Positions 1 to 64,000 of a DNA stretch of 64,000 bases are shown here, in pieces; within the stretch, counting starts at the first letter, position 1, and the number at the start of each line of letters is the position of its first letter. The DNA is taken from positions 1 through 64,000 of the forward strand of contig NZ_OZ060398.1 of NCBI RefSeq assembly GCF_964059085.1, in the 5' to 3' direction. A program made the translations under genes and the position numbers. The notes below the pieces were generated by a model. That model ran no database searches. It was not told the DNA's origin and saw only the letters and a program-made list of their open reading frames with translations. The DNA comes from Buchnera aphidicola (Mindarus abietinus) (GTDB taxonomy: Bacteria > Pseudomonadota > Gammaproteobacteria > Enterobacterales > Enterobacteriaceae).

Positions 1-9
1 TTATGCACA
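1..9 (+). promoter_or_regulatory. DnaA box TTATGCACA
   Basis: TTATGCACA fits the DnaA-box consensus TTWTNCACA exactly. It lies at the very start of the window, 46 bases before a second box in the same orientation. Confidence 0.6.
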
Positions 10-54
10 GCTAATAAAGCCTTAAAAACCTTGATTTGTTCAGTTAAATTAAAG

Positions 55-63
55 TTATCCACA
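55..63 (+). promoter_or_regulatory. DnaA box TTATCCACA
   Basis: TTATCCACA is the high-affinity form of the E. coli DnaA box. It sits at the edge of the A/T-only stretch in the same orientation as the box at 1-9. Confidence 0.65.
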
Positions 64-87
64 GATATTTTGTTTTATAATAATATC

Positions 88-143
88 ATATATATATATA
101 TATATATTTATAAATATAAAAAATCTTTATATATATATATATA
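88..143. repeat. Alternating AT tracts in the origin region
   Basis: Strictly alternating A/T runs occupy 88-107 (20 bases) and 128-143 (16 bases), with shorter ones to about 173. Such tracts are easily unwound and prone to slippage. Here they sit beside DnaA boxes, so a DNA-unwinding role is plausible but unproven. Confidence 0.6.
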
Positions 144-328
144 AGTATATATATTTATATATGCATTTATTGATTTTGTAAAACAATTTAGTTGATAAAT
201 TTAAAAAAAAATACTTTTATATCTTTAAAATTAATTTTGTTGTATATTACTTACTATAATTATGTTTTATCGTTTAAAACAAATTTTTCATTTTCGGTAT
301 ATTTTAAATATTATAAAATATAGAGGGT

Positions 329-2206
329 TTGGTGTTGTTGTTGAAAACATACGAGGTTATTGTTATTGGTGGTGGGCATTCAGGTACTGAAGCGTCTTCA
401 GCAGCTGCTAGAATGGGTAAAAAAACCTTATTAGTTACACAAAATAAAGAGACTATAGGATTCTTATCTTGTAATCCGGCTGTAGGAGGTATCGGAAAAG
501 GTCATTTAGTTAAAGAAATAGATGCATTGGGGGGGGGAATAGCAAAAATTGTTGATAGATCTGGAATACAATTTAGAATTCTTAATTCAAAAAAAGGCCC
601 TGCTGTTCGTGCGTCAAGAGCTCAAGTAGATCGAAATTTATATCGATTAGAAACTAAAAAATTTTTGCAAAATCAAAAAAAATTATTTATTATAGAAGGT
701 GAAGTAACTGATATTTTAATTAAAAATGAAACTGTTATTGGAATTAACGTAAATAATGAAAACATTTTTTATTCTAAATCTATTATTTTAACTACTGGAA
801 CATTTTTAGGAGGAAGAATTTTTATAGGGAAAAAATGTTCTGAAGGAGGTCGAATAAATTCTTTTTCTTCTAAATTTTTAAGTGATAAATTAAAAGAATT
901 TTCTCGATTTCATGGAAGACTAAAAACTGGTACGCCTCCTCGTTTAGATGCAAAATCAATAAATTTTTCAAATTTATTAGTTCAAAAAGGAGATGAGCCT
1001 GTACCCTTTTTTTCTTTTATGAATAAAAATGTTAAACATCCTCCGCAGATATCTTGTTATATTACATATACAAATGAAAAAACACATTCAATAATTCGAT
1101 CGAACATTTTAGAAAGTCCGATGTATAATGGAGAAATTAAAAGTATTGGACCACAATATTGTCCATCTATCGAAGATAAAGTAATTAGGTTTTCTCATAG
1201 AACTAAGCATCAAATATTTTTAGAACCCGAGGATTTATCGAGATCTACTATTTATCCTAATGGAATTTCAACTAGTTTGCCTTTTTATATTCAGAAAAAA
1301 ATTATTTCTTCAATATATGGGTTAGAAAATGCAAAGATTTTAGTGCCTGGATATGCCGTTGAATATGATTTTTTTGATCCTAGAAATTTAAAACTTACTT
1401 TAGAAAGTAAAGTTATTAAAGGTCTATTTTTTGCAGGTCAAATAAATGGAACAACTGGTTATGAAGAAGCAGCTGCTCAAGGATTACTAGCAGGATTAAA
1501 TGCGGCTTTATATACATCTAACTTAAAAGGTTGGTTTCCTCGAAGAGATCAAGCATATTTAGGAGTTTTGGTAGATGATCTTTGTACTAAAGGAGTTACT
1601 GAACCTTATAGAATGTTTACATCTCGTGCTGAATACAGATTACTTTTAAGAGAAGACAATGCTGATCTAAGATTAACAGATATCGGAAAAAAATTAGGAT
1701 TGATCGATAATCTTCGTTGGAAAGAGTATAATAAAAAATTATCATTGATTAATTCTGAAAAAAAACGTTTAAAAAAAATCATTGTTAATGTAGATTCTAA
1801 TGAATCCAATGATTTAGAAATTATTTTGAATAAGAAATTGAGAAAGAATTGTACAGGAATTGACTTATTAAAAAGACAAGAGATAAGTTATGAGTTATTA
1901 ACTTCTTTAAAATGTTTTTTTCCGGGAATAAAAGATAAAAAAGCTTCAGAACAAATTGAAATTCAACTTAAATATGAAGGCTATATTAAGCGTCAAAAAG
2001 AAGAAATTAAAAAGCAATTATATTATGAAACTATGTCTTTACCGTTAAATTTAAATTATAAAAATATTTTTAGTCTTTCAAATGAAGTAATTGAAAAATT
2101 AAATAGATATAAACCAATGACTTTAGGTCAAGCATCTCGAATTTCTGGAATAACGCCTGCAGCAATATCTATTTTAATGATATATCTAAAAAAGAATAAT
2201 ATATAA
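329..2206 (+). CDS. mnmG: tRNA uridine 5-carboxymethylaminomethyl modification enzyme MnmG (GidA)
   Basis: This is the FAD-dependent subunit that works with MnmE (16793-18154) to add the carboxymethylaminomethyl group to wobble uridine of certain tRNAs. The nucleotide-binding motif GGGHSGTEA is at residues 14-22, followed by the family motif [17 protein letters not shown]. The conserved C-terminal domain ends with [15 protein letters not shown]. At 625 residues it is full length. There is no ATG at the start: the frame opens with TTG329, GTG332, TTG335, TTG338 and TTG341. The AGAGGG at 322-327 is best spaced for TTG335 or TTG338, so the first few residues are uncertain. It is the first gene after the origin-like region. 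Confidence 0.95.
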
Positions 2207-2310
2207 AAAAATAAAAAAAGATTTTTTAAAGAACAAAATTTTTTTTTGAATTTTTTTATATTTTTTTTTAAATATAGAAAAACATTTATTTTTGTATATA
2301 AAAAATATAG

Positions 2311-3481
<1,171 letters not shown>

Positions 3482-3580
3482 CTATTTCATATTTTTTTAG
3501 ATAAATATATGTACATAATAGTACATATTTTATTATATAAATAAAATGTTAGTTTTATAGAATATAAAAAGGAAAGTAAT

Positions 3581-4063
3581 GTGAACCTAAATGCAACATT
3601 TTTAGGTCAAATAATTTCATTTATTTTTTTTGTTTGGTTTTGTATGAAATATATATGGCCTCCGGTTATTAAAATTATCGAAGAAAGAAAAAAAGAAATT
3701 GAAAATGGTTTAATTTATACTCAAGAAGCAAAAAAAAAATTAGATTTAATTAACAAAAATAAAAAAAAAGAAATTATTTTAGCTCAAAAACAAGCAAAGA
3801 TTATATTAAAAAAAGCATATGATGAAAAAGCAAGAATTTTAGATGTTGCTAAAAAGAAAGCAGAGATAGAGAAGCAAAAAATTATTGATACGGCAGTTTC
3901 AAATATAGAAATTAAACGAAAAAAAATTTTTGAAGAATTAAAAAATAATATAGCTACATTAGCTATTTCTATAGCAGAAAAAATTATTATTCAATCTATT
4001 AATAAATCAGAAAGTAATAATGTTATTAAAAGATATATTTCAAATTTAAAGGGAGAACAATAA
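3581..4063 (+). CDS. atpF: F1Fo ATP synthase subunit b
   Basis: This peripheral stalk subunit has one N-terminal membrane helix (about residues 5-25) followed by a long, lysine-rich helical dimerisation region. It has 160 residues against 156 in E. coli. It starts with GTG at 3581, preceded by AAGGAAAG; E. coli atpF also begins with a GTG-encoded NLNAT sequence. A 99-base spacer after atpE is the longest gap inside the operon. Confidence 0.94.
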   Translation: MNLNATFLGQIISFIFFVWFCMKYIWPPVIKIIEERKKEIENGLIYTQEAKKKLDLINKNKKKEIILAQKQAKIILKKAYDEKARILDVAKKKAEIEKQKIIDTAVSNIEIKRKKIFEELKNNIATLAISIAEKIIIQSINKSESNNVIKRYISNLKGEQ

Positions 4064-4066
4064 TTT

Positions 4067-4600
4067 ATGATTAATGCGGATACTATTTCTCGTCCGTATG
4101 CAAAGGCTATTTTTGAATTTTCTATGAAAGAAAATAAAATTGATTATTGGGAAAAAAAATTACTTTTTTTTTCTAAAATATCGGAATTAGAAATAATTAA
4201 AAAAATTCTCTTAAGCAACTATTCTTATAAATATATAATGAAGATATTTGTTGCTGCTTATGGAAAAAGATTAAAAAAAAATGAAGAAAAAATGATTTAT
4301 TTATTAGCGTTTAATAAACGTTTAATTTACTTAAAAAATATTTTTTCTTTTTTTTTAAAGTATAAAAATAAATATGAAAAAAAGATTTATGTTAATATTA
4401 TCTCTTCAAAAAAATTATCTAATTTTCATATTAACCAAATTTTAAATATTTTAAAAATACAGTTTTCTAAAAAAATTGTTATAAATACAATTATAGACAT
4501 TTCCATTATAGGAGGTCTAATAATTAAAATTAATGATTCTGTCATAGACGGTTCTATCTTTACTCATTTAAAACAATTAAAAAATATTTTACATGCTTAA
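4067..4600 (+). CDS. atpH: F1Fo ATP synthase subunit delta
   Basis: The delta subunit joins the peripheral stalk to the top of F1. The protein has 177 residues, the same as E. coli, and begins with the family pattern ISRPYAKAIFEFS near residue 7. The C-terminal part (IIGGLIIKINDSVIDGSI) is the conserved delta signature. The middle is diverged and lysine-rich, as expected for a fast-evolving subunit in an AT-rich endosymbiont. It lies three bases after atpF. Confidence 0.92.
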   Translation: MINADTISRPYAKAIFEFSMKENKIDYWEKKLLFFSKISELEIIKKILLSNYSYKYIMKIFVAAYGKRLKKNEEKMIYLLAFNKRLIYLKNIFSFFLKYKNKYEKKIYVNIISSKKLSNFHINQILNILKIQFSKKIVINTIIDISIIGGLIIKINDSVIDGSIFTHLKQLKNILHA

Positions 4601-4621
4601 TATTTGAGAGAAAAATAGTAT

Positions 4622-6169
4622 ATGGAATTAAATTCTACTGAGATTAGTGAATTAATTAAAACAAGAATTGCTAACTTTAAAATTTGTAATATTACTAAGA
4701 ATGAAGGAACAATAATTACGGTAAGTGATGGAATAATTCAAATTTATGGACTTTCTAATGTTATGCAAGGAGAAATGATAGAGATATCCAATCAACAATA
4801 TGCTATAGCTTTAAATTTAGAAAGGGATAAGGTAGGAGCTGTTGTATTAGGTAATTATTTAGAAATTACTGAAGGAATGAAAGTTAAAAGTATAGGAAAA
4901 TCTTTGGAAGTTCCAGTAGGAGAAAATTTTTTAGGAAGAGTGGTGAATGCATTAGGAGATCCTATAGATGGAAAAGGAAAAATTATTTCTTCTTCTTTTT
5001 TACCTGTAGAAGCTAGTGCTCCTGGAGTAATTGATCGGGAATTTGTTAATCAGCCTATACAAACAGGATATAAAGCTATAGATACTATGGTTCCCATTGG
5101 ACGCGGACAAAGAGAATTAATTATTGGAGATAGACAAACAGGAAAGACAACATTAGCTATCGATACTATTATTAATCAAAAAAATTCAGGAATTAAATGT
5201 ATTTATGTAGCCATTGGTCAAAAATTTTCAACAGTAGTTAATGTTGTAAAAAAATTAGAAGAACAAAATGCATTAAAAAATACTATTGTTATTGTAGCTT
5301 CCGCGTCAGAAGCACCTGCTTTACAGTATATAGCACCCTATTCTGGATGTACTATGGGGGAATATTTCAGAAATAAAGGAGAAGATGCTTTAGTTATTTA
5401 TGATGATCTTTCAAAACATGCGGTTGCTTATCGACAAATTTCATTATTATTAAAGCGTCCTCCTGGTAGAGAAGCATTTCCAGGAGATATATTTTATCTA
5501 CATTCAAGATTGTTAGAAAGATCTGCTCGAGTAAATATTAATTTCGTAAAAAAAATGACTTTAGGGAAAATTAAAAATAAAACAGGTTCTTTAACAGCAT
5601 TACCTATTATTGAAACACAAGCAGGGGATGTTTCCTCATTTGTTCCTACTAATGTTATCTCTATTACTGATGGGCAAATTTTTTTAGAAACTAGTCTATT
5701 TAATAATGGTATTAGACCTGCTGTTGATCCAGGAATATCTGTTTCTAGAGTAGGTGGTTCAGCTCAAACAAAAATTATAAAAAAACTATCTTCTGGAATA
5801 CGAACAGCATTAGCTCAATATAGAGAATTATCTGCTTTTTCCCAGTTTTCATCTGATTTGGATGAAGTTACTCGTAATCAGTTGTTATATGGACAAAAAT
5901 TAACAGAATTATTAAAACAAAAACAAAATAAACCGATTTCAATTGCTGAACAGTCTTTGATTATTTTTTCAGCAGAATTTCATTATTTAGATGATGTTCC
6001 TTTAGAAAACATTTCTTCCTTTGAAAATTCTTTATTAGATTATTTTAATCGTTTTCATTCTAAATTAATAATCGAGATTAACAAAACCGGTGTTTATAAT
6101 GAAAAAATAAAAAATACATTTATAGATATAATTCAGAACTATAAATGTAAAAGAACTGATTTATTTTAA
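4622..6169 (+). CDS. atpA: F1Fo ATP synthase subunit alpha
   Basis: This is the non-catalytic nucleotide-binding subunit of the F1 hexamer. It has 515 residues against 513 in E. coli and opens [16 protein letters not shown]. The Walker A motif GDRQTGKT lies near residues 169-176, and [17 protein letters not shown] is the Walker B region. The alpha/beta signature [11 protein letters not shown] is intact. It sits in the centre of the atp operon, 21 bases after atpH. Confidence 0.97.
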
Positions 6170-6202
6170 ATAAAAATAATTATTGTTAATAGAGATTACT
6201 AA

Positions 6203-8495
<2,293 letters not shown>

Positions 8496-8526
8496 TTTTT
8501 TTTAAAATAATCTTTGGATTTTTATT

Positions 8527-8949
8527 ATGGATTGTCAGTTAGAAGTTGTAAATATTGAAAAAATAATTTTTTCTGGATTGATTAAAAAAGTTAAAGTTTC
8601 TGGAATCGAAGGAAATTTATGTATTTATCCTAATCACACTCAATTATTAACTTTTATACAACCAGGTTTATTGTCAATTATTGATATAAAAGAAAAAATA
8701 GAAAATTTATATATATCAGGAGGAATTTTAGAAATTCAACCAAACAAAATATCTATTTTAGCGGATTCGGTAATTAGAGTAATTGATTTAGATCGGAAAC
8801 ACATATTAAGAAATAAAAAAAAGTTGCAAAAAAATATTAGTGATAATCTTGTTTTAGAGCAACAATCAAAAATTATTAAAACGTTATCAGAAGAAATAGC
8901 TAAGTTAAAAGTAATTGAAATGATGGAAAAACCTAAAAATAGAAACTAA
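8527..8949 (+). CDS. atpC: F1Fo ATP synthase subunit epsilon
   Basis: Epsilon is the small rotor subunit that couples gamma to the c-ring and restrains ATP hydrolysis. The protein has 140 residues (139 in E. coli). The N-terminal beta-sandwich (about 1-85) contains GIEGNLCIYPNHTQLLT and YISGGILEIQPNKISILAD. The C-terminal helical hairpin is present but diverged. It is the last gene of the atp operon and is followed 9 bases later by a strong terminator hairpin. Confidence 0.94.
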   Translation: MDCQLEVVNIEKIIFSGLIKKVKVSGIEGNLCIYPNHTQLLTFIQPGLLSIIDIKEKIENLYISGGILEIQPNKISILADSVIRVIDLDRKHILRNKKKLQKNISDNLVLEQQSKIIKTLSEEIAKLKVIEMMEKPKNRN

Positions 8950-8958
8950 AAAATATTT

Positions 8959-8977
8959 CGGCAGGTTTTTCCTGCCG
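8959..8977. terminator. Bidirectional intrinsic terminator between atpC and gyrB
   Basis: The stem CGGCAGG (8959-8965) pairs with CCTGCCG (8971-8977) around a five-T loop and is one of the few GC-rich stems in the window. A T-rich tract follows on the plus strand, and on the minus strand the exit (positions below 8959) is also U-rich. It therefore suits both the atp operon and the convergent gyrB transcript. Confidence 0.85.
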
Positions 8978-9021
8978 TATTTTAAAATAAATAATTTTTA
9001 TTAGAAAATAACAAACTTAGA

Positions 9022-11484
<2,463 letters not shown>

Positions 11485-11573
11485 TTAGTTTAAAGATTTT
11501 TTAATAAAAATATAAATTAATTTAATTTAATATTTTTAAAAAATATAAATTTTATTTTTTTATAATCTAAATG

Positions 11574-12686
11574 TTATAACCGTAATGGCATAATGATATA
11601 GTGAATTGAAAATTTATCTTCTTCTTTAATTTGAAGGCTGGTGATAGGATTAGAAAACAAAAGAGAAATATATTTTTTTTCTATAATATTTAAAATATCT
11701 AATAAAAAATTAATATTAATTGATATTTTTAGTTTTTCTTTTTGATAATCAGTATTTATTATAGCCTTTGCTGATTCATCTTTTTGGTTTGTAGTTATTA
11801 ACTTAATTTTTTTATGTGAAATATAAAAAGTTACACTAGAAAGTTTTTCGTGAGAAAGTATAGAGACTCTTGAAAGCGCTTCTTTTAATTTAATTGTATT
11901 AACATTGACCGAATTATTATGTTTTTCAAGTAGTATATTTTTATAATTTGGAAAATTTCCTTCAATAATTTTAGTTATGAATGTTATTTCTTCTAATTTT
12001 ATTAGAATAGTTTTTTTTCCAACAAAAATGATTAATTTTGAATCTTGATCATTAATTAAATGTATTAATTCTATTATTCCTTTTCGAGGAATAATTTTTG
12101 AAAATTTCATGGATTTAGGTAATTCTTGTATAAGAGAACTTGAAGCAATAGCCATACGATATCCATCTGTAGCTACTACTTTACATTTTTTTTTATTAGC
12201 TTTAAATAATATTCCATTTAAATAATATCTAATATCTTGATTTCCCATACTAAAATAGGTATAAATTAACATTTTTTTAAATATTTTTTTAGAAATTAAA
12301 ATTTTTGATATAAATTTAAGATTTAAAATTTTGGGGAAATTTTTTGCTGAAGAAGTCAATAACATAAAAGAACACTTTTCAGTAATTATAAATAATTTTT
12401 TTTTTAATAAAGTAATATTTATTAATGTTTTTTTAGGCAGTTTTCTACAAATATTTAATAATTTTCTTCCTGAAATTAAAATTTTTCCTCTTTCAAAAAC
12501 CTTGATTTCTTTAATTTTAATCGTAATTTCAATTTCTAGATTAGTTGCAGTTAATGAAAGAATATTTTTCTCATTAATATTTAATAAAACATTTGAAATA
12601 ATTGGAAAAGATGAATTTTTAGTTAGTATTCCGTTGATTTTTTGTATTGGTTTTATTAAATCATTTTGATATATAGAAAATTTCAT
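11574..12686 (-). CDS. dnaN: DNA polymerase III beta subunit (sliding clamp)
   Basis: The beta clamp tethers the replicative polymerase to DNA. The protein has 370 residues (366 in E. coli) with the usual three-domain length. Recognisable parts are GRKLLNICRKLP near residue 72, YLNGILFKANKKKCKVVATDGYRMA near 160-185, and the C-terminal IMPLRL matching the clamp's terminal MPMRL. It lies 5 bases after the dnaA stop, in the order dnaA-dnaN-gyrB. Confidence 0.95.
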   Translation of the reverse strand: MKFSIYQNDLIKPIQKINGILTKNSSFPIISNVLLNINEKNILSLTATNLEIEITIKIKEIKVFERGKILISGRKLLNICRKLPKKTLINITLLKKKLFIITEKCSFMLLTSSAKNFPKILNLKFISKILISKKIFKKMLIYTYFSMGNQDIRYYLNGILFKANKKKCKVVATDGYRMAIASSSLIQELPKSMKFSKIIPRKGIIELIHLINDQDSKLIIFVGKKTILIKLEEITFITKIIEGNFPNYKNILLEKHNNSVNVNTIKLKEALSRVSILSHEKLSSVTFYISHKKIKLITTNQKDESAKAIINTDYQKEKLKISININFLLDILNIIEKKYISLLFSNPITSLQIKEEDKFSIHYIIMPLRL

Positions 12687-12691
12687 AATTA

Positions 12692-14052
12692 TTATGAAGA
12701 TAATAGTTTAATTAAGTTAGAATAGTCTTCTTGTATAGAATATGTACTTTTTTGAAGTTGACATATTTTTTTACAAGCGTGTAATACAGTAGTATGATCT
12801 CTTCCACCAAATGCTTCTCCAATTTCTGGAAGACTATGATTTGTTAATTTTTTAATAATCATCATTGCCATTTGTCTTGGTCTAGTAATTGATCGAGAAC
12901 GTTTTCGAGACAATATATCAGATATTTTTATTTTATAATATTTAGCAACTGTTTTTTGAATTTTTTCGATAGTTATAACTTTTTTTTGCAATTCAAAAAC
13001 ATGTCGTAAAGCTTCTTTTGTAAAATCGATGGTAATTTTTTTACAACTGAATTTCGCGTTAGCAATAATAGTATTTAAAGCACCTTCTAATTCTCTAATA
13101 TTAGATTTCAATTTTTTTGCTATAAAAAAAGCTACTTCATTTGGTAAATAAACATTTTTTTCTTCTGCTTTTTGCATAAGGATAGCAACTCTTGTTTCTA
13201 ATTCCGGTGGTTCAATGGAAATTGTTAAACCCCAGCTAAATCTTGATTTAAGTCTATCCTCTACTCCTATGATTTCTTTAGGATAACGGTCAGAAGTTAA
13301 TATTATTTGTTGATTTTTATCAAAAAGAGCATTAAAAGTATGAAATAGTTCTTCTTGAGAACGTTCTTTATTTGCAAAAAATTGTATATCATCAATTAAC
13401 AATGTGTTAACAGAACGATAATATGTTTTAAATTGTTCAATCTCATTATTTTTTAGCGCTTTTACCATATTTTGCACAAAGGATTCTGAATGCATATATA
13501 TTACTTTTGCATTATAAAAATTATTCATAATACTATTTCCTACGGCATGTAAAAGATGTGTTTTTCCTAATCCTGTTTTTCCATATAAAAAGAGAGGATT
13601 ATATGATTTTCCTGGATTTTTAGCAATCTGAAAGGCTGCTGCCCTTGCTAATTGATTAGATTTTCCTTCTATAAAATTTTTAAAACTATATTTACTATTA
13701 ATTTTACATGTTTTTGAAAAAGAATAAAAAGAAGAACAAATATTCCATTTTTTATGAATAGAAAAATTTTCTTTATTATCTATTTTTTTTTTAATGCTAT
13801 AGTTATGTTTTTTTTGGTTAATTTAAAATTTAATATAGGAGTGTTATTTTTACAAATATTAGTTAGCAACTGATGTAAAATTTTTAAATATTTATCTTTT
13901 ACCCAGTCTAGTACAAATCGATTAGGAGCATGTAATTCTAATATATTATTTTTTAATTTTGCTTTTAAAGGTCGTATCCACATGCTGAATTCTGTAGGAG
14001 ATAGTTCTTCTTGTAATTGAATTAGACATTTTTTCCAGAGTAAAAGACACAT
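12692..14052 (-). CDS. dnaA: Chromosomal replication initiator DnaA, frameshifted at a ten-A run
   Basis: DnaA binds DnaA boxes and opens the origin. The ATG at 14052 gives [19 protein letters not shown], matching the N-terminal domain start. The reading frame is broken at a run of ten A (plus-strand T run 13783-13792): as written, a TAG stop follows at 13782-13780 after about 90 codons. One extra A restores a single frame through the linker, then [19 protein letters not shown] (Walker A), LLIDDIQFF (Walker B), SDRYPKEI, and the DNA-binding [14 protein letters not shown] near the C-terminus, ending LLSS. The downstream frame is otherwise intact. Rescue by transcriptional slippage at poly(A), as reported for other endosymbiont genes, is plausible; a sequencing error in the homopolymer is the alternative. 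Confidence 0.9.
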
Positions 14053-14378
14053 AAAATAAACTTCTCTCATATAAGATAATATTAAAATATTTTTTAAAAT
14101 TATAAAATAGTTGTTTAAAAGATTTAGCAAATAATTTTTTTTTATAAAGATTATTTTTTATATTTATTTTATTAAAAATAAAATATGTATTTTTTTATAA
14201 GTAAATTATTTTTTTATGTTAAAAAAATATTTTGTTTGCTAAAATTAATTAATACAAAATTCATAAAAAGATAATTGACTCTATATTTTAGAATTATTAT
14301 TCTTTACTATGAAATTTTTTAATCAGTATATAGTATATATACTTGTATTTATAACTTTAAAAAAAATAAGGATTAATC
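14053..14378. other. Divergent promoter region between dnaA and rpmH
   Basis: This 326-base A/T-rich spacer separates the divergent dnaA and rpmH genes. I see no DnaA box, although E. coli has them here. A plausible rpmH promoter is at 14275-14303, and the 12-base palindrome AGTATATATACT lies at 14332-14343 downstream of it. No coding potential was recognised. Confidence 0.6.
14275..14303 (+). promoter_or_regulatory. Candidate sigma-70 promoter for rpmH-rnpA
   Basis: TTGACT (14275-14280) matches five of six bases of the -35 consensus. After a 17-base spacer, TATTCT (14298-14303) matches four of six at -10. It points at rpmH 75 bases downstream. In DNA this AT-rich chance matches are common, but the TTGACT with exact spacing is above background. 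Confidence 0.45.
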
Positions 14379-14525
14379 ATGAAAAGAACTTTCCAACCTT
14401 CTGTTCTTAAACGAAATCGAGCTCATGGTTTTCGCTTTAGAATGAGTACAAAGAATGGTCGTCATATTTTATCACGTAGACGTTCTAAACTAAGAGTTCG
14501 TTTAACCATATCTTCTAAATCATAA
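14379..14525 (+). CDS. rpmH: 50S ribosomal protein L34
   Basis: This 48-residue basic protein begins [19 protein letters not shown], the near-universal L34 start, and continues with [17 protein letters not shown]. coli L34 has 46 residues; the extra residues are at the C-terminus. AAGG at 14368-14371 is a suitable ribosome binding site. It is followed 5 bases later by rnpA, the conserved rpmH-rnpA pair. Confidence 0.97.
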
Positions 14526-14530
14526 AAAAA

Positions 14531-14878
14531 GTGATTAAACATTTATTTGATAAAAAAATGAGATTATTAAATTCCTATGAATTTGAGAAAGTTTTTCGTA
14601 AACCTTTTTATAAAGTTGAGAATTCAAAAGTAATAATATTTAGTTCTTTAAATTTTTTAGTAACTCCTAGATTAGGAATCAGTATAGCACGGAAACAAAT
14701 AAAACTATCTCATGAAAGAATTAGAATTAAAAGATTAATTAGAGAAACTTTTCGTTTATCGCAATATAAATTAGTTAAAATGGATTTTGTTGTTGTAATA
14801 AAAAGAGAAGTTATGTTTTTAAAAAATAGTTTATTGAATAATATTTTAAGGAATTTATGGTATCGTCATTATCAATAA
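14531..14878 (+). CDS. rnpA: Ribonuclease P protein component
   Basis: This is the protein cofactor of RNase P, which trims tRNA 5' ends. It has 115 residues with the RNR-type signature near residues 62-73 (ERIRIKRLIRETFR) and the MDFVVVIKR strand near residue 83. It starts with GTG at 14531 just after rpmH; E. coli rnpA also uses GTG. The gene overlaps yidD by 22 bases. Confidence 0.94.
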   Translation: MIKHLFDKKMRLLNSYEFEKVFRKPFYKVENSKVIIFSSLNFLVTPRLGISIARKQIKLSHERIRIKRLIRETFRLSQYKLVKMDFVVVIKREVMFLKNSLLNNILRNLWYRHYQ

Positions 14879-15129
14879 TCTCTCGAATTTTGATATATAT
14901 ATTGTATATATATCAATATTCTATTAGTTATTTAACTTATCCATCATGTCGATTTCATCCAACATGTTCTGAATATGCTAAACTTTCGATATATCGGTTT
15001 GGATTATTTAGAGCTATTTTTTTAATTATAAAAAGAATTTGTAAATGTCATCCTTTGCATACTGGTGGTTTTGATAGTATTCCAATTTATAATAAGGAAG
15101 TAAAAAAACATCATGGATCTACAACGTAA
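14857..15129 (+). CDS. yidD: Membrane protein insertion efficiency factor YidD
   Basis: YidD is a small membrane-associated protein that aids YidC-dependent insertion. The 90-residue protein has the family cysteine pattern: CRFHPTCSEYA (residues 31-41) and KRICKCHPLHTGGFD (about 59-73), after an amphipathic N-terminal helix. It overlaps rnpA upstream and yidC downstream by 17 bases, the typical compact rnpA-yidD-yidC arrangement. Confidence 0.94.
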   Translation: MVSSLSIISRILIYILYIYQYSISYLTYPSCRFHPTCSEYAKLSIYRFGLFRAIFLIIKRICKCHPLHTGGFDSIPIYNKEVKKHHGSTT

Positions 15130-16714
15130 TTTTTTTATTCTTCTATTTATTATAGTTTCATTTTTTCTTTGGAAAGAATATAAAAAAGAAACTTTAATTC
15201 AACCAGAAATAAGTAAAGAGGAAGTAAATACATCTAATTTTAGTAATTATAAAGATGAAGATTTTAATAATATTTCAGTTAATACAGATGTTTTATCTTT
15301 AAAAATAAATATGAGAGGAGGGGATATAGTTGAAGCTAATTTAAATAATTATAAAAAAGATTTAAATTCAAAAGAATCTTTTGGACTATTACATACCTCA
15401 CCATCATTTTTATACCATGCTAAAAGTGGATTAATAGGAAAAGATGGATTAGATAATTTCAACTCTAATAAACGACCTATATATCAAGCAGATCAAAAAT
15501 TATTTAAATTAAAAAAAGATAAGACAGAATTAAGAGTTCCAATTTGGTTTCTTTCAAAAAAAAATATTTTGTATAGAAAGATATTTATTTTTAAAAAAGG
15601 AAAGTATGATGTTAATATCGATTACGATATCTTAAATTTAAGCAAAAAAAAAATTGAAATACAGTTACTTAATGAATTGCAACAAAATGCAAACGTTTTA
15701 GAAACTGAAAAAAATAAATATAAGCAGAATTTAATGCTTCATACTTTTAGAGGAACAGCTTATTCTTCTCTTCAAAATAATTTTAAGAAATATAAATTTG
15801 AAGATATTATAAGTAATAAACAACTTTCGGTAAAAACTAATACTGGTTGGATAGCTATGGTACAGCAATATTTCAGCACTGCTTGGATACCAAAAGAAAA
15901 AAATATCATAGATTATATCTATACTTTTAAGTCAAAAAAAAATTTAGTTAATATAGCTTATATATCTAAAAAAATTTATATTAATCCGAATTCTCATAAA
16001 AAAATTAGTTCTATTTTATGGATTGGTCCTGAAATTCAAGATAAAATGAGGTTATTAGCTCCTAACTTAGATCTAACTATAGATTATGGTTGGTTTTGGT
16101 TTATTTCTCATCCATTATTTCAATTATTACGATATTTGTATCGTTTAGTTGGAAATTGGGGGATTTCTATTATGTTAATTACATTAATTATTAAACTATT
16201 AATGTATCCTCTAACTAGAGTTCAATATAAATCTATGATTAAAATGAGAAAGATACAACCTAAAATTGATCTTATTAAAGAAAAATTTAGTAATGATAAA
16301 AGAAAATTAAGTCAAGAAATTATGATGTTATATCAAAAAGAAAAAATTAATCCCTTAGGAGGATGTTTACCAGTATTGTTACAAATGCCAATTTTTTTAG
16401 GTTTATATTATATGTTAACTTCTTCTATAGAATTAAGACATGCTCCTTTTTTATTATGGATTCGGGATCTTTCTTCATACGATCCTTATTATATTTTACC
16501 TATATTAATGGGGCTATCAATGTTTTTAACCCAAAAAACATCTTTGAATGATATTTCAGATCCCATGCAAAAAAAAGCAATGTATTTTATGCCCTTTATA
16601 TTTGTATTCTTTTTTTTATGGTTTCCTTCAGGGTTAGTTCTTTACTATATTTCTAATAATTTAATTACAATGATTCAACAAAAATTAATTTTAAATAGTT
16701 CCTTAAAAAAATAA
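15113..16714 (+). CDS. yidC: Membrane protein insertase YidC
   Basis: YidC inserts and folds inner-membrane proteins, including Fo subunits a and c. The 533-residue protein (548 in E. coli) has an N-terminal membrane anchor MDLQRNFFILLFIIVSFFLW, a large periplasmic domain to about residue 340, then the conserved five-helix core. LITLIIKLLMYPLTRVQYKS and NPLGGCLPVLLQMPIFLGLY are family hallmarks; the conserved hydrophilic-groove arginine is in the MYPLTR segment. It is co-directional with rnpA-yidD and followed by mnmE. Confidence 0.96.
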   Translation: MDLQRNFFILLFIIVSFFLWKEYKKETLIQPEISKEEVNTSNFSNYKDEDFNNISVNTDVLSLKINMRGGDIVEANLNNYKKDLNSKESFGLLHTSPSFLYHAKSGLIGKDGLDNFNSNKRPIYQADQKLFKLKKDKTELRVPIWFLSKKNILYRKIFIFKKGKYDVNIDYDILNLSKKKIEIQLLNELQQNANVLETEKNKYKQNLMLHTFRGTAYSSLQNNFKKYKFEDIISNKQLSVKTNTGWIAMVQQYFSTAWIPKEKNIIDYIYTFKSKKNLVNIAYISKKIYINPNSHKKISSILWIGPEIQDKMRLLAPNLDLTIDYGWFWFISHPLFQLLRYLYRLVGNWGISIMLITLIIKLLMYPLTRVQYKSMIKMRKIQPKIDLIKEKFSNDKRKLSQEIMMLYQKEKINPLGGCLPVLLQMPIFLGLYYMLTSSIELRHAPFLLWIRDLSSYDPYYILPILMGLSMFLTQKTSLNDISDPMQKKAMYFMPFIFVFFFLWFPSGLVLYYISNNLITMIQQKLILNSSLKK

Positions 16715-16792
16715 GTAGGAGAATTTTATTAAAAAAAATAAGTATTATTTTTAATAAATTTCATTTAAATCTGGTTTAAGAGAATATTTTAT

Positions 16793-18154
16793 ATGTTAAA
16801 AACGGATACAATTGTTTCACAAATTACTCCAAAAGGAAAATCAGCTGTTGGAATTATCCGTGTTTCAGGATATAAAACAAAAAATGTTATTTTAAAAGTA
16901 TTAAAAAAAAAAATAAAACCAAGATATGCTCATTACGTAAATTTTTTTGATAAAAAAAACATTGTTTTAGATCACGGTATCGCAGTATGGTTTTCATGTC
17001 CTAATTCTTTTACAGGGGAAGATGTACTAGAATTACATTGTCATGGTAATCAGATAATTTTAAATTCTATTATTGAAAGAATCGTTTCAATAGAAGGAAT
17101 AAGGATAGCAGAACCAGGTGAGTTTTCAAAAAGAGCATTTTTAAATGGAAAAATTGATCTAATTCAAGCGGAAGCAATAGCAGATATAATTAATGCAAAC
17201 TCTCGATATGCTATTCAAGCGTCTTTACATTCATTAAAAGGTGTTTTTTCGAGTTATATCCAAGATTTAATTAATTTAATATTAAAATTATGTGTTCATA
17301 TAGAAGCTGAAATTAATTTTTCTGAAGAAGAAAACATAACTTTAAGTTCTACAATTGAAGACCAGCTGAATAATATATCTTTAAATTTTTTAAAATTTAA
17401 TAAATTTTCAATAGAAAATAATACTGATAAAGAAGCGGTTCGCGTAGTTATTGTTGGGCATCCTAATGCTGGAAAATCTAGTTTATTTAATACTTTAGTT
17501 CTTAAAGATCGATCCATAGTAACTAATATTTCAGGAACCACAAGAGATATAATTGATGAAAATTTATTAATAAACGGAGTAAATGTTAAAATTATCGATA
17601 CAGCTGGATTGCATAATTCTAAAGATAAAATTGAAAAAATTGGGATTCAAAGAGCATGGGAAGAAATTAAAATATCAGAATATATATTTTTTGTTATGGA
17701 CGCAAGTTTGAGCATGCAAACTCAAAAAAAAATTTTTAAAAATTTTATTTTTTCTTTATCAGATGATTTAAAAAATATTATAATTATTTTGAATAAAATT
17801 GATCTAATTAAAAAGAATCAACAATTATTTAGTTCTAAAAAACATTTAGTAATAAAAATATCAGTTAAAAAAGATGTTGGAATTGACTTAATTTGGAAAG
17901 TTTTAAAAGAAAACATTATTTTTAATGGAAATATAGAAGATAAATTTTTAGCACGTTTTCGTCATTTATGTGCTATCAAGCTTGCTAATAAACAATTTAC
18001 TAAGGGAATTAAAAATTGGAATAAGAAAAAAAATATTGAGTTATTAGCAGAAGATTTAAAAATAGTTCAAAACACATTAAACAAAATCACTGGAAATATA
18101 ACTTCTGATGATGTATTAAAGAAAATATTTTCTAATTTTTGTATTGGAAAATAA
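16793..18154 (+). CDS. mnmE: tRNA modification GTPase MnmE (TrmE)
   Basis: This is the GTPase partner of MnmG in wobble-uridine modification. The 453-residue protein begins LKTDTIVSQITPKGKSAVGIIRVSG (tetrahydrofolate-binding domain). The inserted G domain contains GHPNAGKSS near residue 222, GTTRDI and DTAGLH (G2-G3), and NKID (G4). The C-terminus is FCIGK, including the catalytic cysteine motif CIGK. Length and motifs are complete. Confidence 0.97.
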   Translation: MLKTDTIVSQITPKGKSAVGIIRVSGYKTKNVILKVLKKKIKPRYAHYVNFFDKKNIVLDHGIAVWFSCPNSFTGEDVLELHCHGNQIILNSIIERIVSIEGIRIAEPGEFSKRAFLNGKIDLIQAEAIADIINANSRYAIQASLHSLKGVFSSYIQDLINLILKLCVHIEAEINFSEEENITLSSTIEDQLNNISLNFLKFNKFSIENNTDKEAVRVVIVGHPNAGKSSLFNTLVLKDRSIVTNISGTTRDIIDENLLINGVNVKIIDTAGLHNSKDKIEKIGIQRAWEEIKISEYIFFVMDASLSMQTQKKIFKNFIFSLSDDLKNIIIILNKIDLIKKNQQLFSSKKHLVIKISVKKDVGIDLIWKVLKENIIFNGNIEDKFLARFRHLCAIKLANKQFTKGIKNWNKKKNIELLAEDLKIVQNTLNKITGNITSDDVLKKIFSNFCIGK

Positions 18155-18239
18155 TTTTTTTAAAATACTGTAAGTAATTTTTTTAAGACATCAATCTTTA
18201 TTATTTTTAAATTTTGTATAAAAAATCATATTTTTAATA

Positions 18240-18312
18240 TGCCCGAAGGCGGAATTGAACCACCGACACGGGGATTTTCAGTCCCCTGCTCTACCGACTG
18301 AGCTATTCGGGC
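18240..18312 (-). tRNA. tRNA-Phe (anticodon GAA)
   Basis: The minus strand folds as a standard 73-base tRNA: the 7-bp acceptor GCCCGAA pairs with TTCGGGC, the anticodon loop carries GAA, and the T arm contains GGTTCAATTCC. The sequence is close to E. coli tRNA-Phe. The 3' CCA is not encoded, so it must be added by the CCA enzyme whose gene begins at 63286. It lies antisense between mnmE and groES. Confidence 0.97.
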
Positions 18313-18412
18313 TATAAAGTATTTAAACATTATTTAGATAGTTATGTCAAATATTTTATAAATATTATAAATGGGTATTTATCTTTATTTAAAAAAATAT
18401 TTTTAAATAAAA

Positions 18413-18452
18413 ATGAATCCCCCCTTGAAAATTTCTTGATTCATCCCTATAT
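18413..18452 (+). promoter_or_regulatory. Sigma-32 heat-shock promoter for groESL with flanking inverted repeat
   Basis: CTTGAAA (18424-18430) and CCCTATAT (18445-18452), separated by 14 bases, match the sigma-32 consensus CTTGAAA-N13to15-CCCCATNT. ATGAATC (18413-18419) and GATTCAT (18438-18444) form a 7-bp inverted repeat that brackets the -35 element. The sigma-32 gene itself (rpoH) is present at 24759, so the regulon connection appears retained. Confidence 0.85.
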
Positions 18453-18468
18453 CAGTTATAGGAAACTT

Positions 18469-18509
18469 GTTAAAAAATTTAACTTTTTATAAAAAAGTTA
18501 ATTTTTTTT
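18469..18509 (+). promoter_or_regulatory. groES leader with competing hairpins and a terminator-like U tract
   Basis: Between the heat-shock promoter and groES, a 10-bp stem (18479-18488 with 18492-18501, loop of three) is followed directly by eight T (18502-18509), the architecture of an intrinsic terminator. The 5' half of this stem also pairs with an upstream segment: GTTAAA (18469-18474) with TTTAAC (18478-18483). The two structures exclude each other, as in an attenuator. Both stems are almost all A-U, so chance formation in AT-rich DNA must be considered. Confidence 0.4.
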
Positions 18510-18537
18510 GGATTTTTAAAAGGAGAAGTTTAAAAAA

Positions 18538-18831
18538 ATGAAAATTCGTCCATTACATGATCGTGTTATAGTAAAAAGAAATGAAGTCGAGTTAAAGTCA
18601 GCAGGTGGAATTGTTTTAACTGGTTCTGCAGCAGGGAAATCTACTAGAGGAACAATTACGGCGGTAGGTAATGGAAGAGTATTAGAAAATGGAAAAGTAA
18701 AGCCTTTAGATGTAAAGGTAGGAGATGTAGTAATTTTTAATGAAGGATATGGAGCAAAAACTGAAAAAATTGATAATACAGAATTATTAATTTTAACAGA
18801 GAGTGATATTTTAGCAGTTGTTGAAGAGTAA
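18538..18831 (+). CDS. groES: Co-chaperonin GroES
   Basis: GroES forms the heptameric lid of the GroEL folding chamber. The 97-residue protein begins [14 protein letters not shown], has the mobile loop [16 protein letters not shown] at about residues 23-38, and ends SDILAVVEE. Its codon and amino-acid use is visibly less AT-driven than its neighbours, as usual for this highly expressed gene. A ribosome binding site AAGGAG lies at 18520-18525. Confidence 0.98.
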
Positions 18832-18869
18832 AACTAACCAACATATTCACTGATAAAACACTTACTTAA

Positions 18870-20528
<1,659 letters not shown>

Positions 20529-20553
20529 TTTTTTTAAAAATTAATTCTGTTTT

Positions 20554-20576
20554 CCCTAAATATTTAATATTTAGGG
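20554..20576 (+). terminator. Probable groESL terminator hairpin
   Basis: CCCTAAATA (20554-20562) pairs with TATTTAGGG (20568-20576) around a five-base loop, 25 bases after the groEL stop. The stem can be extended by one outer T-A pair. The T tract after it is weak, so this could also be a 3'-end-stabilising hairpin. Confidence 0.55.
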
Positions 20577-21340
20577 AGAACTTAATTCTTATTTAATTAA
20601 ATTAATTGAAATTTAATTCCATTTATTACTTTTTTTTAAAATTAGTTTTAGAGGTAAAAAAATAAAATATTTTATTTATTACTTTTTTATAAAATATTAT
20701 TTTATTAATTTATTTTTATAAAAATAAGAAGTTGTTTTATAAATAGGAATTTAAATATTTTTAATAATATTAAAGTTAAATAGCTTATTATTTAGGTTGA
20801 AATAAATTGTTCTTGTTACTGTTTATGCTGCATATTAAAATTATTTAATTTAATAAGAAAAATTCTATTTTTTTTTAAATAGTTATGTATTTTTCTCAAA
20901 TTTTTTTTAATTTATTTCTAAATTATAGTTTCTATATATTTTAAATAAAATTTTTGTTTTTATTAATTTTAAAATTAAATATAATTTATTTATAAACTTT
21001 AAAATTCTTTCCCCTTAGTAATTTAGTATAAATTTTATTTTTTTTTTAATATTTTTGATTACTTAATTTTTATTAATAACTAATTTATATCTTTATTTTT
21101 TATTTATCAAAAGATTTTTTATTGGAGAAAAAACTTTTTAAATTTTTTTTTTATTAAATTTTGCAGCTATATATGAAAAAAAATAAATTCAATATTTTAT
21201 TTTTTTGAAAAATAAATCTAAAATAATTAGTTTTAATAAATTAAATTTTTTTTAAAATAAGAAATGATTGTAAGAAAATTTATTACTAAATAATTTTTGT
21301 TGTATTCTTCATAATTTTAATTATCTAAAAAAAGGAAAAT
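20577..21340. other. Long empty spacer between groEL and efp
   Basis: About 760 bases hold no open frame resembling a protein, no RNA gene and no strong hairpin, and are almost all A and T. In E. coli the genes between groEL and efp include epmB, which modifies EF-P and is transcribed divergently from efp. The position and length suit an eroded epmB, but I cannot see residual protein similarity. The efp promoter presumably lies near the right end. Confidence 0.5.
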
Positions 21341-21907
21341 ATGACTACATATAATAGCAATTACTTCCGGTCAGGATTAAAAATTATTTTTGATAAAGAG
21401 CCATATATTATAGAAAGCAGCCAATTTGTCAAACCCGGGAAAGGACAATCTTTTGTTAGAGTAAAATTAAGAAGATTATTAACAGGAAAATTAATAGACA
21501 AAACTTTTAAGGCCACCGATACATTAAAAAGCGCGGATATTATCGAAGTAACTGTTTCTTATTTATATAACAATAGAAAGTTTTGGTTCTTTATGAATAA
21601 TAAAACATTTGAAGAAATTTTTACAACAAAAAAAATAATAGGAAATTCTACAAGATGGTTAGTTGAACGGGCAATTTGCACGGCAACTTTATGGAATAAA
21701 GAAGTTATTTCAATAACTTTAAGTAACTTTGTAGAATTAAAAGTAATAGAAACACATCCTGGTTTAAAAGGGGATAGTGTAAGTACAGCCACAAAACAAG
21801 CTAAATTAATTACTGGAGCTATTATTAAAGTTCCTCTTTTTATCAAAAGTGGAGAGATTATTAAAGTTGATACTAGATCAGGAGAGTATGTAGCAAGAAT
21901 TCGATAA
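21341..21907 (+). CDS. efp: Translation elongation factor P
   Basis: EF-P rescues ribosomes stalled at consecutive prolines. The 188-residue protein has the three-domain length of the family. The loop KPGKGQ carries lysine 34, the residue beta-lysylated by EpmA/EpmB in E. coli. The C-terminus [18 protein letters not shown] is the EF-P signature. AAAGGAAAA precedes the ATG. No epmA or epmB gene is in this window. Confidence 0.97.
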
Positions 21908-21926
21908 TTTTTATAAAATGTAAATA

Positions 21927-22667
21927 TTAGTATTCATTACCTTTTACATGTTTTCTATAACTATTCCACTCAAACGTTAACCATAAACTTTTACCTAATT
22001 TCATTCGATCAATAACTCTTTCTCCTAATAGAGATTTCATTCCTCTATGATCTAAATTAGATAACATACCAGTAGATTTTTTAGAAGAAGATCTTCTATC
22101 TACAATTTGATTAATAATTACTTTTTCATATCTAGATTCTGTTTGCATTCCTATTTCATCAATCATGAGTAAATCTACACTACTAAGTTCGTTTAGTAAA
22201 CGTTCTTCTGTCATCTTAGTATTTCCATTAAATGTACTTTTTATGTTTGACATTAAATCTGCTACCGTTACGATAAGAACACTGTTTCCGTTTAAAATTA
22301 AATAATTTCCAATTGCTGAAGCAAGATGGTTTTTTCCTGTACCAGGCCTACCCGAGAAAATAAAACTAGCTATACTGGAATGGAACTCTTCAGCGTACTT
22401 TCGAGTTGCTTTCACAACTTTTAAATGTCCTTCATGTTCAATTTTATAATTTTCAAAGGAACAATTTATATATAGTTCTTTTATCCCTGATCTTCCAAGT
22501 ATTTTTTGCATTTTCATAGCTTTATTTTTTCTAATTATTGATTCAGAATCTATTTTTCCTTGTGCTTGATTCCAATTAAGTAAATCTATTTCATTTTTAA
22601 ATTTTGGTTGGATATGATTTGGAATTAATTTTTTAATTCTTTTAAAAATATTAGTATAATTTTTCAT
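21927..22667 (-). CDS. dnaC: DNA replication protein DnaC (helicase loader)
   Basis: DnaC loads the DnaB helicase at the origin. The preferred ATG at 22667 gives MKNYTNIFKRIKKLIPNHIQPKF, aligned with the E. coli start, and about 246 residues; a frame extension to 22682 adds five residues. The AAA+ motifs are SGRPGTGKNHLASAIGN (Walker A, near residue 105) and LLMIDEIGMQTESRYEK (Walker B). IINQIVDRRSSSKKSTGMLSN is highly conserved. The partner gene dnaT, upstream of dnaC in E. coli, is absent; the upstream 205 bases are empty. Confidence 0.95.
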   Translation of the reverse strand: MKNYTNIFKRIKKLIPNHIQPKFKNEIDLLNWNQAQGKIDSESIIRKNKAMKMQKILGRSGIKELYINCSFENYKIEHEGHLKVVKATRKYAEEFHSSIASFIFSGRPGTGKNHLASAIGNYLILNGNSVLIVTVADLMSNIKSTFNGNTKMTEERLLNELSSVDLLMIDEIGMQTESRYEKVIINQIVDRRSSSKKSTGMLSNLDHRGMKSLLGERVIDRMKLGKSLWLTFEWNSYRKHVKGNEY

Positions 22668-22872
22668 AAAAAATCTCAACAATTTGTTTGAAAAAAATAT
22701 TTAGAAATTTAATGTAATATTTCTTTAAAATTAGTTAATGAGTAAAATACTAATTTTTTTTAATATTAGATATTTTTATAGATGATTTTTTAGTGAGTGT
22801 ATTTTACCATTTTTTGCAAAAAATTAATAAATTTATTTAATAAAAATTCAATTTTACTTAAAAAAAATACTT

Positions 22873-23436
22873 TTATTTTTTCATATAAAGAAAATATTCA
22901 TTATTTTTACTTTTTGTACTTTTTATTAACATCCAACTTTTTGGAATATTTATAAAATTATATTTTTTTGATTTTTCTATGTAAATAATGGTATCGGATT
23001 TAGTCCAGTTATTTTCTTCTAATAAAAAAATTGTTTTTTGCAACAAATTTTGTTGGAAAGGAGGATCTAAAAAAATTATATCGTAAGAATTCCCTTTCTT
23101 TTTTAACCATTTTAAAGTATCGGTTTTAATTACCGATATATTTGGTACGTTCAGTATATTCTTATAAATATAAGAAACAACTATTTTATTGTTTTCTAAT
23201 AATAAAACTTTATTTGCTCCTCTAGATACTGCTTCTATTCCTAATGCTCCTGTTCCAGCAAAACAATCTAGGCAGTTTGAATCTTTAATTTTTATTTGTA
23301 ACCATTCAAATAATGTTTCTCTTTTTTTATTAGTAGTAGGTCTATTATTGAAACTCCCTTTTACCTGTAAAAGTTTTTTTTTTAAAAATCCTCCAATGAT
23401 TCTAATTTTTTTTTGTGTATAATTTTTTTTTTTCAT
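22873..23436 (-). CDS. rsmD: 16S rRNA (guanine-966-N2)-methyltransferase RsmD
   Basis: This is the SAM-dependent methyltransferase that forms m2G966 in 16S rRNA. The 187-residue protein shows IRIIGGFLKKKLL at the N-terminus, RPTTNKKRETLFEWL, the SAM-binding LDCFAGTGALGIEAVSRGA near residue 58, and the catalytic IIFLDPPF motif near 122. It is divergent from ftsY, as in E. coli. Confidence 0.93.
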   Translation of the reverse strand: MKKKNYTQKKIRIIGGFLKKKLLQVKGSFNNRPTTNKKRETLFEWLQIKIKDSNCLDCFAGTGALGIEAVSRGANKVLLLENNKIVVSYIYKNILNVPNISVIKTDTLKWLKKKGNSYDIIFLDPPFQQNLLQKTIFLLEENNWTKSDTIIYIEKSKKYNFINIPKSWMLIKSTKSKNNEYFLYMKK

Positions 23437-23571
23437 AGAATATATAATTTGTGGGTTTTATATAATTATAACTATCAATATATGATAATATTTATATTTT
23501 ATAAATAAAAAGATTTGTTTATAATAAAAAATATAAAGAAAATATTTTTAAGTTTTTTAATTGGTTAACTT

Positions 23572-24642
23572 ATGTCGAATAAAAAAGAAAATAGGTTTTT
23601 TTCTTGGTTTAAGAAAAAAATAGATAATAAGAGTGTAAATATCCTAAAAGATCTAAAGATAGAAAAGAAAAAAAATCATCATTTCTTAGAAACTAAGAAT
23701 CAAAATGATTTAATTATCAAAAATAAAAAAAAATCAGATCAATCTATTTTAAAGTTATTTAAAACTTGTTTAATAAAAACAAAAATAAAATTTAAAGAAG
23801 GAATAAAAAGTATTTTTTTTGGAGAAAAAGATACTTTTTATTTTGAAGAATTAGAAGAACAATTATTATTAGCCGATGTAGGTATTAAAACTACTAATAA
23901 AATTATTGATGAGATAAAAAAAAAGGTAAATTTTTTTGGAAGAAGTAAAAATGAATATTTGTATAGTTTATTAAAAGAAAATATGTTAAATATTCTAAGG
24001 GAAGTAGAGAAACCAATCAATATAAATGTAAAAAAACTTTTTGTTATGTTATTAGTTGGAGTTAATGGTGTAGGGAAAACAACTACTGTTGGAAAGTTAG
24101 CATATTTTTATAAAAGTATAGGAAAATCAGTTAATATAGTAGCAGGAGATACTTTTAGAGCAGCAGGGATAGAACAATTGCAAGTAATAGGAAAAAAGTA
24201 TTCCATTCCTGTAATTTCTGAAAAAATTGGAACTGATCCAGCTTCAATAGCATTTAATGCTATTCATTTAGCAAAGAAAAATAAAATAGATATTTTAATT
24301 ATCGATACTGCAGGAAGATTGCACAATAAAATTCCATTAATGGAAGAGTTAAAAAAAATTAAAAGGGTAATAAAAAAAATAGAAAATATTATTTTTAATC
24401 AAACAATATTAGTACTTGATGCTTCTATTGGTCAAAATAGCATGAAGCAGGTAGAATCTTTTAATAAATATTTAGGCCTAAATAGCATTATTCTAACAAA
24501 GCTAGATGGAACTTCTAAAGGAGGAATTATCTTTAACTTGGCTAGTACTTTCAAAATTCCAGTTCAGTATATAGGTATAGGAGAAAAAATAACAGATTTA
24601 TCTTATTTTAAAAGTCAAGAATTTGTTAAAGAAATTTTTTAG
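23572..24642 (+). CDS. ftsY: Signal recognition particle receptor FtsY
   Basis: FtsY is the SRP receptor GTPase for co-translational membrane targeting. The NG domain is complete: GVNGVGKTTTVGKLA (G1), DTFRAAGIEQLQ (G2), DTAGRLHNK (G3), TKLDGTSKGG (G4). At 356 residues it is much shorter than the 497 of E. coli because the long acidic A domain is missing; instead about 60 lysine-rich N-terminal residues precede the N domain. Such shortening is known among bacteria with FtsY proteins that bind membrane lipid directly. Confidence 0.95.
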   Translation: MSNKKENRFFSWFKKKIDNKSVNILKDLKIEKKKNHHFLETKNQNDLIIKNKKKSDQSILKLFKTCLIKTKIKFKEGIKSIFFGEKDTFYFEELEEQLLLADVGIKTTNKIIDEIKKKVNFFGRSKNEYLYSLLKENMLNILREVEKPININVKKLFVMLLVGVNGVGKTTTVGKLAYFYKSIGKSVNIVAGDTFRAAGIEQLQVIGKKYSIPVISEKIGTDPASIAFNAIHLAKKNKIDILIIDTAGRLHNKIPLMEELKKIKRVIKKIENIIFNQTILVLDASIGQNSMKQVESFNKYLGLNSIILTKLDGTSKGGIIFNLASTFKIPVQYIGIGEKITDLSYFKSQEFVKEIF

Positions 24643-24758
24643 TTTTTAAAAGATATTGAAAAAATTTTAGTCTTTGATTTTTTTAAGCAATTACAGTAAG
24701 ATGTTATTATCTTAGATAATTTAACTTTATATAATATAAAAATTATATCTGGATTTAC

Positions 24759-25619
24759 ATGATAAATAAGGTTCAAATTCTATCTATTTCCCCTTTAGGA
24801 AATTTAGATGCTTACATTAGAAAAGTGAATTCTTGGCCTATGTTGTCAAGTAAAGAAGAAAAATTTCTTTCTGAAAAATTATATTATCATGGAGATCTAG
24901 AAGCAGCTAGAACGTTAATTCTGTCACATTTAAGATTTGTTATTCATATATCAAGAAATTATTCGGGTTATGGTTTGTTACAAGCGGATTTAATTCAAGA
25001 AGGCAATATAGGGTTAATGAAATCTGTTCGTAGATTTAATCCAAATTTAAATGTACGTTTAGTTTCATTTGCTGTTCATTGGATTAAATCTGAAATACAT
25101 GAATATGTTTTAAGAAACTGGAGAATTGTAAAAGTAGCTACTACTAAATCTCAAAGAAAGTTGTTTTTTAATCTTAGAAAAAGTAAACAACGATTAGGAT
25201 GGTTTAATAATCAAGAAATAGAAGTAGTTGCTAAAGAGCTTGGAGTAAGCATTTCAGATGTAAAGGAGATGGAATCAAGAATGTCGGCACAGGATGTGAC
25301 ATTTAATTTGTCATCTGAAGATGATTCTTTTGGAGAAGGAAAGTTTTTTAATATTAAAACTTATTTAAAAGATCAATCTTCTAATTTTGCTAATCTTTTA
25401 GAAGAAGCGAATTGGGAAAAACATGCTACAAATAAGTTAACTAATGCTTTATTAAAGTTAGACGCAAGAAGTAGACATATTATTAATCTTAGATGGTTAA
25501 ATGAAAATAATAAGATTACTTTACAAGAAATAGCAAATAATTATGGAATTTCTGCAGAACGTGTTAGGCAATTAGAAAAAAATGCAATGAAAAAATTAAG
25601 GATTGCGATCGAATCATAA
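24759..25619 (+). CDS. rpoH: RNA polymerase sigma factor RpoH (sigma-32)
   Basis: This is the heat-shock sigma factor. The 286-residue protein (284 in E. coli) has region 2 with [18 protein letters not shown] and [22 protein letters not shown], the RpoH box [10 protein letters not shown] near residue 131, and the region 4.2 helix-turn-helix [28 protein letters not shown]. It keeps the ftsY-rpoH gene order of E. coli without ftsE and ftsX. A matching promoter is seen before groES. Confidence 0.96.
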
Positions 25620-25693
25620 AATTTTGGTTGAATTTTTTATTTAAAATTTTTGTAAAAATTATTTATTTTTGATTTTTTTTGAGATTTTATTTT

Positions 25694-26494
25694 ATGGAAT
25701 ATATAGTCGTTTCAGATTTAGATGGCACTTTACTAGATGATAATTTTCAGTTATCTAATTTTACTAAATTAGTTATAAAAAAGTTAAGTAATAGAGGTAT
25801 ACGTTTTGTAATAGCTACTGGAAGACACTATAGAGATGTGTTAAAGTTTCAAAAAGAATTAGGAATTAATTTTTTTTCTATTACTTCTAATGGCTCAAAA
25901 ATTTACAATTCTTTAGGTAACTTAATTTTTAGTTGTAATTTTTTATCAGATATTTGTATAAAATTACAAAAAATAAGAATTTTTGATAAAGAAATTTATA
26001 CGCATATATATAAAAATAATAAGTGGTATATCAATGGAGTTCTTGTTAAAACAAATCAAATTGATATAAATAACATACCTATTTCTTTAGATGTTAAAAA
26101 TAGAAACATTTTTTCTTCTAATGTAAGTAAGATATATTTTACTTCTATGAATAAAAAAAAAATAAAAATTTTAGAAAAAGAGATTCGTAATAATTTTAAA
26201 GATAAAGTAAATACAACTTATTCTTCTCCTCTTTGTTTAGAAATTATGCCTAATAAAATATCTAAAGGTTTTGCTCTAAAATTTTTATCAAATTACTTAA
26301 GATTTCATTTGAAAAAATGTATTTCTTTTGGGAATTCTTTGAATGATCAAGAAATGTTAGATATTTCCGGAAAAGCTTATATAATGAATAATTCGGATGA
26401 AGATTTAAAAAAATCTTTACCTCATTTAAAATGTATTAAAAATAATTTTGATGATGGAGTAGCTCGTTTTTTAGTTAATTTTTTTAATATCTAA
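25694..26494 (+). CDS. yigL: HAD-superfamily Cof-type sugar/pyridoxal phosphate phosphatase (YigL-like)
   Basis: This is a Cof-subfamily HAD phosphatase; E. coli YigL acts on phosphosugars and pyridoxal phosphate. The nucleophile motif is VSDLDGTLLDDN near residues 5-16, followed by ATGRHYRDV and TSNGSKI. The motif IV region reads FGNSLNDQEML where the family usually has GDxxND, so the first acidic residue is replaced by asparagine. ATG at 25694 is preferred over a TTG at 25679. Placement next to metE agrees with E. coli yigL, two genes from metE; yigM and metR are missing. Confidence 0.8.
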   Translation: MEYIVVSDLDGTLLDDNFQLSNFTKLVIKKLSNRGIRFVIATGRHYRDVLKFQKELGINFFSITSNGSKIYNSLGNLIFSCNFLSDICIKLQKIRIFDKEIYTHIYKNNKWYINGVLVKTNQIDINNIPISLDVKNRNIFSSNVSKIYFTSMNKKKIKILEKEIRNNFKDKVNTTYSSPLCLEIMPNKISKGFALKFLSNYLRFHLKKCISFGNSLNDQEMLDISGKAYIMNNSDEDLKKSLPHLKCIKNNFDDGVARFLVNFFNI

Positions 26495-26618
26495 TAAAAT
26501 TTCAAATAACCAATTTTAAACTAATATGTATATAAATATTTTATTTTAAATGTATTAATTTATAAATAAAAATTTATAGAAGTAATTTTTTTTTAAAATT
26601 TTTAATAAGGTTTACTTT

Positions 26619-28892
26619 ATGACAGTATTTAATCATATACTTGGTTTTCCAAGAATTGGATCAAAAAGAGAGTTAAAAAAAGCTCAGGAAGAGTATTGGT
26701 CTGGCAAGATAACAAAAAAAGAGTTGTTTTCTGTAGGTAAAAAATTGCGGAAAGAAAATTGGAAACAACAAAAAAAATATGGAATTGATTTTTTACCAGT
26801 AGGAGATTTTTCTTGGTATGATCAAGTACTAACAACAAGTATGTTTTTAGGAAATATACCAATTCGACATAAAAATTCTGATTCTTCTGTAGATATAGAT
26901 ACGATGTTTCGTATTGCTAGAGGTTCAGCTCCAAAAGGAAAATCTGTTCCTGCTTCTGAGATGACAAAATGGTTTAATACTAACTATCATTATATAGTTC
27001 CTGAATTTTATAAAAATCAAGAATTTTCTTATTCTTGGAGTCAATTATTAGAAGAAGTTGATGAAGCTTTATCATTAGGCTATAAAATTAAACCGATTTT
27101 ATTAGGACCTTTAACATATTTGTGGTTAGGAAAAATTAAAGGTGATTATTTTAATCGAATAGATTTATTACATAAAATATTACCTATTTATAAACATGTT
27201 TTGACAGAGTTATCTAATAGAGGTATTTCTTGGGTTCAAATAGATGAACCAATTTTAGGATTAGAACTTTCTAATAAATGGAAAGAAGGTTTTAAATTTG
27301 CTTACCGTTTTTTAGGGGATGATTATAAAAATTTATTGTTAACAACTTATTTTGAAGATATTAATCTTAATTTAGATTTAATAGTGCAGTTACCTGTTGC
27401 TGGATTACACATAGATTTACTATCTGGAAATTATGATTTATTAGCTTTAAACTCAAAATTACCTAAAGATTGGTTATTATCTTTAGGGATGGTTAATGGA
27501 CGTAACATTTGGAAAACAGATTTAGTTTATTGGTTTAATAAACTTATGCCAATATTAAGTAAAAGAAAAAATATTTGGGTCGGATCTTCATGTTCATTAT
27601 TACATTCTCCTATTGATTTAAATCTTGAAAAAAATTTAAATCAAGAAATAAAGAATTGGTTTTCTTTTGCTTTACAAAAATGTTTTGAATTATCTATGTT
27701 TTCTAAATCTTTAAATAATAAGGATATAACAGGTATTGAAGAATGGAGTAATTTATTACATACACGAAATGTTTCAGAATTTGTTCATAATAAAAATGTT
27801 CAAGATAGATTAGAAAAACTTAATTGTCAAAATTTAGATAGAAAACATCCTTATTCAATACGTTTCTCTAAACAAAAAGAAGCATTGAAATTGCCAATTT
27901 TTCCTACTACTACTATAGGGTCTTTTCCTCAAACTGAGTCTATTAGAAAGGTAAGAAGAGATTTTAAAAGTGGTGTAGTTTCTATTGAAAATTATAATAA
28001 ACATATTCAAGATAATATAAAAAAAGTAATTTCAGAACAAGAATTATTGGATATTGATGTGTTAGTTCATGGAGAAGTTGAACGTAATGATATGGTGGAA
28101 TATTTTGGAGAAAATTTAAACGGTTTTGTTTTTACTGATTATGGTTGGGTTCAAAGTTATGGATCTCGTTGTGTTAAACCTCCTGTAATTATAGGAGATA
28201 TTTATCGAACAAAAGCTATTACTGTTAAATGGTCTAAATATGCTCAGTCTTTAACTAACAAATTAGTTAAAGGAATGCTAACTGGTCCAATAACAATTTT
28301 ATGTTGGTCTTTTCTTAGAGAAGATGTTTCAAAGGAAATAATAGCTAAACAGATTTCATTATCGTTACAAGATGAAGTATCAGATTTAGAATCAGCAGGT
28401 ATTAAAATTATTCAAATAGATGAACCAGCATTAAGAGAAGGTTTACCGTTAAGAAAAAAAGATTGGGAAAATTATCTTTCTTGGGCAGTGAATGCTTTTA
28501 AATTAACATGTGTTAATGTAAAGAGTACTACTCAAATACATACTCATATGTGTTATTGTGAATTTGAAGATATAATGAATGCTATTGTACGTTTAGATGC
28601 TGATGTTATCACGATTGAAACATCTCGTTCCGATATGCAATTGTTAGAATTTTTCAAAAACTTTAAATATCCTAATGGGATTGGTCCGGGAGTATATGAT
28701 ATTCACTCTCCTAATGTACCAAAAATTCAAGATATAGAGAAGTTATTAAAAAAAGCATTAACTTATATTTCAAAACAAAATTTATGGGTTAATCCTGATT
28801 GTGGTTTAAAAACAAGAACTTGGATTGAAACAAGAAAAGCTTTAAAGAATATGGTGATTGCTGCTAAAAATATGCGATTACATGCATCGTAA
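26619..28892 (+). CDS. metE: Cobalamin-independent methionine synthase
   Basis: MetE transfers the methyl group of methyl-tetrahydrofolate triglutamate to homocysteine, the last step of methionine synthesis; MetF (49960) supplies the methyl donor. The 757-residue protein (753 in E. coli) begins [19 protein letters not shown]. Zinc ligands are visible in THMCYCEF and in NPDCGLKTR near the C-terminus; [10 protein letters not shown] marks the C-terminal barrel. No metR regulator gene lies upstream. The last 27 codons and the stop lie inside a perfect inverted repeat whose other arm is beyond the gene. Confidence 0.98.
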
Positions 28893-29058
28893 TCCTGTAT
28901 AGAAAAATGGTCAAAAAGAAGGCGCTTTTTTTGTAAAAAAGCGCCTTCTTTTTGACCATTTTTCTATACAGGATTACGATGCATGTAATCGCATATTTTT
29001 AGCAGCAATCACCATATTCTTTAAAGCTTTTCTTGTTTCAATCCAAGTTCTTGTTTTT
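28808..29058. repeat. Perfect 2 x 124-base inverted repeat spanning the metE 3' end
   Basis: Bases 28808-28931 are exactly reverse-complementary to 28935-29058, with a TGT loop at 28932-28934. The left arm contains the last 82 coding bases and stop codon of metE; the right arm is an inverted copy of them (29058 back to 28974). The symmetry ends at a T tract, where six T face five A. The core around GGCGCTTTTTT looks like a normal terminator hairpin. It separates the convergent metE and purH genes, whose 3' ends both read into it. Confidence 0.95.
28908..28958. terminator. GC-containing terminator core between metE and purH
   Basis: The centre of the long inverted repeat has the stem AGAAGGCGCTTTTTT with AAAAAAGCGCCTTCT around a three-base loop, with T-rich sequence on both exits. 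It is suited to stop convergent transcription from metE and purH and is probably the ancestral element around which the longer repeat arose. Confidence 0.7.
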
Positions 29059-29090
29059 TACAATGATAAAAAAATAATTATTTTTATTTT

Positions 29091-30662
29091 TTAATGTTTG
29101 AAATGACGAGAATTAGTAAAAATCATAGCTATTTTATATTTATTAGCTTCTTTTAAGACTTCTTCGTCCCTAATAGAACCGCCTGGTTGTATAATAGTTT
29201 TTATATTAAATTTATTTGCTTCTTTAACTGAATCTGAAAATGGTAAAAATGCATCGGATGCCATAATTATATTTTTATAGTTTTTTTTATTTTGATTTAA
29301 TAATTTCATATTAGCTATTTTAACAGAACATAAACGACTTGTTTGTCCTGCTCCTATTCCAATAGTAACTTGATTTTTTACATAAACGATTCCATTTGAT
29401 TTAATAAATTTAACTATTTTCCAAGCAAAAATAGCGTCTTTTTTTTCTTTTTCATTTGGAACTCTTTTCGTTGGAATTTTCCATTTATTCATATCAATTA
29501 ATAACTGATCTTTTTCTTGAATTAAAAGCCCATTCGTTACAGACCTAAAATCTAAAGAATTTTTTTTATTTATAAAATTACCAACAGAAAGTAATCGGAT
29601 ATTTGGTTTTTTTTGAAAAATTTTTAATGATTTTTTAGTAATATCTGGAAAAATAATAACTTCAACAAATTGTTTATTTAATATTTCTACAGCTGTAGAA
29701 GAATCCAAAATCTTATTAAAAGCAATAATTCCTCCAAATGCAGAAGATGGATCGCTTTCATAAGCAAGTATATAAGCTTGATGTAAACTTTTTCCACTAG
29801 CTACAGCACAAGGATTTCCATGTTTAATTATTACACAAGTAGGTTTAGTAAATTCTTTTACACATTCTAAAGCTATATCAGCATCGTAGATATTATTAAA
29901 TGATAATTCTTTTCCTTGAATTTTTTTGACATTTCCAATAGATCCAGAAGAAATTTCTTTTTCTACATAAAAAGATCCCTTTTGATGTTGATTTTCTCCA
30001 TAAGAAAGATTATTTTTTTTAGAAAATTGTAAATTTAATATTTCTGGAAAATTTTCTTTTTTTATTTTTAAGTTATTAACTTTTTTTTCAAAAAAATTAG
30101 ATATTCCTACTTCATAAATAGCAGTATATTTAAAAGCTTTCATAGCTAATCGCATTCTTTCATTTATAGATAATGTATTTTTTTCAAGATGCTCGTCGAA
30201 TAATGAATAATCTTTATAATCAACAAGAATTGAAACACGTTCATAATTTTTAGCAGCAGCACGAACTATGGTTGGTCCTCCTATGTCTATATATTTTAAA
30301 ACTTCTTGTATCTTTTCATTTTTTATCTTTTTTTTTTCATTAAAAGGATAAAAATTAGCTATTACTAGATCAATAGGAATAATAGAGTATTTATTAATAA
30401 TAGAATCATCTATTCCTTTTCTATATAAAATACCAGCATAAATTTGATAATGTAATGTTTTTAATCGACCATCCATAATTTCTGGAAAATTAATATAACG
30501 AGAAATATTTGTAACAGAAATTTTATTTTTTCTTAATAAATTTGCTGTTCCTTCAGTGGAAAATAGTTTAACGTTTTTTTGTATTAATTTTTTAGCAAAC
30601 TCAACAATTCCTGATTTATCAAATACACTAATTAAAGCAGTTTTAATATTTTTTAATTTCAT
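29091..30662 (-). CDS. purH: Bifunctional AICAR transformylase / IMP cyclohydrolase
   Basis: PurH formylates AICAR and cyclises it to IMP. The 523-residue protein (529 in E. coli) has the IMP cyclohydrolase domain (SVFDKSGIVEFAKKL, STEGTANLL, then DGRLKTLH) and the transformylase domain (ELSFNNIYDADIALECV, IIKHGNPCAVA, SDAFLPFSDSV and the C-terminal IIQPGGSIRDEEV). In Buchnera the AICAR comes mainly from histidine synthesis (family knowledge). The purD gene that follows purH in E. coli is absent. Confidence 0.97.
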   Translation of the reverse strand: MKLKNIKTALISVFDKSGIVEFAKKLIQKNVKLFSTEGTANLLRKNKISVTNISRYINFPEIMDGRLKTLHYQIYAGILYRKGIDDSIINKYSIIPIDLVIANFYPFNEKKKIKNEKIQEVLKYIDIGGPTIVRAAAKNYERVSILVDYKDYSLFDEHLEKNTLSINERMRLAMKAFKYTAIYEVGISNFFEKKVNNLKIKKENFPEILNLQFSKKNNLSYGENQHQKGSFYVEKEISSGSIGNVKKIQGKELSFNNIYDADIALECVKEFTKPTCVIIKHGNPCAVASGKSLHQAYILAYESDPSSAFGGIIAFNKILDSSTAVEILNKQFVEVIIFPDITKKSLKIFQKKPNIRLLSVGNFINKKNSLDFRSVTNGLLIQEKDQLLIDMNKWKIPTKRVPNEKEKKDAIFAWKIVKFIKSNGIVYVKNQVTIGIGAGQTSRLCSVKIANMKLLNQNKKNYKNIIMASDAFLPFSDSVKEANKFNIKTIIQPGGSIRDEEVLKEANKYKIAMIFTNSRHFKH

Positions 30663-30732
30663 AGTATTTTATTCTTTTTAATATTTTCAGAAAATTTCAA
30701 TTTAGTATAATTTTATATTTTCATGTAAATAA

Positions 30733-30749
30733 GAGGGCTAAATGCCCTC
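30733..30749 (-). terminator. Hairpin after hupA
   Basis: GAGGGC (30733-30738) pairs with GCCCTC (30744-30749) around a five-base loop, 25 bases beyond the hupA stop in the direction of hupA transcription. The U tract on the minus strand is weak, but the six-pair GC-rich stem stands out in this DNA. Confidence 0.65.
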
Positions 30750-30773
30750 ATTTATTTTAAAATTTTTTAAGTA

Positions 30774-31046
30774 TTATTTAACGGCTTCTTTTAAACTTTT
30801 ACCTGATACAAAACTTGGTATTTTTGTAGCAGAAATTTTGATTTCTTTTCCTGTTTGAGGATTTCTGCCTATTCTTTCCGATCTGTAATTAACTTTAAAT
30901 GTTCCAAATCCAACTAGTTGTACTGTTTCTCCTTTTTTAAGAGAATTTGTAATAGTTGATAAAGTGGCTTCTAAAAAATTTTTAGTAGTAGTTTTAGGTA
31001 AATTAGTAATTTCAGAAATAATATCGATTAGTTGAGCTTTATTCAT
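30774..31046 (-). CDS. hupA: DNA-binding protein HU
   Basis: HU is the histone-like nucleoid protein. The 90-residue protein begins [12 protein letters not shown], and the DNA-binding arm contains [24 protein letters not shown], with the family signature near residues 46-65. It lies upstream of purH on the same strand with a terminator between. Its position next to purH corresponds to the purHD-hupA neighbourhood of E. coli. Confidence 0.97.
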
Positions 31047-33407
<2,361 letters not shown>

Positions 33408-34091
33408 TTGCTTATTTTTAATAAAACAAAAAAATATTTTTTTAACTTTTGGAATAAAATTTTGAAAAATTTTCCAATCATTACAAGAAAAATAGGTTTA
33501 TATCCTATTGTAGATAGTATTAGTTGGATTAAAAAACTATCTAAATTTAATATTAAAAATATTCAACTTAGAATTAAAAAAAAAACTGATATTGAAGTAG
33601 AAAAAATAATAATAACAGCAATAAAATTTTCTAAAAAAAATAACTTTAATTTATACATTAATGATTATTGGAAATTAGCAATAAAACATGGAGCTTATGG
33701 GATTCATTTAGGTCAAGAAGATTTAAAAAAATCTGATCTTAAATTAATTTTATATTCTAAAATAAAGTTTGGAATTTCCACAAGAAATGAAAATGAATTT
33801 AACCAAGCTATTGTACTTCGACCTTCTTATATAGCAATTGGGCATATCTTTCCTACTGGAAGCAAAAAAATGAAAAGTATGCCTCAAGGATTGAAAATAA
33901 TTAAAAAATACGTTCAAAAAAAAGATTCTATTCCTATAGTTGTAATTGGAGGTATTACATTAAAGCGTTTGCCATTAGTTTTGAACTTTAATATAGATGG
34001 TGTTTCTTTAATTAGTGCTATAACAAAATCTGAAAATTGGAAATTTAGTATTTTAAAATTTTTAAAAATAATTAGAAAATATTGGAAATAA
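33408..34091 (+). CDS. thiE: Thiamin phosphate synthase ThiE
   Basis: ThiE joins hydroxymethylpyrimidine diphosphate with thiazole phosphate. The barrel enzyme shows GLYPIVDSISWIKKL, IQLRIKKKT, LYINDYWKLAIKHGAYGIHLGQEDL, SYIAIGHIFPTGSKK and IVVIGGI (phosphate-binding end). There is no ATG: the frame opens with TTG 33408 right after the thiC stop (227 residues), but TTG 33462 gives an N-terminus of the usual length (about 209 residues) and is a good alternative. Confidence 0.93.
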   Translation: MLIFNKTKKYFFNFWNKILKNFPIITRKIGLYPIVDSISWIKKLSKFNIKNIQLRIKKKTDIEVEKIIITAIKFSKKNNFNLYINDYWKLAIKHGAYGIHLGQEDLKKSDLKLILYSKIKFGISTRNENEFNQAIVLRPSYIAIGHIFPTGSKKMKSMPQGLKIIKKYVQKKDSIPIVVIGGITLKRLPLVLNFNIDGVSLISAITKSENWKFSILKFLKIIRKYWK

Positions 34092-34092
34092 T

Positions 34093-34857
34093 ATGTTAAA
34101 TGATAATGACCTTTTGCGTTATAGCCGACACTTATTGTTAAAAGAAGTAGGAATTGAAGGACAAGAAAAAATCCAAAGAAGTAAAGTTTTAATTATAGGA
34201 TTAGGAGGATTAGGATCTATTGTTGCTATGTATTTATTATCTTCAGGAATAAATACTTTATTTATTTCTGATGGAGATATTTTAGAGTTAAGTGACTTGC
34301 AGAGACAAATTATATATGATTCGGATCAATTAGGAAAATTAAAATCTAAGTTAGCTAAAAAACGCTTAATAAAAATGAATCCTAATTGTAAAGTTACAGC
34401 TATATCAAAATATCTTAATGAAAAAAATATTTATTCTTTTATTAAGAAGGTGGATATAGTTTTAGATTGTACTGATAATTTAAAAACAAGAAGAATAATT
34501 AATAAATTTTGTGTAAAAGGAAACAAACCTTTATTAATTGCTTCAGCAATAGGATTTAAAGGACAATTAATAGTTATTAAACCTCCTTGGAAATTTGGAT
34601 GCTATTCATGTTTATGGCCAGAAAATATTAAAGAAAATAATAATTGTGAATCATTAGGAATATTTTCTCCTATAACTGGAATAATAGGATTGTTCCAAGT
34701 TTTGGAGACTTTAAAATTAATTTTAAATAAAAAATCTTCAATAAATGGAAAAATTCAATTATTTAATGGTTTGGATTTATCTATTAATCAAATAAATTTA
34801 AAAAAAGATATTTTTTGTTCAATATGCAGAGGAAAAAATGAAAATTACAGTAAATGA
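34093..34857 (+). CDS. thiF: ThiS adenylyltransferase ThiF
   Basis: ThiF adenylates the C-terminus of ThiS so that sulfur can be loaded. The 254-residue protein (251 in E. coli) has the nucleotide-binding LIIGLGGLGSIVAMYL near residue 36, the DNLKTRR motif, GFKGQL, and the conserved cysteine in NNCESLG corresponding to E. coli C184. Two CxxC pairs (CYSCLW and CSICRG) supply the zinc site. It lies one base after thiE and overlaps thiS by 20 bases. Confidence 0.95.
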   Translation: MLNDNDLLRYSRHLLLKEVGIEGQEKIQRSKVLIIGLGGLGSIVAMYLLSSGINTLFISDGDILELSDLQRQIIYDSDQLGKLKSKLAKKRLIKMNPNCKVTAISKYLNEKNIYSFIKKVDIVLDCTDNLKTRRIINKFCVKGNKPLLIASAIGFKGQLIVIKPPWKFGCYSCLWPENIKENNNCESLGIFSPITGIIGLFQVLETLKLILNKKSSINGKIQLFNGLDLSINQINLKKDIFCSICRGKNENYSK

Positions 34858-35038
34858 AAAAGAACTGATAATTACGTCTTCATTAATTCTTTCAGAATTA
34901 ATTGAACAATTTCCAATATATTTAAAAAATTCCGCTATATCTGTAAATAATAATATTATTCCTAAAAAAAATTGGAAAAAGTATACTTTAAAAAATAATG
35001 ATAAAATTATTCTTTTTCATATTATTGCAGGGGGTTAG
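34838..35038 (+). CDS. thiS: Sulfur carrier protein ThiS
   Basis: This ubiquitin-fold sulfur carrier is 66 residues long, the usual size, and ends with the diagnostic Gly-Gly (HIIAGG) that becomes the thiocarboxylate. The rest is diverged but shows the family pattern MKITVNEKE and NDKIILF. Its start codon is inside the thiF 3' end. Confidence 0.94.
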
Positions 35039-35042
35039 TAGA

Positions 35043-35813
35043 ATGTTAAAAATATCAAATGAAAAATTTCGTTCGAGACTATTATTGGGAACGGGAAAAT
35101 TTTCAAGTTCAGCTATAATGTTAGAATCAGTTAAAAAATCTGAAACAGAAATAATAACATTAGCTATTGCAAGAATTGATCTTAATAAAAAACAAGAAAA
35201 TTTTTTAAATCCTCTTAAAAAATTAAATGTAAAATTTTTACCTAATACTTCTGGAGCAAAAAGTTCTGAAGAAGCTGTTTTTGCAGCAATGTTAGCTAGA
35301 GAAGCACTAAATACAAATTGGATTAAGTTAGAAATTCATCCTGATACTAATTATTTAATGCCTGATCCTATAGAAACATTAAAAGCTGCAGAATTATTAG
35401 TAAAAAAAAATTTTGTAGTGTTGCCATATTGTAGTGCGGATTTGGTTTTATGTAAAAGATTAGAGGAAGTAGGTTGTGCAGCAGTTATGCCTATTGGTGC
35501 TCCAATTGGAAGTAATAAAGGATTACAAACTATCGATATGTTAAAAATTATTATTGAACAATCTAATGTTCCTGTAATAGTTGATGCAGGAATTGGTGCT
35601 CCTAGTGATGCTAGTAAAGCTATAGAAATTGGAGCAGATGCTGTTTTAGTTAATACAGCAATTGCTGTATCTAATAATCCTGTTACTATGGCTAAATCTT
35701 TTTGTCTTTCAGTAAAAGCCGGTTATTTAGCTAGAAAAGCTAAATTACCTATAAAAAAGAAGTATGGTGAAGCCACCAGCCCCTTGACATCTTTTTTGAT
35801 GAACAAGAGATAA
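35043..35813 (+). CDS. thiG: Thiazole synthase ThiG
   Basis: ThiG assembles the thiazole ring from deoxyxylulose phosphate, dehydroglycine and ThiS thiocarboxylate. ATG 35043 gives 256 residues, starting [20 protein letters not shown] as in E. coli; an upstream extension of the frame overlaps thiS and is rejected. The Schiff-base lysine is in [10 protein letters not shown], with [13 protein letters not shown] and [13 protein letters not shown] forming the phosphate site. It is four bases after thiS. Confidence 0.97.
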
Positions 35814-35819
35814 AAAATT

Positions 35820-36968
35820 ATGAAAAACAACTTTACTCAAGAATGGAAAACTTATAATTGGGAAAAAATTGTTAAAAGTATTCAATCTAAAAATAATTCA
35901 GACATAAAAAAAGCATTATCTTCTGAGAAAGTGAATTCAGAAACTATAATGTCATTATTATCTCCTTCTGCTAATTATTATATTGAAGAAATAGCACAAA
36001 GAGCAAAAAAATTAACACGCCAAAGATTTGGTAATATTGTTTCTTTATATATACCTTTATATATTTCAAATTTATGTTCTAATGCTTGCTCTTATTGCGG
36101 TTTTTCTGTTTTAAATAATATTAAAAGAAAAACTTTAACTACTAAAGAAATATTAGAAGAATGCAAATCAATTAAAGAATTAGGATTTGATAAAATATTA
36201 TTAGTTAGTGGAGAACATGAAAAGAAAGTTGGAATGGATTATTTTAGAAAAAATTTACCTATAGTAAGAAAAAAATTTAGCACTCTGACTATAGAATTTC
36301 AACCATTTTCTGTTAAAAACTATAAAGAATTAAAAACAATAGGTGTGGATGGAGTTCTTGTATATCAAGAAACATATAATTATAAATCATATTTACAACA
36401 CCATTTAAAAGGAAAAAAAAGAGATTTTTTTTTTAGGTTAAACGCCCTTGAAAGAGTGGGTGACGCTAAGATAAATAATATAGGAATAGGAGTGTTATTA
36501 GGTTTATCAGATAGTTGGAGAGCAGACTGCTATTTTATGGCAATGCATCTTTTATTTCTTAAAAAAAAATATTGGAGAAGCAATTTTTCAGTTTCTTTTC
36601 CTCGTATACAGCCTTGTATGGGTGGAATTTTATCAAAAAATTTTATTAATGATCAAGAATTATTTCAATTGATTTGTGTTTTTAGGTTATTTTTTCCAGA
36701 TGTAGAATTTTCTTTATCTACACGGGAAGATTCTATATTTAGAGATAATGTTATTCCCATTGCAATTAATTCTATAAGTGCTTATTCTAAAACATATCCG
36801 GGGGGGTATTCAAAAGTATCAAATAATAAAAAAATAAAAAAATTAAAACAATTTGAAGTTAAAGATATTAGAACTCCAAAAGAAATAGAAAAAATGATAA
36901 AAAAATTGGGATTACAACCCATCTGGAAAGATTGGGATTACTATTTAGGGAAAAAATGTAATATTTAA
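35820..36968 (+). CDS. thiH: 2-iminoacetate synthase ThiH
   Basis: ThiH is the radical-SAM tyrosine lyase that makes dehydroglycine for the anaerobic-type thiazole pathway. The 382-residue protein (377 in E. coli) has the CX3CX2C cluster motif CSNACSYCGF near residue 84, then VSGEHEKKVG and the RIQPC and STRE motifs of the substrate domain. It is the last gene of the operon and converges on rpoC across a shared terminator. Confidence 0.96.
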   Translation: MKNNFTQEWKTYNWEKIVKSIQSKNNSDIKKALSSEKVNSETIMSLLSPSANYYIEEIAQRAKKLTRQRFGNIVSLYIPLYISNLCSNACSYCGFSVLNNIKRKTLTTKEILEECKSIKELGFDKILLVSGEHEKKVGMDYFRKNLPIVRKKFSTLTIEFQPFSVKNYKELKTIGVDGVLVYQETYNYKSYLQHHLKGKKRDFFFRLNALERVGDAKINNIGIGVLLGLSDSWRADCYFMAMHLLFLKKKYWRSNFSVSFPRIQPCMGGILSKNFINDQELFQLICVFRLFFPDVEFSLSTREDSIFRDNVIPIAINSISAYSKTYPGGYSKVSNNKKIKKLKQFEVKDIRTPKEIEKMIKKLGLQPIWKDWDYYLGKKCNI

Positions 36969-36984
36969 GTTTAAAAAATTTTTT

Positions 36985-37023
36985 TATTCAAGAATATCTA
37001 TTTTTTTAAGATATTCTTGAATA
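36985..37023. terminator. Bidirectional terminator between thiH and rpoC
   Basis: A 15-bp perfect stem (36985-36999 with 37009-37023) surrounds a nine-base, mostly T loop. T tracts lie on the exit sides of both strands. It is positioned to end both the thi operon and the rpoBC operon. Confidence 0.8.
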
Positions 37024-37049
37024 TTTTATAAAAAATTAACCGAATTATA

Positions 37050-40000
37050 TTAATTTACTGTTAGTTCAGAATTTAAAAGTTCTGATAAATTTGCAGATGC
37101 TTCTTCAACAGTAATTTTTGATTGATTAGATACATCTGTTTTTTCTAAAGATTCTTTTCTATTACTTCTATTTTGGTGATAAGCATATCCAGTTCCAGCT
37201 GGAATTAATCTGCCAACAATAACATTCTCTTTTAACCCTCTTAACTCATCTCTCTTTCCTGCTACTGCTGCTTCAGTTAGTACTCTAGTAGTTTCTTGAA
37301 AAGATGCTGCAGAAATAAATGATTCTGTTGCTAAAGATGCTTTAGTGATTCCTAATAAATCTCTTAAAAAAGAAGCAGGTTTTTTTCCTTTTTTAATCAG
37401 TTTTTCGTTGGCTATTTTTATTCTTGAATATTCTACTTGTTCTCCTATTAAAAAATCCGAATTTCCAGAATTAAGAATAGTGGCTTTTCTTAACATTTGT
37501 CTTATTATTACTTCAATATGTTTGTCATTTATTTTCACTCCTTGAAGACGATAAACATCTTGAACTTCATTAACAATATATCGAGTAACTGATTGTACCC
37601 CTCTTAATCTAAGAATATCATGAGGAGATTCTGGACCATCTGATATTACATCTCCTTTCTCCACCCTTTCTCCTTCGAAAACATTTAATTGACGCCATTT
37701 GGGAATCATTTCTTCATATAAATTTTCATCGTTCATAGGATTAATAATTAATCTTCTTTTTCCTTTGGTTTCTTTTCCAAAAGAAACTAATCCACTGATT
37801 TCTGCTAGAATAGCCAGTTCTTTCGGTTTTCTAGCTTCAAAAAGATCAGCAACTCTAGGTAATCCTCCTGTAATATCTTTTGTACCCCCAGATTCCTGAG
37901 GTATTCTAGCTAAGGTATCTCCAGAACTAATTTCAGTTAAATTTTCTAATTGTACAATAGCTTTTCCAGGTAAAAAATATTGTGCTGGAACATCAGTACC
38001 TGGAATAAGTATATCTTTTCCATATGAATCTATAATTTTTAAAGATGGTCTTAAATCTTTACCTAAAGCAATTCTTTCAGAGATATCTAATACAACTATA
38101 GAAGAAAGACCGGTTAATTCATCGGTTTGTCTAATAATACTTTGTCCTTCTATCATGTCAATAAATTGAACAAATCCTTTTACTTCACTAATTACCGGAA
38201 TCGTATGAGGATCCCATATAGCAACAGTTTCTCCGGATTTAACTTTTTTTCCATTTCCTTTAGTAAGGATCGTCCCATAGGGAACTTTATAACTTTCTTT
38301 TGTTCGTCCAAAAGAATCAATCATGTTTAATTCAACATTTCTAGATAAAATAATAATTTGTCCTTTAGAATTCATAATAGATTTTGCATTATTTAGTCTA
38401 ATAGTTCCTTCATTTTTTACTTGAATATTGGACTCAGCCGCAACTCTTGAAGCAGCTCCTCCAATATGAAAGGTTCGCATAGTTAATTGAGTACCTGGTT
38501 CTCCAATAGACTGAGCAGCAATAACGCCAATAGCTTCTCCTTTATTTACTAAATTTCCCCTAGCAAGGTCTCTTCCATAGCAATTTGCACAGACTCCAAA
38601 ACTCGTATTGCAATGTACTACTGATCTAACCTTGACGTTGTCTATAGAATTTTCTTCTAAAATATTACACCATTGTTCGTTTAATAACGTATTTCTAGGA
38701 ATCAGGATACTTATGGAATTAGGTTTTAAAACATTTTCAGCGGTAACTCTGCCTAGAACTCGTTCTCTTAAAGGTTCTTTAACATCTCCTCCTTCTATAA
38801 CAGGAGTCATGATAATTCCTTTATTTGTATTACAATCGTTTTGTGTTACAACTAAATCTTGAGCTACGTCAACTAGACGGCGAGTTAAATATCCAGAATT
38901 AGCCGTTTTTAAAGCAGTATCTGCTAATCCCTTTCTTGCTCCATGTGTAGAAATAAAATATTGTAATACATTTAATCCTTCACGGAAATTAGCAGTGATT
39001 GGTGTTTCAATAATTGAACCGTCTGGTTTTGCCATTAGTCCTCTCATTCCTGCTAATTGTCTAATTTGAGCTGCTGATCCTCTTGCTCCTGAATCTGCCA
39101 TCATAAATATGCTATTAAAAGATTTTTGTATTTTTCTTTTCCCTTTTTTATCTATTGTAAATTCTGTAGATAAATTTTTCATCATTGCTTTAGAAACACG
39201 TTCATTAGCAGCAGCCCATATATCTATTACTTTATTATATCTTTCTCCTAAAGTTACTAATCCGGATTGGAATTGATCCTGTATTTCTACAACTTCTTTT
39301 TCTGCTTCTGTAATAATTTCTATTTTTTCATCAGGTATCACCATATCATCAATTCCAACTGATGCTCCAGATCTAGCAGCATAAGAAAAACCAGTATACA
39401 TAATTTGATCAGCAAAATTAACAGTATCTTTTATACCTAAAATTCTATAACAAGTATTTAACATTTCAGAAATACTTTTTTTCCCTAATGTTTTATTAAC
39501 AATACTAAAAGAAAGACCTTTTGGAACTATCATCCATAAAATAGATCTTCCAATAGTTGTATTTATAATTTTTTTACTTTTGATAAATTGATTATTTTCA
39601 ATTTTTTTATATTCTGTAATTCTTACTTTAACAGATGCATGTAAGTTAACTAAACCTAAATAATAGATTCTTTCTGCTTCTTTGGGGTTACTTAATAACA
39701 TTCCCTCCCCCTTTCCATTAATAGTTTTTCTAGTCATATAATACAATCCTAGTACTACATCTTGAGAAGGAACTATAATTGGATCCCCATTTGCTGGAGA
39801 AAGAATATTGTTGGTGGACATCATTAATGCTTTTGCTTCTAATTGAGCTTCCAATGTTAAAGGAACGTGTACTGCCATCTGATCTCCATCAAAATCAGCA
39901 TTATATGCGGCACAGACTAAAGGATGTAGTTGTATAGCTTTTCCTTCAATTAAAATTGGCTCAAATGCTTGAATTCCTAATCTATGTAAAGTGGGTGCTC

Positions 40001-41273
40001 GATTTAATAAAACAGGATGTTCTTTAATAACTTCATCTAGAATATCCCATACAATAGGCTCTTCTCGTTCAACCATTTTTTTTGCTGATTTTATTGTAGT
40101 TGCTAAACCTCTGACTTCTAATTTTCCATAAATAAATGGTTTGAATAATTCTAAAGCCATTTTTTTAGGCAAGCCACATTGATGTAAACGAAGATATGGA
40201 CCAACAGTAATAACTGATCTTCCGGAATAATCAACTCTTTTTCCCAGCAAGTTTTGTCTAAATCTACCTTGTTTCCCTTTAATCATATCAGCTAATGATT
40301 TAAGAGGTCTTTTATTTGATCCCGTTATAGCTCTACCTCTTCTTCCGTTATCTAATAGAGCATCTACAGCTTCCTGTAACATTCTTTTTTCGTTTCTAAC
40401 AATTATATCGGGAGCTGATAGTTCTAATAGACGTTTTAATCGATTATTTCTATTAATTACACGACGATACAAATCATTTAAGTCAGAAGTAGCAAATCTT
40501 CCACCATCTAAAGGAACGAGTGGGCGGAGATCAGGAGGTAGTACAGGAAGAACAGTTAAAATCATCCATTCTGGTTTATTGTTAGATAGAATGAATGATT
40601 CTATTAACTTAATTCTTTTTGTAATTTTTTTTCTTTTGGTTTCCGAATTTGTATCTTGCAGTTCCTGTCTTAAATTTTCGCATTCTTCCTTTAAATTCAT
40701 ATGAATTAAAAGTTCTTGTATAGCTTCAGCTCCCATTTTTGCATTAAACTCATCTCCAAATTCTTCTATAGCATCTAGATATTGCTCTTCTGTTAAAATT
40801 TGTTTTTTTTCGAGATTAGTCATTCCACTATCAATTACAACATAAGACTCAAAGTATAAAACTCTTTCTATATCTCTTAGTGGCATATCTAATAAAAGAC
40901 CAATTCTAGAAGGAAGAGATTTTAAAAACCAAATGTGAGCTGTTGGAGAAGACAATTCAATATGTCCCATTCTATCTCTGCGAACTTTACTTTGAGTAAC
41001 TTCTACTCCACATTTTTCACAAATAACACCTCTGTGTTTTAATCGTTTATATTTTCCACATAGACATTCGTAATCTTTAACAGGACCAAATATTCTAGCA
41101 CAAAATAAACCATCTCTTTCTGGTTTAAAGGTTCTATAATTTATTGTTTCTGGTTTTTTTACTTCTCCAAAAGACCAAGAACGAATCATATCAGGTGCTG
41201 CTAAAGCAATTTTTATTGCATCAAATTCTTCTGTTTTAGTTTGTGATTTTAAAAATTTTAATAAATCTTTCAC
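37050..41273 (-). CDS. rpoC: RNA polymerase beta-prime subunit
   Basis: At 1407 residues it has exactly the E. coli length. The N-terminal zinc site [20 protein letters not shown] lies near residues 70-88, the catalytic [12 protein letters not shown] near 458-469, the trigger-loop region with [10 protein letters not shown] near 932, and a second zinc site in [12 protein letters not shown]. It ends the rplKAJL-rpoBC cluster, 51 bases after rpoB. Confidence 0.98.
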
Positions 41274-41324
41274 GGATTGATTCCCGTTGAGGTAAAGAGT
41301 TGCAGTGTTAGCAATTAATATATT

Positions 41325-44300
41325 TTATTTTTCTTCTAATTCTATATTAATTCCTAATGATCTAATCTCTTTTAACAGTACATTAAAAGATTCCGGCATT
41401 CCAGGTTCCATTTGATGATTGCCATCAACTATATTCTTATACATTTTAGTTCTTCCATTAACATCATCAGATTTTACGGTTAACATTTCCTGTAAAGTAT
41501 AAGAAGCTCCATAAGCTTCTAGCGCCCATACTTCCATTTCTCCAAAACGTTGCCCACCAAATTGAGCCTTTCCACCTAATGGTTGTTGTGTAATTAAACT
41601 ATAAGATCCTGTAGATCGCGCATGCATTTTATCATCAACTAAATGATTTAATTTAAGCATATACATATATCCGACTGTTACCGGTCTTTCAAATTTTTCT
41701 CCTGTTCTTCCATCAAATAAATTAATTTGGCCTGAAGCAGGTAAATCAGCTAATAATAGTAATGCTTTTATTTCAGTTTCAGTAGCTCCATCAAATACTG
41801 GAGTAGCAATTGGCATACCTTCTTTTAAATTTTTTGCTAAAGAAAATATTTCTTCATCTGTAAATAAGTCTAAATTTACTTTTTGTCTAACATTATCTCC
41901 TAAATCAAATACTTTTTGTAAAAAAATTTTTATCTTTTCTACTTTTTTTTTCTTTTTTAGTAAAGAATTAATTTTTTCACCTATTCCCTTAGCGGCCATT
42001 CCTAAGTGGGTTTCTAAAATTTGACCTATATTCATTCTAGAAGGCACTCCTAATGGATTTAAAACAATATCCACTGGAATTCCATTTTTATCATAAGGCA
42101 TATCTTCTATAGGATTAATTTTTGAAATCACACCTTTATTTCCATGCCTTCCTGCCATTTTATCCCCAGGTTGTATCTGTCTTTTAACAGCTAAATATAC
42201 TTTTACTATTTTTAAAATTCCTGGAGCTAAATCATCTCCTTGAGTTATTTTTTTTCTTTTTTCTTCTATTTTTTTTTCAAATTTTCTTTTTAATTCATAA
42301 TATTGATCAAATAATTTTGTTAGTTGTTCTTTTTTTTCCTTTATAGAAAAATTTAATAATTCTTCATGGGATAATTTATTAATACTTTCTTTTGAAAATC
42401 CAGAGGATATTAATAAATTTTTAATTCTATTAAATAATCCAAATTCAAAAATTTTAAATTCTTCAGTTAAGTCTTTTTTAACATTTTTTAAATGCATTTC
42501 TTCAATTTCTAATGTTCTTTTATCTTTTTTAATTCCATCTCTAGTAAAAATTTGAACATCTATAATTGTTCCTGAAATTCCATTGGGAACTCTTAAAGAA
42601 GAGTCTTTTACATCAGATGCTTTTTCTCCAAAAATAGCGCGTAATAGTTTTTCTTCTGGTGTAAGTTGAGTTTCCCCTTTAGGTGTAACTTTTCCAACTA
42701 AAATATCTCCATCTGTTACTTCTGCTCCAATATATACTATTCCAGATTCGTCTAATTTAGATAATGCAGATTCTCCAACATTAGGTATATCTGAAGTAAT
42801 TTCTTCTATTCCTAATTTAGTATCTCTAGATATACAAGAAAGTTCTTGAATATGAATAGTAGTAAATCGATCTTCTTGAACTACTTTTTCTGATATTAAA
42901 ATGGAGTCTTCGAAATTATATCCGTTCCAAGGCATAAAAGCTACTCGCATATTTTGGCCTAACGCTAATTCTCCAAGATCTGTAGATGGACCATCAGCTA
43001 ACACATCTTTTTTTTTCACAATTTCATTAGGCTGAACACATGGTATTTGATTAATACAAGTGTTTTGGTTTGATCGAGTGTATTTAGTTAGATTATATAT
43101 ATCTATACCAGCTTCATCTGAGACTGTTTCCGATTCATTTACTTTGATAACTATTCTAGATGCATCTACATATTCGACTAACCCACCTCTTTTTGCAACG
43201 ATAGTAACTCCAGAATCTACAGCAACAGCTCTTTCCATCCCAGTTCCTACTAAAGGTTTATCTGATTTTAATGTTGGAATAGCTTGTCTTTGCATGTTAG
43301 CTCCCATGAGAGCTCTATTAGCATCATCGTGTTCTAAAAAAGGAATAAGAGATGCTCCAACAGAAACAATTTGTTGAGTAGAAACGTCCATATAGTCTAC
43401 TTTATTTCTATGAAATAAACCGGATTCTCCTTTATTTCTACATGTAACTAATTCTTCTAAAAAATTTCCGTTTTTATCTAAATTTGTATTAGCCTGCGCA
43501 ATAATAAAATCTCCTTCTTCAATAGCCGATAGATATTGAATTTTATTAGTTACAGTAGAGTTTTTAACTTTCCGATAAGGTGTTTCTAAAAATCCGTATT
43601 CATTAGCATGAGCATATACAGATAAAGAGTTAATTAAACCGATATTAGGGCCTTCAGGAGTTTCTATAGGACAAACTCTTCCATAATGAGTAGGATGAAC
43701 ATCTCTAACTTCAAATCCAGCTCTTTCTCTAGTTAAACCTCCTACTCCGAGTGCAGAAATTCTTCTTTTGTGTGTAATTTCTGATAAAGGATTGTTTTGG
43801 TCCATAAATTGAGATAATTGACTTGATCCAAAGAATTCTTTTACAGCAGCCGAAATTGGTTTAGCATTGATAATATCTTGCGGCATCAAAGTTTCTAAAT
43901 CTCCAAGCGACAATCTATCTTTTACTGCTCTTTCTACTCTAACTAATCCTATTCTAAATTGATTTTCTGCCATTTCTCCAATAGATCGAATTCTTCTATT
44001 TCCCAAATGATCTATATCATCCACTTCTCCTCTTCCATTTCGGATGTTAATTAATTTTTTAATAACATCTACAATATCTGATTTTTTTAATGTATTAGGT
44101 CCAAATATCTCTTTTCTATATAAGGAGCAATTAAATTTCATTCTTCCAACAGAAGATAAGTCATATCTATCTTCCGAAAAAAATAAGTTTGAAAATAAAG
44201 TTTCTGCTGCTTCTTTTGTAGGAGGTTCTCCTGGACGCATCATTCTATAAATTTCTATTAAAGCACTATTTTTATCAACTGTAGAGTCAATTTTTAAAGT

Positions 44301-45350
44301 TTCCGAAATGTAAGGACCATGATCTAAATCATTAGTAAATAATGTTTCAATTTTTTTAAAACCTGCAAGTTTTATTTTTTCAAATATCTCAAAAGTAAGT
44401 TCTGTGTTAGCTAAAGCTATAATTTCACCAGTGGAAACATTGAAATAATTTTTTGATAAAATTTTTCCTATGATATATTCAGCAGGAACTTGTAAACTTT
44501 CAACTTTATTATCAATTAATCTTTTTATATGATTAGCAGTTACTCTTCTTCCTTTTTCTACATATAATATATTATTATTGCAGGTTATATTAAATGAAGC
44601 TGTTTCTCCTCTTAATCTTTCAGGTATTAATTGCATTTCAATTTTTTTATCTTTGATAAGATATATATTAGTTTTAAAAAAAATATTTAATATATCTTCA
44701 GAAGTATAGTTTAAAGCTTTTAATATAATTGTTACGGGTAATTTTCTTCTTCTATCGATTCGAACAAATAAATGATCTTTAGGATCAAATTCAAAATCTA
44801 ACCAAGAACCTCTATAAGGAATAATTCTTGCGTTATATAATACTTTTCCAGAAGAATGAGTTTTTCCTTTATCACTATCGAAAAATACTCCAGGGCTTCG
44901 ATGCAGTTGAGAAACTATAACTCTTTCTGTTCCATTAATAATAAATGTTCCATTATCTGTCATTAAAGGAATTTCTCCCATATATACTTCTTGTTCTTTT
45001 ATATCTTTTATAATCGATTTAAAAGTATCTTTTTCATAGATTATTAATCGTAATTTAACTCGTAGAGGAGCGGAATATGTTGTACCTCGAATATGACATT
45101 CTTTTACATCAAAAACAATTTTTCCTAAACGATATCCCACGTATTGAAGTTCAGCATTTCCATTATAACCTTTGATTGGAAAAACTGACCGAAATGCTGC
45201 TTCTAGTCCATAAATTCCCTTTTTATCTTTTTTAATAAATTTCTTAAAAGAGTTTATTTGTATAGAAAGAAGATAAGGTATTTCTAACACTTTTGGACGT
45301 TTTCCAAAATCTTTTCGAATTCTTTTTTTTTCGGTATAAGAGTAAACCAT
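41325..45350 (-). CDS. rpoB: RNA polymerase beta subunit
   Basis: The ATG at 45350 gives [19 protein letters not shown], the conserved start, preceded by GAGGAA; four extra residues are possible from 45362 but unlikely. The product of 1341 residues is one shorter than in E. coli. The rifampicin-region string [20 protein letters not shown] is wild type at the commonly mutated positions. [17 protein letters not shown] and the C-terminal [17 protein letters not shown] are intact. Confidence 0.98.
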
Positions 45351-45491
45351 GGAGTTCCTCAACTAACTAAAGGTCAAGCTTTTTCTTATTGAGAAAAGTT
45401 ATTGTTTTTTTCTTGTTATATTTTATATATATGGTGAATAACATTTTTATAAGAAAGAATTTTTATATAAATAATATCAATATATTTTAAA

Positions 45492-45519
45492 AAGCTGGTG
45501 ATTATTATCTCACCAGCTA
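45492..45519 (-). terminator. Attenuator-like hairpin between rplL and rpoB
   Basis: AGCTGGTGA pairs with TCACCAGCT (45493-45501 with 45510-45518) around an eight-base loop, followed on the minus strand by five U. E. coli has a partial terminator and an RNase III site in the same place, which set the ratio of ribosomal proteins to RNA polymerase. Conservation of a GC-rich stem here supports the same role. Confidence 0.75.
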
Positions 45520-45579
45520 ACAATATTGATTTAATTTTTATTAAAAGTATTCTTATATACTATAAAATAAGATTTATAT

Positions 45580-45948
45580 TTATTTGATTTCAATTTCAGC
45601 ACCAGCATCTTCTAAAACTTTTTTTAAAGATAAAGAATCATTTTTGTTAAGATTTTCTTTAATTACAACAGGAGCAGATTCTACAAGATCTTTTGCTTCT
45701 TTTAAACCTAATCCAGTAGCACTACGCGCAGCCTTAATAACTGCAATTTTATTTTTTCCTATAGATTTTAAAAAAACATTAAATTCTGTTTTTTCTTCCG
45801 TATTAGATGTATTTTGATTATTTCCAGAGTTATTTTGAGAAGCGGCAGAGACATTAAATTTTTTTTCCATATCAGAAATAAGATCAATTACATTAGTAAC
45901 TGACATATCAGCGATAGCTTCTATAATTTGTTCTTTTGTAATAGGCAT
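45580..45948 (-). CDS. rplL: 50S ribosomal protein L7/L12
   Basis: This is the stalk protein that recruits translation factors. It has 122 residues (121 in E. coli), with an N-terminal dimerisation helix, a serine/asparagine-rich hinge (about 36-52, [11 protein letters not shown]) unlike the alanine-rich hinge of E. coli, and the conserved C-terminal domain [24 protein letters not shown]. Confidence 0.97.
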
Positions 45949-46041
45949 GAAAGTTTTTTTCCTGAAATAAATTTAGACACTGTTTATATAATATTCAAAA
46001 TTAGCTGAATTTATTTACAAAGTAATTAATTTTAAAAGAAA

Positions 46042-46527
46042 TTACTTGTCTTTTATAGCGATCAAAGTTCTAAGAAGTTTACCTAGAGTTATTTCTTGCA
46101 TAATTTTAATTATATAAATTATACTTTCTTTGTATGTTGGCATAGCTGCGAGTTGATCAATTTTTGAAGAAGATAATGATTTAGATTTTAAAGCAGCTCC
46201 AATAATTTGAAAATTTTTATTTTCCATTGAAAATTTTTTAAAAATTCTAGCAGCACTTCCTGGATGTTCCATAGAAAAAGCAATTAATATAGGTCCTGAT
46301 AATTTTTTTTTTAAACATTCAAATTGGGTTCCTTTAAATGCTAATTTTAATAAATTATTTCGAACTACATTAAAAATAATTCCATTTTTTCTTGATTTTT
46401 TTCTAAGATAATTAATTTTATTTGCAATTATTCCCCTAGAATCTGCAATTATTGCTGATAATGCTAAATTTGCAGTTTTATGCATATTCGCAACAATTGT
46501 TTTTTTTTTCTGAAGGTTTAATCCCAT
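46042..46527 (-). CDS. rplJ: 50S ribosomal protein L10
   Basis: L10 anchors the L7/L12 dimers to the ribosome. The 161-residue protein (165 in E. coli) starts MGLNLQKKKTIVANM, with NVVRNNLLKLAFKGTQFE near residue 53 and the C-terminal L12-binding helix. Its 93-base distance to rplL and the 269-base leader upstream follow the rplJL operon pattern. Confidence 0.95.
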   Translation of the reverse strand: MGLNLQKKKTIVANMHKTANLALSAIIADSRGIIANKINYLRKKSRKNGIIFNVVRNNLLKLAFKGTQFECLKKKLSGPILIAFSMEHPGSAARIFKKFSMENKNFQIIGAALKSKSLSSSKIDQLAAMPTYKESIIYIIKIMQEITLGKLLRTLIAIKDK

Positions 46528-46796
46528 TTATTTTATACTCCTAGATTTTTAATACAAAAAATAATTTAATTTAGAGTTTTTTTAAATTAAAAAGATAACG
46601 AATATGTTATACTTTAATACTTATGTTTTTAGTATAATTTATAATAAATAAAAAAAATTTATTTTGTTTATATAAAAATATAAAAAATAATTTTAATTAT
46701 TAAAAATAATCATTTTAATTTAATTAAAATTATATATTTTTTATATGTAAAAATTATAAAAATGTTATTTAATTGTATTAATTAGAATAATTAATA
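46528..46796 (-). other. rplJ leader / rplA-rplJ intergenic region
   Basis: This 269-base spacer is the position of the rplJ promoter and the L10-L7/L12 autoregulatory leader in E. coli. It is almost purely A/T here and I see no GC-containing stem resembling the E. coli leader. No ORF is recognised. Confidence 0.45.
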
Positions 46797-47498
46797 TTAA
46801 TCAATTATAGTTTTTAAGCTAGATAGATCTATCATTATACTTCCGCCCATAGAACTCGATAAAGTGATTTTTTTAAAAAATGTTCCTTTAGATTGCTTTG
46901 GTTTTAATTTTTTTAATGATTCTAAAAATTTAAATAAATTTTCTTTTATATTATTTGTAGAAAAATTTACTTTTCCAATAGCGGTATGTATAATTCCATT
47001 TTTATCATTTCGAAATCGTATTTGACCTTTTTTAGCATTTTTTACTGCATTAAATATATCTTCGGTAATAGTACCTGATTTCGGATTAGGCATTAGTCCT
47101 TTAGGGCCTAAAATCGATCCTATCGAAGTTAATTTATCCATACTTTCAGGGGAAGCAATTGCAATATCAAAGTTTACCCCTTCTAGTTTTATTCTTTCAA
47201 TTAAATCGTCTAAACCAAAAAAATCTGCTCCGGCTAACTTTGCTTGTTCAATATGAACTCCTTGAGCGAATACAGCTACTTTAATTAACTTTCCAATACC
47301 ATTTGGTAAAATAGTAGATCCTCGCACATTTTGATCTGATTTTTTAGGATTTATATTTAAATTAACAGCTACATCTATAGTTTCTAAAAATTTAACTGTT
47401 GATAATTTTTTTAATTTTTTAATAGCTAGATCTGCTTTAAGAATATCTTTTTTATTAATTTTTTCCTTAATTTTTTTCATTCTTTTGCTAATAAACAT
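46797..47498 (-). CDS. rplA: 50S ribosomal protein L1
   Basis: L1 binds 23S rRNA at the E-site stalk. The 233-residue protein (234 in E. coli) has [20 protein letters not shown], the signature region [19 protein letters not shown] near residue 125, and the C-terminal strand [16 protein letters not shown]. It lies 7 bases after rplK, as in the rplKA operon. Confidence 0.97.
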
Positions 47499-47505
47499 GT
47501 ATTAC

Positions 47506-47934
47506 TTACTCCGTAATTACTAGACCCATTGATTTTGCTGTACCTTCAATTGATTTACTTATCTTATCAATATTAGAACCAGTCATATCGATTTCTTTAA
47601 TCTTCGCAATTTCTTTTATTTGTAGTCTACTAATATTTCCTACTGTTTCAGTTTTTGCTTTTCCTGACCCTGATTTAATTCCAGAAAATTTTTTTAATAA
47701 GACAGAAGCGGGTGGTGTTTTAGTAATGAAAGTAAAAGATCGATCTGAATATACTGTTACAATTACAGGTATTGGCATTCCTTTTTCTATATTAGCAGTT
47801 TTCTCATTAAATAATTTACAAAACTCCATAATATTTACTCCTTTTTGACCTAATGCAGGTCCAATGGGAGGACTTGGTGTTGCCATTCCTGCAGATACTT
47901 GTAATTTTATGTATGATTGTATTTTTTTTGCCAT
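47506..47934 (-). CDS. rplK: 50S ribosomal protein L11
   Basis: L11 is part of the GTPase-associated centre. At 142 residues it matches the E. coli length. It starts [23 protein letters not shown], with [19 protein letters not shown], and the RNA-binding C-terminal domain ends SMGLVITE. It follows nusG by 67 bases. Confidence 0.97.
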
Positions 47935-48001
47935 TTTTAATTTTCTCTAGTTAATAAAATATCAATATTTTATTAAGCATAACTATAATAATCTATTGAG
48001 A

Positions 48002-48547
48002 TTAATTTTTTTCAACTTGTGAAAAATCTAGCTCTACTGGTGTTGCTCTTCCAAAAATTGATACCGATACTTTTAATCTATTTTTTTCATAATCTACTGT
48101 TTCTACAACTCCATTAAAATCTGAAAATGGCCCATTTTTAACTCTAACTATTTCTCCAGGATCAAAAATAGTTTTAGGTCTTGGTTTGTTTTCAACTTTC
48201 TTAACTTTATCAATTATAATTTTTACTTCTTTATCACTAATAGGAGAAGGTTTTTCAGAAGTACCTCCTACAAATCCCATAACTTTAGGAACATTTTTTA
48301 TTAAATGCCAGCTTAAACTGGTCATTTGCATATGTATAAGTATATATCCAGGGAAAAATTTATATTCACTTTTTTTTCTTTTCCCTTTTTTTATTTCAAC
48401 AACTTCTTCTGAAGGAACCATAATTTCATCAAATAAATTATTCATTTTTTTTAATTCAATATGTTCCTTAATGGAATTTACGACTTTGGATTCTAATCCT
48501 GAAAATGTTTGTAACACATACCATTTTTTATTTTTCTTTTTATCCAT
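48002..48547 (-). CDS. nusG: Transcription termination/antitermination protein NusG
   Basis: NusG couples RNA polymerase to ribosomes and Rho. The 181-residue protein equals the E. coli length. The NGN domain has [22 protein letters not shown] and [12 protein letters not shown]; the C-terminal KOW domain has [22 protein letters not shown]. It lies one base after the secE stop, the conserved secE-nusG pair. Confidence 0.97.
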
Positions 48548-48548
48548 T

Positions 48549-48929
48549 TTATATTCTCATTTTTGTAATTATTGAAATAATATAAAATAAGATATTATCT
48601 AACCCCCATACTATAATTGATGTCAAAAAAGTTACTAGTATTATAACAATAGTGGTATAGAGAGTTTCTCTTTTTGTTGGATAAACAACTTTTTTTATTT
48701 CTATAAAAGCTTCTTTTATTAAAGAAAGTAATTTTTTTCCTTTTCTTGTAAATTGAACCAATATAATTGTTATTATTAATAAAAGAAAAAAGTTTGTTAT
48801 ATATTTAAATATATATGTTTTTTTTAGAAAAAAATTATTTAAAATTAGTAGAAATAATGAGATTAATATTGTAAAGCATTTTACATATTCCGTAACAATT
48901 TTTTTTTTAGAACAGTTAGTATGTTTCAT
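48549..48929 (-). CDS. secE: Preprotein translocase subunit SecE
   Basis: SecE clamps the SecY channel. The preferred ATG at 48929 gives 126 residues (127 in E. coli); the frame can extend to 48941. Three hydrophobic segments are visible (about residues 15-35, 42-58 and 92-118), so this is the three-helix gammaproteobacterial form. The conserved cytoplasmic amphipathic motif is [21 protein letters not shown]. Confidence 0.92.
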
Positions 48930-48941
48930 AAAACATCTCAA

Positions 48942-49208
48942 AAAAGTTTTTTAAAATATTAAAATAATTTAATTTAAATTAAATTTATAAAAAATTAATT
49001 TGAATGTAATTTTTTATTTTTGATAGAATTTAAAATTCTTTTATTTATTTTTTTTTAAATATTTTATAAAAAAATATTTTTTCTATAAGGTTTAATTATA
49101 ATTCAAAAGGTATGTTTTCTAACAGTATTTTTTTTAGGACATATAAGAAATGAAAATCAGAAATATTTTTTTTGAATTTATATATTTTTTTTAAAATAGT
49201 TTTGCTTT
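48942..49208. other. Spacer between thrT and secE lacking tufB
   Basis: In E. coli a tuf gene lies between thrT and secE. Here the 267 bases are AT-rich, contain no EF-Tu similarity and no hairpin of note. The promoter for secE-nusG may lie here. Confidence 0.5.
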
Positions 49209-49281
49209 TGCTGATACCCAGGATTGAACTGGGGACCTCACCCTTACCAAGGGTGCGCTCTACCAACTGAGCCATACCAGC
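49209..49281 (-). tRNA. thrT: tRNA-Thr (anticodon GGT)
   Basis: This is a 73-base cloverleaf on the minus strand. The acceptor GCTGGTA pairs with TATCAGC including one G-U pair; the anticodon loop CTTGGTAAG carries GGT. It is nearly identical to E. coli thrT. CCA is not encoded. It is the last of four clustered tRNAs in the order thrU-tyrU-glyT-thrT, as in E. coli. Confidence 0.97.
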
Positions 49282-49287
49282 TTTTTT

Positions 49288-49362
49288 TGGAGCGGACATC
49301 GGGAATCGAACCCGAATCTTCAGCTTGGAAGGCTGAGGTAATAACCTTTATACCATGTCCGC
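49288..49362 (-). tRNA. glyT: tRNA-Gly (anticodon TCC)
   Basis: The acceptor GCGGACA pairs with TGTCCGC, the anticodon loop in CTTCCAAG carries TCC, and the T arm has GGGTTCGATTCCC. The 3' end is followed by an encoded CCA (49290-49288), which the other tRNAs of the window lack. Only six bases separate it from thrT. Confidence 0.97.
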
Positions 49363-49422
49363 CTTTAAAAGTTTAATATTTATATAATTTAAAAAAATAA
49401 ATACTATTTAATATATTTTTTT

Positions 49423-49504
49423 TGGTGGGAGAAGGATTCGAACCTTCGAAGTCGATGACGGCAGATTTACAGTCTGCTCCCTTTAACCACTCGGGAATCC
49501 CACC
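49423..49504 (-). tRNA. tyrU: tRNA-Tyr (anticodon GTA)
   Basis: This 82-base class II tRNA has a long variable arm. The acceptor GGTGGGA pairs with TCTCCCACC's paired bases, and the loop ACTGTAAAT carries GTA. CCA is not encoded. It lies 60 bases upstream of glyT. Confidence 0.97.
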
Positions 49505-49519
49505 TAATATAATAGTTAA

Positions 49520-49592
<73 letters not shown>

Positions 49593-49959
49593 TAATACTT
49601 ACTATAATACGTATAGAACTGTTCTTATGCAATAAAAAAATTAAATTTATTAATAATTTTTTTGACAAAAAAATAAAAGATATATTTTTTATTTTTAAAA
49701 AATAATTATAAGAAAAATTTTTATAAAACAACTTTTTTTTAATTTTAATAATTTTTTTAAAAAAAATATTAATTTATAAATATAAGTAATAAAGCTACTT
49801 TTTTTTTGGATATATTTTTGTTTATTCTTTTAATTTTTTATATAAAATTTTTTTTGTAAAAAATAAAAAGAGAATATTTATTTAATAAAATATAAATTTT
49901 TAATAATTAAGTGTACAATATTTTGTATACGTATAAGTAAAATTTTTTGAGAAACTATC
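49593..49959. other. Divergent thrU/metF intergenic region
   Basis: These 367 bases contain the candidate tRNA promoter on the minus strand and a plus-strand TTGACA at 49662-49667 without an obvious -10 at proper distance. No ORF, RNA gene or MetJ-box (AGACGTCT) was recognised. The E. coli genes at this place are missing. Confidence 0.5.
49604..49632 (-). promoter_or_regulatory. Candidate promoter for the thrU-tyrU-glyT-thrT cluster
   Basis: On the minus strand TTGCAT (49632-49627) and TATTAT (49609-49604) are separated by 17 bases, 11 bases before thrU. The -10 matches five of six consensus bases; the -35 is weak. Position relative to the tRNA 5' end fits a stable-RNA promoter. Confidence 0.4.
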
Positions 49960-50868
49960 ATGAATACTTCAAATTTGTATAAAAAAGATTTCTTTTTTGA
50001 AAAATTTTCTAAAATAGGTGAAGATATTCGAATTTCATTCGAATTATTTCCTTCTAAAGATAATTTTTCAGAAAAAAAATTATGGAATACTATTCAAAAA
50101 TTAAAATTATTTAATCCGATTTTTTTTTCAGTTACACATGGTGCAAACAGTGGAAATGAAAATTTAACATATTCTTTAGTAAAAAAAATAAAAAAAGTTA
50201 CTAATATTAATTCTGCACCTCATCTTACGTGTTCTGATTTTACCAAAGTTGAATTAAAAAAAATTGCTCAAAAATATTGGGAAAATGGTATTTCTCAAAT
50301 TGTAGCATTAAGAGGGGACGAATTAGAAGGCAGTAGTAAATCTAAAATGGAAGCTTTCGATCTAGTATGTTTGTTAAAAGAAGTAGCAAATTTTGATATT
50401 TCAGTAGCTGCTTATCCTGAAGTTCATCCAAAAGCTAAAAGTGCTCATTCGGATATTTTAAATTTGAAAAATAAGTTAGATGCTGGAGCTAATAGAGCTA
50501 TTACTCAATTTTTTTTTAAAATAGATCATTATTTACATTTTCGAGATAAATGTTTTTCTATAGGAATTAAAAAAGATATAGTTCCAGGAATATTACCCAT
50601 ATATAATTTTGATCAATTGCTTCGTTTCGCTAAATTAGGAAAAGTATCTATTCCTAAAGGAATACAAAATACTTTTGAAAATTTTAAAAATGATATAGAC
50701 ATTTGTAAAATTATAGGTTCAAATATAATGTTAGAAATGGTTTATACATTATTTAAAGAAGGAGTAAGACATTTTCATTTTTATACTTTAAATCGATTAG
50801 AAATCGTTTATTTAATTTGTTGTATAGTAAATCAAATATCATTTAAAAAAATTAATACTGGTTTTTAA
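49960..50868 (+). CDS. metF: 5,10-methylenetetrahydrofolate reductase
   Basis: MetF makes 5-methyl-tetrahydrofolate, the methyl donor used by MetE (26619). The 302-residue FAD enzyme (296 in E. coli) has FELFPSKDNFSEKKLW (the SFEFFPP-type start), SVTHGANSG, ALRGDE and the substrate motif AAYPEVHPKAKSAHSDI, then ITQFFFKIDHYLHF. It stands alone here; metJ, metB and metL are not adjacent. Confidence 0.96.
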   Translation: MNTSNLYKKDFFFEKFSKIGEDIRISFELFPSKDNFSEKKLWNTIQKLKLFNPIFFSVTHGANSGNENLTYSLVKKIKKVTNINSAPHLTCSDFTKVELKKIAQKYWENGISQIVALRGDELEGSSKSKMEAFDLVCLLKEVANFDISVAAYPEVHPKAKSAHSDILNLKNKLDAGANRAITQFFFKIDHYLHFRDKCFSIGIKKDIVPGILPIYNFDQLLRFAKLGKVSIPKGIQNTFENFKNDIDICKIIGSNIMLEMVYTLFKEGVRHFHFYTLNRLEIVYLICCIVNQISFKKINTGF

Positions 50869-51381
50869 TCCGGTATAAATTAAAATAAATACAAGATATT
50901 TAAGAATCTATTTAATTGCTAATTAAAAGAATAATTTTTTATTAGTTTTTAGTAAAAAGATAATTAAATACTATGTAAATTTTTATTTAAATACTCTCTA
51001 ATACTGATTATTTTAGTATTTAAAAAAAAATTTTTAGTAAAAATATTACTATTTAAAAAAAAATTAATTGATATTAACAATATTTTTTCTAAAAAAAATA
51101 ATATAGAAAAACTTATTTATTATAATACTAGAGTCTTATTTTAATCGATTTATTTTAATTGAAAATTTAAAAATTAATTTAATCCATTTTTTAGAAAAAT
51201 TTAAATCGACTAAATATAAAAATTATGACTTATAGCTGTAATTATTTCTTCTATCTTTAATAAATTAAAAAATCACTAATATTAACAATATTAAAGATTA
51301 AATATTTTTTAAAATATTTAATTTTTTTAGGGGTTTTTAAAATCTTTTTTTATTTTTAAATAAAATGTTGAGTTATTAAAA
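50869..51381. other. Spacer before argB where argE and argC are missing
   Basis: About 510 bases of A/T-rich DNA hold no ORF with similarity to argE or argC, which are found here in E. coli and in the pea-aphid Buchnera as I recall it. No residual motif could be read, so this is either old erosion or a clean loss. The argB promoter must lie in its right part. Confidence 0.5.
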
Positions 51382-52164
51382 ATGAGTAAAAATCCTTTAG
51401 TAATAAAGTTAGGCGGATTGCTTTTAGATAGCGATGCTGCTATGAAACGTTTATTTAAAATTTTTGTATCATATCGAAATTTATACGATAGAAAAATAAT
51501 AATCGTACATGGAGGAGGGGGAAGTATAGATAATTTAATGAGAAGACTATCTCTTCCAATAAAAAAGAAAAAAGGATTAAGAATTACCCCGATTGAACAT
51601 ATTAAAATCATAGTTGGTGTATTGAGTGGTACAGTTAATAAAATGTTATTAGCTTGGGCTAAAAAGTATAATATTGATGCTGTAGGTTTATGTTTAACAG
51701 ATGGAAATAGCACATCTGTAACTCAATTAAATTCTTCTCTCGGATACGTTGGTACAGCTAAACCTCGATCTTCTAATTTTTTAAAACTTATGTTATCTCA
51801 AGGAATTACTCCCGTTATCAGTTCCGTAGGTATTACTGAAGAAGGAGTTTTAATGAATATTAATTCTGACATTGCTGCTACAGCAATATCTTTAGTTTTA
51901 GATGCGGATTTAATATTACTTTCTGATGTTAGTTCGATTTTAGATGGTAAAGGAAAACCAATTTCTAAAATCAATGCTAGTTTAGCTAATAAATTGATTA
52001 ATAGAGGAATTATTACTAATGGAATGATCGTTAAAGTTAACGCTGCTTTAGAAGCGGCAAAAACTTTAAATAAAGTAGTAGATATTGCAAGTTGGCAAAA
52101 TGAAGAGGAATTACAGTTATTGTTTCAAGGAAAATCAATAGGTACTCAAGTATTACCATGTTAA
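51382..52164 (+). CDS. argB: Acetylglutamate kinase
   Basis: ArgB phosphorylates N-acetylglutamate, the second step of arginine synthesis. The 260-residue protein (about 258 in E. coli) has [45 protein letters not shown] and [16 protein letters not shown], covering both substrate sites. The HGGGGS loop differs from the HGGGCV of E. coli. The argG start lies 19 bases after its stop. Confidence 0.96.
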
Positions 52165-52183
52165 TAATTAAGGTATTAAAATT

Positions 52184-53416
52184 ATGAAAACAAAAAAAGT
52201 TAAAAAAGTTGTTTTAGCATATTCGGGTGGGGTAGATACTTCAGCGATTATTCCATGGATAATAGAAAATTATGGATATGAAGTAATAGCTTTTGTAGCA
52301 GATGTAGGACAATCTTCAAAGGATTTGATAGGTATAGAAAAAAAAGCAATACTTTCAGGAGCAACTCATTGTTATGTATGTGACTTAAAAAAAGAATTCG
52401 TAGAGCAGTATATTTATCCAATAGTAAGAATAGGAGCTTTGTATGAATGGAATTATTTATTAGGAACAGCTATGGCACGTCCTATTATAGCTAAAGCTCA
52501 AATTGATTTAGCAATTAAGTTAAAAGCATTTGCTGTGTGTCATGGAGCAACAGGAAAGGGTAATGATCAAGTAAGATTTGAAATGGCTTATGCAGCTTTA
52601 GCTCCTTATTTAAAGGTAATAGCTCCTTGGAGAGAATGGAAATTTAGATCTCGAGAAGAGTTATTAGTATACTTAAAAGAAAGAAATATTCCTATTACTG
52701 CAACTATTAAGAAAATTTATAGTCGGGATGAAAATATATGGCATATTTCTACAGAAGGCGGTGATTTAGAATGTCCATGGAATGCGGTTAAAGAAGATTG
52801 TTGGATTTGGACTACTAGTCCTAAATTAGCTCCAGAAATTCCTGAAAAAGTTTTTGTTAAAATAAAAGAAGGAAACATAATATCAGTTAATCATCTTAAT
52901 TTAACGCCATTGGAATGTTTAAATTTATTAAATAAAATAGCAGTTCGCCATGGTATTGGTCGAGTAGATATGGTTGAGAATCGATTAGTGGGAATAAAAT
53001 CGAGAGGTTGTTATGAAACTCCAGGCGGTACTTTAATGATGCAAGCTGTTAGGGCAATTGAAGAGTTAGTATTAGATAGCAATGCTTTTAAATGGAAGCA
53101 AAAACTTTCTTTAGAAATGGCTTCTGTGGTATATGAGGGTCGATGGTTCACTCCAATTAGAGAATCTTTAGAAGCAGCAGGAAATATTTTATCAAAAGAT
53201 ATAACAGGAGAAGTAGTATTGGAGTTATATAAAGGAACAGCAAGAGTAATACAAAAAAGGTCAATTAATTCCTTGTATTCTCAAGAATATGCAACATTTG
53301 GAAAAGAAGAAGTATACGATCAGTCAGATGCAAAAGGATTTATAAATTTATTTTCCTTATCTTCAAAAATAAAAGCAACAAATAAGACTTTTTTAAATAA
53401 AAAATCTTTAGATTAA
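52184..53416 (+). CDS. argG: Argininosuccinate synthase
   Basis: ArgG condenses citrulline and aspartate using ATP. The 410-residue protein carries the PP-loop [15 protein letters not shown] near residue 12, [14 protein letters not shown] and ETPGGTLM. It is of the shorter, widespread type (about 400 residues) rather than the 447-residue E. coli form. Position between argB and argH is a Buchnera-type arrangement. Confidence 0.96.
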
Positions 53417-53483
53417 AATGGTTTAACTAAAAAATAGAATATTTTAAAAAACTTTTAATTTTTTTATTGAACAAGGTAATATT

Positions 53484-54860
53484 ATGTCTCTTTGGGGTGG
53501 AAGATTTACTGAAGAACCGAATGGGTTTTTTAAAACATTTAATAGATCACTAGATGTTGATTATAAATTAGTTAAACAAGATATTTTTTTGTCAATTCAG
53601 TGGTCTAAAGCCTTAAAAAAAATCGATGTTTTAACAGTAGAAGAACAAAAAAAAATTGAAATAGTATTAAATACTATTTTAAAAGAAGTGGAAATAAATT
53701 CAAAAATTATATTAGAAAGTCAAGAAGAAGATATTCATAGTTGGATTGAAAAAAAATTAATTTCTTCGTTAGGTTTATTAGGAAAGAAATTACATACAGG
53801 AAGAAGTAGAAATGATCAAGTTACTACGGATTTAAAATTATGGTGTAAATATAAAGTCCAAAAAATCTTAAATAATATATACGATTTTAAAAAAAATTTA
53901 GTTGATTTAGCTGAAAAAAATCAACGATCTATTATGCCAGGTTATACACATTTACAAAGTGCTCAACCTATAACATTCGCTTATTGGTGTCTTGCATATT
54001 TAGAAATGTTTAAACGAGATGAATCAAGACTAAAAGATGCTTTATATCGATTAGATGAATGTCCCTTAGGTTCAGGAGCTTTAGCAGGAACAGCATGGAA
54101 CATAAATAGAGAGGAATTATCTGATCAATTAGGATTTAGAACAGCTACTAAAAATGCTTTAGATAGTGTTTCAGATAGAGATTATGTCATAGAATTATTA
54201 TCTGTTGCTTCAATTAGTATGATTCATCTTTCTAGATTTTCTGAAGATTTGATTTTTTTTAATTCCGGGGAAGTTAATTTTATAGAACTTTCCGATTCTA
54301 TAACTTCAGGTTCTTCTTTAATGCCACAAAAGAAAAATCCGGATGCTTTGGAATTAATTAGAGCTAAATGTGGAAAAGTTTGCGGAAATTTACTTAGTAA
54401 TATGATATTATTAAAAGGTTTACCATTATCTTATAATAAAGATATGCAAGAAGATAAAAAAAGTTTATTTGAAGCGATGGACATATGGATTAATTGTTTA
54501 AAAATTTCTGTTTTAATTTTAAAAAATATTACTTTGAATCTTAAAAATTGTAAAAAATCAGCTAAAAAAGGTTATACTAATGCTACTGAATTAGCTGATT
54601 ATCTTGTTAAAAAAGGAATTCCTTTTAGAGATGCTCATCATCTTACAGGTAAGATAATTTTGTACGCTAGTAAATTAAATTTATCTTTAGAACAAATTGA
54701 ATTAACAGAATTTAAAAAATATAGCAAGTTAATTGAACAAGATATTTATAAAAATATAAATTTAGATTCTTCATTGAAAAAAAGAAATTCTTTAGGTGGG
54801 GTATCTTTTTCGCAGGTATCTAAAAAAATAGCTTTAGAAAAAAAAATATTAAATAAGTAA
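53484..54860 (+). CDS. argH: Argininosuccinate lyase
   Basis: ArgH releases arginine and fumarate. The 458-residue protein (457 in E. coli) begins [20 protein letters not shown], has [17 protein letters not shown] near residue 105, [12 protein letters not shown], and the fumarase/lyase signature [16 protein letters not shown] near 276. It is the last gene of argBGH and is followed by an all-A/T palindrome. Confidence 0.97.
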
Positions 54861-54911
54861 TATTTTTAAAATAATCTTTTAATGTATTTTTAAAAATATT
54901 TTTTAATAAAA

Positions 54912-54949
54912 AAATAAATATTTAAATTATATAATTTAAATATTTATTT
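54912..54949. repeat. Perfect 38-base A/T palindrome between argH and cysE
   Basis: Bases 54912-54949 equal their own reverse complement, with the axis between 54930 and 54931, and contain no G or C. As RNA it would form a stem of up to 17 pairs. It lies 52 bases after argH and may act as the end of the argBGH transcript, although no T tract follows directly. Confidence 0.8.
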
Positions 54950-55027
54950 AATAGAATCATAAGTAGATTTTTATATATTAAAAAAAAATAATTTTGTACA
55001 TATACTCGATTACGGAGAAAAAATATT

Positions 55028-55759
55028 TTGTGTAAAGAAGTAAATAAAATTTGGGAAAAAATAAAATATGAAGGAGTTAAAGCTATTAAAAAAGAACCTA
55101 TCTTACATGATTTTTATTATTTTTATTTATTAAAACATAATTCATTTCAAATGGCATTATCAACTATTTTATCTAATAAAATAAATAATTCTTTTTTTTC
55201 AAATAAAAAAATTTTAAATATTATTAATACTGTTTACAATTCTGATTTTTCAATTTTAGAAAATGCCATTAGAGATCTTCAAGAGACATATTTGACTGAT
55301 CCAGTAGTAGATTCTTTATCTATTCCTCTTCTATATTTTAAAGGATTTCACGCTTTACAATTATATAGAATATCTCATTTTTTCTGGAATTCTTCTCAAA
55401 AATTATTAGCAACTTATATTCAAAATCAAGTTTCTACGGTTTTTTCAGTCGATATACATCCTGCTGCAAAAATTGGTGCTGGTGTTATTTTAGATCATGC
55501 TACTGGAATTGTGATAGGAGAAACAGCTAGAGTTGGAAATAATGTTCAGATTTTACATTCAGTAACTTTAGGAAGTATAGGATCAGCAAAAGGAGATCGG
55601 CATCCGAAAGTTCAAAGTGGGGTGATGATAGGAGCAGGAGCTAAAATTTTAGGAAATATAAAAATAGGATCTAATACAAAAATAGGCGCTAATGCTGTGG
55701 TTTTATCTTCTATACCTGCAAATACTACGGTTGTTGGCATTCCCGGAAAAATAGTTTAG
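55028..55759 (+). CDS. cysE: Serine acetyltransferase, short C-terminus
   Basis: CysE acetylates serine, the first step of cysteine synthesis. Residues 1-135 form the helical domain (KEPILHDFYYFYLLKHNS); the left-handed beta-helix follows with VDIHPAAKIGAGVILDHATGIVIGETA and the catalytic histidines in DHATG and GDRHPK. It has 243 residues against 273 in E. coli and ends at GIPGKIV, lacking the tail. The start is TTG 55028 with GGAG at 55015. The secB and gpsA genes next to cysE in E. coli are absent. Confidence 0.94.
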   Translation: MCKEVNKIWEKIKYEGVKAIKKEPILHDFYYFYLLKHNSFQMALSTILSNKINNSFFSNKKILNIINTVYNSDFSILENAIRDLQETYLTDPVVDSLSIPLLYFKGFHALQLYRISHFFWNSSQKLLATYIQNQVSTVFSVDIHPAAKIGAGVILDHATGIVIGETARVGNNVQILHSVTLGSIGSAKGDRHPKVQSGVMIGAGAKILGNIKIGSNTKIGANAVVLSSIPANTTVVGIPGKIV

Positions 55760-55925
55760 ACATATAAAATAAACTATTCAGTTAATTTTTCAGCGTATTT
55801 ATTAAACTTTTTTTAAAATTAATTGCTTTAAAATTAGATAACTAAGTCTAATAAATACACTATTTTTTTTTAAACAATTTATTTAAATTAAATTAATTTA
55901 AATTATTTACTAACTTTAATTAGTA

Positions 55926-57749
55926 TTAATCATCTAAAAAACTTTTAAGTACTTCAGATCGACTAGGATGTCTTAATTTTCGTAAAGCTTTAGCTTCTAT
56001 TTGTCGAATTCTTTCTCTTGTAACATCAAATTGTTTCCCTACTTCTTCTAAAGTATGATCAGTATTCATATCAATTCCAAATCGCATTCTTAATACTTTT
56101 GCTTCTCTAGGAGTAAGTCCTGCTAAAATATCGTGTGTAACAGAACGAAGACTTTCAGAGGTAGCAGATTCTAAGGGAAGTTCTAATGTAGTATCTTCAA
56201 TAAAATCTCCTAAATGGGAATCATCATCATCTCCTATAGGAGTTTCCATGGAAATTGGTTCCTTGGCTATTTTTAGTACTTTTCTTATTTTATCTTCTGG
56301 AATGAGCATTTTTTCTGATAATTCTTCAGGAGTGGGTTCTCTTCCCATTTCTTGCAACATATTTCTAGAAATTCTATTAAGTTTATTAATTGTTTCTATC
56401 ATATGAACAGGAATTCTAATAGTTCTAGCTTGGTCCGCAATAGAACGAGTAATAGCTTGTCTTATCCACCATGTTGCATATGTTGAAAATTTATATCCTC
56501 TTCGATATTCAAATTTATCAACTGCTTTCATTAATCCAATATTTCCTTCTTGGATTAAATCTAAGAATTGTAATCCTCGATTAGTATATTTTTTAGCAAT
56601 TGAAATTACTAATCTTAAATTAGCTTCTACCATTTCTTTTTTAGCACGCTTAGCTTTTGCTTCTCCAATGGACATTCTTCTATTAATATCTTTTACTTGT
56701 TCTATAGTTAAACCTGTTTCTTTTTCAACTTTTAATAATACATTTGATATAGACAAAATTTTATCTTTTATTTTGTATAGTTTTTCTGACCACGGCTGTT
56801 TCATTTTCTTTGCTTGGTATAACCATTTTATATTTGTTTCTTGACCGACAAAAAGATTAATAAATTTTTTTTTAGGCATTTTACATTTTTCAATACATAA
56901 TTTCATGATTAAACGTTCTTGAGTACGTACTTTATTCATCATATTTCTCATATTATTAACTAAATAATCAAATTGTTTTGGAGCTAATCTAAATTGTTTA
57001 AATATTTCAGATAAATTATTTATTTCTGAAATAGTATCTTTATGATTTCTTTTTTTTGATTTTATAGAATAATGAGTTATTAAGTATTGATTACGTAAAG
57101 CAAAAAATTTTTCTCGAGCTATTTCTGGATCTATAGTGTTATCTTCTTCATTTGTATTTTCTTTATCTAGGTTATTTTCTTGCTGTTTTAATTCTTCTTC
57201 TGTGCTATTAGTAATAGAAGAAATATATTCTTCTATATTTGGATCTACAAATCCTATAATTAAATCAGACAATCTCATTTTTTTGTTTTCTACGCGTTCA
57301 TATTGTTTTAATAAATAGGTAATTGCTTCGGGATATTCGGCTACAGAAGATTGTACCTGATTAATTCCTTCTTCGATTCTTTTAGCTATATCTATTTCAC
57401 CTTCTCTTGTAAGTAATTCAACAGTTCCCATTTCACGCATATACATGCGAACAGGATCAGTCGTACGACCTAATTCTGATTCAACGTTAGATAAGACTTG
57501 AGCCGCAGCTTCTACAGCATCTTCATCAGTATCTGTTTGTGTTTCATTTAACATAAGTTCATCAGCATCTGGGGCTTTTTCCACCACTTGTATTCCCATA
57601 TCGTTAATCATTTGAATGATATCTTGAATCTGATCTGAATCAACAATATCATCTGGTAAATGATCATGAATTTCAGAATAAGTCAAGTAGCCTTGTTCTT
57701 TCCCATATGTAATTAGTAGCTTGAGCTGAAACTGCGGATTTCGCTGCAT
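55926..57749 (-). CDS. rpoD: RNA polymerase sigma factor RpoD (sigma-70)
   Basis: This is the primary sigma factor. The 607-residue protein (613 in E. coli) has region 1.1 ([19 protein letters not shown]), 1.2 ([21 protein letters not shown]), the non-conserved region, regions 2.1-2.4 ([36 protein letters not shown]), and 4.2 ([30 protein letters not shown]). It closes the rpsU-dnaG-rpoD operon. Confidence 0.98.
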
Positions 57750-57938
57750 AATACTGTATCCATACTTCAGTTAATTAAATTTGTTTTTCAATATAATTTT
57801 TATTTAAAAATAAATATTATAAATAAGTTAAAACTAATTGCTATAATATATTTTTTATTATACCATTTAAATCAAATTGTAAAAATTCTTTATTTTATTA
57901 TTTTAATTTTATAATTTTTTATTTATCAAAAAATAAAA

Positions 57939-59669
57939 TTATTTAGAAAGTTCTTTATTTATTAACCATAATTCTTTTTTTTCAGATATAGTTATATTTT
58001 TAATTCGATCTTTGGAAATTAAAGATTCTTGTCTATTTCTTAAAATAATATCAAACAAATTTATTAGTGTATCTAAAAATACATTTTTTATTTCTTTTTG
58101 AATAATCATGTGATCCCATTGAATTAATTTTGATAAAATATTTTTTTTAGAATTTCTATATAATTCTAATAATTGACCTGTATTTATATTTTCTTTTTTT
58201 TTACAATTATAAAAAATATCTAAAAATAAAGATATTCCTGGGAATTTAACTAATTTTAATTCAGATAAATCTGGAATTATTTTAGCTATTTTAGGATTTT
58301 GTATTAATAAAGCAATTAGTATTCGCATTGTATTTTTTTTTATTGTCTTTGTCTTTTTTTTATATTTATAAATTAATGGAATAATTTTTTCTAATTCATA
58401 TTCTTCTATAATTCCGATCATTTTTCCTAATTTTTTTCTTAAATAAATTTTTGTAATTTGTCCAGGTATTTTATCAATTAGTTTTTTTGATTGAATGCAA
58501 AATTTAATTTTTTCTTCTGTGGAAATAATTTTTTTTTTATTTAATAAATTTTGAAATAAAAATTTTGATAAGCTAAAAGCATTCTGAATTCTTTCTCTAA
58601 ATTTTTTTTCTCCTTCTTTTCTAAGAATTGAGTCTGGATCTTCATTTTTGGGAAGAATAATAAATTTTACAGTTCTTTCATCTGTTAAATAAGGTAAAGT
58701 TAGAATTAAAGCTTTCCAAGTAGCTTCTTTTCCAGCATGATCCCCATCAAAACAATAAAGAATATTTTTTGTTATTTTAAAAAGGTTAGAAATTTGTAAG
58801 TTAGAAATAGCAGTTCCTAATAAAGAAACAGAATAATTAATATTAAATTGAGATAACATAATTACATCCATATAACCTTCTACGATAAGTAAACGATTTG
58901 GATTATTATCTTTTTTATATAATTGATCTATTCCATATAGATTATTTTTTTTATAAAAAATTTCTGTTTCTGGAGAATTAATATATTTAGGATGGGTATT
59001 AGAAATATTTCTTCCTCCAAATCCATTGATTTTTCCTTTTTTATCTTTAATAGGAAATGTAATTCTTCCATAGAACCGATCATATATGTTATTTTTAATC
59101 TCGATAACCATACCTGAATCTACTAGAAATTTTTTGTTTTCTTCTTTTATTTCAGAATGATCAGATAAAAAATTTTTTTTATTACTTGCGTAACCAATAG
59201 AAAATTTTTTTAAACTTTCTTTATTTATACCCCGCTTTAAAATATAATTATAAATATGTATGAATTTTTTTGAATAAATATTTTTTTGATATAAAAAAGA
59301 AATCTTATTCATTAAAGAATATATATTTTTTCGTTTGGTATCAATTTTATTTAAAAATAAATATTTTTTTTGATTTGGTAGTATTAATCCATTTTTTTTG
59401 GTTAATTCTTTAATACTTTCTAAAAAACTTAATTTTTCATAGTTCATTAAGAAATCAATAACATTTCCATTTTCTTTACACCCAAAACAATAAAAAAATT
59501 GTTTTTTAATATTTACAGAAAAAGAAGGAGTTTTTTCATTGTGAAATGGGCAAAGAGAATAATAATTCTCTCCTTTTTTTTTTAATTTTATTCGACTACC
59601 AATAAGTTCTATTATATTTGTTCGAACAATTAATTCTTGAATAAAATGTTGAGGAATTTTAGTATTCAT
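57939..59669 (-). CDS. dnaG: DNA primase
   Basis: DnaG makes RNA primers for replication. The 576-residue protein (581 in E. coli) has the N-terminal zinc site CPFHNEKTPSFSV...CFGC (about residues 40-65), the TOPRIM motifs VEGYMDVIML and CFDGDHAGKEA, and a diverged C-terminal helicase-binding domain rich in lysine and isoleucine. It is the middle gene of the rpsU-dnaG-rpoD operon. Confidence 0.96.
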   Translation of the reverse strand: MNTKIPQHFIQELIVRTNIIELIGSRIKLKKKGENYYSLCPFHNEKTPSFSVNIKKQFFYCFGCKENGNVIDFLMNYEKLSFLESIKELTKKNGLILPNQKKYLFLNKIDTKRKNIYSLMNKISFLYQKNIYSKKFIHIYNYILKRGINKESLKKFSIGYASNKKNFLSDHSEIKEENKKFLVDSGMVIEIKNNIYDRFYGRITFPIKDKKGKINGFGGRNISNTHPKYINSPETEIFYKKNNLYGIDQLYKKDNNPNRLLIVEGYMDVIMLSQFNINYSVSLLGTAISNLQISNLFKITKNILYCFDGDHAGKEATWKALILTLPYLTDERTVKFIILPKNEDPDSILRKEGEKKFRERIQNAFSLSKFLFQNLLNKKKIISTEEKIKFCIQSKKLIDKIPGQITKIYLRKKLGKMIGIIEEYELEKIIPLIYKYKKKTKTIKKNTMRILIALLIQNPKIAKIIPDLSELKLVKFPGISLFLDIFYNCKKKENINTGQLLELYRNSKKNILSKLIQWDHMIIQKEIKNVFLDTLINLFDIILRNRQESLISKDRIKNITISEKKELWLINKELSK

Positions 59670-59701
59670 ATACTATTTTTTTTTACTTATTAAATAATTT
59701 C

Positions 59702-59723
59702 GACCGTACAGTTATGAACGGTC
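59702..59723 (-). terminator. Hairpin between rpsU and dnaG
   Basis: GACCGT (59702-59707) pairs with ACGGTC (59718-59723) around a ten-base loop. E. coli has a well-known partial terminator in this position that lowers dnaG expression relative to rpsU. No strong U tract follows on the minus strand, so its strength is uncertain. Confidence 0.5.
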
Positions 59724-59772
59724 TTTTATAAAAAATATAAATATTAATTTTTTTGTTAGTATTTTTTTAAAA

Positions 59773-59988
59773 TTAATACATTCTTATTTTTTTTAAATTT
59801 TCTCGAGATAATTTTTTAGAAAGTCTTTTTACTGCTGAAGACTTAGCTCTTTTTCTTTCAGTTGTTGGCTTTTCATAAAATTCTCTTCTTCGAATTTCGG
59901 CTAAAATCCCAGCCTTTTCACAGGATCGTTTAAATCTTCTTAAAGCTATATCAAACGGTTCATTATCTCGAACTTTTATTATTGGCAT
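59773..59988 (-). CDS. rpsU: 30S ribosomal protein S21
   Basis: S21 is a small basic protein of the 30S platform. At 71 residues it matches E. coli and begins [27 protein letters not shown], continuing [29 protein letters not shown] precedes the ATG on the minus strand. It heads the macromolecular synthesis operon. Confidence 0.97.
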
Positions 59989-60067
59989 AATTCAAACCTC
60001 ATAATATAATTATTTTTATAATTTGATCATAAAAAAAATAATTTTTAAATTAATAGCTTTTAATCCT

Positions 60068-60086
60068 ACCTTATAGAGTATAAGGT
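60068..60086. promoter_or_regulatory. Perfect hairpin in the rpsU/tsaD divergent region
   Basis: ACCTTATA (60068-60075) pairs with TATAAGGT (60079-60086) around GAG. It lies between the divergent rpsU and tsaD genes, 45 bases before tsaD. Its role is unknown; it could be an operator or a short transcript-end structure. Confidence 0.4.
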
Positions 60087-60130
60087 TGTAAAGAATCATT
60101 TTTTTTAAAATAAAAAATAGGAAATAAATT

Positions 60131-61141
60131 ATGAAAATATTAGGAATAGAAACATCATGTGACGAAACCGGAATAGCAATATACGATACAAATTTAGGTT
60201 TAATCGTAAATAAATTATATTCTCAAAGTAGAATTCATTCTAAATATGGAGGTGTAGTTCCGGAATTAGCAGCTCGTAAACATAGTTTAAAAATCATTCC
60301 TTTAATTTCCTCGGTATTAAAAAAAATAAATAAAAATAATTTTGTTAATGCCATTGCATATACAGGAGGTCCTGGATTAGTAGGTTCATTATTAGTAGGA
60401 GCTACTGTAGCAGCATCTTTATCTTATGCTTGGAAAATCCCTAAGATATCTATTAATCATATGGAAGGTCATTTATTATCTCCTATGTTAAATAGTGATT
60501 TAATAAAATTTCCTGCCTTAGCTTTGCTAGTATCTGGTGGCCATACTCAAATTATTCGATGTGATAAAGTAGGAAAATATGTTATTTTAGGAGATTCATT
60601 AGACGATGCAGCTGGAGAAGCTTTTGATAAAGTTTCTAAATTATTAGGTTTAGGATATCCTGGCGGAAGAAGAATATCTGAATTAGCTAAAAAAGGAAGA
60701 TCAAAAAAATTTTTTTTTCCTAGACCTATGACTAATGTTCCAGGATTAAATTTTAGTTTTTCTGGATTAAAAACTTTTACATCGAACATTTATTCTTATT
60801 CTTCTAAGGATAATCAATCTAAGGCAGATATAGCTAGAGCATTCGAAGATGCAGTAATCGACACGTTAATAATTAAATGCAGAAGAGCTATAGAAATGAC
60901 AGGTATCAAAAGATTAATAATAGCAGGAGGTGTTAGTGCAAATATAAAACTAAAAAAAGAAGCAAAGAAAATGATAAATATTTATCAAGGATCATTGTAT
61001 GTTCCTTCAAAAAAATTTAGTACAGATAACGCTGCTATGATCGCATATGCAGGGTCATTAAGATATAAAAAACATAAGGATTTTTCTTTAAAAATTTCAA
61101 TCAATCCTAAATGGTCGATTGCAGATTTAGTTAGTATTTAA
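60131..61141 (+). CDS. tsaD: tRNA N6-threonylcarbamoyladenosine synthase subunit TsaD
   Basis: TsaD transfers the threonylcarbamoyl group to A37 of ANN-reading tRNAs. The 336-residue protein (337 in E. coli) begins MKILGIETSCDETGIAIYD. The metal-binding HxxxH motif is NHMEGH near residue 110, with LLVSGGHTQ and GGVSANIKL for nucleotide binding. It is divergent from rpsU, as in E. coli. Confidence 0.97.
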   Translation: MKILGIETSCDETGIAIYDTNLGLIVNKLYSQSRIHSKYGGVVPELAARKHSLKIIPLISSVLKKINKNNFVNAIAYTGGPGLVGSLLVGATVAASLSYAWKIPKISINHMEGHLLSPMLNSDLIKFPALALLVSGGHTQIIRCDKVGKYVILGDSLDDAAGEAFDKVSKLLGLGYPGGRRISELAKKGRSKKFFFPRPMTNVPGLNFSFSGLKTFTSNIYSYSSKDNQSKADIARAFEDAVIDTLIIKCRRAIEMTGIKRLIIAGGVSANIKLKKEAKKMINIYQGSLYVPSKKFSTDNAAMIAYAGSLRYKKHKDFSLKISINPKWSIADLVSI

Positions 61142-61186
61142 TTAATATTTTTTTATTTTAAATATTAAATTTTTATTTAAAAAAAA

Positions 61187-61212
61187 TTAAGTTACTTGGT
61201 TCAGTAACTTAA
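61187..61212 (-). terminator. ribB terminator (possibly bidirectional)
   Basis: TTAAGTTACT (61187-61196) pairs with AGTAACTTAA (61203-61212) around a six-base loop. On the minus strand the stem is followed by a run of U (61186 downward), which fits ribB, whose stop is at 61289. tsaD ends 46 bases to the left and may share it. Confidence 0.7.
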
Positions 61213-61288
61213 AATAAAAATATAAAAATGTGATTGTTAATTTAGATAGTTAATAAATAGATATAACTGTTAGTAAATGTATAAATGT

Positions 61289-61927
61289 TTATATCTTTTT
61301 TATATAATCAATTATGTCTTTAATAGTTAGAACAGCCATGTTATTTTTTTTAGAAAAAATAATAATATCAGGAACACGAGCCATAGACCCATTTTTATTT
61401 GTTAATTCCGATAAAACAGCTGTAGGACTAAATCCTGCTAATTTGATTAATTCAATTGAAGCTTCCGTATGCCCCTCTCTAGCGAACAAGCCATTTTTAT
61501 CTGCACATAGAGGAAAAACGTGTCCAGGTCGATTTAAATCTTCTGGTTTAGCTGTGTTTGATATTGCTGTTTTGATAGTAGTAATTCTGTCTTGAGCGGA
61601 TACTCCAGTGGAAACTCCTTTAGCCGCTTCAATAGATACTGTAAATCTAGTTCCATAAGTGCTAGTATTATTTTCAACCATCATAGGTAAAAGTAGTTCT
61701 TTTCGTTTTTTTTCTGTAATACATAAACAAATAATTCCACTCCCATATCTAATAGAAAAAGCCATTTGTTTAATCGTCATCATTTCACTAGAAAATACTA
61801 AATCTCCTTCATTTTCCCTATTTTCATTATCTATTAAAATTATTCCATTTCCATGTTTTAGCTCTCGAATTGCCGTTAATACTCTATTTTTAGAATTTCC
61901 GAATTCTTTTAATAATTTTTTTTTCAT
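61289..61927 (-). CDS. ribB: 3,4-dihydroxy-2-butanone 4-phosphate synthase
   Basis: RibB makes the four-carbon precursor of riboflavin from ribulose 5-phosphate. The 212-residue protein (217 in E. coli) has GIILIDNENRENEGDLVFSSE near residue 28, the TRFTVSIEA strand, GVSAQDR, and RPGHVFPL with EGHTEASIEL. No FMN-riboswitch-like structure is seen in the 190 bases upstream, although E. coli ribB has one. Confidence 0.96.
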   Translation of the reverse strand: MKKKLLKEFGNSKNRVLTAIRELKHGNGIILIDNENRENEGDLVFSSEMMTIKQMAFSIRYGSGIICLCITEKKRKELLLPMMVENNTSTYGTRFTVSIEAAKGVSTGVSAQDRITTIKTAISNTAKPEDLNRPGHVFPLCADKNGLFAREGHTEASIELIKLAGFSPTAVLSELTNKNGSMARVPDIIIFSKKNNMAVLTIKDIIDYIKKI

Positions 61928-62120
61928 AAATTTTCCTGTTTTTTTAAAATTAAATAAAATTTAATTTTTTTTAATATAAAAATCACTATTTTTTAGTAGT
62001 AATTTAAATAAAAAATAAATATTTTTTTTAAGAAATATTTAGTTATTATTTATTTTTATAGAAAAATTATCAAGTTTAATAATATTAGATTTTTTATATA
62101 AATTTATATTTTCAGAAAAT

Positions 62121-63098
62121 TTATTTAACAATAGAAATCATTTTATAGTCCTGAAAGAATTTAATTTTTTCTAACATTTCTTCTTTACTAATAGTTGCTG
62201 TACCTATTTTTTCGACAACTATTCCTGCTGCTATATTAGAGTACCAACAAGCTTTTTTAAAAGATTTTCCTAATGATAATACAAGACTAATCAATGATAT
62301 AACGGTATCTCCTGCTCCAGTTGGATCATTTGCGTTTTTTGATAGAGATGAAAAATGAATTGAATTTTTTTTATTTTCTATTAATGTCATACCAAGTTCA
62401 GATTGTGTGACTAGTAGAGCAGATAACTGTAATTTAGAAATTAATGATTTTCCTTTATTAATAATATCTAACTTATTTTTACATGTACCTACCATACTTT
62501 GAAATTCTTCTAGATTAGGCGTTAATAATGTAGCACCAAAATATTTTAAAATATTTTCTTTTTTTGGATCAATTATTACAGGAATAGATAATTTTCTTGC
62601 AATTTTAATAATTTTTTGCGTGCATACTAAAGTTCCTTTGTTATAGTCAGATATAATGATTACATTATAATTTTTAATTATCTTTTTGACTAATTCAAAT
62701 ATTTTTTCTTTTTTTTCAATAAAATATTTTTTTTCTAAATCTAATCTCATTAATTGATTTTTTTTAGAAATTATTCGTATTTTTTTTATTGTTTTCCTAT
62801 TATAACTAACTATTAAATCGTATTTAAGATTAATTCTTTTTAATAGGTTTTTTATTATTTTTCCTTCTGCATCGCTACCTATAATACCTATTAAGTGAGC
62901 ATTCCCTCCTATTTTTGAAATATTTTTAGCAACATTAGCAGCTCCACCTGCTCTATTTTCTATATTTTTTATATTCATAATAGGTGCTGATTTTTCAAAA
63001 GTATTTTTTCGATCAGTAACATACCAATATTGATCTAAAATAATGTCTCCAATAATTAATATATTTGATTTTTTGAAATTAGAAATTATATCAGACAT
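62121..63098 (-). CDS. hldE: Heptose-7-phosphate kinase domain of HldE (C-terminal domain missing)
   Basis: This is the N-terminal ribokinase-like domain of the bifunctional HldE, which phosphorylates heptose 7-phosphate for ADP-heptose and lipopolysaccharide core. Motifs include NRAGGAANVAKNISKIGG near residue 49 and the catalytic DPTGAGDTVISL near 255. The protein has 325 residues against 477 in E. coli and stops just after the kinase domain (ISKEEMLEKIKFFQDY). The adenylyltransferase domain with its HxGH motif is absent, and no trace is read in the 190 bases beyond the stop. Confidence 0.9.
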   Translation of the reverse strand: MSDIISNFKKSNILIIGDIILDQYWYVTDRKNTFEKSAPIMNIKNIENRAGGAANVAKNISKIGGNAHLIGIIGSDAEGKIIKNLLKRINLKYDLIVSYNRKTIKKIRIISKKNQLMRLDLEKKYFIEKKEKIFELVKKIIKNYNVIIISDYNKGTLVCTQKIIKIARKLSIPVIIDPKKENILKYFGATLLTPNLEEFQSMVGTCKNKLDIINKGKSLISKLQLSALLVTQSELGMTLIENKKNSIHFSSLSKNANDPTGAGDTVISLISLVLSLGKSFKKACWYSNIAAGIVVEKIGTATISKEEMLEKIKFFQDYKMISIVK

Positions 63099-63285
63099 AA
63101 TGTACCACAGTTTTTAAATTTTATAATTTATTCTTTATATCATATATTTTTTTAAGTATTAAAAAATATTTTTTTAAAAGATATAAATTTAAAAAAAACA
63201 GTTTTTATTTTTTATGGTAAATTTTGTTGGTTATTTTTTTAAGATAATTTATTAAATAAAATATTTACAATTTTATAGGTTTTTT

Positions 63286-64000
63286 ATGAAAACATATTTA
63301 GTAGGTGGTGCGGTTAGAGATAAATTATTAGGTTTAGATATAAAAGATAAAGATTGGGTAGTTGTTGGAGCTACTCCTGAAGTTTTACTAAAAAAAAAAT
63401 ATCAGCAAGTTGGGAAAAATTTTCCAGTTTTTTTACATCCTAAAAGCAATGAAGAATATGCATTAGCAAGAGTAGAAAAAAAAAATGGAGCAGGTCATAC
63501 AGGATTTAAGACGATATTTTCGCCAAATATTTCATTAGAGCAAGATTTACAAAGAAGAGATTTAACAATTAATGCAATAGCACAGGATATAGATGGAAAA
63601 GTAATTGATCCTTTTAATGGAGTAAAAGACTTAAAAAATAGGGTGTTAAAACATGTATCCTCCGCTTTTAGCGAGGATCCTTTACGAATATTAAGAGTTG
63701 CAAGATTTGCAGCTAGTCTAGCGCATTTAGGTTTTATTGTTTCTAAAGATACAATACGAATTATGTCAATGATGGTAAAGAATAGAGAGTTAATGTATTT
63801 AAGTAAAGAACGAATTTGGAATGAAACAAAAAAAGCGTTAAATACAGCAAATCCTCATATTTTTTTTAAAGTATTAAAAGCATGTGAAGCACTATATGTT
63901 ATATTTCCAGAAATAGATAGAACGATTAATTCCAATTTTTCTTTTTTTAATATTAATTTAAAAAATTATTTTTCTAATTTATTAATAATTTTAGCAAAAA
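63286..64000 (+). CDS. cca: tRNA CCA-adding enzyme (5' part, runs off window)
   Basis: This enzyme adds or repairs the 3' CCA of tRNAs, which four of the five tRNAs here need. The first 238 codons are in the window: [17 protein letters not shown], the catalytic [23 protein letters not shown] and [14 protein letters not shown]. The frame is open to the last base. TAGG upstream of ATG 63286 is a modest ribosome binding site. Confidence 0.96.

Follow-up and report, generated by a model that had tools for sequence, protein, structure and literature searches.

A long perfect palindrome over the 3' end of metE in Buchnera, shared by related genomes and probably maintained by correction between its arms

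The 3' end of metE in the window (the whole stretch of 64,000 nucleotides of Buchnera DNA analysed here) is covered by a perfect palindrome. It probably arose on the metE terminator, and repeated intrastrand template switching or repair of a hairpin probably keeps its arms free of mismatches. On comparison with the sequences of related genomes, the metE palindrome is not a one-off and is probably not an artefact.

Structure of the palindrome and its terminator-like core

The sequence-only reading had described a perfect inverted repeat of 2 x 124 bases around a three-base loop, and an inverted-repeat search confirmed this. The arms were 100% complementary over 124 nt and the identity of left and right arm was confirmed letter by letter. 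The region contains the following features:

26619-28892, + strand: metE, B12-independent methionine synthase, 757 aa (ORF; NCBIfam TIGR01371, 1084 bits, cut-off 930)
28808-28931, + strand: left arm, 124 nt, with the end of metE, the stop codon and 39 nt of spacer (inverted-repeat search)
28910-28956, both strands: terminator-like hairpin at the axis (terminator scan, fold and alignment; a consensus match)
28932-28934: loop TGT, 3 nt, at the axis (inverted-repeat search and sequence)
28935-29058, - strand: right arm, 124 nt, a non-coding inverted copy of the left arm that ends at a T tract
29059-29090: AT-rich spacer of 32 nt, from the right arm to the purH stop codon (sequence and ORF list)
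29091-30662, - strand: purH, 523 aa, convergent with metE (ORF; NCBIfam TIGR00355, 594 bits, cut-off 528)

The coordinates also bear out the claim that the arm holds the last 82 coding bases of metE (28808-28889) and its stop codon (28890-28892), which are followed by 39 spacer bases. In ten first-order Markov versions of the window the longest arm was 12–13 nt and none reached 20 nt, and the second-longest palindrome of the window itself has arms of 19 nt. A chance origin of the metE palindrome is therefore excluded.

A search of the window's own genome (551,523 bases, 4 contigs) with positions 28700-29150 returned the region itself, its mirror and three short matches of 26–58 bases. With no other full copies, the right arm does not belong to a dispersed repeat family, and a mobile element with terminal inverted repeats was ruled out on the same ground. 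In the 164 kb sampled of this genome, the metE palindrome was the only long one. Rfam 15 gave 48 matches up to E = 1 for positions 28500-29300, largely to hairpin models (e.g. microRNA precursors); none reached its gathering score, so that no known structured RNA family was identified. The second contig of the genome resembles leucine plasmids, and the nearest named sequences are those of Buchnera from Mindarus japonicus (88%) and M. keteleerifoliae (82%).

At the axis, GAAGGCGC (28918-28925) pairs with GCGCCTTC (28941-28948), with T5 beyond the stem in each direction. The terminator scan found 6 sites here, on both strands, versus 0.2 in shuffles, and the fold of 28890-28960 had z = -10. The GC-bearing stem and the T tract on each strand match the consensus of a bidirectional intrinsic terminator. 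The stem length does not: 124 pairs, versus best stems of 6–19 at the other 33 of the 34 tandem or convergent junctions in the window with a gap of more than 15 nt (7–15 at the five convergent ones among those 33). By these signals the core appears terminator-like, but the palindrome as a whole is no ordinary terminator. Neither is it a general trait of terminators, since it is absent at 33 of the 34 junctions of the window and such palindromes are rare in 1,044 kb from 26 genomes.

The palindrome in related genomes

Genera are given here by labels (g1, g120, g45 and g92); g1 consists of the window's genome and two relatives, G001 and G002. The sequence-only reading had proposed a comparison of the spacer behind metE in related Buchnera, and both relatives turned out to carry the palindrome at the same metE codons. 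It is thus present in all three g1 genomes and perfect in each, with arms of 146 nt and a loop of 1 nt in G001 and arms of 129 nt without a loop in G002 (which the gapped scan writes as 128 nt with a loop of 2). The outer ends fall within 3 nt of each other, at an A/T tract in all three genomes. Between the g1 species the arms differ by 10–17%. The core AATGGTCAAAAAGAAGGCGC is unchanged and the left half of the axis hairpin is identical in the alignment of the three genomes; elsewhere there are substitutions, all of them copied in the right arm. In G001 the coding part has gained six bases by insertion and the spacer is longer, and both changes are mirrored in its right arm. A recent origin, which had been suggested to account for the perfect identity, is disfavoured because species differing by 10–17% share the palindrome and its boundary. 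The first 25 nt of the spacer after metE in G001 (L017 868-900) have a G + C content of 44%, mirrored in both arms; the mean in 40 non-palindromic relatives is 13.5%.

The sample comprised 54 metE 3' ends and is a selection of relatives: the three of g1 and 51 further ones, namely 20 of the 24 matched relatives of 0.4–0.9 Mb, 20 picked from a longer list and 11 more, six of which are the remainder of genus g45. A contig scan with metE returned 31 distant loci, with no Buchnera among them. A gapped scan served for the count, which took in palindromes with arms of 50 nt or more and no more than one difference between them; ungapped scans overlook the palindrome of G293 and shorten other arms. 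G229 (14 differences, loop 69) and G296 (9 differences, loop 154) were left out although their alignments exceed 50 nt.

Qualifying palindromes were found at 13 of the 54 metE ends, in four genera (g1 3/3, g120 2/3, g45 7/11 and g92 1/4), and at none of the 33 metE ends from eleven other genera. All 13 start within metE, 26 to 93 bases ahead of the last base of the stop codon. Within g45, where several members are without a palindrome, arm length varies from 51 to 110 nt. The outer ends of four of the seven g45 palindromes (G259, G394, G395 and G396) lie together; that of G393 lies about 5 nt further in, that of G325 farther out and that of G381 less far. One g45 genome, G179, was scored as a miss; its assembly is broken at the metE 3' end, where a scrambled duplicate and an inverted repeat of 21 nt border an N gap (L094 589-760). 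It looks as if this assembly failed at a palindrome, and its short metE end may be false.

In a tree of metE, purH, rpoB and rpoC from 26 genomes, g45 and g92 were sisters (support 96), g120 grouped with g74 (68) and g1 stood apart; backbone supports were 36–75. Because the genera in between are without a palindrome and the cores differ between the palindromic genera, we favour two or more separate origins, perhaps four. A single ancient origin followed by many losses is the alternative.

Maintenance of the two arms

The 13 arm pairs, with 1,145 aligned positions, contained one mismatch, a G-T pair in G396, and two one-base indels. In g1, g120 and g45 together, 85 alignment columns show differences between species, and in 84 of these the two arms agree; the disagreeing column is in g120, at the indel of G293. 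For the 12 genomes with a partner in the same genus, drift since the nearest split would give approximately 135 substitutions versus the one seen, an expectation that holds only if each palindrome predates the split, because independent re-formation also yields perfect arms. In a simple simulation over a range of our own choosing, random ends coincided as observed with a probability of 0.004 for the three of g1 and 0.007 for the four among the seven of g45. The simplest reading of these alignments would be common descent within each genus with continued correction, and the G-T mismatch and the two one-base indels are the kind of state that would await such correction. These figures support the suggestion, also made from the sequence alone, of ongoing conversion between the arms.

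Third-position GC was 35/220 in the arm codons versus 215/2225 upstream (p = 0.007, with kinship ignored). At the same place in 40 non-palindromic loci (G179 dropped) it was not raised (84/999 versus 619/6570, p = 0.32). Taken by genome, it was higher in the arm in eight of the 13 and lower in five, three of which have none. This is a hint of GC-biased hairpin repair.

RecA was found in none of 21 genomes (0/3 and 0/18), which include all 13 palindromic ones, and in 14 of 14 controls. RuvC was found in none of nine genomes (controls 8/14, including E. coli) and the SbcD C-terminal domain in none of the three g1 genomes, the only ones searched for it (controls 6/14, including E. coli); MutS was present in three of three genomes (controls 11/14). 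RecA and RuvC are also missing from non-palindromic relatives, so their losses do not explain which genomes carry the palindrome, but they may permit it.

Quasipalindrome correction is known from classical work in E. coli, an organism in which SbcCD cuts long palindromes. Its operation by replication template switching has been described for E. coli and yeast (in the part of PMC8604942 consulted). Three properties of a quasipalindrome corrected in this way were found at metE: the arms are close and near-perfect (124 nt, 100%, loop 3), they change together (84/85 columns, which hinges on common descent within each genus), and the process does not need RecA, a family with 0/21 hits here.

We propose that during replication the growing strand turned back on itself at the terminator hairpin, was extended by a complement of the metE end and went back to its normal template at the A/T tract. 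A fold-back at the hairpin with a return at a T tract was already part of the sequence-only reading; the terminator-like signals on both strands at the axis and the A/T tract at the outer end in three of three g1 genomes agree with it, and the fold-back step itself we infer. Given common descent in the genus, the arms would since have evolved in concert, with nearly all substitutions and indels that separate the species occurring in both. Homogenisation would be RecA-independent quasipalindrome correction, in which the palindrome forms an extruded hairpin, one arm serves polymerase or mismatch repair as the template for the other, and selection on MetE filters the outcome. The absence of SbcCD would let a palindrome of approximately 250 bp persist, one that E. 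coli would be expected to cut. No function is needed for the palindrome.

It is unlikely that selection keeps the hairpin by compensatory changes, with a stable RNA at the 3' end of metE (or of the opposite gene) needed for termination, stability or metE dosage; the RNA of the opposite gene would have an identical 3' sequence. The predicted RNA fold of the palindrome (-205.9 kcal/mol) would suit such a role, as would the fact that metE is affected in four genera and accounts for 10 of the 12 long palindromes in the 1,044 kb sampled. However, selection on RNA tolerates G-U pairs and mismatches, and the lone G-T in 1,145 aligned pairs is unlike selection on an RNA stem. Many relatives have short terminators at metE, a transcript stopping at the terminator would exclude the outer right arm, and the gene downstream varies.

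We consider it quite unlikely that each species formed the palindrome anew and recently at an attractive site, the hairpin and the fixed A/T tracts repeating fold-back and return, without any correction from arm to arm. Palindrome boundaries do lie at A/T tracts, those of g120 and the commonest of g45 are at similar codons (the LKNM region), and the variable arm lengths in g45, together with its members that lack a palindrome, would fit repeated formation. Against this, the g1 ends fall within 3 nt and four of the seven g45 ends together, at the probabilities given above for a simulation range of our choosing, and the three differences between arms look like newer, uncorrected changes in older palindromes.

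A sequencing or assembly artefact, whether from a hairpin that primed its own extension or from a chimeric inverted junction at the terminator, is very improbable. Fold-back would indeed reproduce the arm of the species concerned and leave no mismatch, the reads behind two Mindarus relatives were Illumina 2 x 150, too short for the palindrome (PMC11193766, in part), and G179 has its gap and scrambled copy exactly at the metE end. But a self-primed molecule never rejoins the purH side, so that every species would require another join, again at these metE codons; the remaining gene junctions of these assemblies are for the most part unaffected; more than one study seems to lie behind the assemblies, as 10 of the 13 genomes with a palindrome, among them that of the window, were not matched in the text of PMC11193766; and G179 suggests the reverse error, an assembler breaking on a real palindrome. 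The sequence-only reading had left room for an artefact, which is disfavoured because in 13 assemblies from four genera the boundaries are particular to the genus, the loops differ and a few differences between the arms stand uncorrected.

Recurrence at metE and relation to known systems

In the 1,044 kb from 26 genomes, which were chosen mostly to include metE so that hot spots elsewhere may be missed, an ungapped search found 12 palindromes whose arms measure 50 nt or more with no more than one mismatch, 10 of them at metE. Two AT-only arrays in G325 (3 and 8 mismatches) were excluded from the 12; AT-only near-palindromic arrays lie near the contig start in this genome (L130 119-421). G223 has a perfect palindrome with 66-nt arms and a loop of 10 over the start codon of an ORF that we take to be ligA-like (L154 6063-6204); long palindromes thus also arise away from terminators. 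The remaining one of the 12, in G293, is perfect too; it has 59-nt arms and a run of six G, unusual for so AT-rich a genome, and occupies the gap ahead of a presumably secE-like ORF (L168 16662-16787).

The gene after metE is purH, a YicC-family gene in g45 or, in tandem, a TrkH-like gene in G278 (scores below the curated cut-offs), which rules out a dependence on convergence with purH. With the downstream neighbour changing, metE is the constant element. A metE-specific mutational cause or a role in metE expression is needed, and high expression is one conceivable cause; 10 of 12 at metE is not predicted by a purely mutational process and counts against the best explanation, template switching or hairpin repair on a terminator seed. 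A wider reading, in which the palindrome was gained at least two times in Buchnera and long held, with RecA-independent, perhaps GC-biased conversion, and was favoured at metE as the giant hairpin acts in metE expression, is doubtful.

Several known systems resemble the metE palindrome, as far as the consulted parts of the respective papers go. In those of PMC8604942, intrastrand template switching homogenises the arms of inverted repeats, in coding DNA too, but the repeats are short, whereas at metE the arms are up to 146 nt long, run over the end of a gene and were compared across species in a recA-less lineage. Nematomorph mitochondria (PMC6649704, in part) have long perfect repeats that touch coding sequence, with arms that are the same within and different between species and for which template switching was proposed. 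Those palindromes are mitochondrial and many per genome, with both arms coding; that at metE is bacterial, centred on a terminator, has a non-coding right arm and is the only one in the 164 kb sampled. Template switching in RNA hairpins (PMC8794818, in part) makes a perfect stem in a single event and later events restore pairing, yet the stems belong to RNA genes and are short, versus a 250-bp DNA palindrome over the end of a protein gene. The palindromes of Blochmannia (PMC3017870, in part), also insect endosymbionts, measure 62–136 bp and all but two are at least partly intergenic; unlike the metE palindrome they are half as long, selection was proposed for them, and their arms were not compared between species at one gene in the part consulted.

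A literature search, mostly by titles, gave no report of a metE palindrome or of template switching in Buchnera. The main text of the 2024 Buchnera genome paper (PMC11193766) contains neither 'palindrom' nor 'inverted', and metE is unmentioned in a Buchnera and a Carsonella sRNA paper. The process itself is already known; what is new, as far as we found, is that it persists across the end of a gene in bacteria lacking recA and that it recurs at metE.

For sequencing work, short-read assemblies may break at such palindromes, of which G179 seems an example. The palindromes are a natural archive, built up over a long time, of correction between arms in bacteria without detected recA, and with 13 of them at homologous positions and of varied length, the rate, direction and bias of template-switch correction would be estimable from the sequences. 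Their recurrence at one gene raises a testable question on metE.
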